A DNA stretch of 64,000 bases from Tritrichomonas foetus (Eukaryota; Parabasalia; Tritrichomonadida; Tritrichomonadidae): NCBI GenBank assembly GCA_001839685.1, contig MLAK01000749.1, forward strand, positions 1 through 64,000, written 5' to 3'. Below the pieces are notes generated by a model. It worked only from the letters and a program-made list of their open reading frames with translations, ran no database searches and had not been told where the DNA came from. Both the position numbers and the translations under genes were made by a program. This document shows positions 1 through 64,000 of the stretch, piece by piece; position 1 is the first letter of the stretch; each line of letters opens with the position of its first letter.

Positions 1-21
1 TAATTTTGAGATATCAGATCT

Positions 22-39
22 GTTTCTGGATCCAGAAAC
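22..39. repeat. 18-bp perfect palindrome
   Basis: The sequence GTTTCTGGATCCAGAAAC reads the same on both strands. It lies at the window edge, so any larger repeat it belongs to cannot be seen. Confidence 0.7.
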
Positions 40-932
40 CGAGTTACATAAAATTTCACAAAATAATCATCATCCAAGCATTTATAAGTCAAACAAAAAT
101 AATTTTGAGATTTCAAAAATATCCATGGGTAGGGGGTCATGCTCTTTTGATTACTCATTTTATTTATTGAGTACTCAAAAAATACCCATTCAATTTGAAA
201 AGTACTCAATGAGTAGTACTCAAAAAAGCCGTGATTTTAACACAAATAAAAACAATCGAAATCACAACGGCAATGATGTTAAAAATCTTACTGACAAGAT
301 TCAACATTTTGTAAATATCTTGGTTGTAACATAGATATATCTCCGGAAGTGAAAAATCGAAAGTTATTCATGTTTTTTAAAAAAATTGTGAATCAATTTC
401 TATAAATAGAAATATCGTAGCTTGGGAAATACAAAATAACTTATAAATGAAACTATTGTGAATTATATTAAAGAGGAAAGCTATAACATACTACATTAAT
501 TCAAACACCACTTTAATCTGTTGAGAATTTGATAGTTCAAATGAAATGTCTTTTTTCCCCCGATATTTCTCCGTTAGCTCAAGAAAGAGAATACTTTTCT
601 TCTTTGTTGACACAGAATCTTCCAGACTTCCACTTAGCCTGCTAATCTGAAGCTTTGAAATACGGAACTTTTTGATAGTTATTACCAGTCAAAGTCATAA
701 AATTTTTTAGAATACTACTTAAAAAGTGATATACTGTCTACGAAGTATTCAAATAAAATGATCATAGATATTTATTAGAATTTTTCTGATTAGCTACTTA
801 TTCAAAACTTAAATTGTTCAATAATTCAAATAGTATACTTTGAGAAGTTTTCAGATTGTATAGAAATAATTAATAAAAATTTACAACCAGTTTATTTTGA
901 GATGAGAAAAAAATTGTTTCAAATAATCAAAA

Positions 933-955
933 CGCCACAGAAATTTTCTGTGGCG
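933..955. repeat. Perfect 11-bp inverted repeat (hairpin)
   Basis: Two 11-base arms (CGCCACAGAAA and its complement) flank a single T. The arm bases are much more GC-rich than the surroundings. No gene ends nearby, so a terminator role is not supported; it could be the tip of a decayed mobile element or a structured RNA. Confidence 0.6.
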
Positions 956-1298
956 ATATTTCAATGAAATCTTCAGATTTTAAGTATTCGTTATGAAGGA
1001 CTTATGTTTTCTGCTTTGAACAGACAACCCCCTTAATATAGTTTTTTTGAAGAGACAAAATTCGTTCGAAAACGACAGTTTTCGCATTGAATAAAATTAT
1101 CAAAACATATGATTAATAATCATGAGCGATTTCATGTTTCTCGAAGAATTTTGAAATCCTAGATAAAAGAAAAAAAATCTAAAAAACTACTCCAACAGAT
1201 GATATAATCATGCTTCCCTGCTAAATTGATCTTTACTACAGCCATAACTTACCGTAATGCCTGCAAATTACTACCATAAGAAAAAGTTCAAAAATTTT

Positions 1299-1324
1299 GG
1301 GGGGCTCCGCCCCCCAAACCCCCC
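1299..1324. repeat. GC-rich G6/C6 hairpin cluster
   Basis: Six Gs, a short spacer, six Cs, AAA and six more Cs occur in a region otherwise near 30 percent GC. The first two runs can pair into a tight hairpin. Such islands are typical of repeat-element termini, but no second end was found here. Confidence 0.5.
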
Positions 1325-1502
1325 GTACATATAAATTTCACATTAAGAAATAAGCAACCGCTATTAATTGATAATGAAAAGGTCAAATAAAAAGTGGTAA
1401 AATCAAGTATTCACATAAGCCAACCGCCGCTGATTACGAAATAGAAGGTGAAATATTGACACTCTTGATAACAGAAATTTTTCAATATAGCTGATAGGGT
1501 AA

Positions 1503-2504
1503 TCAATTTTTCAGAGATAAAATGTTTCGATGATCGATCAAGAAATAATATCCTTTATTCATAAAAGCTTTACAAATTGCATCAATTAGATATGTGCAAG
1601 AATTCTTATCAAAAATTTTCAATAATATCTTTCCGTCAATTAACATAAAAGTTTCAATCGCGTATGGCAAAGAGATGTCATCTCTAAATTCATACATATC
1701 CCGATATTTCAACATAGCAGGATAGTAATTTTTTGCTCGTTTTAAATATGGAAATAACCTATATATTCCTGTGGCCAACAATGGATGCGTTTTTGGATAG
1801 ACAGCCAATAGAAAAAGTCTATCAAATATTTCTTTTGTATCAAAAAGTATAAAATATTCTTCTTTTTGACTTAATATTGCACGAATTGCAGAAATGATGC
1901 AATAGCAGCTGTTGTAATTATCAATGTTATCGTTATTTGTTTCAAAGCCTATTTGGTTGATTAATTTCTGAAACATTTCGACGTCTGCATGAAATTGAAT
2001 TCGATATTTTGTGACGAGGAAAACGAAAAGGTCTCGCAGGCCAACGTTGGCTATATTTTCTATCAAAAAGTCGGATAATTCTGGAAAAAAGACTAAAATG
2101 TCGCCCCCAGTTCCAATAACGAGAGTTTCGATAATTCTCTGGAAATGACCGCAAATTCGAGGGGAGGCCGGATTTAACATTTGGAATTGACGAAGCCGTA
2201 TAAGAAACTGATCATTTTCATGAAGCATCTTCTGAAAATTGACAGTAACGCAGGTAAATATCGAAATTGAAGCGCGCGAAAATTTCATGAATTTGGGGTG
2301 ATCAACGTAGAGCTCTGTGAGTGCCCAATTCAAAAGTTCGTCCATAATTTCTTCTCTTTTGAAAAAATCGACCAATTTTTGACTCGAATTTCTCATCGCA
2401 ATCGAAAGCGAATCTTCATCGAGAACATCAACAATAGTGACATCTTCTCTTTCAAGGAGGGTCTCAATTGGGTCATATGTTGAATAAGATGCCCATCGCT
2501 GCAT
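1503..2504 (-). CDS. SAPS-like protein (PP6 regulatory subunit family), short form
   Basis: Encodes about 333 residues. The open frame reaches 2546, but that first codon is TTG; the first in-frame ATG gives MQRWASYSTYDP. The N-terminus (ETLLEREDVTIVDVLDED followed by MRNSSQKLVDFF) resembles the start of SAPS-domain proteins, which bind PP6-type phosphatase catalytic subunits, and a GHFQRIIETLV segment lies near residue 145. The 834-aa gene at 36 kb shares both blocks, so they are paralogues. This one lacks the long lysine/glutamate linker of the larger copy. Predicted cytosolic, all-helical; no membrane segment or signal peptide. The family call is inferred from motif similarity; which phosphatase it binds is unknown. 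Confidence 0.6.
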   Translation of the reverse strand: MQRWASYSTYDPIETLLEREDVTIVDVLDEDSLSIAMRNSSQKLVDFFKREEIMDELLNWALTELYVDHPKFMKFSRASISIFTCVTVNFQKMLHENDQFLIRLRQFQMLNPASPRICGHFQRIIETLVIGTGGDILVFFPELSDFLIENIANVGLRDLFVFLVTKYRIQFHADVEMFQKLINQIGFETNNDNIDNYNSCYCIISAIRAILSQKEEYFILFDTKEIFDRLFLLAVYPKTHPLLATGIYRLFPYLKRAKNYYPAMLKYRDMYEFRDDISLPYAIETFMLIDGKILLKIFDKNSCTYLIDAICKAFMNKGYYFLIDHRNILSLKN

Positions 2505-3527
2505 TCGAGAAATTGATTTTTTTTTTTTCAATGCGGAAGCATTCAATTTGAGTAGTAATTTTAACTTATCAAATTATATCAGAATATTTAAATATTAAAT
2601 GCCCATTTAATATTTCTGATCGACTTTTCTAGACAGTAAATGAAAAAATGATTAGATTTTCTATGATTAGGTTTAATTTTCGATAAAAAAAGATTTAACT
2701 GAAAATCATGAAAGAAAAAGTTAAAAAAGTGATATTGACCATGATATTCAATAATTTATGCGACAAAAACGGTTTTGATCGATTTCTCTCTGAATTCCGA
2801 TCGTTTTTATCTTGGTATTTTTTCAAATCATTTTTACTCAATTTCTTGTGATTTTTTCGTGGGAATTTTTTTGTCAACTAGATTAATATATTAACAAAAT
2901 CCTAACCAAATTATTTTCCATTTTTCATATAAAGATATATAATAATATATTAGAAGAGATATTTTAAATACTAGAGATATTCTAAAAATAAAATTCTATG
3001 CGGCACTGTTATTGAGATTAGATTATTTTCAAATTCAAAGATGTATTGAAATTATGAAAGAAATCAATTTTGACTTTTTGAATGAACTAATCGATCAAAA
3101 AATGATTAATCAATAATTGGGGTTTCATATCTTGTTATCAAATAAAATTTTAATATCTATCTGATTTCCATTATCTTCAATCTATATTCATTTACAATTC
3201 CGCATTTTGTTTCGAAAACATCAAATATTGTTCTGAAATGTCACCACATAGTATATAAATTAATTGCCAACGTTTGGTAATGAGAACAAAGTTATTCATA
3301 ACGTCTTTATTTAATGTGCTTTGGTCAAATCAAAAAATTAGCCAAAAAATACTTCAGACATATGGTACGAAATAGAATAATACATTAAATTAATTTCTAC
3401 GAAAATAATAAAACAAAACAAAAATTCAATGAAAGTTCCGCTAAGTGCTTTATTAATCATTTTTAATGTTTAATCTAACATTTTATTTGTTTTCTTGAAT
3501 TATTAAAAAAAAAAAGATAAAAGAAAA
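2505..3527. other. Intergenic, no gene seen
   Basis: AT-rich sequence between two minus-strand genes. Only short frames with biased composition occur. The region must hold the promoter of the SAPS-like gene and the 3' end of the serine-rich frame. Confidence 0.5.
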
Positions 3528-4628
3528 TTATTTGTTTGATCGAGGAATTTTTGATTTTCTTGTTTTCTTTTCTTCCATTCCTTTCTCACTTGCAATAAGG
3601 AGGTCATTTGCATAGTCAAGTGCAGACTGTGCATCAACCAAATGAGGTGGACGGGATAGTTTGGAAATTGTGAATTTATCTTCGGACACTTGTGGAGTAA
3701 TTTGTCGGCGGGAATCAAGTTTGGGGGGTGGTGCCATTGTTTTTTTAGTCATTTTTGTTTGAGAATTTTGTATTTTTGGTTGTTTTTCATGTTTGGACGG
3801 CAGATTTTGTTTCGGTGGAGAATTCATTTTTGGATTTTTAGGAATTGGAACAAACAATTTATCTTCATCTGATGAATCAATTAAAAACATTTCTTGTTTG
3901 AACGGTGGCACAGCAGGTTTTCCTTGATTTACATTATCTGAGGAACTCGTAGAGGTCGATTTCAATGGATTTTGGTATTCAAACGAAGATTTTGGTGGAG
4001 GTTTTGTTTTCTGTTGTCTTGAAGACGAATTTTTTGGTTGGATGTTGACTTCGTAATTGTCACTATCATCGGATGAATCATCAACGAAAACCTGCTTATT
4101 AAGTATTGGTGGTTTATTGGATTGAGTGCTTGGTTGTTTACTTTGATTTTTGGTCGGCTTTTTGGCACGAATTGGAACAAATTCGTCACTGCTTGAGGAA
4201 TCGTCAAGATTGAGTTTCTTTGGAGGAGGATTTTGAATTTTCTTGACAGATTTTTTGGATCCTTTCTGTTCTAGAAAATCATCATTTGAAGATGAATTTC
4301 TTAAAGGAGAATTATTTGAAGATGAAGATGCATCACTTGGTTTCGCATTCATTTTCTTATTCATATTGTTTGGTTTTTTATTCATGTTTTGCATGATTTT
4401 ATTTTGGTGTTCTTCGTGATCAGATGAAGTTGATGAGCTGTTGTCATCATGTGATGATTTTTTCATAAGTTTCTTGTTTAATGGTGATTGATTTGATGGT
4501 TTGAAATTATTTGATTTCTTAACGGTAATTTTATTTCCATCTTCAGAAGATGACGAAAGGTGAATTGAATTAGCTTCAAGATTGAGTTTCCGAAGCATTT
4601 CTATATGCTCTAAATCAGATGATGACAT
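3528..4628 (-). CDS. Serine/lysine-rich low-complexity protein, probably the C-terminal part of the CARMIL-like gene
   Basis: A 366-aa frame of Ser, Asp, Lys, Pro and Asn runs with repeated acidic clusters such as DDSSSSDEFVPI, DSSDDSDNYEV and DSSDEDKLFVPI, which look like casein-kinase-2 type sites. No folded domain is visible. The ATG at 4628 is possible, but protein-like sequence (QKENEAKELIMSSSDLEH) continues upstream in the same frame back to a nine-A run at 4663-4671, where it meets the end of the 114-aa frame. I infer that the two were one frame, now separated by a homopolymer slip (real or sequencing). An independent gene starting at 4628 remains possible. Confidence 0.6.
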   Translation of the reverse strand: MSSSDLEHIEMLRKLNLEANSIHLSSSSEDGNKITVKKSNNFKPSNQSPLNKKLMKKSSHDDNSSSTSSDHEEHQNKIMQNMNKKPNNMNKKMNAKPSDASSSSNNSPLRNSSSNDDFLEQKGSKKSVKKIQNPPPKKLNLDDSSSSDEFVPIRAKKPTKNQSKQPSTQSNKPPILNKQVFVDDSSDDSDNYEVNIQPKNSSSRQQKTKPPPKSSFEYQNPLKSTSTSSSDNVNQGKPAVPPFKQEMFLIDSSDEDKLFVPIPKNPKMNSPPKQNLPSKHEKQPKIQNSQTKMTKKTMAPPPKLDSRRQITPQVSEDKFTISKLSRPPHLVDAQSALDYANDLLIASEKGMEEKKTRKSKIPRSNK

Positions 4629-4644
4629 GATAAGTTCTTTAGCC

Positions 4645-5016
4645 TCATTTTCTTTTTGTATATTTTTTTTTGTCGTAATCTTTTGGATTTGGCTTTATTT
4701 CATTATTTCTTGATCGATCGAAATCATCAAATGAACGATATTTTTCATGATTGATTTTTGGTTTCTTACGTGGCTTTAAAAGAAGTGGCGGGGCTTCTTT
4801 AACTATTTTTAGTGATGTTACTTTTCCAAAATCTGGATCATCATTTTCCATTAAATTATCAAGAGCATTTGGATCAATATTTCGAGTAGCAAGCTCTAGT
4901 GATGTTTGATCAACTTCTTGAAGCATTGTTTGCCCAAATTGAATTCTGGCTTTTTCATCATCAACATCTGAATCATGTCGATTGATCAATAATTTCTTCG
5001 TGCGCTGAATTATTGG
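4645..5016 (-). CDS. Acidic/basic linker frame, in frame after the stop of the CARMIL-like gene
   Basis: An open frame with no ATG near its start (only a TTG, then an ATG about 22 residues further in). It continues in the same frame as the upstream LRR gene, separated only by TGA at 5017-5019. About 124 residues read PIIQRTKKLLINRHDSDV onward, with acidic, then basic Pro/Lys-rich composition including LLLKPRKKPK. This is coding-like and is best explained as part of one larger protein. The TGA may be a sequencing error, a recent nonsense mutation or a readthrough stop. No domain recognised. Confidence 0.5.
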   Translation of the reverse strand, partial: PIIQRTKKLLINRHDSDVDDEKARIQFGQTMLQEVDQTSLELATRNIDPNALDNLMENDDPDFGKVTSLKIVKEAPPLLLKPRKKPKINHEKYRSFDDFDRSRNNEIKPNPKDYDKKKYTKRK

Positions 5017-7695
5017 TCAGTCATCATTTTCATATGTATCTTGGGTTTTTTGTGAATTACTTTGTTCTTGTTTATTTTTCCTATTATTGGTGTTATTAAA
5101 TGCAATTGATTCACTTTCAATATTATTAGAATTGTTATTTGGTCTTTCAATCAAAGAATCAACAAAAATATCTTCAAAATTAATTCCCAGTGTTGGTGAA
5201 TCGAAGAATTCAGGATAAACAGGATCATTTTCTGATACAATTTTCGACAAGCATGGTGATTCCAAATCATCATAACATTTCATTTTTCCAATTTTAATCT
5301 TTTCTATTTTCGCTCTATTTTTAATATTTTCGCCTTTCTTTTCAAAAGGTAGTGGTAATCCAAATATGCTTCCCACACAAGAATGTGTTGTTAAATCATC
5401 TAAATTGATTTTCATTCTTTTTCTTGCTTTATTTGAAATTTCAGCAACTAAGTCTTCAATGTAATCTGATGTTTCAAAGGGAAGTTCACATGGTAACTTC
5501 AAATAATTACGATTATCATTGATAGCATTCATTGCATTTGTTTGCAATTCAATCAAAAGTTGAACAAACTCGGGTCTGTTCATATCATCGTGAGTTGAAA
5601 TAAATTTTTCACAATCAGAAATCGGGAAATTAAAAGAAATCAAATTTCTTGCGGAAGGAATGGCTTCAATTAATGTTTTTATATCAGTAAGACCATTTCC
5701 ATCACACTTTAATGATGATAAATTGACACATTGTGACATAATTTGAACAAATAATGGAATTGCTTGATTTTTCGCATAATTATCTCTGACATCCAATTCT
5801 TCAATTGTTCCATTTTTGATCACATTCTTTAAAAATGGGAGTAATTCTGAATGAAGACGATGTTTTCGACTTCCTGCAATTGAAATATTTACAAGGGATT
5901 TCAAATTCAACAATTGACTTAATTGTTTTCCTATTCCCTCCATAGACTTATCAAAATTGTCATCTAATTTCAAAGTATGCAGTTTTTTGAAATTAATTAA
6001 AACAGAATAAAGTTTGTTAAAATCATTTTCATTCATTGAATTGGAAGATAAAGTCAATTGACGGAATTTAGACAATTTCCTACATTTCGAAAATGCTCCC
6101 AAAACAATAGAAAGGTTTTTACCATTCAAATTTAAGTCATCTAAATGTAATGACATATATTTGATGTATTCATTTTCATCAATTGTTGTAATTATTGTTG
6201 AAATATCATCAGCTGAAAGATCAGCACCGTTTATAGAGAGTTCATTCAGTGTTTTTGTTGATTTAAGAAATGAAACAAGTAAATAAACAGCTCCTTCATC
6301 CAATGTAACATTATTTATGATGAGTTTTTCTAATTGAACGTTTTCTTTATATAATGATTTCAGGATTGGTGATGTTTCTTCAGTAACAGAGGATAAATCT
6401 AAATATTTCAGATTAGATACTGAAAGGAAATGACGGAAAGCTGAAAACGCATGTTCAGTGAATAAATTCATTTTCGCAATAGAAAGAAATTGTAACTTAT
6501 CAACAAATTCAAAATCAGACAAAGCTTTGAAAATGAGTTCAGCATCATCTGAATTAATATCACAATAATTTAAATTTAAATAATAAATTGGTGCAGTTGA
6601 ACATTGAATAATTCTTGCAAAATGTGAAAAATCTTTGAATTTATTAAAACTGAAATCCCAGAAAGAAACACCAAAATTTTTACTTTTTGCAACACTTTTA
6701 GCAAGATCTGAAATACCTTCAGTTGCATTACAATTTGAAAAATGAACAAGTTTTATTGATGGGCAATAGGAAATAATTGAAGAAAATGTTTTCAATACTT
6801 CTGGACATTCAAAATTGTATAAACAAACACCAGAAATCGTTTGCATAGTATTCAAAGTGTCAAATAATGGCAAAAGGTTGGATTTGGCTGTTTTTCCAAT
6901 ATAAAAATTGGGTGGAAGAAGAGAAACATCAAGAATTGGATTTCTCGTAGTAATCAAGCTATGAATGTATCTAACAACATCATGGTTATATTTAACTTCA
7001 TTGTTTGTACATCCAACGAAGTAATAAAATTGAAATATTTGGGAAAGTGAAATCGGCAAATCAATTTCTGGAAAGAGATTTTCATTATCTGTCCGAACAT
7101 CAATTTCATCTTTTGGATCAATTAAAGTGAATGATAAATAATAGTTTCTGTATAATAATTGAGCAAACTTGTTTGATTTTGATCCACTTATTGAGAGATT
7201 GGAAGAATCTGTTTTAATAACAACAGACTTATTGCTTCTTAATGTTATTTTATGAATTGTTGAAATGTGAATCATTTCATAAACTTCATAATTTTTGATG
7301 TCATTTTCATTGTTTTGTTTTTGAGAGTTTTTGTGAACATTTTTTTTATTGATATCGTCTTTCAGATTTTCTTTAGAAATGGTTTTCTTTCGTGCTTCTT
7401 GAGGTAAAATGAAAAGTGATATGAAATGAGATGATAATGCGATAATTGCGTTTTCCTGAACTTTTTTGGAATATCGGACTGATTCGGATTTGAAAGCAAA
7501 GTGTATCGGTCTTTGGTTGCGTGGAAAGAAGGATTCGATAAATTTGATTTCGTTTGGAGACAGTTCATCGCTATCGAGTTGAGTGCTGCTTTCTTCAGTT
7601 AGATAACGTTGATCGCGCGAATTTGAGTCGGAGTTGCTTTTCGAATCAGATGCATTGCTATTCGATGAATCCGAATAATCTTTCCTTCTTGACAT
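5017..7695 (-). CDS. CARMIL-like leucine-rich-repeat protein
   Basis: Encodes 892 residues. Residues 1-45 are Ser/Asp-rich. A PH-like module follows (about 50-200: SESVRYSKKVQENAII, then YEMIHISTIHKITLRS). From about 240 to 690 there are leucine-rich repeats of the ribonuclease-inhibitor type, for example LNLNYCDINSDDAELIFKAL and LKLDDNFDKSMEGIGKQL. This order (PH, LRR) is that of CARMIL proteins, which link capping protein, Arp2/3 and myosin I at the membrane and promote actin assembly. The C-terminus ends earlier than usual for CARMIL, with an in-frame continuation after TGA (see 4645-5016). No canonical capping-protein motif was found in the downstream frames. The ATG directly follows an A-rich leader. 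Confidence 0.75.
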   Translation of the reverse strand: MSRRKDYSDSSNSNASDSKSNSDSNSRDQRYLTEESSTQLDSDELSPNEIKFIESFFPRNQRPIHFAFKSESVRYSKKVQENAIIALSSHFISLFILPQEARKKTISKENLKDDINKKNVHKNSQKQNNENDIKNYEVYEMIHISTIHKITLRSNKSVVIKTDSSNLSISGSKSNKFAQLLYRNYYLSFTLIDPKDEIDVRTDNENLFPEIDLPISLSQIFQFYYFVGCTNNEVKYNHDVVRYIHSLITTRNPILDVSLLPPNFYIGKTAKSNLLPLFDTLNTMQTISGVCLYNFECPEVLKTFSSIISYCPSIKLVHFSNCNATEGISDLAKSVAKSKNFGVSFWDFSFNKFKDFSHFARIIQCSTAPIYYLNLNYCDINSDDAELIFKALSDFEFVDKLQFLSIAKMNLFTEHAFSAFRHFLSVSNLKYLDLSSVTEETSPILKSLYKENVQLEKLIINNVTLDEGAVYLLVSFLKSTKTLNELSINGADLSADDISTIITTIDENEYIKYMSLHLDDLNLNGKNLSIVLGAFSKCRKLSKFRQLTLSSNSMNENDFNKLYSVLINFKKLHTLKLDDNFDKSMEGIGKQLSQLLNLKSLVNISIAGSRKHRLHSELLPFLKNVIKNGTIEELDVRDNYAKNQAIPLFVQIMSQCVNLSSLKCDGNGLTDIKTLIEAIPSARNLISFNFPISDCEKFISTHDDMNRPEFVQLLIELQTNAMNAINDNRNYLKLPCELPFETSDYIEDLVAEISNKARKRMKINLDDLTTHSCVGSIFGLPLPFEKKGENIKNRAKIEKIKIGKMKCYDDLESPCLSKIVSENDPVYPEFFDSPTLGINFEDIFVDSLIERPNNNSNNIESESIAFNNTNNRKNKQEQSNSQKTQDTYENDD

Positions 7696-7921
7696 TTTTG
7701 ATTATTTGAAAATATTCACCTTGTTGCTTTGAATTTTTAACTATATATCAAAATTTGGTTTTGATTGAATTTTTTAACAAGTTTGATACATTATTTTTCA
7801 GTTAACTGAAAAATTATTAACGCAAAAAAGAATCATTCAAAATAAAGAGATTTGATATATAATACGTATTTATATAATATTTTTACATTAAAATTTCTAT
7901 TGATTAGTGTTGTGAGAATTA

Positions 7922-9721
7922 TTATTTCCGACCTTTACTTTTAGTGAAATGTTTAAGAAAAGTCTGTACTTTTGGATTTCCAACCGCAGTCAAAGCTGCT
8001 TCTTCAATTGCTGTTTGGATATCTTCATTATTTAAAGCTTCACTTGAGAGACCAGTAAGCGCATAATAAAGTCTCTGTCCCCACTTAGACCAATCTCCAT
8101 CAGATGAACTATGACTGTGCGAATTAGTGAATTTATTCTGCTTTTGTTTCTGTAATTCTTTTTGAACTTCTTGTTGAAGTTTTTGTTGATATTTTTGCTG
8201 GTATTTTTGTTGATATTTTTCATTTAATTGTTGTTCGAGTTTTTGTTGGATTTGAGTTTCTAATTTTTGAGTTATTTTTTGTTTTATTTCCTGTTTCAAT
8301 TGTTTTTCTTGTTCATTATATTGTTGTTGTTCTTTTAATGATTTTTGTTGAAATTTATTTTTCTCGTCAGTCAATTGTTCTTTAAATTGTTGTTGCTGTT
8401 GAATTAATTTGTGTTTTAATTGTTTATTTTCATTTTTCATTTGTTGATGTTCTTGTTTTAGTTGTTGATATTTTTCTTCTTTTTGCTGATTTTGTTCATC
8501 ATTTTTTTGAATTGTATTTTGATTAGTTTGATATTTATATTTCAATTCAGAATTCTTTTTATTTAATTCGGAGTTCTTTTGATTCAATTCAGAATTCTGT
8601 TGATGTAATTCAGAATTCTTTTTATTTAATTCCGAATTTTCTTTTTGGATTTCAAGTAATTTTTGTTTTATTGTATTGATTTCTTGATTTTGTTGAGTTA
8701 TTTTATCATCTTTATGATGAATAGTTACTTCGTGATCTTCCATTGTAGATTTTATGTTTTTCATTGTAATTGAATGATCTTTAAGTCTATTATCACGCTC
8801 TTGAAGTTCTTGTTTCATTTCAATAAATTGCTTTTCTATTTCTTTTGTTAAATTCACTATTGAACCAATATTCCCATCATTATTATTGATAACCTTAGCT
8901 AAATGAGAAAATGCTTTTTTATACTCGCTATTAGTTTTTATTTCTTTGTCTAATTCTACTTTCAAATTTTCAGAAAATCGCCTCAGTGAGCCACTGATTG
9001 TTACTTCTTGTAAGAGTAAAACACGAATTTCATCATCTCGAATGTTTTCGTTTTGAAGTATGTCTGTTAAATTTTGAATTCGTTTTGATGCATCTATTTT
9101 TGCTTGATTTAAATCTAAAAATTGAGAAATATTCAAATAATCATTTCCAGCTGAATTTTCAGGAGGTGGACCTAAAAATTTCATAGTTTGAGCGGCTTGT
9201 TCAAGGATCAACTTTTTCGTTGATTCAGAAAGAAATGTTTTTCCAGAATGTGAAGAAACTAAAAACAATGATTGAAGCTCTGGTGATTCAGCCAATCTAG
9301 TCAAAAATTCAATATGTCCTTGAATTATAGCACAGAGTCGAGGAATTGAAAATTCTGTTTTTGACTCATATGATTTAATTACAAATTCGAATAAACTTCG
9401 AACTTTTTGACGAACATCAGAAATTCCATCAATTTCATGAAGCTTTTTAATCATTTCTACATTGTTTTTTGGGAGATCGTTTAATTGCTCTTGAATGATA
9501 TCATTCAGGATATCATCGAGTTCCGTGGATTGGGCAAATCGAGACTTTTCGAGAAATGAAATATGCTCTTCTTTTTCACGTAATTGCGATTTGAGAGATT
9601 CAACTTCAACTTTTAAAGCATTGATGTGAGCGATTTGTTCTTGGCCGATAAGTGAAGTGCAATCCATAGTGACATCGCTGATGTCATTCATAATGTCGCC
9701 GAAATAGTCTTGGATATTCAT
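7922..9721 (-). CDS. Long coiled-coil protein
   Basis: 599 residues. An N-terminal segment (1-90) holds a first heptad stretch. A mostly helical part (about 90-280, with VRQKVRSLFEFVIKSYE) follows. From about 290 to 530 the protein is a long coiled coil that becomes very Gln/Lys-rich and contains near-exact heptads (NSELNKK, NSELHQQ, NSELNQK, NSELNKK). A short globular C-terminus (WGQRLYYALTGLSSEAL) closes it. Likely cytoskeletal or a tether; no specific family recognised. The heptad run is a place where repeat number may vary between strains. Confidence 0.7.
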   Translation of the reverse strand: MNIQDYFGDIMNDISDVTMDCTSLIGQEQIAHINALKVEVESLKSQLREKEEHISFLEKSRFAQSTELDDILNDIIQEQLNDLPKNNVEMIKKLHEIDGISDVRQKVRSLFEFVIKSYESKTEFSIPRLCAIIQGHIEFLTRLAESPELQSLFLVSSHSGKTFLSESTKKLILEQAAQTMKFLGPPPENSAGNDYLNISQFLDLNQAKIDASKRIQNLTDILQNENIRDDEIRVLLLQEVTISGSLRRFSENLKVELDKEIKTNSEYKKAFSHLAKVINNNDGNIGSIVNLTKEIEKQFIEMKQELQERDNRLKDHSITMKNIKSTMEDHEVTIHHKDDKITQQNQEINTIKQKLLEIQKENSELNKKNSELHQQNSELNQKNSELNKKNSELKYKYQTNQNTIQKNDEQNQQKEEKYQQLKQEHQQMKNENKQLKHKLIQQQQQFKEQLTDEKNKFQQKSLKEQQQYNEQEKQLKQEIKQKITQKLETQIQQKLEQQLNEKYQQKYQQKYQQKLQQEVQKELQKQKQNKFTNSHSHSSSDGDWSKWGQRLYYALTGLSSEALNNEDIQTAIEEAALTAVGNPKVQTFLKHFTKSKGRK

Positions 9722-10278
9722 TTTATTATCGCCGATTTTCAGAAATTTGAATAGAAAAATGTCCCCGCCATAATTAAACGTTCTCCTTTAACGTGCGAAA
9801 CCGAAAATATTAAATGTATATCTGGTCATTTCATTCATGGATTTATCATTCACAAATGTTTGGATTTTTTGTCAACCTTATGAATTTTATTCCTTTTTCC
9901 GATGAATATTAACACTTAAAATGGGTTAACATAATTGGACTTTACCAGCCCCTTCGACTCATTCTGTCATTTGAAGAAGTGTGACTTCAATAGTTCACAT
10001 CTACTTTTGACCTTTATTTGACCATTCACTTCACAATTCATTGTTCTCTCATATGGAAAATGAATACTGCAGTATTTTGTAGTGATCAAAGAAACGAAAA
10101 AGAGAGGAAAACAAAACAACAACAGCAAAAAAAATAAAAAAAGAAGAAAAAAGAAGAAAGAAAAAAAAAAAGAAATGAATTCAAAAAAAAAAGGTGTAAT
10201 TGAATTCAGCCTAATTTGAACAACAAACAAGTTTATTCATTTGTTCCTGAAGATTTTCTTTAAAACAACAAAGTTTGA
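9722..10278. other. Intergenic with purine-rich tract
   Basis: No gene. The stretch has an A/G-rich tract at about 10,090-10,190 and two TTTGACC strings near 10,005-10,022 on the plus strand, a motif seen upstream of other genes here. The 87-aa minus frame across the purine tract is a composition artefact. Confidence 0.5.
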
Positions 10279-10914
10279 TTAACATCCACAGCCAGCAGAT
10301 TGTTGCCGTTGTGCTGGTGAGTCGTCCTGGACGATATCCTTCAAAATTGTTTCCGCACGGTCTTTCCTTGTTTCTCCTTTTGCGATGATTAAGGAGGCAG
10401 CCATTGAATAGAGGTCGCTAATTCCTTGTCCGGTCTTCGCCGATGTTTTCTGGAGCTCCATTCCGTGCGAGTGTGCCCATGCTTCGATATCTGTGAGGTC
10501 AAGTTGCAATTCGTCAACAAGATCGATTTTATTTGCGCATAATATAAATATCATATCGGATTCGAGCTGCTCTTGGATTTCTTTGAAGAGGTTATCGAGT
10601 ATTTCGAGTGAATTTTCGTTCGTGACATCAAAGACAAAAATTAAGCCGCGGGCATTTCGCATATAAAGTGGGATGAGGGATTGAAACCTTTCTTGTCCAG
10701 CAGTATCCCAAATATTCAGCTGAACGTCTTGTGTTTTGCCTTGGAGGTTTTGAACTTGAACGGTGGCCTTTACGTAGGCTGCGCCGACTGTGGATGCGAC
10801 GGTTTGGTCGAATGTTCCGGAAAAGTATTTGTCAACGATTGATGTTTTGCCGACTCCGCTGTCACCAAGCATGACGACTTTATAATCAGAAGAGCGAGAA
10901 TGTGTTGCAGTCAC
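10279..10914 (-). CDS. Rab-family small GTPase (starts at GTG, no in-frame ATG)
   Basis: About 211 residues with all Ras-superfamily motifs: P-loop GDSGVGKTS, switch II WDTAGQERFQ, G4 NKID (CANKIDLVD) and G5 SAK (KTSAKTGQG). It ends CGC after AGC, a pattern for geranylgeranylation, so it should cycle on membranes in vesicle traffic. The effector segment (STVGAAYVKATVQV) resembles Rab5-group proteins, but the subfamily is not certain. Odd feature: the frame begins at GTG (GTG ACT GCA ACA) and back to the upstream stop there is no in-frame ATG. The first internal ATG lies inside beta strand 1, too late for a functional protein. A non-AUG start, an unseen intron or an A-to-G change would explain this. 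Confidence 0.85.
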   Translation of the reverse strand: MTATHSRSSDYKVVMLGDSGVGKTSIVDKYFSGTFDQTVASTVGAAYVKATVQVQNLQGKTQDVQLNIWDTAGQERFQSLIPLYMRNARGLIFVFDVTNENSLEILDNLFKEIQEQLESDMIFILCANKIDLVDELQLDLTDIEAWAHSHGMELQKTSAKTGQGISDLYSMAASLIIAKGETRKDRAETILKDIVQDDSPAQRQQSAGCGC

Positions 10915-11093
10915 TTTTGATCGACTTGAAAAGGATTTCGAATTTAATTGAAGGATTGAATGAGGTGTGTTAACAAACCCGGCCTTTTATTAATTGAAAT
11001 TTTCTGATAATTTGATCAGATATTAGCACAAAATACTAATTTCACCATATTTGAGAATGTTTGATTGATAATTTAGCCTTTGGATAACCTTTA
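10915..11093. promoter_or_regulatory. Shared divergent promoter region
   Basis: About 180 bases separate the Rab gene (minus) from the 582-aa gene (plus), so both promoters must lie here. The segment is AT-rich with no recognisable TATA-like consensus. It contains TTAACAAACC and, on the minus strand, GTTAACACACC, which resembles the trichomonad 3' intron motif ACTAACACACAG but lacks its AG. Confidence 0.4.
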
Positions 11094-12842
11094 ATGACAC
11101 AGAATGCTTCAAATAAGGGGAAAAAATTAACTAGCAGTGCATTAATAGAAGGAAATGAAGAGCAGAAAACAAGCAAACTCTCAGATCAAAGCATTATCAA
11201 TTATTTTAAAGATTTTAATTTTTCAGATACAGCAATTTGCTTTTTTGGTTTCACCAGCACAGAATTTCCTGAAAATGCTTCAAAAAATGGAGGAGACGTT
11301 TATTTTTATCCAAATCCACCACAAGATTGCGAAATTCTTCAATCTGTGTCTGAATACAATAAAAACTTAATAAAAACAATGAATGATCAAAATGTCAATG
11401 ATTATACAAATCAAAATAAAGAGGCAAACGATAACAATTCAACTATAAATCGGAAAATGTTAAAAATAATTTCTTTCACAAAAAAAGATAATAAAATAAG
11501 CATTACTTATCCGTCATATGGCTCAAAAAAGAAGAAAATAGCAAAATTTTATTTTATTTTCTTTTTTGTTTCAGAAACTCAAAACGATAATCAAGACCCT
11601 TTTACAAATAATATAAATGATATAATTGAAGCTATTCCAAGCGTACTTAATAATGAAGGCCATTTAATCATTATATCAATTGGTGATCAAAAATCAAATG
11701 AAAACCGAAATCAATCGAAAGGAGCAGAAGTCAATCAAATTCCACAAGAAAATGAATCTAATCCAATCAATCGATTTCCGAAAGAGATTTTCAGTTCATC
11801 TAAAATTTCATTAAAGTCGAAAGGCCGAATTATTTCTTTTATTTTCATGGAACTAAAAAAAGAAACTTATACAACAGTTTATCAACTTCCATGCAAAAGT
11901 GACGAAACCAATAAACTCTTTAAATTTCATCCTGATGAAACATCACGTTCTCGATATATTTCTGTAAGAGGACCGTTCATGTTTATTTATTCCGATTATT
12001 TGAATTATAAAGATCAGAAGCCACCTCTTGGCTGTTTATTTTTACCGCTTTATTCAATTAAATTTCAGAAAAAGAAAACACGTGTCTTGTTTAAACCGAA
12101 AAGTAAAATATTAGATATAGAATGTAAACTTAAATTGCAAAATGAAGTGGAGAAATATAAACAATGGAAAACGGTTGCTGATGATTTTAGACAAAATGCT
12201 ATCAAATTGACTTATCTTCAAGATATGTTTTTTGATGGACAACTCCTCATCTTGCCATTTTTCACAAAAAATGAAAAACTATCTACTTTAGTGAAAATTC
12301 AAATAACAAGAGAAGGAATATTCTTCTTTTCTGAAACTCCATTTTATCATGTTGTATATGCTGATTATTGGGGAAAACAGTCATTTGTATCTCCTTATAT
12401 TGAAAAGGAAATTAATAATTTGGAGTTAAAAATACCTGATAAATACAGAAATAAGATAGCCATCATTTACACTAATCAACTTGAACCAACAGATTCAGAT
12501 ATTTCTTCTGTACAAATTGATCAAACATCACAAAATTTACAAAATGACGGTCAAAAGAAGCAAGATATAACCAAAAAAGAGTTAATTTCAACATATTCTA
12601 ATAATACATATAACTGCACAGTTGTTATGTTTAAAGATCAAGAAACAATGATGAAATTTGTGATTACTGCCAATACTGCAATTTTAAATAAAATTACTCG
12701 AGATAAAACCGAAATGTTGCAAGAAAAATTGATGAAATTCAAAAACTCATTATCTAAAAAACAAAATAAGCAAAAAACAGAACAACAGTATAACTATAAA
12801 ATTGACAATACAGATCGTGAGTTGATGATATTTTTCCAATAA
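11094..12842 (+). CDS. Unknown 582-aa protein, possibly longin-type (CCZ1-like)
   Basis: Not firmly recognised. The N-terminus (about 35-85) has ICFFGFTSTEFPENASKNG followed by DVYFYPNPP, a pattern like the first longin domain of CCZ1/HPS-type Rab-GEF subunits. A second such beta-rich block (KIAKFYFIFFFVSETQND, then IIEAIPSVLN) lies at about 150-190. The rest alternates beta segments with Asn/Gln/Lys-rich spacers and has no membrane segment or signal peptide. The link to CCZ1 is a weak inference; a structure-based search would settle it. It is divergent from a Rab gene and shares its promoter interval, which fits but does not prove a trafficking role. Confidence 0.45.
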   Translation: MTQNASNKGKKLTSSALIEGNEEQKTSKLSDQSIINYFKDFNFSDTAICFFGFTSTEFPENASKNGGDVYFYPNPPQDCEILQSVSEYNKNLIKTMNDQNVNDYTNQNKEANDNNSTINRKMLKIISFTKKDNKISITYPSYGSKKKKIAKFYFIFFFVSETQNDNQDPFTNNINDIIEAIPSVLNNEGHLIIISIGDQKSNENRNQSKGAEVNQIPQENESNPINRFPKEIFSSSKISLKSKGRIISFIFMELKKETYTTVYQLPCKSDETNKLFKFHPDETSRSRYISVRGPFMFIYSDYLNYKDQKPPLGCLFLPLYSIKFQKKKTRVLFKPKSKILDIECKLKLQNEVEKYKQWKTVADDFRQNAIKLTYLQDMFFDGQLLILPFFTKNEKLSTLVKIQITREGIFFFSETPFYHVVYADYWGKQSFVSPYIEKEINNLELKIPDKYRNKIAIIYTNQLEPTDSDISSVQIDQTSQNLQNDGQKKQDITKKELISTYSNNTYNCTVVMFKDQETMMKFVITANTAILNKITRDKTEMLQEKLMKFKNSLSKKQNKQKTEQQYNYKIDNTDRELMIFFQ

Positions 12843-13310
12843 GTAAAAACAACACACCCATACACACACAACACCTCCAATAACAACACCTACAAAAACA
12901 ACAGTTTTAGCAAAAAAAACCATTTTTTGCTAAAACATAAAAATGTAATTCTAATGGATTGTTCTGACATAATTGGATATTGTTATTTTTTTTTATGAAG
13001 ATACTTCTTCGGGATTATTATCTTCTAATATTTAAAAATTTTCCTCTTCTTTTTTAAAAAAAAAAACGTTTCGTCTTTTGAAAGACAACTGTTGACCAAA
13101 AATGTTTGGAAAAAATTAATTACGATTAAATTTCAATATACCAAAGAAAATATTTTTTCTCTTGATAAAATTTATTCAAAAAGTTCCATTCATTCATTTC
13201 CTCACATAAATATTTGAATGAGAATACATTTAATTTTCTATTAAAAAGCTGCAATTACTTTGAAAAAAATTCGATTAAATATACAAAAAGTGAGTAGATT
13301 TACACAAAAA
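12843..13310. other. Intergenic with 3' hairpin
   Basis: Holds a CA-rich tail directly after the stop, then the inverted repeat at 12,904-12,936, then AT-rich DNA. No gene seen. The longest frame into the kelch gene starts at a TTG (13,260), not an ATG. Confidence 0.5.
12904..12936. terminator. 14-bp inverted repeat after the 582-aa gene
   Basis: Arms GTTTTAGCAAAAAA and TTTTTTGCTAAAAC pair perfectly over 14 bases around a five-base centre, about 60 bases after the stop codon. It may be a 3'-end element of the mRNA, though trichomonads are not known to need hairpin terminators; it is placed as a terminator only by position. Confidence 0.35.
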
Positions 13311-14669
13311 ATGGGTACGAGTGATAGCACTCCTACCCCTCCTTTTAATAACCCATACAAAGGGAATATTCGTTCACCAAAAGATCTACTCGACGATGAT
13401 GATGCGATCATAATTCAACGAAATTTTTCGTATGGATCACTTCCGGTCAGAAATTACAAAACCGCCCATGGGCGAGACATCGAATCGGATAACCCTCCAT
13501 CAATTCTCACGCCCTCTCAGCAACCACAACTCGAAGATTTTGTTATTGATACAAGCAAGAGATTGTACACAGCACCCTATTGGGCCAAATGGAGTGTTGT
13601 TCCACCTAATTCAATAAATCCAGAGGCAAGATATGGCCATTTTTATTGTAATGTTTCAGACAATGTTGATATTGGATCAAATGTAAATTCACCTCTGTCA
13701 TATGTCGGTTATGGCCAAAGTGATGATATCACATATCTTGCCACAGATCACATTTGGCAATTCGACTCCAATTTAAGAAAATGGACAAAACTTAAATTAA
13801 CTGGTCATACTATTTCAAAGAGGAGTGATTCCTGTTCAGTTATTGTTGGAAATTTGATTTACATATTTGGCGGGAAGTGTGAAAATAAATATTTTGCAGA
13901 TTTTCATACAATTAACATCAATACCAATGTTGTCACACTCATTCAAGCCACAGGACATGCGCCTCACCCAATGGCTGGTGCATTCATGGCATCATATGAT
14001 AACAAAATATTTATTTGGGGAGGATTTAATGGCAAAATCGTGAACAAATCATTATTTATTTATGATACTTTCACAAAAAGTTGGCACTCAAAAGTTCTTG
14101 ATATTGAAGGTCGCTATAATGCAGCAAGCACATATTATCAAAATTACATGTACATCTATGGACACGCCGATAGCAAGAAAGACGGATGTAAATTGGTCAT
14201 GATCGATCTGCAAGCACAAGAAGCCAATTATGTAACAACCACAGGAAAAGGACCAATTTCTGACCATATGTATGGAAGAATGACAAAAATAGGTCAATAT
14301 TTGTTTTATTTTGGTGGCAAAGCGAAAAACGCGTTTACGATGCTTTATGCGCTTGATCTGGAAAGAATGTGGTGGTTTTTAGTGCACATACGACCGGATA
14401 ATGACACAGTGACAGTAAATGATGGGCGAATCAATGAAAGCGGATTCTTCTTAATTCCTCGTTTTCATTCATTCGGTTGCTGCTTCAGTCGAGCGCGGAG
14501 AGAAATTATCGCCTTCCTTGGGTATCCAGTCTCGAAAATTCCATGCTTGTTTATTTTGGGTATTGGAACAGCACTTGGTGTGATTAATCTTAGGAATGAT
14601 ATGCTAGATGTTATGGCATATGAATTCGAAAATAACGAAGATGATTTGGAAATGGCAATTCCAACCTAA
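13311..14669 (+). CDS. Kelch-repeat protein
   Basis: 452 residues from the first ATG (MGTSDSTPTPP); the frame is open upstream to a TTG. After a disordered 75-residue head come kelch blades: RYGHFYCNV near 110, RSDSCSVIVGNLIYIFGGK near 175, HPMAGAFMASYDNKIFIWGG near 220, RYNAASTYYQNYMYIYG near 270, and GRMTKIGQYLFYFGG near 325. These hold the paired-Gly and aromatic pattern of a beta propeller. The C-terminal part (RFHSFGCCFSRARREIIAFLG) forms a further blade. No BTB or enzyme domain is attached. Probable scaffold for protein binding. The MG start is a possible N-myristoylation site. Confidence 0.75.
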   Translation: MGTSDSTPTPPFNNPYKGNIRSPKDLLDDDDAIIIQRNFSYGSLPVRNYKTAHGRDIESDNPPSILTPSQQPQLEDFVIDTSKRLYTAPYWAKWSVVPPNSINPEARYGHFYCNVSDNVDIGSNVNSPLSYVGYGQSDDITYLATDHIWQFDSNLRKWTKLKLTGHTISKRSDSCSVIVGNLIYIFGGKCENKYFADFHTININTNVVTLIQATGHAPHPMAGAFMASYDNKIFIWGGFNGKIVNKSLFIYDTFTKSWHSKVLDIEGRYNAASTYYQNYMYIYGHADSKKDGCKLVMIDLQAQEANYVTTTGKGPISDHMYGRMTKIGQYLFYFGGKAKNAFTMLYALDLERMWWFLVHIRPDNDTVTVNDGRINESGFFLIPRFHSFGCCFSRARREIIAFLGYPVSKIPCLFILGIGTALGVINLRNDMLDVMAYEFENNEDDLEMAIPT

Positions 14670-15417
14670 TGAAATATTTATTTGTAAAAATAACAAGGAT
14701 CTCTATATTTTATTGTTTTATTTATTATTCATATGAATTTGCCAATCACGAACCAAAATCATTATAACAATATATCATTTCTTGGAGTTTGTGAAATCGA
14801 TGGAATTGGTGATTTAAAGTGACTCATATCTTCTATCCCAAACACAAAATTTATTGATAACTTCCAAATATAAACGCTATTCGATAATTTCGAAAACCAA
14901 GAACAAGAATTTATTCAAAAAGTGAAACATTTTAATAAATTGAAATTTCTTTGGTCAATTTAGGACTTATTTCTCCATATTTTTATGTTTTATATGGATT
15001 TCTAATATATATTTTAAATATTCATAATAATATTGGACAAATTCACAGGTTTTATCCATTTATAATGAGACTTTACACTTCGAAGTGTAATCGGATTTTG
15101 AAAAATTGAGATAATCAATTTTCATAGTCAATAGAAAATTTGTGAAATATTGTGAATGTTAAAGGGGTTATTCAGTTATAATATTGAATTTCCACTTTGA
15201 AAATGTTTCTTTCATCAATTATTTCGCCATATGATATCGCAAATTGTATAGGTATGGTCAAATAAAAAAAAAATGTGTTCAATTTTTGTGAGTTTTTATT
15301 TTAAACGGGAAAAAAAAGGCCGAGAGTTTCCACAATTTGTGAATATTTGTAAAAAGTAAACATCTGAAATGATATAACTTTTTCATATGTTTATTGCATC
15401 ATTCTGAAAACACTTTA
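14670..15417. other. Intergenic with decayed coding traces
   Basis: Traces of a former protein (NNISFLGVCEIDGIGDLK, then stop) appear on the plus strand near 14,765-14,815, possibly from an LRR-type gene. The stretch also holds an 18-bp palindrome at 15,073. The last 60 bases before the PX gene are its presumed promoter; TCATT at 15,400 resembles the trichomonad initiator (TCA+1). Confidence 0.4.
15073..15090. repeat. 18-bp perfect palindrome
   Basis: TTACACTTCGAAGTGTAA reads identically on both strands. It could bind a dimeric factor or form a tight hairpin; it lies about 330 bases ahead of the PX gene. Confidence 0.6.
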
Positions 15418-15855
15418 ATGTCGACAGAAGCTGCTGTTCCAATCACTTCCCTTGCTCCAAAGAAGCTTGCTCAACTCCAAGGCTCAACTGTTATTCCACG
15501 CATGTATCTCTTCATTGAGAATTTCGACCTTGATCCAACAATCAACGCAGTTGTCTATACAATCGAAATTGGTATCCAGAAAGGCCAAAATGTTCACGTC
15601 CACACTGTCCGCAAGAGGTACTCAGCCCTCCAGCAGTTCGATGAGATGATTCGCCCACTTTTCCGCGAATCCAGATTCCTTCAAGAATTCCCACCAAAGA
15701 AACTCTTCGGTAACAAAAACAAGGACTTTTTGGACCAGCGCGCTGACTCCCTCCAGAAATACCTCACAAACCTCGTCCGCGTCGCAGGAATTATTAATAC
15801 TCCAGCCTTCATCAGGTGCTTCGAAATCGACCCAGACCTCATCAATGAGGTGTAA
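15418..15855 (+). CDS. Single-domain PX (phox homology) protein
   Basis: 145 residues from ATG (MSTEAAVPITSL); an upstream TTG extends the frame but is not a likely start. Residues about 30-140 form one PX domain: YTIEIGIQKGQ, the VRKRYSALQQFDEM motif with the RRY-type basic/Tyr patch that binds PI3P, and FPPKKLFGNKNKDFLDQRADSLQKYL with the PxxK loop and the Arg-containing helix. PX proteins recruit to endosomal membranes. There is no BAR or SH3 partner domain, like small sorting nexins such as SNX3 and SNX12. Codon use is noticeably more GC-rich than the neighbours, suggesting high expression. The stop overlaps TAAA, a trichomonad-type polyadenylation signal. Confidence 0.85.
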   Translation: MSTEAAVPITSLAPKKLAQLQGSTVIPRMYLFIENFDLDPTINAVVYTIEIGIQKGQNVHVHTVRKRYSALQQFDEMIRPLFRESRFLQEFPPKKLFGNKNKDFLDQRADSLQKYLTNLVRVAGIINTPAFIRCFEIDPDLINEV

Positions 15856-15936
15856 AAAGAAAATAAAGATTATTTATTTTTATAAAAAAAGAAAATTCAG
15901 GCAATTGATATTATTTGATTTTTTTAAGAAAAGATT

Positions 15937-15984
<48 letters not shown>

Positions 15985-16491
15985 ATTGAATGGATTATTT
16001 CGTTGCTTTTTAATTTTTATCACAATGAAACTAATTCTTTTATTCATTCTTAGAATATTTCACTGTTAAAGAAAATGATTAAACAACAACATTTCTTCTC
16101 ATTAATTAAATAACTAAATTTTGATTATTCATCTCTGTGTGAATGTTTCGGAACCATAGATTCACGTTTTGATAGCAATACAAGTTTGCGTTCATTCTTT
16201 CTAAATTTTGGAAGGCTTTTAGTTGTAACAGAGTTGTATAATGTATGCAAGATTATACGATTTAATTCAAGATTAAAATCTTTCGAATGAAATTGTGTTG
16301 GAGATGCACTTTATTCTTGAAACAAGTTCAAGAAGATCTATATGATCAATCAATACTAATAAATTATTTATTTTTAATGAAATGTATAGAAATATCAATT
16401 TTTCGTTCTTTTATTCATTTTAAAAAATAAATATCAACTGTTTTCTTTTTCGTTGTTTCTTTCTTTCTTTGAAAAGAAATAAATTTCTTTT
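15856..16491. other. Intergenic with a poly-T tract
   Basis: No gene. A T-homopolymer of nearly 40 bases lies at about 15,941-15,979; frames crossing it are artefacts. The remainder is AT-rich 3' flank of two convergent genes. Confidence 0.6.
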
Positions 16492-18018
16492 TTATCCTGT
16501 TGATTCATAAGTTGATTCATAAGTTGATTCTGTTGCATATGATTCACCTTCAGTTGAAGCAACTTCTTCTCTTTCTTCTTCTTCAGTTTCACCTTTTTCT
16601 TCTTCTTCTGCAGGTGGTGGTTCTGGTTTGGTTTCTTCTTCTTCTGGCTCAGGCTCTTCAGTGATTGGTTCTGGTTCTGGTGGTGGATTTAAGAACTCCA
16701 CACGCTTCAAGTTTTTATGACAAATTGGACATTCTTTCATAATTTCTTTATGATTTATATAACAATTATCACAAAGTTGAACATGAGGGCAAGGCCTAAA
16801 CCCAAGAACAGGAACAGCAGCTTGACAAAATACGCATTTTCCTGGTGTTAAAAGTGGTGGTTCTTCTTCATAAACTGCTTCCTCTTCATCATTTTCCATA
16901 ACTTCATCAGGATTAGCTTCACCATCGGCATTTTCATTATTGTCACCGTTTTCACTTCGAATGCTTTTTGTTGTGCTCTTTAGTGACCTTGACATGGTTT
17001 TGCTTGTACCAAATGATCGTGATTTCGTCATTAAATTATTAATAACATATTCAGTTAATTCTGAACGAAGTGGCTCAGGTGCAATTTCAAATGCTTTAAG
17101 TCCATCTTGGTTCAAAATTAAATGGTTTGCACGATTATTAATTAAATACTCAACAATTTCAGATCGATTGTTTTGTGATGCATAATGAAGTGGTGTATAA
17201 CCCTTCGAATCTTGGAAATCCAATTCAGCTCCATTATCTACTAAGAGCTCAACAACATCAAGTCGTCCATAAGAAGCAGCTAAATGTAAAGGTGTCACTT
17301 TATGAACACAAAATTCAAAAACACTCCAATTTGGTTGTGAAACATCTGCTCCTGCTTTTATAAGTTCGTCAGCAATTTCAACACAGCCTCTTTCTGCAGC
17401 TTCATGAAGTGGTGTACGTTATAGAATATTTAAAAAAAACGCCATAAAAATTACATGAAAAAATATCAGTACATGAGACTTTAACTGAAACTTTGTTTTC
17501 AAGAAGATATTGAATAGATTCTAAAGATTTTGCATCAACGGCATAGAAAAGTGGAGTTTTCTTATAAACAATAAAGAAAAAACATGATGAAAATAAAAAA
17601 CTGAAACAATATCAAGAAGATTAATATTTCCACCTTTTTCATGAAGAAACTTTAAAATTTCAATGTTACGAGAGCCGAAATGAATAGGTGCAATATAAAC
17701 GTCGAAAAAGAACTCCATCAAAAAGAAAAAGTTTACATTCGATTAAATATTAAAAAACACAATTAGAAAAAAAAAATTGAACGTCGAAATGATTTGGATC
17801 TGCGCCTGCATTGAGAACAATTTTGACTGCTTCAAATATTCCTGCTTCACATGCTTGACAAAGGAGTGGATGCGGTAAAATATAAAAAAATATTATTAAT
17901 TTGATCGAAAACTCCAAAAATCGAAAAGTAAAACTGTGTTTTTGTTTTCTATTTTGTCGATTGCTGCGCGCAAATCTTTCATATTATTGTTAGCGATGGC
18001 TGCCGATGCTGCTTTCAT
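16492..18018 (-). CDS. Ankyrin-repeat RING protein, coding sequence broken by intron-like inserts
   Basis: Coding blocks in order from the ATG at 18,018: MKAASAAIANNN; HPLLCQACEAGIFEAVKI; IAPIHFGSRNIEILKFL; KTPLFYAVDAKSLESIQYL; RTPLHEAAE; VTPLHLAASYGRLDVVELL; then an unbroken C-terminal part with two more ankyrin repeats. A C3HC4 RING follows (CVFCQAAV through CPHVQLCDNC to CPICHK), then a Glu/Pro-rich tail ending in STYEST repeats. Between blocks lie inserts of about 62, 88, 50, 55 and 24 nt, at 17,876-17,937, 17,695-17,782, 17,561-17,610, 17,419-17,473 and about 17,291-17,320, always just before the TPLH position. The protein resembles ankyrin-RING E3 ubiquitin ligases. If the inserts are not removed from RNA, the gene is a pseudogene; the intact 3' half argues against long decay. 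Confidence 0.7.
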
Positions 18019-18983
18019 CAAAAATACGTTAGTTTTGCTAAACGGTCGCTCATATTTTTTCTTCAAAAGAATAATTCATTCTTCTTTACATTTGTAACTA
18101 ATTTTGATATAAATAAAAATTAGTTGGTGAATATTGTTTATTGTCGATTTACTTTTGAGAAATTCAACTTTCTTTTTCCATTTCATAATTTCGTGGAAAT
18201 GGGTGACTTTGTTTGATGAAATCTGATCCCTGACCCATCTTGTGAAATTTCACTCATTCAGATAAATTGTGAAATGTTGGTTGATGTCTACATTTATGTG
18301 AGATGTTTTTGATAAGATGAGTTTTCATGATTTGATAACTATATTCTTCTGAAATCAATAATAACACAATCACCAACTGGAAATCTAAAACCAGATGATA
18401 GCACGCAGCCAACAAAGAAACCAGATAACAAAACATGAATAATTAACAGTCCTTTCAATGGTTGTGGTTAAAGTAGGTTTTAGATTTACAGTTGCTATTG
18501 ATTTCAGAAGAATGTATAGTTGAAATAAGTGTTATTGTAATAGTTATTGTTGTAATCATTACTATATGAAAGAAGAATCATAATTCTTCGTTATAATCTT
18601 CTTCTTAACACTGAATGGATTTGCTATCTAAATATACACAATATCCTATTATTTCTTGATATCATTAATATATATCAACGAAAAATGATTGACAAATATA
18701 AGGTGGAACATTGTTTTGGAAACACTTTGAATGAAAAATTGTTCTGTGAATTCACAAAGGTACTTGTATCTGAGAATTTTAAGATTTTCATTTAAAAAAA
18801 AGAATGAATTTTCACCGGGATTCAACAAAGAAATAAAAGAATATGAAACAACACTCATAATAAACAATCACAAAAAAAAGTTCAAATTTTTAAATGTGTT
18901 TAGATTGCTAAATAAATTTTATTAGTTAGCTTAATTTATAACTAATCCTACTAATAAAGAAAAGGTGAAAGTTAGTATATGGG
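18019..18983. other. Intergenic, no gene seen
   Basis: Promoter of the ankyrin-RING gene followed by AT-rich DNA without credible coding. Short frames on both strands show no protein-like composition. Confidence 0.5.
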
Positions 18984-19560
18984 AGGAAAATCTTCTCCAT
19001 CTTCTCGATCCTCTTCCACCTCAAAACCATTAAAATATTGATGATTCCAAAGATCTGAAGCACTCCGTCGATTTTTTGGATTTGTTCTTGTCACTTTAAC
19101 AATCATATCGAAAAAATTGAAATCAAGATTTTCTGATTCTGAAATTTCAGAAATATTAGGAAGAACTCCAGAATATTAATAATTTCATTTTCCCCTTTTT
19201 CAACATCCTCAAAAGGAAAAAGCTTTGTTGCAAGCCAAAACAATGAAATTCCTGTTGCAAAAATGTCACATTTTTGTGCATATTCGATTTGTTCAAGAAG
19301 ATTCTCTCTTGACATTAAACCTTCGGTTCCAACTGGACCATAAATTTCATTTCAATTAAATCAACGTTGTTTTTTGATGGAAAAAGTAAACATGATAAAC
19401 CCAAATCTGTAAGGATAGCCGATTAAAGATCATTTTTTTGAGCGAGAAGGAAATTCGCTGGTTTGATGTCGAGGTGATAGATTCCAATTTCATGTAAATC
19501 TCGAATGGTTTTGATGATTATGAATGAAACTGGACCCCCTAGGGGGTCATGCATCCTTAT
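18977..19560 (-). pseudogene. Truncated, frameshifted protein kinase
   Basis: Reading in three frames recovers the C-terminal half of a kinase: the catalytic loop IYHLDIKPANFLL, then an in-frame TAA, DLGLS in place of DFG-x-x, GPVGTEGLMSRENL around the activation segment, CDIFATGISLFWLATKLFPF (subdomain IX), and TRTNPKNRRSASDLWNHQYF (subdomain XI), ending DFPPIY. There is at least one internal stop and two frameshifts, and nothing upstream of the catalytic loop. It breaks at the GC palindrome at 19,533. The HLDIKPAN loop lacks the Arg of HRD but keeps the catalytic Asp. Not functional as it stands. Confidence 0.75.
19533..19548. repeat. GC-rich 16-bp palindrome at the kinase break
   Basis: GACCCCCTAGGGGGTC is a perfect palindrome. 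Its right half plus ATGC (TAGGGGGTCATGC) also occurs at 130-142. The kinase remnant stops here, so it may mark the edge of a mobile or recombined segment. Confidence 0.5.
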
Positions 19561-19623
19561 AGACCATAAAAAAGTGGAAAATGACAATAAGCGGCACATA
19601 TAAAAAATAATAAAAATATAAAT

Positions 19624-20802
19624 CTAAGCATCATTTACAAAAACGACATCGAGCTGTAAAAGTTGACACTCAATGGGATTTTCTGGATCAAGTAATTCAC
19701 CAAGCGATGGCTTGGTTCTTCCGAAATCAGAATTAACAAATTCTTTAATGTATGTTCCTTTACTTGTCTTTAAATCAAGAATGAAAAATCGAGGACAAAT
19801 CTGCTGATAGTTGAGAGATATGACTGTTTTTTCACGGTATGCCAAGATCCTTCGATGTGCGACTCTGCATGGCGTTTTTTGTGATATTACCAAATTCGAT
19901 ACATTGTCAAGATGCGACAAATTCTCTTTTGTTACATTTCTCGAACATGAAACAATACATCGATAACATTTTTCATGTTTGGGTGACATATCTGGCTGTT
20001 TACAAGTAATCCTTAAATTTGTGGCACTCACATTGTTGGGGCAATCGATTTCTGATGGAATAAATGAACTGAAAGATTGAGCGAAGCCTTCATTACTTGT
20101 TGGCACTTCTGCATTTTCGTTTGGAAGCGGATTTAATAAAGTGATCATAAAAGGGCGCCCGCTTCCAATCATTCTCACGTCCATGTCTTCTCTTCCTGCG
20201 CTTAAGAATTTCCTTTCAGTGCATTTAATCTCTTGTCCAAGCGAATCAATCAGCTCCTTCTCGACCGACGAAACGGCAGCTTCGCCGCGCATAAATCTTG
20301 TGTTTGAAACCCGCCTAGAGCGCTTGAAATAGCGGCCAACGATATAAAGGGGTGGCCAAAGAAGTTCTGCTTTAAAATCAGTTGATGAATTGATTTTGAT
20401 GTGCAAAACTGGTCCTTCCTTGGATTTGGAAAATGCATACATTATCTTGCCTTTCAGATAGTTCTTCAATGAGCAGGACGTCTGGCAATTATATTTATTG
20501 AGTAGTTTCTGATCGTTTTGAATCACTTTTGGCGGAATTTCGATTTGGATGTCATGAAAATTATATCGGCCGAGTGCGACTTTGATTGCATCTTTAATCG
20601 GATTTAAGCTGTCGATGATTCCGTGGCAGGCGAAACAGTCTTTTGAATGAATATTTGGGACACGATATGATTCCATTTCCACCCTTCCAATGCTCAAGAT
20701 TCTACCAATACAGTGCGTGCAAGCACCTCTCTGGAAAAGAATTTTTACGTCTTCGGGCGCGTTATTCGGAATGTTTTCAGGTGTAGAAAGGAACTGACCC
20801 AT
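19624..20802 (-). CDS. PUS10: tRNA pseudouridine synthase Pus10
   Basis: 392 residues. Two CxxC pairs of the N-terminal zinc-binding (THUMP-associated) region are visible: CTHCIGRIL near 28 and CFACHG near 57. The catalytic half holds LYIVGRYFKRSRRVSNTRF, the hallmark AGREDMDVRMIGSGRPFMITLLNP segment carrying the catalytic Asp (near residue 207), and RRILAYREKTVISLNYQQ, then LKTSKGTYIKEFVNSDFGRTKPSL (forefinger/insert typical of Pus10). Pus10 makes pseudouridine 54/55 in tRNA in archaea and many eukaryotes. The length is near the archaeal forms, shorter than human. Starts at ATG; no targeting peptide seen. It is a housekeeping gene and evidently intact. Confidence 0.88.
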   Translation of the reverse strand: MGQFLSTPENIPNNAPEDVKILFQRGACTHCIGRILSIGRVEMESYRVPNIHSKDCFACHGIIDSLNPIKDAIKVALGRYNFHDIQIEIPPKVIQNDQKLLNKYNCQTSCSLKNYLKGKIMYAFSKSKEGPVLHIKINSSTDFKAELLWPPLYIVGRYFKRSRRVSNTRFMRGEAAVSSVEKELIDSLGQEIKCTERKFLSAGREDMDVRMIGSGRPFMITLLNPLPNENAEVPTSNEGFAQSFSSFIPSEIDCPNNVSATNLRITCKQPDMSPKHEKCYRCIVSCSRNVTKENLSHLDNVSNLVISQKTPCRVAHRRILAYREKTVISLNYQQICPRFFILDLKTSKGTYIKEFVNSDFGRTKPSLGELLDPENPIECQLLQLDVVFVNDA

Positions 20803-21476
20803 AATTTGACCTTCAATTCACAAAGTTTGTTTGAATTTTTCAAAAAGTTAAATAATTGAATAAGCCTTGTGTTTCTTTTTTAGATAAAAATGATATCATT
20901 TTATATCCGCTCAAAAGATAATGATATCGAATATGGTGATGGAAGAGGAAATTCAGAGTCAAATAAAAATGTTGGAACGATAAATTGTTTATTAAAACTC
21001 AGGCATCAATTCAGCAACATGAAATACTTATATTCAAAGCCTTCTTCTCATTTTGCTTGGAGATAGGAACATGAATAGAAGACAATGTTAATGATGGGAT
21101 ATAAAAAGTAAATAAGCGTTTGTATCAGTAATGATTGTGTCTTCTATCATCAACAAAATTCATTGTGAAAAACACTGAAAATTTCCTCGATAATTTTTGT
21201 CTTTTCTATCATTAGGAATTTCAGTAACTGGAAACAAACTTCATCTATTTTTCCATCCATACTAGCTAAGTAGCAATCCACAAATTTGATTGATACTATA
21301 GATAGAATAATTTGTTAGTCGTCATATATAACATTCAAATAAAAATGATATTAATTCATAAAGAATTTGATCTTTCAATAATAATAATAAACATTTGATC
21401 TTTCAATAATAATAATAATCCAATTTGTGGAATTTCCAAATCAAAAGAGTAATGTTGAATGAAGAGAAAAATTCAT
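20803..21476. other. Intergenic with a two-copy tandem repeat
   Basis: Promoter of Pus10 and 3' flank of the coiled-coil gene. A 28-bp unit ending in (AAT)n is repeated twice at 21,365-21,420. No gene seen. Confidence 0.5.
21365..21420. repeat. 28-bp unit in two tandem copies
   Basis: ATTTGATCTTTCAATAATAA followed by more AAT occurs twice in direct succession; the AAT run is a microsatellite likely to vary. Confidence 0.7.
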
Positions 21477-22823
21477 TCATTTTTCTAAATTTGACCACTT
21501 TCTTAATAATTGTTTCTTTTCACCTTCAAGGTCGCTTTTTTCACGCGATAAAAGCTGTAAATCATTTGCCATGTCTCGATTTTGTGTGAAAACTCGGTCA
21601 TAAACAAGCATAAATTCTTCAATTCCTGGATTAGTTTTTACTTTTGCACTGATCGGACACCATTCATTTAAATCCTTAATAACACGAATTTTATGATCCA
21701 AAATAACTCTGTCTTTTTCAAGTTTATCTTTTCCTTTCATGTAGGTATCAAGTGCTAATTGATGTTCACTCCATTTCTTTTCAAGAACTACTGATAAATC
21801 TTTCAAATCTGGATTTTCTGCTCTTTCTTTTAAAATTTCTTTTTGTTTCTTTTTAATTTTTTGTAGAAGTTGAATTTCTAATTGTTTCATTTTCACTATT
21901 TGCATTTGTGCATTACCTTTATGTGAATTTATTTGATTTTCTAAATTCCGACATAAATGTTGTAATGATTCATTTTTTGAAAGTAAATCATTTTTTTCTT
22001 TCTCATTGTTTTGAAATATTTCTTTCGTTTGTATTTTATAATTTGATGAATTTAGTTTTAATTCTTCATTTTCTTGATTAATTTCTCGAATTTTTTGAAT
22101 AATTTGATTAAGCTCATCAATTTTGACTTTATATAAATCTGGCATAACTTCAGCAAGTGGCGCTTCTTCTTCATTTAAGATATCATCAAGTTTTTGTGTC
22201 ATTATTGATATTGATGTTTTTAATTCTTCAATTGTCATTTTTCTTGCTGGTATTTGATGTTTCACAAATTTGATGTGATCTTTCAATGTTGACACTTCAC
22301 TTTCAAGATCGGCAATTTGTAATAATATTTGTGGTAATGGAATCAAATTACTCATTATTCCTTCCATTTTATTACAATATTCTTCTAAGTTTTCAATTTT
22401 TTTATCAATTTCTTGATTGAAATATATAATATCTTTTGATTGTTCTTTAAAATCGGCAAGTTTTTGATCAACTTTGTAAAGTTTATCAACACTAGCTTTA
22501 TAACTCACTTGAAGTGTTGTTAATTTCACTGAATTTAAATTCAATCCAATTTTTGCTTCAGTTTTTAACTCAGTCTCCGATATTTTAGTGCTTAGTTTTA
22601 TTATCTTTTTCTTTAATGAAAGTGTTTCTTTTTGAAAGCTTTTTTCTTCATCTCTGATACTCTGTTTGATATTCAGAATTTGTTTACGAATATCTGTGAG
22701 TGTGTGATATTCGTGTGATGCCATTGTAATTTTAGAGATTAGTTCACTTTTCTCAGAAAGTTGTTTCTGCAGTGCGAATCTGTAGCCTGATGCCTGATTT
22801 AAGTCATTTTCTTCTTCATTCAT
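21477..22823 (-). CDS. Coiled-coil protein, 448 aa
   Basis: Nearly the whole protein is heptad-repeat coiled coil (about 15-440), with a short acidic head (MNEEENDLNQ). Lys and Glu are alternately spaced, with few helix breakers: the segment around 158-166 (NLIPLPQILLQ) and one near 222 (EEAPLAEVMPDLY). It looks like CCDC-type axonemal or basal-body coiled coils, which trichomonads need for their flagella, but no family signature is certain. No membrane or enzyme domain. Upstream are three copies of GGTTAACCA-type strings. Confidence 0.65.
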   Translation of the reverse strand: MNEEENDLNQASGYRFALQKQLSEKSELISKITMASHEYHTLTDIRKQILNIKQSIRDEEKSFQKETLSLKKKIIKLSTKISETELKTEAKIGLNLNSVKLTTLQVSYKASVDKLYKVDQKLADFKEQSKDIIYFNQEIDKKIENLEEYCNKMEGIMSNLIPLPQILLQIADLESEVSTLKDHIKFVKHQIPARKMTIEELKTSISIMTQKLDDILNEEEAPLAEVMPDLYKVKIDELNQIIQKIREINQENEELKLNSSNYKIQTKEIFQNNEKEKNDLLSKNESLQHLCRNLENQINSHKGNAQMQIVKMKQLEIQLLQKIKKKQKEILKERAENPDLKDLSVVLEKKWSEHQLALDTYMKGKDKLEKDRVILDHKIRVIKDLNEWCPISAKVKTNPGIEEFMLVYDRVFTQNRDMANDLQLLSREKSDLEGEKKQLLRKWSNLEK

Positions 22824-23284
22824 AGCAAAATTGGTAATTTTTCGGTTAACTATTTCTCAATTAACTTATCAAAATTTTGACTATTAGTTATTAAATTGAT
22901 CATTTGGTTAACCAATATTGAAATCATTTGGTTAACCAGTATTATAATCAAGATATGTAAAATGATTAAATTTTGTAATTTTACATAAATTAATGTTGTG
23001 AATATAAAATATCATCGAAAAAAAGTTCAAAAAATATTTATACAAAAAATTAGGTAGATTAAGAGAGCAGTTATTTATGGTTACTTACAAACATTTATGG
23101 TGTTACTTTTATACCTTTGCATTAAGACCAAATTTGAAAGATATTTTTTAGTAAGTTTGGTCAATTCAAAAGGTAAATTTCTGGCTTAACTTTTGGCTGA
23201 TTGATGGTTGAACAAACCTTGTCAGGGTAGCTCGTCATTCTGGAATTGCTGTGAATGAGTTTAGAAAATTGGATAGAGTGCCAA
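22824..23284. other. Intergenic, no gene seen
   Basis: Holds two copies of TTGGTTAACCA about 30 bases apart (22,902-22,944), each an imperfect palindrome centred on GTTAAC, directly ahead of the minus-strand coiled-coil gene. They may be paired binding sites. Otherwise AT-rich. Confidence 0.4.
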
Positions 23285-24028
23285 TTAGCATTCAAGAATG
23301 ATATTGTTATTTGGCGATGCAAAATGAAAAACAACGTTTTTCTTTTCGTTTTCACTTTCCATTTTGTTTATTGCAAGATTGATTCCATCCTCCAACTTTT
23401 TTATTGTCTCATCATGAATTAAATCATTTGAATGTGAATTTGACTTGTAATTTTTAATATTTTTAGTGTTTTGATTTTTATTTTCTTCTTCTTCAACCGT
23501 CACAATTTTGAATGAGTTCACAAAATCCTGATTTTCACTCTGTGCATTATTTTTTTCGGGTTTAGAAACATACCGCAAAAAGCACGACTCATTTTCGCTC
23601 CTGAAAATATTTTTGCGAGGATTTTTGAGAGATTGAATTGATGGAATTGGAAATCCCCGCTGTAGTTCAATGATTCTGTTGTGTACTGATGAAGGCGCTC
23701 TCTCGTTTAGCGTATTGGCGATGAGGTCGTAATGTGGGCCGTGCGATTGAACGAGATTCATAATTTGTTGATCTTCTTCTGGAGTAAACGGTTGATATTC
23801 TGGCATGGCTCGTTTCATTGGTTTTTTCTGGATCGGATTTAGCGGTTTATTAGGAGGAATTTGAACGTATTGGGCCATTGGAATAATCATTTGTTGAACG
23901 ACTGGAAAATAGGAGGCATTCTGAACGTAATTGGTTGGTATTTGTTGTATAACATGAGGCTGCCCACTAAGATAAGCAGGGAAAAAAACATAGTTTTCAG
24001 GATGAGGGTTTGGGTTCATTTGATTCAT
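23285..24028 (-). CDS. Single-repeat Myb-like DNA-binding protein
   Basis: 247 residues. An Asn/Pro/Gln-rich head (1-70) precedes one Myb/SANT repeat at about 72-120: FTPEEDQQIMNLVQSHGPHYDLIANTL, then RAPSSVHNRIIELQRG. The usual third Trp positions are replaced by F and Y, as in trichomonad Mybs. A charged tail follows. Such proteins regulate transcription in Trichomonas, sometimes with two or three repeats; one repeat usually means dimers or weaker binding. Probably nuclear, with a basic KKPMKR stretch before the domain. Start ATG; the start region has MNQMNPN. No partner gene nearby. Confidence 0.7.
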   Translation of the reverse strand: MNQMNPNPHPENYVFFPAYLSGQPHVIQQIPTNYVQNASYFPVVQQMIIPMAQYVQIPPNKPLNPIQKKPMKRAMPEYQPFTPEEDQQIMNLVQSHGPHYDLIANTLNERAPSSVHNRIIELQRGFPIPSIQSLKNPRKNIFRSENESCFLRYVSKPEKNNAQSENQDFVNSFKIVTVEEEENKNQNTKNIKNYKSNSHSNDLIHDETIKKLEDGINLAINKMESENEKKNVVFHFASPNNNIILEC

Positions 24029-24466
24029 TCAGTGATTTGAATGAAAATAATGTTGACATATTCGGTGGAAGTGACTATTTATACTATGAAAAATGAAAAC
24101 TGATTTTCGAAAGACTCTTTCAATTTTACCAAATAATTGAATGGTGATTTTATTGAAACTATTGATCAAAAAACTACTGTGATCTTTTTCTTTCACAAGT
24201 GAAATCCATTTCAAAAGTATTTAAGATCTCTTATATCGGAATGGATCAATTTTTATATGACCAAATTATCATTGAAATTATTGAAAACTTTATTTCCATA
24301 TTTTCTGGCCAAATTGTGATTAAAGATCATAAGAATTATAAAGCATTCAATATAATCAAGTAACTTTTTCTAGGATTAAAATAAGGAAAACAACTTTTTC
24401 TTTTAAAATGATTTATTTTTCAATATAAAGAAATTTAACATGTTAAATTACAGCGATTAACGAAAG
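24029..24466. promoter_or_regulatory. Divergent promoter interval
   Basis: Separates the Myb-like gene (minus) and the 126-aa gene (plus). About 440 bases of AT-rich DNA with no gene; short frames are not protein-like. Confidence 0.4.
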
Positions 24467-24847
24467 ATGAGTAACAGCAACTCCAGGTTTGCCCCTCCGA
24501 TTTCACGCCGCCATGCCACCGAGAAAAAAGTAGCCGATACTTTACTGGGTGATTTCAACCCGGTTGAAAGCCGCGGATTCAAAATCCTCACAGAGATTGT
24601 TGGAACAAAATCTTACGGAGATATGTCACGAAATATGCTTCTTTCTGTCACAAACATACTCAGTTACCTCATTCACGAAACATTTCCGCGTAATTTTAGT
24701 CGTCGAAAAGCGCTCATCATTAAATGGTTTGATATGTATGCCGATCGAATCGAGCCTTTAAAAGATATAATTCGTGTAGACTTCAAAGAAAACTACAATG
24801 AAAATGATATGAAAGAGGACGATACCCCCGAAGACCAAGATACGTGA
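24467..24847 (+). CDS. Small 126-aa protein of unknown function
   Basis: Not recognised. A basic head (RFAPPISRRHATEKK) precedes a compact helical part (about 20-100: ILTEIVGTKSYGDMSRNMLLSVTNIL, then FPRNFSRRKALIIKWF), and an acidic tail (MKEDDTPEDQDT). Base composition is higher in GC than the neighbours, which supports real coding. Start is ATG after AACGAAAG. No membrane segment. It could be a small structural subunit; no family assigned. Confidence 0.6.
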   Translation: MSNSNSRFAPPISRRHATEKKVADTLLGDFNPVESRGFKILTEIVGTKSYGDMSRNMLLSVTNILSYLIHETFPRNFSRRKALIIKWFDMYADRIEPLKDIIRVDFKENYNENDMKEDDTPEDQDT

Positions 24848-25697
24848 ATTCCTTTATTTTTTTTCTCAATTTTCCAAATTTTCTGAAATGAATCAAACTT
24901 TTCCCGATTTTGTCATTCAGTCTTCCCTTTTCAGACCACGCCAGAAAAGAAAAATCCAAAAAAATTCGGGAAAAAAAAGACAGAAATGAAAAAGTCCATT
25001 TTTTTTGATCAATTTCGTTGAAAAAAATTCGTTTACCATTTTTTATGAATTAAAAACGACAAAAAAATGGTTTGCACATTACCTGTTTATTACGACCAAA
25101 ACATAAGCTAAAAATTCCAATTCAACTTTTTTAAGTGAAACAAGTTTTACCGTGAGCACTTTTCGCTAATTTGATTTTTCATTTGACCTTAGATGTTCAC
25201 GGCAAAACTGGTTCCACTTTATTTAACTGAACTTTTTATCGTTTGGTCCAAATGCGAGGTATTGTTTGCAATGAAAACCAAAACAAAAAACCTCAAAATT
25301 AATAATAACAAAATATGTAATTTCATACTCAAAAATTTTGTGTCAAAATAAAGAAATCGAAAATTGATCATTTCTATAATATTAAACTAAAAATCCAAAT
25401 TAATCAAATTAAAAAATAAAAAATGGTGCACATAAATCCCAAATCAAAAGAAACAATTATATCGAACATATATTGTATTATTATAAATTTAAATTGAAAT
25501 GGAAAATTCATTGTGAATTGGATAAGATAAAGAAATGGAAACACATATTCATATGCGTTATCAAAAAGTCCGATGCTTCTGAGATTGTTAACAAAATCAC
25601 TGACATTCAAAAAGTTGAAATATTCACATTTGTATCAAAGTTTTCATTCAATTTTATTTTTCCAATTGAAAATGAAATCATGTCTCTTCATCGGATT

Positions 25698-25752
<55 letters not shown>

Positions 25753-25940
25753 ATTGATCCGAAATTGGACTTTTAAAGGCTTTTTTACCATTCTTTTTCC
25801 TTTCCAGTAATTTTTCTTTTCAGTTACATTTATTTTAAGTCACTTTTACTGACTATTTTTATCATTAAATAAATAGAAATTCATCAATCCCAACAAAACT
25901 GAATTTTTTATCCTGTTTTTCTTTGTTTCTCAAATTTTAT
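24848..25940. other. Intergenic with a poly-T tract and promoter-like motif
   Basis: No gene. It holds a TTTGACCTTA motif at about 25,183, seen upstream of several genes, in a context (CACTTTTCGCTAATTTG...CATTTGACCTTAGAT) that nearly matches the one at 53,868. A pure T run of about 48 bases lies at 25,700-25,748; the frames crossing it are artefacts. The orphan promoter-like motif may mark a lost gene. Confidence 0.5.
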
Positions 25941-26434
25941 ATTTGATTAGATGTATACAAACCAAATAGTCTTAACGTACGAAATCACTAAAATGATCCT
26001 TATCATCAGTATTACTTAATACCATCAGTCAAAAATCAAAACCCAAATAGCTAAAAGAATGACGAAAATTTCCCTTATCGCAAACTTCGCAAATGGCCGA
26101 ATTCAAAAATATTTCGAAAATGATTCTGAAGAAGCTATTGTTTCAGTTTTCGGGTGAACAGCTTTCAGTCAATTGTTAAATCTATATTTTATAGTTATGA
26201 GCCATATTTATTCATAGTTTTGAAATTTTGCAACAATTAAACCGAAAAAAGAGCGATTTTGGAGGAAGCCTAAAAAAAAATTGTGAGAAGCTTTTTTTCC
26301 AAGAATCACAAAGATTATAATACTGCTTCCCATAATTCTATTTACACTTCTTCTATCGATTTTTAATTAAAAATCGCGAAAATTTTGATAGTTTTAACTC
26401 AGTGATGTTGAATTAATTCAATTTCCATTTGACA

Positions 26435-26665
26435 AATATGAATGTATTGAAATCTTTTCTGTCATAAAATTTTAGTATATGAAGAAAATAGACTGGCAGT
26501 CCTCAACAGCACATTCTCAAGCAGGGATACAGATACAACGATTGAAAGACCAAATCAAGAAAAATGGAATCCAATATGTTTTTTTCCAGACTCGATGCCA
26601 AGTGAATTTTCTGATGACTCGCCATTTAGATGGCAAAACATTCGTAATCTTCTCATTGATGCCTA
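26435..26665 (+). pseudogene. Decayed C-terminal coding fragment inside the TIR element
   Basis: A continuous frame of about 70 residues (NLFCHKILVYEENRLAV through PFRWQNIRNLLIDA, stop) is preceded in another frame by SDVELIQFPFDKYECIEIF. It is clearly former coding with one frameshift. Copy 2 carries the same stretch but has lost one base near 35,387, which places a stop after NQEK. Source protein not recognised. Confidence 0.55.
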
Positions 26666-26856
26666 AATTTTTTTTATTTATATCAAAATTATTAATATTT
26701 TTTTTATACTTCATTTTTGTATTTTGGAAAACATTATAATTTTCGATGGAGGGTCATATGATAATAAAAAGCACGATTTATGATAAGAAATAATCAAGAT
26801 ATTAATGCTATAAAATCACTTTTTATCTCAATAATTCTCAGAAATTTCTGTGGGGT

Positions 26857-27069
26857 NNNNNNNNNNNNNNNNNNNNNNNNNNNNNNNNNNNNNNNNNNNN
26901 NNNNNNNNNNNNNNNNNNNNNNNNNNNNNNNNNNNNNNNNNNNNNNNNNNNNNNNNNNNNNNNNNNNNNNNNNNNNNNNNNNNNNNNNNNNNNNNNNNNN
27001 NNNNNNNNNNNNNNNNNNNNNNNNNNNNNNNNNNNNNNNNNNNNNNNNNNNNNNNNNNNNNNNNNNNNN
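26857..27069. other. Assembly gap (213 N)
   Basis: Run of undefined bases inside the TIR element copy 1. The gap begins exactly where similarity to copy 2 would continue, as expected when two near-identical repeats collapse an assembly. Confidence 0.99.
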
Positions 27070-27237
27070 ATTTACATGGATAAGCTCCTTCAAAAGGATT
27101 TTAAGAAAGAAAAAAAAATTATGCCCAAAAAATAAGATTCTCAAATAATTTCAGAATTAAATTCAATTTCCTTCTTTATTAATAAGAATGTTCATGATTT
27201 TGTGTGAGTTGAATACAATTGGTTCATTAGATTTTGA

Positions 27238-27719
27238 TCAAATATCGAATTTTTTTTGAGAACGTAATTCTCGACAACCAAAAGACGAAAATGCTTTATA
27301 AATCGATGTTAATACATTCTGACGAAATTGTGCATGTTGGCAAAGTTTGAAAAAAAATCTAAGCATCAATCTTTCGGAAAATTCAAATTCAATAAAATTG
27401 GTGTATTGCAAGATAAATTCGATAAAATTGTCCACATAGTAGGGATAATATAGAGAAATATTTGAGTAACTCTTTGATCTAGTGGAAAGGGCTAAATCTT
27501 TCATCTGCCTGGAGATTTTAGAAATAACGTGTAATTTCGAAAATAGTAATCAAGCGAATTTTGGCATTTTTTATTGGTTGAGATCTATTCAGCAAAAATT
27601 CGTTGCTGTAAATTAAGCATCAGAGAGTCGGGAAGTTGTTTCCAAGATTCGAAAAAGTTCAGTTTATTTAATGAAAATAAACGTATTTCCAGGTTGTGTA
27701 CTTTTGTTTGTATACATCT
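27238..27719 (-). pseudogene. Decayed coding fragment in the right part of TIR element copy 1
   Basis: From about 27,650 downward the minus strand reads ESWKQLPDSLMLNLQQRIFAE, stop, NSLDYYFRNYTLFLKSPG, then after a frame shift RQMKDLALSTRSKSYSN and on to RFFFKLCQHAQFRQNVLTS. The composition is protein-like; source not recognised. It is absent from copy 2. Confidence 0.5.
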
Positions 27720-27727
27720 ATTTGATT

Positions 27728-28495
27728 TAAAATTTTAATGATGTACAACACCAATTGAGAGCAGAGTTTCAATGAGGTCATTTAAAAATCAACAATTGAA
27801 TTGGAGAAAAGCACAAATTGAATAGTGAAAAAAATCGACAAGATATCTTGCTTTGAAAAAGAAATGATAAATTCTGTGAAACCGTATGCAATTCACAAAA
27901 GGATGGTGAATCCGACAATTATCGATGACAACATTTCTGTGAAACTTGGGAACTTTTTAGAAAAAGTTGGGTCTGCAATTCCAATTCTATGAGGTTATCA
28001 GAAAATTGAACAAAATGAGCTATTGCATGCAATACAACCTTAAATATATTTCTCATTTTTTCAAACAAATCGATTTTTACATGTATTATTTTTATTATTC
28101 TTTGATCTCATGAAACTCAACATCTTTTTCTAGAATTTACAGACTCTTTTTTCTTCCCCTTTACAAGTTGTGAATTGTAATTTAGAATAACTTTTTTCTT
28201 GAGTTTATCCCATATACTTTTTTTCAATCACGTGATAACGACGTCGTTATAAAAAATTTTTGGAAATTTGTTGTTGTACAATCCAACAAAGCAGATTTCT
28301 AAGGAGAATTTTTTTCGATTAGTACAAAAATATTACGCTTTTTCAGCTTTTGATGAAGCACTCAAGTCTTTTATGTTTATTGACCATAAAGTTATTCTAT
28401 TTGATATTACAATTGCATTTTGTATTGTAATATGAAAATTAAACGGAGTTATATTTCAATTTTTTCCATTTTTATTTTTATTAATATTATTATTA
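27728..28495. other. Intergenic with a coding remnant and palindrome
   Basis: At about 27,830-27,995 the plus strand reads KIDKISCFEKEMINSVKPYAIHKRMVNPTIIDDN then a stop, likely the remnant of a gene. The palindrome ATAACGACGTCGTTAT lies at 28,235-28,250. The 3' flank of the kinase-GTPase gene fills the end, with an ATT repeat. Confidence 0.45.
28235..28250. repeat. 16-bp perfect palindrome
   Basis: ATAACGACGTCGTTAT, centred on GACGTC, is self-complementary; a CACGTG palindrome lies just before it. It is about 250 bases beyond the stop of the kinase-GTPase gene. Confidence 0.5.
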
Positions 28496-31400
28496 TTATT
28501 CTGATTTTATTACCATTTTTGGATCATCAAGAATTACTCTCAGTGCATATCTAAGAGTTTCATTTGTTCTGGGACCTTGTTGTGTAATTGAAATGGAATC
28601 ATCCATGATAATGCTCCATTTGAAAATCATTGGAGATGAAAATTCGCTTTGTTGAGTTTTCATTATGGTACTTTGATAATTTAGGTAATCTTTTTTCTTA
28701 ATCACTTTAATTGGTAAGCTTTGAACAACATGAAAGAAGTGAATTGTTGGTCCTAAAACGGTTGGCATTAATATTAATTCACCACGAACGTGTGAATCTG
28801 ATGTTATAAAACAACGGGCAATTTGCTGAACACTGTCTATTTGTGTAAACTCATTTGATGTGAAACCCTTCAAATATAAAATATAAAGATTTTTTTTAAT
28901 TCCAGATTCATGGATAGGATAACATCTGGATAAACGTTTCGCTAAATCTTGTGGGTTAAATGGTCCAAGTAGAAGATTAATCTTTCCTGTATTCGATGAA
29001 TCCATTTTAATTCCTGTTAAGCTTTGAATATAGATTGAAACTGTGTTTTGAGACGGTTGTTCATAAGCTATCAACAATTCTATGTTTTTCCAATTCGATA
29101 TTTTTAAAATTCCATTAATATCAATGTTTTTCTTTAATTTGCAGTTATCTATAATATTTCGATTCCATAAATAAGGAATACTTAAATTAATAGTTCTTGA
29201 CATTATTTCATCAATTCTCTTATCATTAATAACAGAAACTGTCATCCATCCAAGATACGATCCACCACCAACAGCAAACGATGCGAGGCCTGCAATAGGC
29301 GCTGCAATAGCAGCCGCAGGTACTGCCACAGCAGCTCCTAATGTAGCAGCTCCAATAAATGCTGCTGTTCCAATAGCACCACCAATATATTTTATGAGTG
29401 AAGTTTTCTTTTTGGTTGCGATTCGACGGAAATCTTCATAATTGATCTTGAGAAAAGCATCAATATCTTTTTTGATTTCATATGAATATTGTGTGAAATC
29501 AAGAAAAGAAACATTATCAGCGCCTAATAAATATGGAAGGAATACATCAGAATAGCAATTGATCGCGAATAAAAGTTCTTTGAAGATCTTTTCAACTTTT
29601 TGACCATCTTTTTGCCCTCTTTTAATAGATTCGACTATTTCATCTAATACAAGCAGTCCAAGACAATAGCAATGTTGTTGAGCTGATGAAAAATTTTGAA
29701 ATGAATCCTTTTTTATCATGGAATCATTCATAAATGCAGAGAACTTAGAAAAAAAAGGAGAAAATAAAGTAATTGCCATGAGACTTGTGTATTCCAAAAT
29801 ATCATTGACGTATTTTTGGCCAGATTGCTTCAAAGCTTTGATCATGTTGAGAAAAGAATACCACACAGTGGATAAATATGATGGGGCATTATTTCGAAAA
29901 TCACCAATCGGTAATGTAGTATAACAGTTCTCACTATACTCAAACTGTACAATAAGATGCTGTTTCATCCATTTCTTCTGTAACTTAGCTTGAGCTTTTT
30001 CAAATGAGCTCATTTGACCATCAAAAGTTATAGAAAGAATTTCTTGAGGTATATCGCGAACAAGATAAAATACTCTAGTAATATCTTCATTTTTCCTGAT
30101 CATTTGTCCACGACGTATACTTTCGATAATTTGTTTTGATGCAGTTATAGGCTCATTCATTGTTGTAACATTAATAACAATATCTGATATAGTACAAAAT
30201 ATTGAATGGATTCTTTCCATGAGAAAATGATGATATTTTATATAATTTTCATCACCGATTCCTTGTGAATCAAGGAAAAAGATGGCTGGATCATCTTCAA
30301 GTTTGATTTTAGAGTCATTACAAAGATCTCGTAATGTTGGTTCACGAATTCGTTTAATTAAAGAATCAATCGAATATGGACCATCAATCAAAATCCCCAT
30401 TGTTGTACTTTTCGAATTATCTCCACTATAAAAAGCTCCATTTCCTGTTAAAGTTCTTAAGAATGTTGATTTTCCTGCTTGATAAAATCCGAACACCATA
30501 ATCAAATGTATTGGCCTTCCTTGTGCTTTGGATAAGACGCCAGCAAATTTATTCAAATTAATGGGATAAAAGTTCTGTACTTCTTGAGAATTGGGCGAGC
30601 TTTTGCCAATTTTTTCAATTTCTTGCCATCTTTTTGTCAGTTGGACAGGTATGCGAAAGAAAGTATTTGGGTAAGTATTATACATTTTTATCTTATTTAG
30701 ATAACCATGAATCAGCGAAATGTCACCAGGAATACGATCAAGTTTCAATTTAAGTTTCTTAAGAAGTTTTCTAAAGGTTAAACGTTTAACAGGATCATCT
30801 GAAAGGCATTTATTAATGAGTTTCTTCAAAAATGGTGGAATCGTTGATGAAAGTTCTGGCTTTTCATAATGAGAAATTTTTTGAAGAATTTCATTTCGAC
30901 TGGAACATTCTGAATAAGGAATTTTTTCAGTAAACATTTGATTCATAATGATTCCAAATGAATAAACATCGGATTTAATCGTATATTCTTCTCCTTTAAC
31001 GATTTCTGGTGCGAAATATTGTATTTGAATATGCTTGTTTTCTTGCATTTCTTCAATTGTAAATTTCTTTTGAATTCCAAAACCTTTAACATGTGGATGA
31101 AAATCTTTATCAATTAAAATATTTGATGGATTTAAATCACGATGAGTCATACTTTTTTGTTCTAAATATTCCATTGCACTACAAATTCCACAAATTTGTA
31201 AAAGTTTTATGACGATATTATCTTCTTTATTTTTCTGTGAAATGAATTTATCTAATGATAAATTATCCATAAATGGGGTGATTAAAAGTGAAAATCTCAC
31301 ATCCCTCGCTTCATAGTATCCAATAATGCTCTGCAATGCGAAATGATGATATTCCGCGTATTTCTCTGCTTCATTTTTCAAAGAACTAATATCATTCATG

Positions 31401-31531
31401 TCCACACCCTTAAAAACTACTTTTTGGTCTGTAGCATTAATATATCCTTTCGACAATTTGGCTGAAATCCCTGTTTCAATAACAAAAGCATTAAGCTTTT
31501 GAATAACATACCATTCTTGTTTGTCCATCAT
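28496..31531 (-). CDS. Pseudokinase fused to a GBP/dynamin-like GTPase
   Basis: 1,011 residues. N-terminal kinase fold (about 8-265): beta-3 Lys in KVVFKG (K41), catalytic loop THRDLNPSNILI (about 129-140), then GFG where DFG belongs (150-152), APE at 174-176, and KSDVYSFGIIMNQMF. Loss of the DFG Asp predicts weak or no phosphotransfer. From about 340 comes a GTPase of the guanylate-binding-protein/atlastin type: GFYQAGKST (348-356), switch-I Thr within STTMGI (about 377), DSQGIGD (421-427), and the family-specific VRD (491-493) instead of NKxD. A Gly/Ala-rich hydrophobic stretch lies at about 713-760 (AAFIGAATLGAAVAV, then AAPIAGLASFAVGGG), which may insert into membranes. The C-terminal 250 residues are unknown. 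Start ATG ATG. Role inferred: GTP-driven membrane remodelling with a regulatory pseudokinase. Confidence 0.8.
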   Translation of the reverse strand: MMDKQEWYVIQKLNAFVIETGISAKLSKGYINATDQKVVFKGVDMNDISSLKNEAEKYAEYHHFALQSIIGYYEARDVRFSLLITPFMDNLSLDKFISQKNKEDNIVIKLLQICGICSAMEYLEQKSMTHRDLNPSNILIDKDFHPHVKGFGIQKKFTIEEMQENKHIQIQYFAPEIVKGEEYTIKSDVYSFGIIMNQMFTEKIPYSECSSRNEILQKISHYEKPELSSTIPPFLKKLINKCLSDDPVKRLTFRKLLKKLKLKLDRIPGDISLIHGYLNKIKMYNTYPNTFFRIPVQLTKRWQEIEKIGKSSPNSQEVQNFYPINLNKFAGVLSKAQGRPIHLIMVFGFYQAGKSTFLRTLTGNGAFYSGDNSKSTTMGILIDGPYSIDSLIKRIREPTLRDLCNDSKIKLEDDPAIFFLDSQGIGDENYIKYHHFLMERIHSIFCTISDIVINVTTMNEPITASKQIIESIRRGQMIRKNEDITRVFYLVRDIPQEILSITFDGQMSSFEKAQAKLQKKWMKQHLIVQFEYSENCYTTLPIGDFRNNAPSYLSTVWYSFLNMIKALKQSGQKYVNDILEYTSLMAITLFSPFFSKFSAFMNDSMIKKDSFQNFSSAQQHCYCLGLLVLDEIVESIKRGQKDGQKVEKIFKELLFAINCYSDVFLPYLLGADNVSFLDFTQYSYEIKKDIDAFLKINYEDFRRIATKKKTSLIKYIGGAIGTAAFIGAATLGAAVAVPAAAIAAPIAGLASFAVGGGSYLGWMTVSVINDKRIDEIMSRTINLSIPYLWNRNIIDNCKLKKNIDINGILKISNWKNIELLIAYEQPSQNTVSIYIQSLTGIKMDSSNTGKINLLLGPFNPQDLAKRLSRCYPIHESGIKKNLYILYLKGFTSNEFTQIDSVQQIARCFITSDSHVRGELILMPTVLGPTIHFFHVVQSLPIKVIKKKDYLNYQSTIMKTQQSEFSSPMIFKWSIIMDDSISITQQGPRTNETLRYALRVILDDPKMVIKSE

Positions 31532-32069
31532 TAAATATGACTTAATTCTGTGTTTTTAGATCTACAACACTTTTCTCTAAAATGAAGTGAATTGAATAGT
31601 TTACATGATATTTCATACAGCTTTTCAGCAAAGAAAAACTGATGATGTGAAGTGAAAGTATTCAATTTCACTTCACCAGACAGAGAAAATTATTGCCATC
31701 TCATTTCGTTTCAATCATTTCCATTTTTAGTGTACAATCAATTCATAACCTTTAAAAACTTTCCATGATCTTTTTAATTTTTTTCACATGAATCATGATA
31801 TATATTCAAACATTAAAGTGGCGACCGTTTATTCTCCACCAAAGTCATTGCCATATTCATGAAGTTATGTGAGATGAAAAATTTTTTTTTTGATATGAAA
31901 TCAAGTCATTGCATTTCTACTTTGCTCAAACCCGAATATTATCCAGTCATATTTTTCCATGATTCACAAGGAATTGGTAATAAAAAATTCCAAACATACT
32001 ATCGTGTTATCATGGATCGTGTACATTTTATTTTTTGATCATTTCAGATATGGATCAATTTAACTAAAA
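31532..32069. other. Intergenic, no gene seen
   Basis: Promoter of the kinase-GTPase gene. Contains two near-inverted AAGTGAAATTGA-type strings around 31,588 and 31,665. No coding. Confidence 0.4.
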
Positions 32070-33230
32070 TGAATGATGGACAAGAAAAAGTCCAATGGCT
32101 TTTGCGTACAATTCTTCAAAGTCAAATGATTGGCCAAAATGAAGATACGGAAGTTAAAAGAGAAGATGTCACATAGCTTCTATAACTTGTTCATTATTCA
32201 CCTGACAAAATTCAAACCATATCATTTTTGTGTCTTGCTACTGGAACAAGAAGGGCCTTTCAAAGTGCTCAAAAAAATAACAGCCTTTATATCATGTAGA
32301 ACATCAAGTTGCTTCAACTGATTATTATCAGTACTTAATATCTATATTTCAACTTGCTAATATGAAGGCATTTATCGATTGCAACAAATAAAATTGGTAG
32401 TAGTTAAAGAATATACAAAAATAGTAACGCCATTTAACGAATATATACCATAGTCTGAAAGTTGATATACATTATGGACTTGCTGCAGGTGTATGCCTTT
32501 ATATTCCTGTGCCATCAGCGGCTAGGTTAACCTGTGCTATTGGTTCTGGATCTATTGTTCATTCCTTAATTTGTGAAGCGATAAACGAGGAAAATATTAA
32601 CACTATTTTAGAGAATTCAATAACACCAATCATTCTATTTTGATAGGAAAGAAACATTAATAAACCTCTAAAACTAATTTTAATCATAAAATCCCTCAAA
32701 TTCCTAACCATATAAAAGGTGTTCCATCTATGCATAAATTAATGATTGACATTGAACAACCAGAATGTGATTCATCAGCTATTTTACAGCATTTGTTGGA
32801 TTAGAAATCAATTGAGAGACCAATCATCTGTAACTATGTTTTGGGATAGTTTTTGAATTGCTGGTGTCATTGATTAAAAAACTTTTAAGGGGTGCCCAAG
32901 CACCAAATAGTTAATGAAAAATAAATATAACTGCCACGCTTCATCATCAACAACTTAAGGTTTATTCAACACGTGACATCAATTTCGATGCTCTCAATCT
33001 TGTTCAAGAATTACCACTTGTCATTACTAATAAAAATAGTCTAGAAGCATACTTTCCTACATTTGAAAGACAATTTACAAAGAAAGTTGGTGTCATCAGA
33101 GATATTAATAATTTACCAACTATCAGTCAAAGATTTGACTTCAGGATGTGGACCAAGGGAAAATGTTTCAATATGATATTCATTACAGACATTTTTCGGC
33201 CTAAAGAAAATATTAATGATATAGTGTGAA
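32070..33230 (+). pseudogene. Decayed gene of unknown family
   Basis: Protein-like stretches in shifting frames on one strand: NDGQEKVQWLLRTILQSQMI; SPDKIQTISFLCLATGTRRA; GLAAGVCLYIPVPSAARLTC to an end at PIILF; IKGVPSMHKLMIDIEQPECD; and a long final part STRDINFDALNLVQELPL through EAYFPTFERQFTKKVGVIRD to IFRPKENINDIV, stop at 33,228. At least six stops or frameshifts separate them. Family not recognised. The consistent direction and spacing show that one gene of about 1.1 kb once lay here. Confidence 0.6.
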
Positions 33231-33606
33231 AATAATGAACTCTAAAATTTCCATCACAGAATTAACTAAAACTCATTTTATAAAAATAACTTCCTCTTTT
33301 TAAAATGTATTTCTATTTGAATACTATATTCTAACGCGTTCGAATACAGTTAGTGTCAGCACTAAATAGAATTATTAAATTTAAAATAACATTTTTATTT
33401 AACTGGCTGCTATTCTTTCTAATGAAGAGAGTTTATCACATCTAAAAAATGAGAGTAATAGTGTAACTTAAACATCATTTTTCATCTTTCTGAAATGTTC
33501 TTTCATGTCTTTCTTTCTTCCTCTTTAGATTTTGAAAGTTTTTTTGAAAAAGTTCATTGACAATTTTCTTTTTCTCAAAACATTGAGTGAAGTGAATTTA
33601 TTCAGA
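33231..33606. other. Intergenic, promoter of the second Rab
   Basis: No gene. The frame leading into the Rab starts at a TTG (33,532) and the extra residues are hydrophobic filler, so the ATG at 33,607 is preferred. Confidence 0.5.
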
Positions 33607-34194
33607 ATGGAAGGCGAAATTTTAACTGCAAAGACAGTTATCATTGGACTCTCAGCCGTCGGAAAAACATGCATTGCCAATCGATATTTTTCAGATACGT
33701 TCGATAACATGACACAATCCACAATGGGCTCTCAATTTTTCGAAGGATATATTAAATTATCGGAGAACAAAACATTCAAATTCGAGGTCTGGGACACCGC
33801 TGGCCAGGAAAACTACATGGCTCTCGCGCCGGTCTTTTTCACTGAGGCAACAATCGCAATTCTCGTATACGACGTTACTCGCCCAGAAACTCTCCACGGA
33901 CTTGATTACTACGTGAAAGTTTTGAAGGAAACAGCGCCAGACTGCTTTATTGCGGTTTGTGGAAATAAAATTGATTTGGTTGATAGGCGAAAAGTTGAAT
34001 ATACAGAAGGTGTCAAATATTCTGAATCCATTGGCAGTACTTTCTTCATTGAAACATCAGCGAAAACCGATGAAGGCATCAAAACGCTATTTGAGTCACT
34101 TTCGCGCCAGGAAGGATTACATTTCAAGAAGAAGAATGGGTTGAATGAGCAGATTGGAAATGAAAAGCCTAAAGAAAGTGCTGGGTGCTGCTGA
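33607..34194 (+). CDS. Rab-family small GTPase
   Basis: 195 residues from ATG (MEGEILTAKTVIIG). P-loop GLSAVGKTC (with Leu in place of the usual Asp), switch I STMGSQFFEGYIKL, switch II WDTAGQENYMALAP, G4 GNKIDL, G5 ETSAKT. The C-terminus AGCC is a typical double-Cys prenylation site. Switch II carries ENYMAL in place of ERFRSL, so effector choice may differ from standard Rabs. Subfamily uncertain, closest in style to Rab5/Rab21-like trichomonad Rabs. Coding part is GC-richer than its surroundings. It lies directly after the decayed gene and before a 91-bp tandem repeat. Confidence 0.85.
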   Translation: MEGEILTAKTVIIGLSAVGKTCIANRYFSDTFDNMTQSTMGSQFFEGYIKLSENKTFKFEVWDTAGQENYMALAPVFFTEATIAILVYDVTRPETLHGLDYYVKVLKETAPDCFIAVCGNKIDLVDRRKVEYTEGVKYSESIGSTFFIETSAKTDEGIKTLFESLSRQEGLHFKKKNGLNEQIGNEKPKESAGCC

Positions 34195-34763
34195 ATAAAT
34201 ATTTATGATAGTTTCTCTTTTTTCTTTCATGAATTCTATTTTTCATGAAAAGAAATTCATGTTTTCATTTTCATTATTATGAAGATATTCATGTTTATGG
34301 AGTTTCTCTTTTTTCTTTGATGAATTTTATTTTTCATGAAAAGAAATTCATGTTTTCATATTCATTATTTTGAAAATATTCATGTTTATGGAGTTTTTCA
34401 ATTTCTTGGAAATGAATTAGAATTAATCCATGGTTTTGAACATTGATGGACTTGTTCCTCAGTATAAAAGTAATGAATACTGTTGAATAACTATTTCTGA
34501 TATTTTTTCTTTTCAGATATTTCATAAATCATAAAAAAAGTCGAGTTTAGGAAGAATTGGTGTCAACAAGAGAATGAAAGTGAATATTTTCTCAGAATTT
34601 AAAATATTTAAAATTGGATATTGATACTTTGAGTATTTTAATTTTTATTAATAATTGTGAACAAAAATTGAGAGCTTATGAGAGTTAATGACATAAGAAA
34701 ACAGATGTTTTACATCAAGAGACTTTGAAATTCAATAATTATATTAATTATAGGCCAAAAAAT
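34195..34763. other. Intergenic with tandem duplication
   Basis: 3' flank of the Rab, with the 91-bp duplication, followed by AT-rich DNA up to the target duplication of TIR element copy 2. Confidence 0.5.
34211..34395. repeat. 91-bp unit in two tandem copies
   Basis: GTTTCTCTTTTTTCTTT...ATTTTTCATGAAAAGAAATTC...TTCATGTTTATGGA recurs at 34,302 after the first at 34,211, with a start of a third at 34,393. Each unit contains the inverted pair TTTTTCATGAAAAG. The two differ at only a few sites. Confidence 0.8.
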
Positions 34764-34771
34764 GGCGAATA

Positions 34772-35866
34772 AGATGTATACAAACCAAATAGTCTTAACG
34801 TACGAAATCACTAAAATGATCCTTATCATCAGTATTACTTAATACCATCAGTCAAAAATCAAAACCCAAATAGCTAAAAGAATGACGAAAATTTCCCTTA
34901 TCGCAAACTTCGCAAATGGCCGAATTCAAAAATATTTCGAAAATGATTCTGAAGAAGCTATTGTTTCAGTTTTCGGGTGAACAGCTTTCAGTCAATTGTT
35001 AAATCTATATTTTATAGTTATGAGCCATATTTATTCATAGTTTTGAAATTTTGCAACAATTAAACCGAAAAAAGAGCGATTTTGGAGGAAGCCTAAAAAA
35101 AAATTGTGAGAAGCTTTTTTTCCAAGAATCACAAAGATTATAATACTGCTTCCCATAATTCTATTTACACTTCTTCTATCGATTTTTAATTAAAAATCGC
35201 GAAAATTTTGATAGTTTTAACTCAGTGATGTTGAATTAATTCAATTTCCATTTGACAGATATGAATGTATTGAAATCTTTTCTGTCATAAAATTTTTGTA
35301 TATGAAGAAAATAGACTGGCAGTCCTCAACAGCACATTCTCAAGCAGGGATACAGATACAACGATTGAAAGACCAAATCAAGAAAAATGAATCCAATATG
35401 TTTTTTTCCAGACTCGATGCCAAGTGACTTTTCTGATGACTCGCCATTTAGATGGCAAAACATTCGTAATCTTCTCATTGATGCCTAAATTTTTTTTATT
35501 TATATCAAAATTATTAATATTTTTTTATACTTCATTTTTGTATTTTGGAAAACATTATAATTTTCGATGGAGGGTCATATGATAATAAAAAGCACGATTT
35601 ATGATAAGAAATAATCAAGATATTAATGCTATAAAATCACTTTCTATCTCAATAATTCTCAGAAATTTCTGTGGGGTTTATTTTTTTCTCACAATTTTTT
35701 TTTTGGATTTGGTTTTCTCTGTATCTTGATTTTTAAATTATAATATTTATATATTATTAATAGGATTACAATTAAATAATTTTTAGATGACAATAATATC
35801 AACAATTATTCATTTAGATCTCTCAATAGTCTTCTACATCTAGAGCTAGTTAGTTTGTATACATCT
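34772..35866. mobile_element. TIR transposable element, copy 2 (1,095 bp)
   Basis: Ends AGATGTATACAAAC and its inverted copy; flanked by a perfect 8-bp duplication GGCGAATA (34,764-34,771 and 35,867-35,874). The left 906 bases match copy 1 almost base for base, including a 20-bp palindrome built on TTAATTAA. The right 190 bases differ from the sequenced right end of copy 1, so copy 2 is probably an internally deleted derivative, or the gap in copy 1 hides the match. It has no intact ORF and must depend on a transposase in trans. The high identity and intact duplications indicate recent movement. Confidence 0.88.
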
Positions 35867-36011
35867 GGCGAATATCTAAAAGATAATGACGATGTGATTA
35901 CTTTTATCAGAAAAAGTTTCCAAGTTGAATATCAATTGAATATGTATTCTTGACATTAAAATTTATATTCGCCACTTATTCACAAATATTTGACCTTACA
36001 CTTATGAAAAA

Positions 36012-38516
36012 ATGAAAGCGAGATTCATCCCAAAAGAGTTTTCCAATAATCTTACAAATCTACTAGAAACAAACCCATCCGTCGAAACTGTTTTATTTCA
36101 CGATCTCCTTTCAACAACTGTCAGGAACGAAGCCTTAAAATTTCTGAACTTTTTTTTTGTACCCGAAGAGATGGTCAAAGATGAGCCAAACTTGCCAAAC
36201 TTAGATCGCTTGATTGACTTGGCTCTCAATCCACTCGCAGAAGTTCAAAACCCGCCTGACACAGATAACAAAATCAAGCAAATCAATCGAAACGCGTCCA
36301 ATGTTTTGGCATCCCCCGGCAAAAAGTTCCGCGATCTTTCAGTTAGAGACAAAAAAAAGAGAGTTTTCCGGAAATTGAGAGGATTCATATTCGACGATAA
36401 TATCAATAAAGACATCATGTTTGCTGGCCATTTTCAGCGAATTTTTGAGAACTTTTTGAGAGCATATGATCAAGAATTTCTTCCAAAAAGTCAAGAAAAC
36501 GGATATGACGATGACTTCACTTTAGAAAAACTCGTAGATTTTTTGATTGATAATATTGAAATCACACCATATAAAGAATTACTTTCACATTTAGTTTCCG
36601 AGTTTTCAAAGTCCTTTGGTGATGATTTGTCAGCTGTATTTCTCAAAATTCTCAAAAAAATTAGCCAATTAGTTTTGGCAATTGATTATGCATATCAAAT
36701 TGACAAAAAAATGAAAAGCGATGTGGTTCAAAAAGAAGAATTTATAAATGAGGCAATTTTCAAGGAGCAATTCAAAGCAATAAAAGATATTCAACCACGA
36801 AATCTCGAAGGTGAAGCAATTTTAATGCCGCATTTTACAGGAGTCGAAATGGATTTGATTCCGATTGCAAAAGATCGATCACATTTGAGGGTCAAAAAGT
36901 TGAAAGAATTAAGAAAAACTCAAACCCCAAGAAATATAAACAACTCAATAATTAGTGTTAATCCACAGCAACATACCGCAAAAGATGATATGGAGGTAAA
37001 CAAATCAGATCCATTTGTGAAAAGAGAAGAGCATGAAAAATTAGTTGATTTTGATGTGTTAGATTATTTCCCTGAAGGTTTGTCATTCCTTCAGAAAAAA
37101 TCTAAACGAAAAAGCAATAGCTCCATAAGTTTACTAGAATTTGAATCTGGTGATGTAGAAAAAAGTGAAAAGAGAAGACAAAAAAAGGATAAAGACGAAA
37201 AGTATAAAGAAGAGAAATCGAAAGGAGAAAAACTCATAGAAGAAAAATCAAAAGAAGAAAAAACTAAAAAAGAGAAATCTAAAAAAGAGAAACAAAAAGA
37301 AGAGAAATCAAAAGAAGAGAAAAGAGAAAAAACCAAAAAGCATAAATCCAAAGAGGACAAAGCAAAGTCAAAAGACGATAAAACTAAGGATGACAAGAAA
37401 AACGATAATGAAAATGGAAAAGAACAGAAATCAAAATCAAAATCAAAAGAAGAACAAACCAGAAAAAAGAAATCATCAATTTTCGATTCTAAACAAATTT
37501 ATCCATCTTTAGATAAGTTAAGAATTTGGGAAATGAAATCATACATGCTGATAGCCTTGGTTCGTTCCATTCTTTCTGATGATTCAGAAATTAATGAAGA
37601 ATTTTGGGATGATTCAAAATTAAAGCTCCTTTTGATTTGTGGAATTTACTCAAATGATCAATCCAGACTTTCAGCAGAAATATTCAAAGTAATTCAGTTG
37701 ATTCTAGGTGAAGAAAAATTATCGAAATCAAGAAAGAATCTTATTTATGACTTTTCACAATTCATTCACTTTAATCCACGAAATGTGACACCAAAAATGA
37801 TTTCCGCTTTCCCAATTTTCTGGTTCTGTAGAAATGAACAATATGGAAAGATAAAAAAAGTTAATTTTAAAGATTATCCTGGAAAAGAATCTAATTATTC
37901 TGGAAAGGTTTATCATTCACCTCTTGAAGTGATGACCCCAGTATTTTTCACCGAGCCACCCCTCTCTGATGTTTTTAACCAAAATTTCATGAAAATATTA
38001 ACTAAAATGGCAACACGAAGAGAAGAAATACTCAAAGAAGACATTTCAAACGATGATATACTTCATGAAATGCGAGAATTAGATAAAAATTATTTCTATT
38101 TCATGTCAAATAAGTTTGATTTGGCTGATTCTGAGCCCTTCAAAAATTTGCATGTTCTGACTGCAATTGAGAAACTGTTGGAAAAGTGTCCATATGATAA
38201 ATTCTGGCAAGAAAATGATTGCTCAGCACGTGCAGTGACTAATGGTCATATTTTCGAAATCTCCAAATGGACATTAAAGTCAAAGTTCCTCGTTTTGGAA
38301 AAGAATAAACTTTCAATGGATGTTTTCAATTTGCCACCACCGAAAGCAAGTCCAACAACAAATTATCCACAAACAACTTATGATATTGATGACTTCATGA
38401 GAAGATTTAAAGGAAAGCTCGTTAATATTGATCTTGGCATAAAGGACCAAGAAAAGAATATGGACTTTGAAGAAGATGAAGAAGACGATAATGTGATAAT
38501 CAATGATTATTTATGA
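36012..38516 (+). CDS. SAPS-like protein with a charged linker (PP6 regulatory subunit family)
   Basis: 834 residues. N-terminal part (about 1-240) has NNLTNLLETNPSVETVLFHD, VRNEALKFLNFFF and GHFQRIFENFLRAY, matching the SAPS-like pattern and the paralogue at 1.5 kb. A long Lys/Glu-rich stretch (about 385-480, runs of KEEKSKEEK) splits the domain. The C-terminal half has a second helical block including WEMKSYMLIALVRSILSDDSEI. The tail is acidic (DFEEDEEDDN). SAPS proteins bring substrates to PP6-type phosphatases. The linker is encoded by AAA/GAA repeats and may be variable in length. A TTTGACCTTA motif lies 23 bases before the ATG. Confidence 0.65.
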   Translation: MKARFIPKEFSNNLTNLLETNPSVETVLFHDLLSTTVRNEALKFLNFFFVPEEMVKDEPNLPNLDRLIDLALNPLAEVQNPPDTDNKIKQINRNASNVLASPGKKFRDLSVRDKKKRVFRKLRGFIFDDNINKDIMFAGHFQRIFENFLRAYDQEFLPKSQENGYDDDFTLEKLVDFLIDNIEITPYKELLSHLVSEFSKSFGDDLSAVFLKILKKISQLVLAIDYAYQIDKKMKSDVVQKEEFINEAIFKEQFKAIKDIQPRNLEGEAILMPHFTGVEMDLIPIAKDRSHLRVKKLKELRKTQTPRNINNSIISVNPQQHTAKDDMEVNKSDPFVKREEHEKLVDFDVLDYFPEGLSFLQKKSKRKSNSSISLLEFESGDVEKSEKRRQKKDKDEKYKEEKSKGEKLIEEKSKEEKTKKEKSKKEKQKEEKSKEEKREKTKKHKSKEDKAKSKDDKTKDDKKNDNENGKEQKSKSKSKEEQTRKKKSSIFDSKQIYPSLDKLRIWEMKSYMLIALVRSILSDDSEINEEFWDDSKLKLLLICGIYSNDQSRLSAEIFKVIQLILGEEKLSKSRKNLIYDFSQFIHFNPRNVTPKMISAFPIFWFCRNEQYGKIKKVNFKDYPGKESNYSGKVYHSPLEVMTPVFFTEPPLSDVFNQNFMKILTKMATRREEILKEDISNDDILHEMRELDKNYFYFMSNKFDLADSEPFKNLHVLTAIEKLLEKCPYDKFWQENDCSARAVTNGHIFEISKWTLKSKFLVLEKNKLSMDVFNLPPPKASPTTNYPQTTYDIDDFMRRFKGKLVNIDLGIKDQEKNMDFEEDEEDDNVIINDYL

Positions 38517-39071
38517 AAACAAAGTTTTTGATTTATTTATTTTATATATGAATAAAAAACTAACGAGGATATCCGGATCCTTTTATTTTTTTGATACATT
38601 TATACCTCTGCATTATGACCAAAAATGAAACCAGAAGGTCACATTCGCCTCTAGAATTGACCAAATTTAGTAATCTATTTTAAGTTTATTCCTAATACTG
38701 ATGTTTTGATAAATTATCATTTGTTATATCTTCAGAATGCTTCTCTTAACTTGTCTTCATTTTCAACCTATTTTCATAAGAACCTCAAAATAAAAATCAA
38801 TAATGTAACATTGGGATTTGTATTCCTATGAGTTTTGTTTTTTGATACTTAAAATGTGATGTGAACTTTTTTGGATCTTCGGCCATTGGAGGAGGTCCTA
38901 GTGCGTAACCCAAAGATAAAGCAAAGTTCACATCACATTAATCCACTAGATTTCCACTTTTAGCCTTTATTTGACCTTAACTTCAAACTCATATGATAAT
39001 GAATCTTTCAAACATTGGTTTAGGCCAATTAATTCTCGTTTAAACGGTCTCTTCAGAAAAGTTTCAACATC
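38517..39071. other. Intergenic with a long hairpin and promoter motif
   Basis: Contains the inverted repeat at 38,853-38,939 and the TTTGACCTTA motif at 38,970, 102 bases before the next ATG. No protein gene. Confidence 0.5.
38853..38939. ncRNA. Candidate structured RNA: 17-bp hairpin with GC-rich loop
   Basis: Perfect 17-base arms (AATGTGATGTGAACTTT and its complement) enclose 53 bases that are far richer in G and C than the surroundings (GGATCTTCGGCCATTGGAGG, then AGGTCCTAGTGCG). Inside the loop ATCTTCGG can pair with CCAAAGAT with one mismatch, extending the fold. No known snRNA, SRP or RNase P signature is recognised. It may be a structured non-coding RNA or the remnant of a small inverted-repeat element. 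Confidence 0.35.
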
Positions 39072-40268
39072 ATGTTTGACGATCTGAAAGAATTTTCCAA
39101 CGAGTTCATTCCACAGAACAAAATTTCCGATTTCGAAGCAATCCTCAAGCAGATCAACACAGAAACATCACCAGCAGTTGCCAATATTAAATTAGATGAA
39201 TCTCAATGGATCGATTATCTCACTCAAAACCATGGAAACGATCACGAAAATCCAAACCTTTCAGAAAACAATAGCAATGAAAACGATAATAATGAGAACG
39301 AAAAAAGTGAAAATGTCAAACCAATAGAGTTTACTTCGACTTTCGGTCCAAACGATTTGAACGACCTTGAAGAAAAGAAACAAGACGTCAGTTGGGTGCA
39401 GACATCAAATTTCATCCAGATTACTTTAATTACGCCAATCAATACAATCAAATATGACGACAAGCGAATCGATTCTCCTGTTTTAAGCGGCGAATGGTTC
39501 GGAAAGGTGATGAATATGGAAATCAACGATTTGTCGAACGACGGAAACTCGCTTGTTCAGTTGGAATTCGATGTCGATTGCAAATGGCCACTTCTGATAA
39601 AATATGGAAACCCGGACCCACTTTCAGCATACTACATTGCCATTACCGCCCTGAACCAGGGGCAGTTTCAAGTTTTCGAGCATTATCTTGAATACGCGGC
39701 ATTTCATAATGTTTACACTGCCCAAAGAACACTTGTATATGTAATGCTTGAACAACAAAAATACGAAAAATGCATTCATTGGATCACTTCGTGCTTATTG
39801 AAATTTGAAGATAATATGAATTTGAAATTGCTGGCGAATCGTCTTTTGGCTGGTGAAGGTATTACAAAGAATGAAGCCCTTGCTGAATACATACTTTGCA
39901 GGCTTTGCGCAATGAACTACAGCGAGGCATTCTTCACTCTAGGAAAACTGTATCTTTTTGGCGCCAAAAAAGTCAGAAAACAAAAACTTAAGGCCAAATA
40001 TCTTCTCGAAAGATATACACATGAAAACTTCGATGAAGAAGATGAAGATAGGAAAGAAGCTGTCGAATTACTCAAAAACGAGGATTTCACCCCAGATGAA
40101 GAGGAAGAAGATGAAACTGAGGATGAACAAATTGGAGGCGAAAATGAAGAAAGTGTAAGAGCCAAAACATCATTGGTGGATTGGGCTCTCGCTGGTGGTG
40201 TTGTGGCTGCGGCAAGTGCAGTAGGTGTGTTCGCATTAAGGAGGCTCCTCAGGAGAAGAGGTCACTAA
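39072..40268 (+). CDS. Tail-anchored CS-domain protein with TPR/Sel1-like repeats
   Basis: 398 residues. A central CS/p23-like beta sandwich (about 112-180: VSWVQTSNFIQITLITPIN, then GEWFGKVMNMEI and LVQLEFDVDCKWPLLI) is of the NudC/Sgt1 co-chaperone type. Helical repeats follow (about 185-320: DPLSAYYIAITALNQGQF, AQRTLVYVMLEQQKY, AFFTLGKLYLFGA). After an acidic stretch the protein ends with one hydrophobic segment (LVDWALAGGVVAAASAVGVFAL) and a basic tip RRLLRRRGH. A C-terminal anchor with a basic tail is the pattern of outer mitochondrial/hydrogenosomal tail-anchored proteins. Inferred role: co-chaperone adaptor on the hydrogenosome surface. Confidence 0.7.
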   Translation: MFDDLKEFSNEFIPQNKISDFEAILKQINTETSPAVANIKLDESQWIDYLTQNHGNDHENPNLSENNSNENDNNENEKSENVKPIEFTSTFGPNDLNDLEEKKQDVSWVQTSNFIQITLITPINTIKYDDKRIDSPVLSGEWFGKVMNMEINDLSNDGNSLVQLEFDVDCKWPLLIKYGNPDPLSAYYIAITALNQGQFQVFEHYLEYAAFHNVYTAQRTLVYVMLEQQKYEKCIHWITSCLLKFEDNMNLKLLANRLLAGEGITKNEALAEYILCRLCAMNYSEAFFTLGKLYLFGAKKVRKQKLKAKYLLERYTHENFDEEDEDRKEAVELLKNEDFTPDEEEEDETEDEQIGGENEESVRAKTSLVDWALAGGVVAAASAVGVFALRRLLRRRGH

Positions 40269-40777
40269 GCCAATCAAAACGTTTCTTGAAGACAAAGATG
40301 TGATTTATGATATTGATAGATAAATCTGATAATACTATATGTTTTCTTTTCTCTATACTTACATAAGTAATCCGAAAATGACTTTGATGTGAAAATGACT
40401 TTAATGTGAAAATTACTTTGATGTGAAAATGACTTTAATGTGAAAATTACTTTAATATGAAAATTACTTTGATGTGAAAATGACTTTAATGTGAAAATTA
40501 CTTTGATGTGAAAATGACTTTAATGTGAAAATTACTTTGATGTGAAAATGACTTTAATGTGAAAATTACTTTGATGTGAAAATGACTTTAATATGAAAAT
40601 TACTTTAATATGAAAATGACTTTAATAAGAAAATGACTTTTTGTGTAAATGATGAATTCATAGATACACCAATTTCATGTTCAGATTATCCTTTCTTAAG
40701 TTTTTGATAAACATAAAAATCATATGAATCTAAAAAATGTATCCACTAATATGTTTTATTCACATAATTCCTGAGTT
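40269..40777. other. Convergent 3' region with minisatellite
   Basis: Between two convergent genes; mostly the 17-bp tandem array. No gene. Confidence 0.6.
40374..40641. repeat. 17-bp minisatellite, about 16 copies
   Basis: Unit GAAAATGACTTTRATGT alternates with GAAAATTACTTTRATRT, so a higher-order 34-bp pattern is visible in places. It sits between converging 3' ends. Copy number is likely to vary between strains. Confidence 0.9.
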
Positions 40778-41377
40778 TCATAATATCAAATTTGCGTTCA
40801 GGAAATCCTCATTGTCAGTTTCCTCGTCTACATTAAATAGAGATTCATTTAAGAATTGATTATGAAGGCTGCCATAGTCATCGTCTCCTAAAAATGGAGG
40901 TTCTTCAGGTTTTTCACAATGAAACTCGAAGACCCCATTCCTATTGTCATAGTCCAGAATTAAATTCATGTCAAGGGTTTCATCTTCATCAATCGTTTTC
41001 TCAAATGGCTGATTATTTTGAATATTCAAGAAACACTGTTTTAATTCTGGATTTATATTGTTTGAGAGTTTTTGCTTTATTTCTTGAAATCTTTTCATGT
41101 TGGCATAATCAAAGTTTGACAGTAAATCATTCTTTTCTTTTAGTTTTTCATAATCCAAAGAAAAAGTTCGAGGTTCATGCTTTATTCTCTTTCTCTTCAA
41201 TCTGTTTTGGCGAACTTCTTCAGGATCCATGAATTGCCTCCTGGCTTGTCTCGGCATTTTGTTTTTTAATAATCCATATTGATTAACTTGATAAGTCCGC
41301 TCGATTTCGCCTTTATCGTTTATTATTTTAATGCATCCCCATAATGACTTATGTTTTTTCAAACGCCACTCTTGCAT
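40778..41377 (-). CDS. Unknown 199-aa charged protein
   Basis: Not recognised. Starts MQEWRLKKHKSLWGCIKIIN, followed by a basic stretch (NRLKRKRIKHEPR, about 57-70) that could be a nuclear signal or bind nucleic acid, a Lys/Asn-rich helix (LKEKNDLLSNFDYANMKR), and a strongly acidic C-terminal third (FEKTIDEDETLDM, NVDEETDNEDF). No membrane segment. The basic-then-acidic layout is typical of nuclear regulators or ribosome-assembly factors, but that is only a suggestion. Confidence 0.6.
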   Translation of the reverse strand: MQEWRLKKHKSLWGCIKIINDKGEIERTYQVNQYGLLKNKMPRQARRQFMDPEEVRQNRLKRKRIKHEPRTFSLDYEKLKEKNDLLSNFDYANMKRFQEIKQKLSNNINPELKQCFLNIQNNQPFEKTIDEDETLDMNLILDYDNRNGVFEFHCEKPEEPPFLGDDDYGSLHNQFLNESLFNVDEETDNEDFLNANLIL

Positions 41378-43062
41378 TGTCTCGAAACAGGGGAAGTGAT
41401 GTGAAAAAAGTGAAGACTTTCTTTGAAAATTGAATCAGCTTACACCAAGTCAGAGAAAAAAAATCTTCTTTTTAAGGTGGTCACAAAAAGTTTCACAACT
41501 GATAACAAAAAGTTATTATCACTTGAAAATTCTATATCCATTCTATTTTTGAAAGGTATTTAAAAAGTTAGAGTGCTTCTGAATATTTGATATTCCATTC
41601 AACGAATTATTCAAAAAATATTAACAAAAAAATACCTTTTCCTGATTATTTGGTAAATATAATCATTCTATATTCTATATTTTAATTTAGTATATAGAAG
41701 TAGATCTAACATTATAAAATGGGAAAATTTTATTAATTCTCGAGAATCTTTGACTTGGAGAAAAGGGTTGTTATTTTTGAATTAGGATCAAACTCAATTA
41801 ATAAGTCATGCTTGTGGATAACATCTAGTATGTATAAATATAATATATCATCTGTTTGCCAACTTTTTTTCAGATCTAAATCGAATCTTTTGGTTTTGTC
41901 TCCAACAAATCCGCGATTATTTCAACCAAAGAGTCACCTATTGAAGTGATATGAGTATTTTGTCCAAATAACCTAAATCCAGCTCAACTTCTTCAAATTT
42001 GATAAATTCTTTAAAAATTGAATAAAATTCATTTCAGGTTGGATTAATATTAGCTGTTATTGTCATTCAATTTTTTCAAACCTGCGGCAGACATTTTGGC
42101 AATTTCTAATTCAAATTCCACTTTTTGAAAATTCACACAAACAGTATAATATGTCAATGCCAGGTGTTGTGGAAACCGCATCTAATAATCAAGTCGGAAA
42201 ATACCAGTCAATATAAAATGTACTTTTAATCGCATATTTAATTGATGAATATAAAAATTGGCTCAAGGAACAAAAAACATCTTCAGATGGGAATTTGTTA
42301 AAAATTAACTTCATAGAAAGAACTGTTTGATCAAGCATTTTTCTATTAGCAATATACCAGCATTGATCAATGAATTTCGAAGAATTTCTAAACATTTTAA
42401 ATTTTCATTTTTTAAATCTACCTAAAAGATTTACATTTTCAAATAATACTATCATACAAGAATAATTTTTGATGTTTTATATATGTGAGGAATGTTAAAG
42501 AAGTCAGCGATATTTTAGAATTTCTAATTGCAAGAAATTAGAAAAATAAATTATTTTAGGAAAATAGCGGAAACACTGAGTAAGATGTTCATTGATTCAA
42601 ATTGTAAAATTATATTATGATTCATGTGAATCTCAATCAAAAATTAATATTTTGAGGATATTTTGAAAATCTGAAAATACAAAATAGGAATGAAATGAAC
42701 ATAGAAAAAATTATACTTAAATATAATGTTTGTGTCTCAAAATCACTAATTTTTCTGAAAGTAAGGATGATGAATTCTGAATTCGAATTATCATATTTTA
42801 TGTTAGAATTTTCTAATTGATGTATTTATGAAATAAAATGTATCTTTGCCTTTGAAAATCTCAAATTTTATCTTTTAGAATTACTGTTGTTATCTCATTG
42901 ATGTTGAAAAGAAGCAATTGGAGTTACCGATGAAATAATTTCAATGAAATTTTCGCCGATAGCAATTTTTTGAGGAAAATGGTGAAATATTTCAGACTAT
43001 CAGCTTTTTGACATAAATATTTCACCATTCGCTTTCACCTTAAAATCTGTAAAGTTTTCGAA
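41378..43062. other. 1.7 kb without an intact gene; decayed coding
   Basis: Minus-strand coding remnants appear in pieces at 41,755-41,945 (SLVEIIADLLETKPKDS, then stops) and 42,078-42,395. Everything else is stop-rich. The last 60 bases before 43,063 are the promoter of the RING gene (with CTTTCACCTTAAAAT). Confidence 0.5.
42078..42395 (-). pseudogene. Decayed gene fragment, unknown family
   Basis: Reads NSSKFIDQCWYIANRKMLDQ and on through FPSEDVFCSLSQFLYSSIKY to YFPT, stop, LLDAVSTTPGIDILYCLCEF, then after a frame shift ELEIAKMSAAGLKKLNDNNS, stop. Helical composition; a HEAT-type karyopherin remnant is possible but unproven. Confidence 0.45.
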
Positions 43063-43776
43063 ATGGGCGGAACGTTTTCGCTTCTCCCACTTCAAGAGCC
43101 AATGTGGTTCTCATATTACGGCCCAATCCGCCACGCAGAAGCCTCCGAGGCATTAGACGCAGCCATTACTTCGCATCTTCAAGAGATCGGATCATCGTCC
43201 GCAATTCCAATTCGAAAAGAAGTCGCCGACCAAGTTATCGTTCCAGTAGCCCTCAACACGCCACCATTTACAGAGTCAGATGGAGTCATCACTGTCCACT
43301 ATGCGACTTCGATGCCAGGCCGTCTCTCACTGCTTGCTGATCTTCCGATCGATGTTGTTGATTTTGATATTGGCCTTGATTTGACCTTCAGCTTTCCTCG
43401 AACTGTTGAAGGCCAATTATCCCTTCAATTTGATTTTGATGTGAATAATGGTGTCAGTTCTAGAATTTACATCATCAACATTCCATCAGATTCACTTCCT
43501 TCTATTGTCGATGACAAGGTGATAGTTGATGGAGTTACCTCGTCAGTTTCCCGTGTGTTTCACGAAGATGGTGATGACGAGGATGGCGACACTGATTTTT
43601 CTGACGGGCTTTGTCTGATTTGCTGCACGAATCCTGCAACAGTTATTGCTTTCCCGTGTAGACATTGTTGCATGTGTCGATCGTGCAGTGAAAAATTCGC
43701 TACCTTATCAAATCACTGCCCCGTGTGTCGAGCGATCGTGCATGAGTTGATTGAATGTTCGACACCTGAAAAGTGA
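43063..43776 (+). CDS. RING E3 ligase, mahogunin (MGRN1)-like, N-myristoylation signal
   Basis: 237 residues. MGGTFSLL is a good N-myristoylation consensus (Gly2, Ser6). Residues about 60-165 form a beta-rich domain (VIVPVALNTPPFTESDG, VITVHYATSMPGRL) like the region before the RING in MGRN1/RNF157. The C-terminal RING at about 187-227 is C3HC4: CLICCTNPATVIAFPCRHCCMC...CSEKFATLSNHCPVCRAIV. A stretch of Asp/Glu (EDGDDEDGDTDF) precedes it. Inferred: membrane-anchored ubiquitin ligase in endosomal sorting. Codon use is GC-rich, as in other well-expressed genes here. Upstream is CTTTCACCTTAAAA. Confidence 0.82.
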   Translation: MGGTFSLLPLQEPMWFSYYGPIRHAEASEALDAAITSHLQEIGSSSAIPIRKEVADQVIVPVALNTPPFTESDGVITVHYATSMPGRLSLLADLPIDVVDFDIGLDLTFSFPRTVEGQLSLQFDFDVNNGVSSRIYIINIPSDSLPSIVDDKVIVDGVTSSVSRVFHEDGDDEDGDTDFSDGLCLICCTNPATVIAFPCRHCCMCRSCSEKFATLSNHCPVCRAIVHELIECSTPEK

Positions 43777-44212
43777 CGCCTGCTTATGCTTTGATAGGAA
43801 TTTTGATGTTTTTATTATTTTGCGATTTTTATTATTTTTGTTTTTATTTCTTACTTGAATAAAAGATATATCTTTCAATTAATATTTTATTAAATAGATG
43901 CTGCTTATATATACAAAAAAGTACTCCTCATGGACAAAAACTGTGAAGTGAGAATTGATGAATCAATAAATATTGGTGGAAAACAAGTGAATTACCGATA
44001 CGCATTGAAAAAGTTAACTCATTTCTGCTTTTGATAAAAAAATGAATATTGTGTATCCTTAATGATGGATATCAAGTGGAAAATAATCATAAGTAGTACC
44101 TATATTTTCGACATAGTTCGCGTTAGTTCAATTTGAATATAGGAAAAATAGAAAACCTTTTACTGGAAAAAAAAAAAAACGTTATTTTCAGGTAATTTTT
44201 CGAAGGCCAAAT
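43777..44212. other. Intergenic with a small ORF
   Basis: 3' flank of the RING gene, a 34-codon frame (see next entry) and a short A-run before the kinase ATG. Confidence 0.5.
43930..44034 (+). CDS. Small ORF, 34 aa, uncertain
   Basis: Begins ATG and reads MDKNCEVRIDESINIGGKQV, ending at TGA. The composition looks protein-like, unlike neighbouring frames, but there is no family match and it may be a decayed 5' end. The start context is CTCATGG. Confidence 0.25.
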   Translation: MDKNCEVRIDESINIGGKQVNYRYALKKLTHFCF

Positions 44213-45313
44213 ATGACCATAAAAAGTTTAAAATCTCAAATCTGCATGGAAGAATTAAAGAAGATTGGCGTTGATATTGAAGAACTTGATTATGTAACAG
44301 GCGGACGATATTTATTTCAGAAAATTCTGGGGCATGGCGCATACGGCGTTGTTTACGCGGCGACAGATCTCGAAACAAACCAATCAGTCGCTGTGAAGCA
44401 AGTAACTCACATTTTCGATACTTATCTTGATGCCCAGCGAATGTGCCGTGAAATTAAGATCCTGGCGAATTTGCAGCATGAAAACATCACAAATTTGATT
44501 GATGTTTGTGCAAATCCTGATTACAAAAAGTTCAATTCAATTATATTTGTTGTAGATTTAATGGATGCTGATTTGTATAAAATTATATATAGTCAACAAA
44601 GGTTGCAGATCGACCATCGAAAGTATTTCATGTATCAAATCCTTCGGGGTCTGAAATATATTCATTCTGCAGAAGTCATACATAGAGATCTAAAACCAAG
44701 TAATTTACTGGTTAATGAAAATTGTGATTTAAAAATATGTGATTTCGGATTAGCTAGAGTTGTTCAGAAAAATGAAGATATTGGTGAATATGTAACAACA
44801 AGGTGGTATCGTGCCCCAGAAGTACTACTTAATTATGAGCATACTGATACAAGTCTTGATATTTGGGCAGTTGGATGCATTTTCGCTGAGTTGATTTTAC
44901 GAAAACCACTTTTTCCAGGTAAATCAACATTGAATCAACTATCTGTGATAGTAAGTACTTTAGGATCTCCTACAAATGATGATTTAGTAGATTGTAAAAA
45001 TCAAAAGGCTTTAAGATACATGAAATCTCTTCCAAAAATACCAGAAATTGAATGGGAAAGGAAATTTCGAACAGCTGCGCCTTACGAAATCGATCTTCTT
45101 AAGAAAATGCTTCAATGGAATCCAAAGAACCGAATTTCAGCAGAAGATGCACTTGAACATCCATATTTTGAAAAACTACATGATCCTTTTGATGAACCTC
45201 TCACTTATCCGATTAGTGATAAATGTTTTGAGCGAAATGATTTTAAAATCAACGAATTTAAAAAAATGTTATTTGATGAATATAAAGAGTTTCATCCTGA
45301 TGATGAAGACTAA
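44213..45313 (+). CDS. MAP kinase-like protein kinase with GEY activation motif
   Basis: 366 residues. Full kinase domain (about 31-325): glycine loop LGHGAYGVVY, VAVKQ (Lys62), HRDLKPSNLL (157-166), DFGLAR (177-182), activation segment GEYVTTRWYRAPE (191-203), then DIWAVGCIFAEL. The CMGC insert and the NPKNRISAEDALEHPYF segment match the MAPK/ERK family. The usual TxY dual phosphosite reads G-E-Y, so only the Tyr can be phosphorylated. The protein also has the MAPK-type C-terminal extension (FHPDDED). An N-terminal 30-residue head precedes the domain. The start is ATG after a purine run. Confidence 0.88.
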   Translation: MTIKSLKSQICMEELKKIGVDIEELDYVTGGRYLFQKILGHGAYGVVYAATDLETNQSVAVKQVTHIFDTYLDAQRMCREIKILANLQHENITNLIDVCANPDYKKFNSIIFVVDLMDADLYKIIYSQQRLQIDHRKYFMYQILRGLKYIHSAEVIHRDLKPSNLLVNENCDLKICDFGLARVVQKNEDIGEYVTTRWYRAPEVLLNYEHTDTSLDIWAVGCIFAELILRKPLFPGKSTLNQLSVIVSTLGSPTNDDLVDCKNQKALRYMKSLPKIPEIEWERKFRTAAPYEIDLLKKMLQWNPKNRISAEDALEHPYFEKLHDPFDEPLTYPISDKCFERNDFKINEFKKMLFDEYKEFHPDDED

Positions 45314-45609
45314 TCATTCACTTTATTTTTAGAGTATAGTAATGTTACTTATTGTAAACATACAATAGAACTATTATTTTCTCAAAATCACATGAAATAA
45401 TATCTTCATTTGATTTCGGAAGAGTCACACATCTTTCACATTATTAATAATCGTTTGAGAGATCAGAATAATATTTTAAAGAAGTATTATTAAGTTTAAA
45501 GAAGAATAATTAAGTTTAAAGAAGTATTATTAAGTTGAAAGAATAACAATAAACTAATAATTATTCTATTTTATACAATAAAATAACAACGTGATACGAA
45601 AAAAATTTA
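45314..45609. other. Convergent intergenic with 20-bp tandem repeat
   Basis: No gene. Holds the repeat at 45,481 and the 3' ends of two genes. Confidence 0.6.
45481..45540. repeat. 20-bp unit, three copies
   Basis: GAAGTATTATTAAGTTTAAA in three consecutive near-identical copies, with a degenerate one before. Confidence 0.75.
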
Positions 45610-48600
45610 TCAATCAGAATCAGTTTCATATTCCGAATCGCCTGACCCATTATATTCATTATAATTCATCTTTAATCCTACACATGTGGCCAATAGTAAT
45701 TCTTCCATGTCTTTAATGAATAATTGGAGAATATCACCATCATCCAAATCGAGAGTCTTCAAAAGGATAGAATCGTGAAGTGTTTTTCCACCAAACATGA
45801 TAATAATTGTGGTTGGTTCATATCCCTTTTCTTGTGAAATTTTGACTTTGGCATCTTTGATTGTAGCTTCACTAGGTAACGTAAGTTTGAACATTTCTTC
45901 TTCAACTTGAAAGTTATAAACAAACTCATCATTGGAATTCTCATTCGCAACAGTCATATCAGGAGTGTCCATCGATAATGGGTTATTGTGATCATTATTT
46001 ACATATTGATTCATGTCTGGATTCATGCCTTGGTTAATTAAGTCGTTGCTGGTTTCTGTAGTTTCCCATTTTTGGTTGAAAAAATCTTTGCTTTCGAAAT
46101 TCTGACTATAAAAACCTTGAGGTGTTCCAAAGTCGTCATTACCAGGAATTCCCAATTCTTGGTGATCGAAATCTTGATTTTCCGCGTTTTGATTGTTATT
46201 ATGGTGATTTTCCATGTTATTATATTCATCAAACATGTTGTTATCATTATTGATAACATCAGCAGTCATTTCCAAATGTAGCTTTTCTATTTCTTCAGCT
46301 GAAAGCATTTTATCACCTTCATTTTCAAAATTTTGATGAAGATCTATACTATAATTACTTGGTGATTCAGGCTTAATAACAATGTTAATTGGCGTACGAT
46401 CAGGAATATTATACGAAATAAAGCTTTTTGATTCATCAAGTGTGAATGTTGATACCATAAATTTAATATCATTCATTGGATAATTCTCTAAACCCTTTAT
46501 CCGTCTAACTATGTATTCTTTATTCGCTGAAATGCTATCATTTGCTTTTTCAAGGGCAAGTGGAATATATTTATCACTATCAAATGCAAAAACTTGTTGT
46601 GAAGTATCTTTTTCTTCATAAATAAATTTGACAGTCGCTTTATCAGGTAAAGCTCCTGCATTAAAACACCAAGGTAAGTCAAATTCTCTACAAGTGTCTT
46701 CAAATCTAAATACAACATCTTTCATTGTAAGTTTGAAAATGCCTAAAACAACAGCGCCAATGGAAGAAAATAGGGACTGAGTTAATAGGAATGGAATTAC
46801 AATTCCATGACAATTATTAATGTAAATTGTTTTCATTGGTGGTAATTTTGCTAAAATATATGCATCAGTTTTAGCTGGACGACAATATAATGGATTATCG
46901 TCGGGTTTTAATTGAATAAAATCGGAAAATAAAACAAATTCCGGATCTAAACTATGTAACATATCTCTAACATTAGTTTTTTTCTGAATTTTTTGTTTCA
47001 TATCTGGCGAAAGTTCATTAAAATCATTGTTTTCAACGAAGTAAAAATCATCGACTGAAAACATTTTTGGAGCAGCTTTAACTTCGAATGGATTTTCATC
47101 AGAAAAATCAAATTCATTAAAAGATTGATAAAATGAACATTCCTGGTCTTTGAAAAACAATGTTTTGGTCACTAGTTTTTTGGATTTATATAGCTTTGAA
47201 AGATCCCTGATCTGGGAATTCCTGAAAATTTGATGAACTTTTTTGGAAAGTCCTGTTTTGTTATGTTTTCTAGTCACAGGAACACTAATATTATCATATG
47301 AATTAAATTGGATTTTCCAAATATTTGGATTTCCTATTTCATTTATCCTTCTTGATCCTATTATTTCAACCTTAGAATCACAGAAAGTCATCTGTTGAGG
47401 ATTTTTTGGTGGATTTTTTATCAGGCTTTCGAAAGTCTTTGGTATTTGTACTTCCATTTTAGGATTCAATTTTTCTAAATAGATGCTTTTAATGTACCCT
47501 GGACTAACGTTATAAATTTGGCGAATACATTCATAAAATGTTGAACTTGACGGAACTATACGAAGTTTGTCTTTCACTAGAATAGTCCATAAAGGATCAT
47601 TCTGATTATAATACATGAAAATATTTTTAATTTCTTCTTTTATTAAAGAATTTGGTGATTCTATCGTTAGAAATTTTCCATCAGCATAAAATCCTGCGTT
47701 AAAACGGTACTTTATAAGTTGTCCAATTGATCCTAAGAGTGAATTAATCTTTTGATATTCCCCAATACAATATTCTTTTGAATGAGAATTGTTTAATATC
47801 AAATTTACATGGGATTGAGATGGTAGTAAATTGGCTTCAACGATTTGTGAATCGACAGATTGCGAATGAACTGAAATATATATGATTGAAGGATCTAAGT
47901 TGTATTTATATGCAATTTTACGACAAAGTTGGTATTCGGTGAGGTGACGACAAACTTTTTCGGTGAACCGGCCAAAATTTAAAACTTTTACAGAAAGTGT
48001 GATGCATTGAGATTTGAAAGTTTCTCCACATCGACTTATATCAATCCGTCGTGTTCCAACATAGGCCAATTCCGTATTGTCATCCATATTTTCGGTAAAT
48101 TGAACTTCATTTTCCAATTTGAAGCACATTAACGATAGATATTCTTTGAGATTTTGAACAGTTTCATAGTCTTTCATTTCAGCAAAAAATGAACGATTTG
48201 TTGGGTCATCCTTCATTTTGACATTAAAAATTGCTGCTCCCTTTTTGACAGCCAAAATCAAAGAGTTACTGCCTTGTGCAATAATATCAGCAATTTTCCT
48301 GTCTTCATGGACTTGTTCGATGTTATCATGATACAATATCAAATTATGAGGATTGATATTCTTATTTTTGGCGACTTGCTTTTTGAGGTCAAAAACTGAT
48401 GTAAATTGATGGCATGTTTTGGGCCCAGTTGGAAACCCATCACCATTTGGGTTCAATTTCATCCTGATATTAATATTGTATTTTCGGAGCTTTTGAATTT
48501 GAAATTCATGCTGTCCGTCATAGCCCAATTCTGTTATGGACCTGTTTTTGATACCGTAGAAGAAGATAAAATGGCGATAGCATAAGAAAAATTCGGCGCC

Positions 48601-48726
48601 AGGAGATTCGTACTTTAAATTGAAGAGTTGTCCGACATATGCATACATTCCTTGGACGGTAGCGATTTCGATAGGGATACTGTATCGTTTGCCTGTACAC
48701 GGGTCGACAAGAGGGAAGTCTTTCAT
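45610..48726 (-). CDS. Large protein with several ubiquitin-like folds
   Basis: 1,038 residues from ATG (MKDFPLVDPCTG); the longer frame begins with TTG. The protein alternates beta-grasp-like modules (GQHEFQIQKLRKYNINIRMK, AAIFNVKMKDDPTNRSFFAE, RIDISRCGETFKSQCITLSV, SPSNYSIDLHQN). The last one (about 920-1,015) is a clear ubiquitin-like domain: VYNFQVEEEMFKLTLPSEATI, IKDAKVKISQEKGYEPTTII, LHDSILLKTLDLDDGDILQLFI. Before it lies an Asn/Gln-rich linker. No Gly-Gly at the end, so it is not a conjugated modifier but probably a scaffold or proteasome shuttle. Tail acidic (SGDSEYETDSD). Confidence 0.6.
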   Translation of the reverse strand: MKDFPLVDPCTGKRYSIPIEIATVQGMYAYVGQLFNLKYESPGAEFFLCYRHFIFFYGIKNRSITELGYDGQHEFQIQKLRKYNINIRMKLNPNGDGFPTGPKTCHQFTSVFDLKKQVAKNKNINPHNLILYHDNIEQVHEDRKIADIIAQGSNSLILAVKKGAAIFNVKMKDDPTNRSFFAEMKDYETVQNLKEYLSLMCFKLENEVQFTENMDDNTELAYVGTRRIDISRCGETFKSQCITLSVKVLNFGRFTEKVCRHLTEYQLCRKIAYKYNLDPSIIYISVHSQSVDSQIVEANLLPSQSHVNLILNNSHSKEYCIGEYQKINSLLGSIGQLIKYRFNAGFYADGKFLTIESPNSLIKEEIKNIFMYYNQNDPLWTILVKDKLRIVPSSSTFYECIRQIYNVSPGYIKSIYLEKLNPKMEVQIPKTFESLIKNPPKNPQQMTFCDSKVEIIGSRRINEIGNPNIWKIQFNSYDNISVPVTRKHNKTGLSKKVHQIFRNSQIRDLSKLYKSKKLVTKTLFFKDQECSFYQSFNEFDFSDENPFEVKAAPKMFSVDDFYFVENNDFNELSPDMKQKIQKKTNVRDMLHSLDPEFVLFSDFIQLKPDDNPLYCRPAKTDAYILAKLPPMKTIYINNCHGIVIPFLLTQSLFSSIGAVVLGIFKLTMKDVVFRFEDTCREFDLPWCFNAGALPDKATVKFIYEEKDTSQQVFAFDSDKYIPLALEKANDSISANKEYIVRRIKGLENYPMNDIKFMVSTFTLDESKSFISYNIPDRTPINIVIKPESPSNYSIDLHQNFENEGDKMLSAEEIEKLHLEMTADVINNDNNMFDEYNNMENHHNNNQNAENQDFDHQELGIPGNDDFGTPQGFYSQNFESKDFFNQKWETTETSNDLINQGMNPDMNQYVNNDHNNPLSMDTPDMTVANENSNDEFVYNFQVEEEMFKLTLPSEATIKDAKVKISQEKGYEPTTIIIMFGGKTLHDSILLKTLDLDDGDILQLFIKDMEELLLATCVGLKMNYNEYNGSGDSEYETDSD

Positions 48727-49421
48727 GAAGTTGATTTGACTCAATTCAAATCTGTCAAAAATATATTCAAAGACTTGATTGAGGAAAATTATTTGTCATG
48801 TTTTCCAGTTTTATCGCAAAAATAGTGGTTTATATTGAAGCATTATGTTTAGTGCTCCTTCTTCATATAAGAAAATGCTATGGAGATTGAAATTAGAAAA
48901 CAAATTATGCGCAAAATCCAAGTTTTTGTTTTCTTTATTCACCAAAAAATAATGAGATAAACTGATAATCTATAATCAATTTTTGGCCTTGAATTAACCA
49001 TGTTTCAGTGATAGAAAGAAAAAGTTCAAATTCCCCTAAAACGATCAAAATGATATTGAATTCTTGAACTATTTAATTATTTAATTCAAATCACACACAA
49101 TCACGCATTTCACTATTTAAGTGGTCATTAGATTGGCAATGAATTAAAATGAATAATTTTATTCAGAAAGATCAATCTTGTCATGGAGATAAGCATCTCT
49201 GTTACTACCAGAGTCGAAAGTATAATTGGCTTTGAGGCCGATCCCCTTAGCATTGTCAAATCTTTATACCATCATTTCCAAAACAGATTTGGCATATCAA
49301 CTTATTGAGAAAAAAGAGTAAATAGTTTCCCGCAGTATTGAATAGTTTACTATAACTAACAAAAAGTTTTTTAGGTCAATTTTGATCTGACAAGATCAAA
49401 AATCGCGTTTAGAATTCTCAA
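48727..49421. other. Divergent interval with a 41-aa frame
   Basis: Promoters of the ubiquitin-like-domain gene (minus) and the CLN3-like gene (plus). A coding-like stretch lies at 49,183-49,308. Otherwise AT-rich. Confidence 0.5.
49183..49308 (+). pseudogene. Short coding-like frame, probable gene fragment
   Basis: Starts ATG (MEISISVTTRVESIIGFEAD), continues PLSIVKSLYHHFQNRFGIST and stops after 41 codons. GC content is well above the surroundings. No family seen. It may be a small gene or an N-terminal relic. Confidence 0.35.
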
Positions 49422-50636
49422 ATGGAAAGTCCCGAACAACAGATAAATGAGACACCGGGAAATACTCCGATTCTCAAAGTCCGCTGCATTGATGCCATTG
49501 CCATGACTTGCATTGGCATGATTAACAATTTATTTTTCTTGATAATTATGTCGAGCGCCCAGCGAATTGTCGAACAATTCCAAGCAACAGGATTACTCGC
49601 TGTTGTTAATTGGTCGTGTACGTTTTGTGGCATTTTCTCGAATTTCTTAAACTCGCTTTTATCCACCTATAATCTCAGTTACGATGCACGATTTATCGCC
49701 AACTCGATTTGTATGCTTATCGGTCTTCTTGGATGCGCGCTTGCCCCAAGTTTCTGGCTCGCCTGCCTATCAATTTTATTTGTTGGATTTTCATGCAATT
49801 TTGGCGAATCAGTAACACTTGGGTATCTTCCATACGTCAACAAACAGCACTATGTTAAATTCTGGGGAATCGGAACAGGCATTGCAGGAATTTTGGGAAG
49901 CGGGTATTCTGCCCTTTGTATTGCTTTCGAAGTTGATTTTAAACTTAGCTTCTATTGTCTTCTTCCATTTGTTCCGATTTACTTCTGTTCATATTTCTTC
50001 GTGATTCGTACAAAAGTTGATAAAGAATCGACACCACTTCTTTCACAATCAGGTGAGCCATCTGAAATCGTTTCAACAGATGTTCTATCGAATGATAAAA
50101 ACGCAAATTCCATCAAAAAGTGCTGTAATGGTCCTTTCTTGAAGAAAATGATTTATTACATTTTCACATGCGATGTTGTCTATTTTGCGCAGTATGTAAT
50201 AGCATCGGCTTTCTTGGATTGTGCACAGACTCAAGAGACCCATCAAAAGTATAAGTTTTTATTCCCATTATTAAGTTTGACACAACATATTGGTGTTTTA
50301 ATCTTTTGTTCATCATTAAATTGGTTCCAATTTCCATTTTTGGGAACAATGGCGCTTTTGCAGATGGCGAACTTTGGAATTTGGCTTTCACAAGCAATGC
50401 TTCATTGGATGCCATTATGGTCTGAGTTTATCTTCATTTTCTTGGTAGGTTCAATAGGTGGACTCAGTTATGTGAACACTTATAACATGGTAATGAATGA
50501 TGATAAGCTTGATCAAAAGGAAAAAGAGCTTGGAACAAACATTACAGCATTTTCTGTGACATGCGCTGTACTTGTATCTTCTGGATTTTCACTATTGAGT
50601 GAAAAGACATACTTAAAACCTTTTGTTCCTCAATAA
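49422..50636 (+). CDS. CLN3 (battenin)-like lysosomal membrane transporter
   Basis: 404 residues, about 10-11 membrane segments. The first (TCIGMINNLFFLIIMSSAQRIVE) matches the CLN3 start with its NN-F-V-x-S-A pattern. ANSICMLIGLLGCALAP and GFSCNFGESVTLGYLPYV (with the CLN3 GE motif) follow, then KFWGIGTGIAGILGSGYSAL, like CLN3's SSGTGGAG. A hydrophilic loop with PLLSQSG near 205 resembles a lysosomal sorting loop, with KNANSIKKCC after it. CLN3 proteins act in lysosomal export of glycerophosphodiesters, pH and osmotic control. The N-terminal 20 residues are cytosolic. Coding is intact. Confidence 0.8.
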   Translation: MESPEQQINETPGNTPILKVRCIDAIAMTCIGMINNLFFLIIMSSAQRIVEQFQATGLLAVVNWSCTFCGIFSNFLNSLLSTYNLSYDARFIANSICMLIGLLGCALAPSFWLACLSILFVGFSCNFGESVTLGYLPYVNKQHYVKFWGIGTGIAGILGSGYSALCIAFEVDFKLSFYCLLPFVPIYFCSYFFVIRTKVDKESTPLLSQSGEPSEIVSTDVLSNDKNANSIKKCCNGPFLKKMIYYIFTCDVVYFAQYVIASAFLDCAQTQETHQKYKFLFPLLSLTQHIGVLIFCSSLNWFQFPFLGTMALLQMANFGIWLSQAMLHWMPLWSEFIFIFLVGSIGGLSYVNTYNMVMNDDKLDQKEKELGTNITAFSVTCAVLVSSGFSLLSEKTYLKPFVPQ

Positions 50637-51016
50637 TTAATAAATTATCTATCTATTTACATTTTTCTTTTTGATTTGATCTGAAAAATTAATTTTAGAA
50701 ATTTGTTTTGAATTGTCCATATCTACAAAGAAATGTCGGAAGTAACTGTGTATTATCAAGTTTTGCTTTGCTTCTCTTAAATTAAATCAAGTGAAGTGGA
50801 TATTGAAAAGTAGAGCTCAAAAAAATGTGGAATAATTACTGACACAAGATCTCAATAATAGCTCCTTTGATAATTGGATATTGGATTCAAGCTGAAAGTC
50901 TTTTTCAAGGACTTTGAAGGGTTTGAAATTAGCTAAAAAAATCACATTGAATACAAAGAGATGTCCAAATCTGTCGGCAAAAGATAATCTAATTCATTTC
51001 CATTATCATCGCTTTC
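50637..51016. other. Convergent intergenic, nothing seen
   Basis: AT-rich 3' flanks of two convergent genes. Confidence 0.6.
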
Positions 51017-51616
51017 TTAACCTGTTGCTTCGACTTCGTTGATGTAAAAAGCGCTTAAAATCATCTTCTTGATTTCCTCCCAAGTCGACTCATAATAATT
51101 TTCCAGTATTATTACTTCACGTAAATCCAGAGTTTTTTCATATTGGAAATTTTCCAACAACATTAGAATTAAAAGAAAAGGAAAAGAAATATATGCATTT
51201 TCCTTGTTGATCCCAAGTACAATTTCAGAGAAAAGTTGGAATGATTCTTCTGGTAAAAAAATAGATAGTTTTTGTTTATTTCGAATTAAATTTCCTAAAC
51301 AAAAAGGATGTATCTCAATATTTAGGAATGAACTCCAAAAATTGGCTTCACATGAATCTCCATGATTGCAATTAATGCACAATTTGACTAATTTGAAAAG
51401 TCCATTCGATACTCGAGGTGTTTGATAATTTCGTGACTCTTCATAATTCCAACAAAGCTGATGAAATTTGTGAAACAGATAAAACTGGTAATCTGTATCT
51501 TTTAATATGGATTCTGCAGTGTCCAAATCAACGTCATGTGGATATTCAATTTTCGCTAATTTAAATATATTTTTGATAAAGGATATGTGGAATATAGGTG
51601 GTGGCTTTACATCCAT
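51017..51616 (-). CDS. Unknown helical protein, 199 aa
   Basis: First in-frame ATG gives MDVKPPPIFHISFIKNIFKL; the frame runs open to a GTG further upstream. Helix-rich with Cys/His around ENLIRNKQ and VKLCINCNHGDSCEANFW (CxxC-x-H-x-DSC, possibly metal binding but not a known finger). An LRR/HEAT-type pattern (ISFPFLLILMLLENFQYEKTLDL) near the end. Composition and stop-free length support a gene. Partner or role unknown; it resembles a fragment of the SAPS-like/HEAT helical proteins found elsewhere in the window, but no clear motif is shared. Confidence 0.5.
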   Translation of the reverse strand: MDVKPPPIFHISFIKNIFKLAKIEYPHDVDLDTAESILKDTDYQFYLFHKFHQLCWNYEESRNYQTPRVSNGLFKLVKLCINCNHGDSCEANFWSSFLNIEIHPFCLGNLIRNKQKLSIFLPEESFQLFSEIVLGINKENAYISFPFLLILMLLENFQYEKTLDLREVIILENYYESTWEEIKKMILSAFYINEVEATG

Positions 51617-52913
51617 AGTTCGTTGATTTGGCGTTGAAATATTTTCCACACAAAAGGGAAACTTTTTCAGTATTTGTCTTCCAAGAACAGAAAAAGTTTT
51701 TAATTTGAGAAGAAAAGGATTTTTGGGTTATGAGCTTTTTGTGACAAACATTTGAAAATATTGAAAAGTTCGTGTGAAGAAAAAGAATTTGAGAAATTTT
51801 TCACTTAGAGATATCTGAAATTTGTGATGATGAACTTTTTAACATAAAAGTACTCAAAAAAGTTTTGAATATATAGAAAAAAATATGCCAGTGTGCTATC
51901 AAAAAGATTGAAATATTTTGAATATACAATGTTAGGAATATAATATGACCAAATTGACAGATAAAATCGCCACTCTCAGCATCAGCTTATAGAATATGTT
52001 TGACCTGATCCTATTAACAAAATATTCCACATTAGATTTGCTCTTAAGTTTTTACAAGTCTGGTTATATCTATATATTGAATATTAAATATTTTGCCATT
52101 AATTTCATCATTTGACGGTTCTTGATGACCATCCGAATATTGGATACAATGACAAATTGATATTACTAATTAGAAATCCATCATTTGATTCAATAGAAGA
52201 ATTGAAATCATTACACGAACAAATTGTATAACTTCAAAAAAGAAAATGAAAAAGAAAAATTACTTCAAAAGTTGAAAAATTCAAAGTTTCAAAAGTATTT
52301 TCCAGATGGTGAAAATCCGGAGGAAACTTAAGAATCTGAAATTCAAAACAAAGTAATGCATTAAACCTCGATAATAAGGTTAATGAATTCTACCAGAAAT
52401 TGACAATCTTCATTAAATTAGGAAGAAGTTCAACATCATATGTAAAAAAAGTCTTTCGCGAAAAGTTGTATGCTTTAAAAATTCATAGCATTGATACCAT
52501 CATTGATAATGAAATGAAGCATTAAATGAAAAAGATTGATCCAAATTTCACATCCAATATTTTAATAACATTTGTAGTTCGATACATTTATTTTCAATTT
52601 TATAAGAACATTTTCCTTTTCGTGATAAATAAAACTATTTCTGTTTTTATAAGTTTTTCTAGTATCAAAAGGAGATATTTTCCATGAAGACTCCAGGCTC
52701 ATAGCAATCATTATACAAAGTTATGTAAAAAAATATATATTTATTATTAATAGTTCAAGTTAATAATACATCCGAATCGGAAAATATCAAAATATAAAAA
52801 ATCTTCGAATAACTGATTAAGTAAAATACTCTATAATACAAGCAATTAATAAATTGAGTGTTTAATGATGCAAAATAACATATTAATGAAATAATTCCTC
52901 ATTTTTTATAATT
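51617..52913. other. 1.3 kb without an intact gene; decayed remnant
   Basis: Plus-strand coding relic at about 52,110-52,560. The rest is AT-rich with no frame above background. Confidence 0.5.
52110..52560 (+). pseudogene. Decayed gene fragment
   Basis: Coding-like pieces LDDHPNIGYNDKLILLIRNP, FDSIEELKSLHEQIV, then a stop and shifted frames QKYFPDGENPEET and NKVNEFYQKLTIFIKLGRSS, with further stops. Style resembles the N-terminal BTB-like proteins of trichomonads, but this is not certain. Confidence 0.45.
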
Positions 52914-53716
52914 TCAGCCTTCAGACAATTTTTTATTTCTTTCTTTGATTTCTTTGATATATTCTTTATTTATGTATCTCTTCTCAATGTCAACTTCAGG
53001 GCACTCAGGATACTCAAACTCTCTCACATCCTCGATTCTTCCTTTGCAAAATCGAGAAATCATTTTTTCCTCATTGAATTCATCATCCAAATAACCATTC
53101 TGTACGAATTCCATCATTTCTTCACGATATGGAACTTGGGTATAGTCTATAAAACGTTTATCAGCACCTTTGTGAAGTAAAAACGCAATTATTTCTTTAC
53201 AATTTCTCATTAATGCAAATTGAAGAGGTGTTTGTGAATCATCTCCATTCATGCATGCGTTAATATTTGCACCATTAACAAAAAGACGATAAACAGCATC
53301 AAAACAATTATTTGAGCAAGCAATGTGAAGTGGTGTTTCATGAAACAAATAAAGTATAATTCCTTGGCCACCAGTTATATCTATTTTAGCTTGATGTCTG
53401 ACAAGAAGATCTATCATATTTCCATCATTAACTAATGCGGCAAAATGTAAAGCTGATAATCCATAAATTTAAAAAATAAAACTGTTGGCTTATGAATTAT
53501 ATCAGGATCATTTTCATGTTCTAAAAGAAAAAGTGCAATTTCAGGCCTATTCAAATAAACACAAAGTATTAAAGGAGTTGGATATATAAGATTGACTTTA
53601 TTTCCTGGGAATACAAAAGGAACAGGAATTTTTGTCAATATGTTTGCCATAGGACACTTTTGTAAATAACTGATATTATTATCAACAATGCTTTTCCCAA
53701 TTCGAAGTAAAGTCAT
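52914..53716 (-). CDS. Short ankyrin-repeat protein with two small inserts
   Basis: Starts MTLLRIGKSIVDNNISYLQK. First repeat TPLILCVYLNRPEIALFLLE; then an insert of about 17-20 nt at 53,455-53,475 that shifts frame, after DPDIIHK. Next repeat GLSALHFAALVNDGNMIDLL, then an in-frame insert of about 21 nt at about 53,340-53,360, ETPLHIACSNNCFDAVYRLF, and a third TPLQFALMRNCKEIIAFLL. The tail (MISRFCKGRIEDVREFEYPE) has no further domain. The inserts occupy the same place as the larger ones in the other two ankyrin genes. If they are removed, a protein of about 255 residues with four repeats results. If not, the gene is broken. Confidence 0.55.
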
Positions 53717-53996
53717 TTTAATTTGAAAATTTTGTTTTTTGAGAATTTTGACCTAAATACTTCTATTGAAAGGTCAATAAATTGACTTATATTTGACCTT
53801 AAATTCATAATGGTCAAAATTACATGTCAAACTCAAATCTTCGAAAAGTTCGAGCGGCTTTATCGTTAACACTTTTCGATAATTTTACCTTTCATTTGAC
53901 CTTAAATTTGTATGATTAAAACAGTTATCACCATAATAGTTAACCATAAAATATAATATTTAACTAGGTTTGTTTGGATGAAGAAATTAAAGAAAA
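53717..53996. promoter_or_regulatory. Divergent promoter interval with two TTTGACCTTA motifs
   Basis: Lies between the ankyrin gene (minus) and the PDI-like gene (plus). The plus strand has TTTGACCTTA at 53,792 and 53,895; the latter is 102 bases before the ATG at 53,997, the same distance as before the CS-domain gene at 39,072. Confidence 0.5.
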
Positions 53997-55034
53997 ATGT
54001 TTTTCCTTTTTTTTACAAGCGTTATCAGCTATTTTCCATTTGAAGAACCAATCATCGAAGGAACAACAGATAACTGGGTTGATGAAGTCACAGATTTTGT
54101 CGAAAATTCGGTATGTTTTGTCATGTTTATTCAAAAGCGATCACCTCGCTCAAAAGCGCTTTTTCCAGATTTCCAAGAGGCCGCAAATCGTTCCCTTGGA
54201 ATGGTCAAGTTCGTTTCAGTCGATATTAAAGAACATCCAAAAGTTGCATATCTTTACACAGTTCGCGCAGCACCATCATTCCGTATCGTACATTCAAAAG
54301 GTGACGTTGAATACAAAGGCGAAAAAACCGCAGATGCTTTCATGGATGCAGCATTCAAATACATTCCACTGAAGAGCCATCCAATTGATGACAGTTGGGC
54401 GCCATCACCACAGGCGGCCATGTCAGCCATTCTCCTCACTAACAAAAAAGTTGTTCCTCCCTTTTGGGCCGCAATTTCATGCAATTTTAGTGAAAATTCG
54501 AAAATTCGAATCGGTCATGCAAAAAACTCTCAATTTATGTCACTTTTTCAAATAAGATCTTCACAAGCTGTTGTTTTTGTATATAAAGACATCCTTTCCG
54601 TTTATGAAGGCCCGCTGGTGTTTGACGATCTTCGAAAATCAATTCTGTCTTTCATTGAGAATCCAAAAAGCAGTGGAAATGAAATTTCTATTGTTTCTGA
54701 ACTAACAAGCGAAAGGGATTTTGAAAAAGCTTGTAGAAATGCAGGAAAAATTTGCGTGTTTGAATCAAGAATTCCAAAAGAAGATCAAGTTGAAGAAAAA
54801 TTCACAGAAATCGCTAAAACAAATATAAATGGACCTTTTAAATTCTTTAAATGTAATGAAAAGTGTCCAATCGAAAAAATGAAAAAAGGATTTTACATAT
54901 TTCATGCCAAAAGACCAAATGTGATTTTCGTCGAGTCAATCGATGACATTTCGGCAACACTGGATCGAGTGATTGACGGTGGAGCAAAATGGAAAAAGAT
55001 TGACGAGGAATTTGAAATCAATGATGAAATATAA
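53997..55034 (+). CDS. Secreted/ER PDI-like protein lacking the CxxC active site
   Basis: 345 residues. An N-terminal hydrophobic signal (MFFLFFTSVISYFPF). A thioredoxin fold follows (about 25-125): FVENSVCFVMFIQKRSPRSK, where the WCxxC site is replaced by KRSPRS, then LFPDFQEAANRSLGMVKFVS, VDIKEHPKVAYLYTVRAAPSF (cis-Pro loop) and YKGEKTADAFMDA. The rest contains PDI-like b domains. No transmembrane segment or KDEL end (it ends EINDEI). Inferred: redox-inactive chaperone in the ER. An alternative frame start upstream is not needed. Confidence 0.7.
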   Translation: MFFLFFTSVISYFPFEEPIIEGTTDNWVDEVTDFVENSVCFVMFIQKRSPRSKALFPDFQEAANRSLGMVKFVSVDIKEHPKVAYLYTVRAAPSFRIVHSKGDVEYKGEKTADAFMDAAFKYIPLKSHPIDDSWAPSPQAAMSAILLTNKKVVPPFWAAISCNFSENSKIRIGHAKNSQFMSLFQIRSSQAVVFVYKDILSVYEGPLVFDDLRKSILSFIENPKSSGNEISIVSELTSERDFEKACRNAGKICVFESRIPKEDQVEEKFTEIAKTNINGPFKFFKCNEKCPIEKMKKGFYIFHAKRPNVIFVESIDDISATLDRVIDGGAKWKKIDEEFEINDEI

Positions 55035-55218
55035 TAAGATGTAAGTAAAAAAAAATATCTTTTATTGATTTTTATTTGATTTCTTTTGATGATTCATCTA
55101 TTCATCTGATGATTCTTTAAACTCATTTAAGATGTTGATTTGTATTAATTACAAATAATAAAAATGGCATGAAACTGGAAAATCAAAAAGTGTTTCGAAA
55201 AATAAATAACAACACGTT

Positions 55219-56778
55219 TTATTCAGCTCCCTTTGTGAGCCTCCATTCGTCATATCTCTTCAAAGTCGACTTATCCACCGAGCTCTTTCTTAGCCTCACT
55301 GCCTTTTCGAAGTCTTCATCCCTAATTATCACTCTTGCCTGCTCCAGTGGCATGTTCATCCACTCATTAGCATCCAAATTTTCAGTCTGTCTATCAAAAA
55401 CAGCCTGTGCAGCATCTCGACACAAGTTTGCGATATCTGCACAACTGTAGCCTTCAAGTCTTTCAGCCCACATTTGGAGATCAAACTCATCTTCTTCGAT
55501 CATTTCGCTTATATTCATTTTTAAAATTGCCAGACGACCTTCAACATCAGGTAAAGGTATGTAAATTCTTTTTTGGAATCTTCTTAAAAGCGCTTCATCA
55601 AGATCCCAAGGGAAGTTTGTTGCTGCAAGTACAAAAACTTGACTAGATTCAGTTGCTGAATCGATTCCTTCTAATTTTGTGAGGAGTTGAGCTTTCATTT
55701 TTCGACTCGCTTCGTTTTCATTTCCGCCACCTCGTTGGGAGGCAACGGAATCGATTTCATCAAAGAAAATGGTGCTTGGAGCCATTTGCTCAGCCAGTGT
55801 GAAGAGGTGACTCACTAATTTTTCACTTTCTCCATGCCATTTAGATGTGATTGTTGCAGAAGTGACATTAAAGAATGTTCTTCGACATTCTGTTGCCACA
55901 GCTTTAGCGAGGAACGTTTTTCCTGTTCCAGGGGGGCCATAAAACAAGACAGACTTCCACGGAGCCAAAAGTCCCTTGCATATATCTGGACGCATTGGTA
56001 GAATGACCAAATTTTGTCTTAGCAGACGTTTCACTTGAGCAAGACCTGCAATTTGTTCCCACAAAACATTTGGCTCTCTTATCAAAATACCCATATCAAT
56101 AATTTGTTGAGCCAAAGGATTTGTTGAAGGATCAAGTGATGGCTTTTGATTCACGCCCTCTTCTTCCGGCTGTGGTGGTTGTGCTTTATTTTGATTTGAA
56201 TTACTATTAGTTGATTTTTGGTTTGATGCCCCAGAATTTTTATTGTTTCTTGAGTTTGGCTTATTATTTTGTCCTGGACGGGATGATCCACCTCGACTGC
56301 TTGAGTTGCTATTATTGGAATGATGGCTGTTTTGTTGGACGCGGTTTGGTGCTGGTCTTCTTGGTTTTGAAAGATTATTGTGATTCATTATTGGCTTCCT
56401 CCTTTCGGGAGCTTTGAGGTCCCTCTGCGCCGGAATGTCGTCTACTGGCTCATTTCTACTCCACTGTGGTGGTTCCATGGCAACATCGCCATCCCCTTGT
56501 GGTGGATTGTAGAAATCATTATCGTCATCGTCTAATGCGTTTAAAATTTCTTCAAGCGTATCTTTGATTCGGCGAATTGAGGCTTCTTCGGCTTTGATGT
56601 CCTTAAGCATTGTGTTCCACTGAACAAGATTGTTTCGATCACGACAGGAATCAATCTCGCATTCGACTTCTTGTTGAGCATTTTGGTATGACCGAAGTGA
56701 AGCATCAAAATTATCGAGTTTTGCATGCTCGCGAGCCAAGTTTACATGGCCCAGGGCTGGTGAGCAATCCTCGCTCAT
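55219..56778 (-). CDS. Katanin p60-like AAA ATPase
   Basis: 519 residues from ATG (MSEDCSPALGHVNLA); the frame extends to a TTG. N-terminal helical MIT-like bundle (about 5-65: LAREHAKLDNFDASLRSYQN), then a Pro/Asn/Ser-rich linker to about 210. AAA domain: Walker A GPPGTGKTFLAKAVA (about 280), Walker B STIFFDEIDSVASQRG (about 337), sensor/arginine finger DEALLRRFQKRIYIPLP. The final helix VDKSTLKRYDEWRLTKG matches the katanin/Vps4 C-terminal helix. Inferred: microtubule severing in cytoskeleton and flagellum. Intact. Codon use moderately GC-rich. Confidence 0.85.
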   Translation of the reverse strand: MSEDCSPALGHVNLAREHAKLDNFDASLRSYQNAQQEVECEIDSCRDRNNLVQWNTMLKDIKAEEASIRRIKDTLEEILNALDDDDNDFYNPPQGDGDVAMEPPQWSRNEPVDDIPAQRDLKAPERRKPIMNHNNLSKPRRPAPNRVQQNSHHSNNSNSSSRGGSSRPGQNNKPNSRNNKNSGASNQKSTNSNSNQNKAQPPQPEEEGVNQKPSLDPSTNPLAQQIIDMGILIREPNVLWEQIAGLAQVKRLLRQNLVILPMRPDICKGLLAPWKSVLFYGPPGTGKTFLAKAVATECRRTFFNVTSATITSKWHGESEKLVSHLFTLAEQMAPSTIFFDEIDSVASQRGGGNENEASRKMKAQLLTKLEGIDSATESSQVFVLAATNFPWDLDEALLRRFQKRIYIPLPDVEGRLAILKMNISEMIEEDEFDLQMWAERLEGYSCADIANLCRDAAQAVFDRQTENLDANEWMNMPLEQARVIIRDEDFEKAVRLRKSSVDKSTLKRYDEWRLTKGAE

Positions 56779-57060
56779 TTTTTGATTAACGTGCGAATCT
56801 CTGGCCAAATAATGTGTGAATATTCTGAAAAAATCATCAACAAAACTCTACTTTTCTATAGTAAAATGGCCCAAAAAATTCATTACCAGACCATTTATAC
56901 TCATAAAAGATATTCATCTTATTTATTTGATTTCCTGATACTAATCTTAATGAAGGATTTATGCTTTAGTTTTTAGACCATAAGAAAATCAAAAGACAAA
57001 AATATAGAATAAAATGATTCTTTTACGCACTATATTTATAACTTTATTTAAAAAGTCATT
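56779..57060. other. Intergenic, nothing seen
   Basis: AT-rich; katanin promoter and 3' flank of the exportin-like gene. Confidence 0.5.
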
Positions 57061-59691
57061 TTATATATCAATTTCATGGAAATACAAGGAGAGGTCATGG
57101 AAGAACTGACGCAGGTGCTCAGATTTCATTGAATTTTCTAAGTCGGAAATAGAAATGTATCTTTTATCCATTTCAGGGGGAGCTCCAAGTTGAACAAACT
57201 TTTCGCCAATGAAGTTGCTATCATGCTTGAATAAAGAATTCAAAGCATTATGGAAAGCATAAATTTTCTTTATAATGGCTCTCCAAATATCAGATGCATA
57301 ATCAACAGACTCAATGAACACAATATTCAAAGATGATGATAAGAAAGTTTGGTATACATGTCCCATCATTTCATAATAAGCACCAGAAAGGTTCTTTACT
57401 GTATAAAGAGTAGTTAATGAATCAATGCAATTAAAGCAAATGGTTGGAATGAAGTAATACTTATCAAATATGAATTGCAATAATGGCACGAATTGAGGAA
57501 GTACACTTACAACAATATCACATTTATTCCAATCGTACAAAGTTTTTAATATTTTCGAAGTCGTCAATAAAAACTCTTTAATTGCCATAACTGAATACAT
57601 ATCATTGATTTTCAATGAAGATTTAACAATAAAATCATCAATTATTAATTTAATCACATTAAAAAGATGTGTTAGAACTTGTGGAATAAAGCTTTCATAA
57701 GGCTGGTAGAATTTAAAGAAGAGAACGCAAAAAGCAGCAACACTTGATGGCCCTTTAATATATTGAATGATATCAATACAATGTTGAACTGCTTCTTTAG
57801 CGAAAGCAAATTCGAAAGCTTTAATTAAAGATGCCAAACTCTCATCATTTTCAAGAATAGAAGTATTACTTTTTACTTGCTGAACAATTTCTTGGCATGC
57901 TGCAATGACAGCTGGGTCATTATTTTGTGCAGAAGAAATATAAGAAAGTATCGAATTAATTGATTCAATTGGTGGATTTTGTGAAAGTGCCTGCATAGCA
58001 AATTGAAAGAATTGTTGATCAATCATTGTTCCTAATGATTTATCAGCATATCGAATAACTTGCGAAATTGCTGAAGTATATAATGGTTTTAATGATTGAA
58101 CATATGTATTAATAATATTTTGATCGAATTGAAGTAACCGCTGATCAGTTTTTTTAAATGAGTACTTCGGTAATTTCGAGAGTAATTTTGTTTTTAATGA
58201 TTGTGAAACATTATCTTGGAATGCGAGTTGCATATTTATTGCACAAACTCGAGAAGCTTCTTCATCAGTAACGAATTTTATGTTTCCTTCCATTGAATTA
58301 ATTATAATTCCAGGTTTGTCAGACATTATTGAAGAGTAATAAAACATACAAACCATTTGATTCGGGGAGAAAGGTGGATTAAATTGAAGAATTCCGGCAA
58401 ACAAATTCCGAAAATCAAGTAGAACAGGTCCTAAAATGGAACTATAGGGTGATTTCAAAATTTGATTGACCAAGAAAATCATTGCTGAACAAATTCCTGG
58501 ATTTTCAACAAAATTAAAAGAAGGAACAAAAGAAGTGATAATTTCTAGAACATGATTCTGTGGACGACCAATTGTCGCTAATATTACGTTTGAATAACGT
58601 TCACAACTATTTGCAATCTTTGAAAAATTATCTAAAATATTCGGCGATGAAAAATTTGCGATAATTCGATTAATTAATGCTTTAACTGCTTCATCATTAA
58701 CTTCAGGCCATTTCATCATGGCAGAAAATACAGAATTCAGAACAAGTGAAGCTGTGCTATCATCCAATTGAATAAAGTTCAGGCCAATTATGAAATAATC
58801 AGGTCCACAATTAAAAGCCTGCCAATAAACAGACACAGTATTGATGAGTTTAGCAGCAGATGTATAAATTTCCACATTATTAGCACTTTTTATTATATTT
58901 GTGATATTTGCAGGATTTATTAAAGTTTGAATCAAATGAGTTTTAACTTCTTTTTCCATAGGATGTTTCACAATATTTTCAAGAGTATTGAAAATGTAAA
59001 CAATACAATTTAAATCAATTGGATTTGCTAAACCATTCATTAACACAGAATGGAAATTTGGATCACATAAATGCTTGAATGGACAAATAGAAACAACAGT
59101 TGATAAAATATTATAACCAAAAATATCATTTTCTGTGATTTTCTTAAGAGCATATTGAAATATTTGATCACAGAGCCCAGTTTGTCGAATATGTGATCTC
59201 ACTTCAACAATTTGCTGGTAAGTAGATGGGATGTACACGCATAAATCTTTACAAAAAATTGAGAGAAATTGTTTGACAAAATTGTCATTTTGTTGAAATA
59301 AAAATCCAAAAAATTCAGACCACGGATTTGGAAAAATTTTGAGCATCAGTTGGGATTGGGCCGGAATTAATTGTTCGATCAAATCTGGCGTTAGTTCGTT
59401 AAATGAAGCGAGCATTGTTGAAAATAAAAATTGTTGAGTCATTGAAATCGATTCGGGCGACATTTCGGTGAATTTCTCTTTGACCCAAAAATTGATTAGA
59501 TTTAGCGCAAAAAGCTTCGATGTCGGAAAAGTAAAGTTATTATAATTTGATAGGAAAAAGATTAAAATGTCGAGATTTTTGTACATTTGGATCAAGTTTT
59601 TCTGAGCAGCAACTCGAATTTCATCAGTGATTTGTTCTGAAGTTCCAAGAGCTGCAAACACTTGCTGCTCAACTTGGGAAACTTGATCCAT
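57061..59691 (-). CDS. Exportin-family HEAT-repeat protein (exportin-T-like)
   Basis: 876 residues, all helical. The N-terminus (1-120: VFAALGTSEQITDEIRVAAQ, LNLINFWVKEKF) and SQLMLKIFPNPWSEFFGFLF (about 110-130) match the Xpo1/XPOT N-terminal segment (K-x-Y/F-P-x-x-W-x-x-F). HEAT-type helices fill the rest with no other domain. Length is close to exportin-T (about 960) and exportin-5, so tRNA export is a guess; importin-13-like transport is an alternative. Starts MDQVSQVEQQ after an A-run. No stops or shifts. Confidence 0.65.
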   Translation of the reverse strand: MDQVSQVEQQVFAALGTSEQITDEIRVAAQKNLIQMYKNLDILIFFLSNYNNFTFPTSKLFALNLINFWVKEKFTEMSPESISMTQQFLFSTMLASFNELTPDLIEQLIPAQSQLMLKIFPNPWSEFFGFLFQQNDNFVKQFLSIFCKDLCVYIPSTYQQIVEVRSHIRQTGLCDQIFQYALKKITENDIFGYNILSTVVSICPFKHLCDPNFHSVLMNGLANPIDLNCIVYIFNTLENIVKHPMEKEVKTHLIQTLINPANITNIIKSANNVEIYTSAAKLINTVSVYWQAFNCGPDYFIIGLNFIQLDDSTASLVLNSVFSAMMKWPEVNDEAVKALINRIIANFSSPNILDNFSKIANSCERYSNVILATIGRPQNHVLEIITSFVPSFNFVENPGICSAMIFLVNQILKSPYSSILGPVLLDFRNLFAGILQFNPPFSPNQMVCMFYYSSIMSDKPGIIINSMEGNIKFVTDEEASRVCAINMQLAFQDNVSQSLKTKLLSKLPKYSFKKTDQRLLQFDQNIINTYVQSLKPLYTSAISQVIRYADKSLGTMIDQQFFQFAMQALSQNPPIESINSILSYISSAQNNDPAVIAACQEIVQQVKSNTSILENDESLASLIKAFEFAFAKEAVQHCIDIIQYIKGPSSVAAFCVLFFKFYQPYESFIPQVLTHLFNVIKLIIDDFIVKSSLKINDMYSVMAIKEFLLTTSKILKTLYDWNKCDIVVSVLPQFVPLLQFIFDKYYFIPTICFNCIDSLTTLYTVKNLSGAYYEMMGHVYQTFLSSSLNIVFIESVDYASDIWRAIIKKIYAFHNALNSLFKHDSNFIGEKFVQLGAPPEMDKRYISISDLENSMKSEHLRQFFHDLSLYFHEIDI

Positions 59692-60042
59692 ATTTTTTTA
59701 TTTTGAAATTGATAAACTTTTTCAATGAACGTTTGTATGGAATAATTATTTTTGACCATACCGGTTGATAAATTCACCTAAATTGTAATGGTTTTATCTG
59801 AACAAAATAATTGTGTAAAGTATAGAAAATTTGCCATCTCAAAATCTTATGATATCACTTCATTCCGTTTTTTTTTTAAAAAATCACTTTTCATTTCTTT
59901 GAAAAAATGAGAATTTCAGTTGTTTCCATATTGACAAATTTTAGAGTAAGTTTATCAAAAATTGTTATTTGGTGTTTTACATTAAAAACACGTGTAAAAA
60001 TCAAAAAAATATTTCGAGAAATGTAATCTAAAGGAAAAAAGT
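59692..60042. other. Divergent/3' interval, nothing seen
   Basis: Upstream of the exportin-like gene and 3' of the ankyrin gene. Contains AAAACACGTGTAAAA near 59,985, a CACGTG palindrome. No gene. Confidence 0.5.
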
Positions 60043-63000
60043 TTAGTAATCGATTTTCCCCATAAACAATTCTTTAATTTGTTCGTAATTTGAATTCATT
60101 CTTGCACAGTCAAGTGGCGTCCATTGAAAAGAAATCAAAAATTCCATGTGAGTATCACTGAAAATTATGAAAAATATTCAATAATATAGGGTGTCCGGTA
60201 ATGTGATGTCACTANGNATAATAAAGTNATTTCTAATAAGTCATTTTTTATTGATAAGTATTTCAAAATATGTAGTCTCCATTGGCATCAATAACTTTTT
60301 TCAGTCTATTTTGCCATTCTGCAAAAACTGAAAACAAAGTTTCCGATGGAATTTCATTGAAAATTTGGACTATTGTTTGAATCAAATGGCTTGGTGATTC
60401 AAAAACAATTCCTTTAACTTTTTCTTTAATAGTTCCAAATAAAAAAAAGTCGCTAGGCGCCAAATCAGGTGAATATGCCGGATGTGGAACTGATTCTAGT
60501 GAGTTTTCATTTATATATTTTTTGACAATTTTTGCCACATGAGGCTTTGCATTGTCATAATGAACAAATAATTTTTTATAATTATTCGAGTTTTTAAACT
60601 CAACAATTTTTGACATAATGGCTGTAATATAATATGCAGCATTAAACTTTTCATTTGGCGGCAAAACATCAATATGAATTATCCCATGAGGGTTCCAAAA
60701 TACAGTCACCATAAATTTAGTGATCTGAAACCCTGGATTTTGAATAGTTGGGATTACTGAGTTTTCAGGAATCCATTGTGTATTGAAATCAGTCTTGGAA
60801 TAAAACCAAGACTCATCTCCTGTTATTAAAAAGGTGAAATTAGTTTTTTGTTCTGCATTCAAAATTTTAAGAAGTTTTTTTGCCAATAAAACTCTATTGG
60901 CCTTTTGATTTTCTGTTAGAATATGTGGCACCCATCGAAGATGCACATGTTTATACATTAATTTTGATGTTAAACGATCATAAATTGTCGATTTTGGTTN
61001 GCAATATATCGACACGATGAATGTGGAAATTCGGTTAAAACATCTAAAATTTTCCAGTCAAGAATATCATAACTTTGGCACTTTTTCTCTTTTTTCACAG
61101 GCTGTGTGTTTTGACTTCTGTTCAGTTCTGCCATGACTCGGTAGATTTGTCTTTGAGACAAACATTTTTCTTTCAAGACACTCTTCATTTCTTCATATAT
61201 TTCTTTGCCCCTTTTTCCTTCAAGCTGCAGAAAAGTTATGATTGAATGTTGATCAATCATTTTTTAATAAACGTGCATCGTGTACGTTTATAAATTATTC
61301 TTTTTTTTTATGAAAAAGATTCTTTATCTCTATTTTCAGTCAAGAGAAAAAAAAATTGTTTTCAAAATTTTTATGTTAACATTGCATAGTTTATTATTTA
61401 TAAATATAATGTATTGATTTCACTTCTAATGTGGGTAGTGACATCACGCCTCCGGACACCCTATATTATCTCTGGTATTAATATCAATATCTGAATGTTT
61501 TAATAAAGCTTTAATGATTGTTATTGTTCCATTTTGGCATGCTATATGAAGAGGAGTCATATGAATATAATTCAAGAAACTCTTCATGATTTTTCGGAAT
61601 CAAACCATGAATAGAGAAAGGGAATTCTGTTTTTGACATTAATATCAAGAGTAGGTTGCTTTAATAATAATTTAACAATTTTCAACTGACTTTCACGACA
61701 TGCTAAGTGAAGAGGTGTCATATTAATCATAATTAAGATTTTATATAACAAATAGAAATTTACTATGAAAAAATTAGTTGAATATTGTCTGATGCATTAA
61801 TTTCAATATTCGGATGTTTAAGAAATAACTTAACAATTTCAACATTTCCTTTTTTACATGCTTTATGAAGTGGCGTACTTTGAGTAAAAAATATAAATTC
61901 CTGCTATCATAAAGAAATCACAATGATGAAATGAACAGAATTTCTTGTTTAATATTCACATCTATATCCTTTTGTTTTAATAGAAGTTCCACTATTTTCA
62001 CATGACCATATTTGCATGCACAATGAAGTGGTGTTTTTTTAAAAGATAAACAATATTCCACACAAAAAAATGAAAATAACTATCAAATATTCACAAAAAC
62101 AATTTGGTATTTCGAGTTGACATTCACACCTGGTTGATTCAAAAGGAGCTCAGCAAATTCAACATGTCCAATTGTGCAAATATAATGAAATATGGATTGA
62201 TGATGTAACACAAGATTTTCAATTAGTTTCTTATCATTGCTCATTTGTGAATGACAAACATTTAATTCTTCTGTTAATTTCATATTTTCTGCCTTCAACA
62301 TAGAAATTTCATCAGTTAATGACATTAAATTATTTTTGAGATTATCGTTTTCATCAGTGAATTTTTGAATATCATCTTTTTGAGAAACCAATATTCGGTT
62401 TATAGACATGAGTTGAGAGATTAAAGGCTCTGGAAATATGAAATTATGCAATAAAGATGAATCATTTCTTATATGATCAAGTAGAAATTGCTTTTTCTGA
62501 TCATTGAGATCTTCCATTTTAATAAAGTGACATAAAATCTGAAATTTCTTCAAATCTGATACAATAAAATGATATAATAAATCTTGAGGAATGCTTAATC
62601 CTGTCTTTTCTAATATTCGATAAATGATTTCAACAGGAATATCTTTAAATAATTCATGTGGTAAATATAATTTTATATTTCCAACAATGATATTTTCAAT
62701 GATTTCTGGATCAAAACAACTAGCTCTAATAAACAATAGCTTCTCAGATTCATTTAATGTTAGAAGTGACAAATATTGTAACAAAACAAATGATGGGTCC
62801 ACAAAACATTCTTTAGCGTATTTATCAAGGACAGCTTGAAACACTTTTGTCACAAAAAATGAAGATAATTTCACAAATAAAAAATAACTTTCATTAGTGA
62901 CTTGAAACTTTTCGTTTTGATTAGCTTTAATAAATTCTTCAAGATATTTTAGTGTTAATGGATTTGTATATTTTTGTCGAATGCTATTAGATTGAGAATC

Positions 63001-63285
63001 AGTTGACAAGCCTTGATCAATTTGATCATAGTGAAGTATTTTTTGAAGATCTTTTGGCATTTTCCTTGAAATATTAAATTGTGTATAATGAATTCTAGCA
63101 TAGTTTGAATATTGTGCAAACTTAAAAAAATTAATATAGTAGTGATGATCACAAAATGTAACTTTTTGATATAATCCGGATTGGATAAGATCGTTCATAT
63201 TTCCATTTTCTGGAATCGAGATTCTTGAAACATCTCCTGATAAAATATATTCTCTTATCTCTGATTCAACAACTTTTTGTTTCAT
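60043..63285 (-). CDS. BTB-like/ankyrin-repeat protein interrupted by uniform inserts and a mariner
   Basis: The N-terminal block (about 385 residues, 63,285 down to 62,104) has the trichomonad pattern NPLTLKYLEEFIKANQ, FQVTNESYFLFVKLSSFFVT and a coiled coil near 320-350, ending in the first repeat (SIFHYICTIGHVEFAELLLN). Ankyrin repeats follow as separate blocks: KTPLHCACKYGHVKIVELLL; STPLHKACKKGNVEIVKLFL; MTPLHLACRESQLKIVKLLL; MTPLHIACQNGTITIIKALL; WTPLDCARMNSNYEQIKELF, stop at 60,043. Inserts lie at 62,037-62,103, 61,880-61,944, 61,722-61,786, 61,561-61,628 and 60,124-61,467; the last is 65 nt once the mariner and TA duplication are removed. The protein is otherwise free of decay, so the inserts are likely removed somehow, or the gene was disabled only recently. 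Confidence 0.7.
60187..61463. mobile_element. Mariner transposable element, 1,277 bp
   Basis: 28-bp imperfect inverted ends (TAGGGTGTCCGG, four differing bases, then GTGATGTCACTA) and a TA duplication on both sides (60,185-60,186 and 61,464-61,465). It carries one transposase on the minus strand. Undefined bases at about 60,215-60,228 lie just inside the left end. The size is close to known trichomonad mariners. It landed inside the last insert of the ankyrin gene rather than in a coding block. Confidence 0.92.
60263..61260 (-). CDS. Mariner transposase, split by one undefined base
   Basis: Starts MIDQHSIITFLQLEGKRGKE with an N-terminal helix-turn-helix (about 1-60). After CRYI an N at about 61,000 coincides with a frame change; on the other side the frame continues PKSTIYDRLTSKLMYK. 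The catalytic triad is present: GDESWFYSK (first Asp), HYDNAKPHVAK (second Asp) and, 34 residues on, SPDLAPSDFFLF (third Asp), giving the D,D34D signature of mariner. It ends DANGDYIF. Nothing else is broken, so the frame change is probably an assembly error and the enzyme may be active. Confidence 0.9.
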
Positions 63286-63687
63286 TTGAAGTTTGAAAAG
63301 ACTTAATGATTGAATAATTTCTTGTCAAAGAGATTGCCAATATTTGTGTGCATATCTGGCCAAATTTTTAATTCAAATTGAAATGTCACATTGCCCAAAA
63401 AACAGGTTTTAACATTTTTCCTTTTATGCAAGATATATGCATTAATATCTATTGAAGAAAATGCATTTCAAAAGTCTATCATGTATCAAAGTAAAGGAAT
63501 GAATTTAGGATTTCTAATTTTATCGAACTATGGATATCATGCTTAACAACTTTTTTTGATGATTATTTTGAGATTTGAACGATTAATTTGAATATTGCTG
63601 ACAATATATAGACTGAAACACTTGGGGAAGTTTTCTGTGTAAACAACCACTTATTCATTCAAAATTCAAAGAGAGTTTATTTGTGGA
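63286..63687. promoter_or_regulatory. Divergent promoter interval
   Basis: Between the BTB-like/ankyrin gene (minus) and the importin-like gene (plus). AT-rich; no coding. No known promoter consensus recognised beyond TCA-type initiators. Confidence 0.4.
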
Positions 63688-64000
63688 ATGGAAGAGGAGA
63701 TAGTCCAAATTCTATATAAAGCATTTGCAAGTACGAACAACGAAGGACCAAGAGAAGCAAAAGAAGTTCTAGATTCTTATACAACAAATCCCAATTTTTT
63801 TGCCGCACTTTTTAATATTATCAGAAACCAGCAATTGCCTTATTCGATTCGCCAAAGTGGAATTTCTGAATTAAAACGTCAAATTGTTACCAATTGGCAG
63901 GAAGTTTTTTCGCCGGAATTCAAAAAAGTAATATTAGATAATTTTCCACTTCTTATTTTAAATATTGAACCTTTATATAGGAAAAACATGGTGGCTCTTA
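63688..64000 (+). CDS. Importin-beta family protein, N-terminal part (runs off the window)
   Basis: The ATG at 63,688 opens a frame continuing to the window edge (about 104 residues): MEEEIVQILYKAFASTNNEG, PREAKEVLDSYTTNPNFFAA, IIRNQQLPYSIRQSGISELK, FPLLILNIEPLYRKNMVA. This is the N-terminal importin-beta (IBN_N) domain, as in importin-7/8. Nuclear import role by family. No stop or shift seen. It lies 3.7 kb from the exportin-like gene. Confidence 0.8.
   Translation, partial: MEEEIVQILYKAFASTNNEGPREAKEVLDSYTTNPNFFAALFNIIRNQQLPYSIRQSGISELKRQIVTNWQEVFSPEFKKVILDNFPLLILNIEPLYRKNMVAL

What the first reader, a model, noticed from the sequence alone, without database searches (positions are those of the whole stretch)
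60043..63285. Uniform ~65-nt inserts at the same position in every ankyrin repeat, without GT-AG ends
Between consecutive repeats of this gene the coding frame is broken at one place, the turn just before x-TPLH. Five inserts measure about 67, 65, 65, 68 and 65 nt at codon-edge boundaries (plus or minus 3), most shift the frame by 2, and most contain stops. Near the middle of each, on the sense strand, is a TTTTTCAT-like motif (TTATTTTCAT, TTTCATCAT, TTTTTCATAGT, CTATTCATGG, TTTTTCATAA). The 3' edges lack AG in several cases (TTTTAA, GATTAAT, TTTCAA), so GT-AG introns cannot explain them all. The flanking ankyrin code is undamaged. A coordinated mechanism (non-canonical splicing, DNA elimination, translational bypass) or very regular decay could produce this.
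Basis: partly seen in the sequence, partly recalled or inferred. Interest (0 to 1): 0.88.

Follow-up and report, generated by a model that had tools for sequence, protein, structure and literature searches.

The report
Triple 19-base introns in ankyrin repeats
In genes of the cattle parasite Tritrichomonas foetus, ankyrin repeats are cut by about 62 extra bases that look like three back-to-back introns of only 18-20 bases, without the usual intron ends and with "exons" of one and five bases between them, so the cell seems to have an undescribed way of removing very small pieces of RNA.

Summary
The window lies in the Tritrichomonas foetus draft genome. In 20 fetched loci plus the window gene, 130 of 153 junctions between ankyrin units measure 57-68 nt. 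The ankyrin code is under selection: 6 of 149 units hold an in-frame stop, against 90-131 in neutral-drift simulations. The inserts shift the frame or hold an in-frame stop in 119 of 127 cases. They are not one block: by alignment, most parse as three elements of 18-20 nt with ends |RTT...TTYAW|, separated by 1 nt and 5 nt. The six spacer bases read as two codons, often (Tyr/Asn/Asp/His)-Gly, the ankyrin-turn residues missing between the exons. The codon split by the middle element avoids stops: 0 seen against 8.8 expected in 159 inserts (P 6.5e-6; within loci P 0.0002). That speaks against decay and ribosome hopping, and for joining in the mature message. Ends are not GT-AG, no RNA structure covaries, and trichomonad intron motifs are absent or near background. 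Most likely: tandem ultra-short introns of an undescribed class. No RNA evidence was available; the enzyme is unknown.

The parts
62104..63285 (-). N-terminal exon (ATG at 63285, 394 codons) ending with the first ankyrin unit (62104-62199)
   Evidence: open frame; unit by HMM; Ank score below the curated cut-off; best relative in this genome C297, E 2.9e-23
62082..62103 (-). insert 1, element Ia (22 nt)
62081..62081 (-). insert 1, 1-nt spacer
62062..62080 (-). insert 1, element Ib (19 nt)
62057..62061 (-). insert 1, 5-nt spacer
62038..62056 (-). insert 1, element II (19 nt)
61942..62037 (-). ankyrin unit exon, 32 codons
61923..61941 (-). insert 2, element Ia (19 nt)
61922..61922 (-). insert 2, 1-nt spacer
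61904..61921 (-). insert 2, element Ib (18 nt)
61899..61903 (-). insert 2, 5-nt spacer
61880..61898 (-). insert 2, element II (19 nt)
61784..61879 (-). ankyrin unit exon, 32 codons
61765..61783 (-). insert 3, element Ia (19 nt)
61764..61764 (-). insert 3, 1-nt spacer
61745..61763 (-). insert 3, element Ib (19 nt)
61740..61744 (-). insert 3, 5-nt spacer
61722..61739 (-). insert 3, element II (18 nt)
61626..61721 (-). ankyrin unit exon, 32 codons
61607..61625 (-). insert 4, element Ia (19 nt)
61606..61606 (-). insert 4, 1-nt spacer
61586..61605 (-). insert 4, element Ib (20 nt)
61581..61585 (-). insert 4, 5-nt spacer
61561..61580 (-). insert 4, element II (20 nt)
61465..61560 (-). ankyrin unit exon, 32 codons
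60189..61461 (.). mariner-type DNA transposon inside insert 5 (ends read by eye: short inverted repeats with TA on both sides); transposase ORF 60263-61015 on the - strand
60124..60188 (-). remainder of insert 5: end of Ia, 1-nt spacer 60166, Ib 60148-60165, 5-nt spacer 60143-60147, II 60124-60142
   Evidence: parsed by eye with the layout
60043..60123 (-). last exon (incomplete ankyrin unit) with stop codon

Best explanation
Each ~62-nt insert is a run of three ultra-short introns (about 19 + 18 + 19 nt) that are removed from the RNA. Each begins RTT and ends TTYAW, and an exon of 1 nt and one of 5 nt lie between them. After removal the six spacer bases form two codons, often (Tyr/Asn/Asp/His)-Gly, which complete the turn of the ankyrin repeat, and the frame runs through the array. 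Shown by sequence: exons under selection, inserts non-coding but with conserved columns, three-part layout by alignment, stop avoidance in the split codon. Inferred: that removal happens at the RNA level, that the exact cuts are as placed (a uniform shift of 1-2 nt is not excluded by stops alone), and that a dedicated or altered splicing machinery does it. The enzyme is unknown.
For: Units with an in-frame stop 6 of 149 (of the seven counted over the full unit, four are last units) against 99-131 expected by drift from the consensus and 90-121 from the nearest neighbour. Median dN/dS 0.47 for units and 0.40 for N-terminal exons, 28 gene pairs, saturated pairs left out of the median. 92 of 127 inserts shift the frame and only 8 of 35 in-phase ones are open; insert lengths of all three phases occur in 12 of 19 loci. 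Conserved insert columns chosen on half the loci are 83.5% identical in the other half, against 53.7% at fourfold sites of the same units. Layout, of 127: Ia 18-20 nt in 111; spacer 1 of 1 nt in 114, 4 nt in 5, other in 8; Ib 18-19 nt in 115; spacer 2 of 5 nt in 127; II 18-19 nt in 115. Second codon Gly in 71 of 122, then R, E, K, N, D in 47. Split codon: 1 stop in 122 against 6.7 expected, P 0.0016; 0 of 37 held-out against 2.8, P 0.019; the single exception has a 4-nt spacer and is no stop when read so; then 0 of 159 against 8.8, P 6.5e-6, within-locus P 0.0002. The rival reading with AATGGA as one 6-nt exon shows no avoidance, 5 against 5.3.
Against: No RNA was seen. A parse from the weak end motifs alone restores the frame in 53 of 127 inserts (6 of these with a stop), against 201 of 635 shuffles, so the layout rests on the alignment. 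In the shift test the chosen register left 3 joined stretches with a stop (8.6 expected); a register 2 nt earlier was also depleted (17 against 21.4, P 0.007); registers 1-2 nt later hold few stops by composition (3 and 2) without depletion. In the held-out set each end motif matched 25-35 of 41 inserts, and the second codon was a stop in 1 of 37. The ends do not fit the U6 found (ACAGAGA box; pairing judged by eye), and no branch-site motif is evident. A search for single elements before NATGG..ACNCC gave 1 hit and 1 control hit. The closest unit pairs have dN/dS near 0.9. The 5-nt spacer is constant partly because it lies in a conserved block. The split-codon test was devised on the 127 inserts; only the 37 are independent of it. 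Published annotation of strain KV-1 has at most two exons per gene (PMC11415386, passages).
Confidence: 0.74

Rival explanations
1. The whole insert, or the part up to AATGGA plus the last part, is removed as one or two longer introns; the 18-20 nt pattern is a by-product of conserved signals inside.
For: The internal TTCATNRTT block is nearly ungapped and could be an internal signal; other ankyrin genes have junction gaps of 23-141 nt at the same turn (L049, L036, L020).
Against: One-piece removal does not explain stop avoidance across element Ib, nor the 4-nt spacers (six rows in two loci). The two-intron reading with AATGGA shows no avoidance.
Confidence: 0.12
2. Regular decay: the arrays are pseudogenes copied by unequal crossing-over, insert and all.
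For: Arrays expand as units; decayed copies exist; 25 of 31 annotated T. foetus proteins found with the N-terminal exon are 411-503 aa (search limited to 231-735 aa), and 8 of 9 read out end, by eye, a few residues after an ankyrin-like unit.
Against: Stops in units far below neutral expectation; conserved insert columns; split-codon stop avoidance. Decayed copies look different.
Confidence: 0.06
3. Ribosomes hop over the inserts (programmed bypassing, as in phage T4 gene 60 or yeast mitochondrial byps; both recalled).
For: Non-GT-AG ends; inserts hold stops.
Against: A codon made of one base before and two bases after an element cannot be decoded by hopping from codon to codon; TAA often lies directly before the landing exon; no RNA structure.
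Confidence: 0.03
4. DNA-level elimination, like ciliate IESs (recalled).
For: Short, AT-rich and regular; T. foetus has many DNA transposons (PMC11415386, passages).
Against: No direct repeat seen at the ends: the base before donor Ib is free. The inserts are in the assembled genomic DNA; trichomonads have one nucleus (recalled).
Confidence: 0.03

Closest known systems
Trichomonas vaginalis type B introns (23-25 nt; PMC12316389, section 8 and passages)
   Same: very short, T-rich, parabasalid; some introns lie in ankyrin and other repeat-protein genes
   Different: those are GT-AG with a CTAA branch site fused to the 3' end; 24 of 63 introns known there, one per gene. Here 18-20 nt, RT...AW, no CTAAC, three per ankyrin turn
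Ultra-short introns of Stentor coeruleus (15-16 nt; PMC9505925, passages) and Bigelowiella natans (18 nt; cited in PMC12316389)
   Same: length range
   Different: Stentor introns have the splice sites usual for the major spliceosome; tandem runs around 1-nt exons are not mentioned in the passages seen
Microexons (review PMC13149111, passages) and a plant single-nucleotide exon (recalled)
   Same: exon of 1 or 5 nt between introns
   Different: here repeated at nearly every ankyrin turn of many genes, with non-canonical ends on both sides
Euglenid non-conventional introns (recalled)
   Same: no GT-AG ends
   Different: those rely on base pairing near the ends (recalled); no covarying structure here

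Membership tests
U2-type spliceosomal intron | GT at the 5' end and AG at the 3' end | tested here: not met
   first element begins A 77%, G 22% (locus-weighted); the three elements end mainly in T or A (column table)
U2-type spliceosomal intron | trichomonad 5' GTAYGT with 3' CTAAC..CACAG | tested here: not met
   pattern with 30-60 nt between gives 0 hits in the genome; ACTAACACACAG 17 hits against 11 reversed; not seen in the inserts listed
U2-type spliceosomal intron | a major spliceosome in the organism | tested here: inconclusive
   U6 candidate with ACAGAGA, E 2e-7, 40.8 bits, below the gathering score of 44; U1 not found by the Rfam model (best E 2.2); other parts not searched
U12-type intron | RTATCCTT donor and TTCCTTAAC branch site (recalled) | tested here: not met
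   RTTTT donor, no such branch box by eye
intron in general (sequence removed from RNA) | flanking code kept under selection while the insert is not translated | tested here: met
intron in general (sequence removed from RNA) | codon split across the element behaves as one codon | tested here: met
   0 of 159 stops against 8.8 expected
intron in general (sequence removed from RNA) | spliced RNA observed | not testable with these tools
   no transcript data held
translational bypass element | take-off and landing at codon boundaries, with structure | tested here: not met
   split codon; no structure

The most novel reading that the evidence does not exclude
Tritrichomonas foetus carries a distinct class of nuclear introns of 18-20 nt with RT...AW ends, in tandem triplets around 1-nt and 5-nt exons, hundreds in one gene family, removed by a machinery that is not the ordinary GT-AG spliceosome. 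The gene with the most inserts seen (14 in L039) would carry about 40 introns, in a lineage described as intron-poor.
Probability: 0.45. Interest if true: 0.95.

Novelty: new variant of a known kind. Interest (0 to 1): 0.87.

Why it matters
Trichomonads are described as intron-poor, with GT-AG introns and a fused branch site (PMC12316389, passages). A second intron class of 18-20 nt without GT-AG, joined across 1-nt exons, would challenge what the spliceosome needs or point to another RNA-cutting and joining system. It would also mean that a family of ankyrin proteins is annotated only up to its first insert. Existing RNA reads could decide it if mapped with very short, non-canonical introns allowed.

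Tried and rejected
RNA structure: no covariation and no consensus structure. Known RNA families: none at gathering score in 59700-63700; no tRNA in the window. Insert-only profile search of window and loci: too weak (67 hits at E up to 1; the one window hit, E 0.79, is no better than two in a shuffled control). Insert in other kinds of gene: of the 39 pattern hits, 17 lay outside contigs already known to hold such arrays. Two of these are ankyrin remnants or ends (L058, L059). Eleven were fetched, eight picked because their spacer looked T-rich and three that did not: 7 score above 5 bits as ankyrin units, one (L069) looks like one by eye, and the three others are unrelated. Four were not fetched. 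So there is no evidence outside ankyrin genes. Single-element pattern before NATGG: not enriched, 1 against 1. Parse by weak end motifs alone: inconclusive. U1 search: chance match only. Frame-broken neighbouring ORFs: 2 in the window, 1 with an element; 12 in 34 other loci, 2 with an in-phase element: no general signal. Reading AATGGA as one exon: not supported.

Rows dropped: of 153 junctions, 23 were outside 57-68 nt and 3 of the rest came from L049/L056, leaving 127; L051 includes a recent duplicate. Split-codon count: 159 of 168 inserts had the needed columns. Held-out inserts: 41, of which 37 used; they belong to the same gene family, and one is from the contig of L039.

Full report
What was checked. 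The gene lies on the minus strand, 63285 to 60043. It has one open exon of 394 codons that ends with a first ankyrin unit, then four units of 32 codons separated by inserts of 66, 62, 62 and 65 nt, a fifth insert that holds a mariner-type element (transposase domain), and a last short exon with a stop.

Where it comes from. The window is part of a 63.7-Mb assembly. The best named parabasalid match of its actin is Histomonas, 91% identical. Of 32 proteins found with the N-terminal exon of a related gene (L040), 31 are annotated T. foetus proteins, and many of their contig lengths equal those of this assembly. The genome is therefore the T. foetus draft. Ten of the 32 were read out, nine of them from T. 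foetus; eight of the nine end, by eye, a few residues after an ankyrin-like unit, as expected if the model stops in the first insert.

It is genome-wide. A 32-residue unit as query gave 150 scored matches out of 554 candidates, many spaced by 157-160 nt. In 20 fetched loci and the window gene, 130 of 153 unit-to-unit junctions measure 57-68 nt. After setting aside L049 and L056, 127 inserts in 19 loci were aligned. A pattern from the insert core hits 39 places against 0 for the reversed pattern. Seventeen hits lay outside contigs already known to hold arrays; two are ankyrin, eleven were fetched, of which seven score as ankyrin remnants, one looks like one by eye and three are unrelated, and four were not fetched. 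So the insert belongs to ankyrin genes as far as seen, and spread with the unit.

The ankyrin code is alive. Among 149 units next to inserts, 6 hold an in-frame stop in the first 31 codons. Drift from the family consensus to the observed identity would give 99-131, and drift from the nearest neighbour 90-121. Over the full unit seven were counted, four of them last units. Six further loci gave 1 of 31. Median dN/dS is 0.47 for units and 0.40 for N-terminal exons over 28 gene pairs, saturated pairs left out of the median; the very closest unit pairs are near 0.9.

The inserts are not coding as they stand, but are conserved. 92 of 127 change the frame and only 8 of the 35 in-phase ones are open. 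Lengths differ within genes: 12 of 19 loci hold inserts of all three phases and 18 of 19 of at least two. Conserved columns chosen on half of the loci are 83.5% identical in the other half, against 45.7% for other insert columns and 53.7% for fourfold sites of the same units. No base pairing covaries.

Three elements. The alignment shows similar ends three times: |RTT ... TTYAW|. By alignment columns the first element is 18-20 nt in 111 of 127, the second 18-19 nt in 115, the third 18-19 nt in 115. Spacer 1 is 1 nt in 114, 4 nt in 5 and another length in 8; spacer 2 is 5 nt in all 127. The four whole inserts of the window read 22/1/19/5/19, 19/1/18/5/19, 19/1/19/5/18 and 19/1/20/5/20.

The spacers code. 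Ankyrin repeats have the turn D-x-x-G-x-T-P-L-H (consensus recalled; unit matches). The exons here end ...K-D-N and begin x-T-P-L-H, two residues short; of 29 insert-free junctions elsewhere in the fetched loci, 19 have exactly two more residues (gap 6). The six spacer bases supply them. The first codon, made of spacer 1 and the first two bases of spacer 2, reads Y 29, N 18, D 16, H 8, others 51 of 122; the second reads Gly in 71 of 122, then R, E, K, N, D in 47. The first codon is split by the second element, so independent letters would often give a stop. In 122 inserts 1 stop was seen against 6.7 expected (P 0.0016; 102 non-redundant inserts, P 0.009; third lowest of 757 column combinations). 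In 37 held-out inserts 0 against 2.8 (P 0.019). The one exception has a 4-nt spacer, and with that spacer read in full it is no stop. Over all 159 usable inserts the count is then 0 against 8.8 (P 6.5e-6), or against 6.0 when letters are exchanged only within loci (P 0.0002). Reading AATGGA as a single 6-nt exon shows no avoidance, 5 against 5.3.

What this means. Bases before and after the second element behave as one codon, so the element is absent from the message that is translated. Decay and codon-to-codon hopping do not give this. Removal from RNA is the simplest reading; removal from DNA is not excluded by sequence but has no support.

Which kind of intron. The ends are not GT-AG. The trichomonad pair GTAYGT...CTAACNCACAG at 30-60 nt spacing is absent from the genome; other spacings were not searched. 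A U6 candidate with the usual ACAGAGA box is present, so a major spliceosome is likely, but by eye its pairing does not fit RTTTTT. Other ankyrin genes here (L049, L020, L036) carry junction gaps of 23 to 141 nt at the same turn, beside insert-free ones; many begin GTTT, and L049 has four that can be read as one 19-nt element each (by eye). In L056 one insert can be read as two elements, 18 and 17 nt, without the third (by eye). The elements therefore look modular.

Results against. A parse driven only by the weak end motifs restored the frame in 53 of 127 (6 of these with a stop), hardly above shuffles, 201 of 635. In the shift test the chosen register left 3 joined stretches with a stop against 8.6 expected; a register two bases earlier was also depleted but left 17; registers one and two bases later hold few stops by composition, so a uniform shift of the cuts by 1-2 nt is not excluded. 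In the held-out set each end motif matched 25-35 of 41 inserts and the second codon was a stop in 1 of 37. Single elements before NATGG were not enriched. The split-codon idea came from looking at the 127; only the 37 are independent of it. No RNA data could be consulted.

Print. Ten searches of the held library listed no paper whose title or abstract start describes such inserts. Of the papers cited I read one section and passages (PMC12316389) or passages only; subscription papers are mostly not in that library.

Noticed in passing
window 52916-53752 (-): A second ankyrin gene is broken once at an ankyrin turn by a frameshifting stretch that holds a 20-nt GTTTT...TTTAT element (53463-53482); the downstream open frame matches Ank in Pfam, the upstream one matches nothing.
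   Followed up: partly
window 60189-61461: Mariner-type element in insert 5, flanked by TA; a few N letters near its left end and one at about 61001 in the transposase region.
   Followed up: partly
L049 (G000:C448:65500-71500): Ankyrin gene with junction gaps of 6 to 141 nt at the same turn; many begin GTTT and several end CTCAT, some readable as one 19-nt element, longer ones perhaps as arrays.
   Followed up: partly
L039:3813-3833: One junction of a triple-insert gene holds only 21 nt, readable as Gly plus an 18-nt third element that is open in frame: possible loss of the first two elements.
   Followed up: no
G000:C111:114355-114461 (L081:1501-1607 -): U6 snRNA candidate with ACAGAGA box, below the gathering score; U1 not found by the Rfam model.
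   Followed up: partly
window 3530-5016 (-): Two open frames of 123 and 388 codons overlap by 47 nt in different frames.
   Followed up: no
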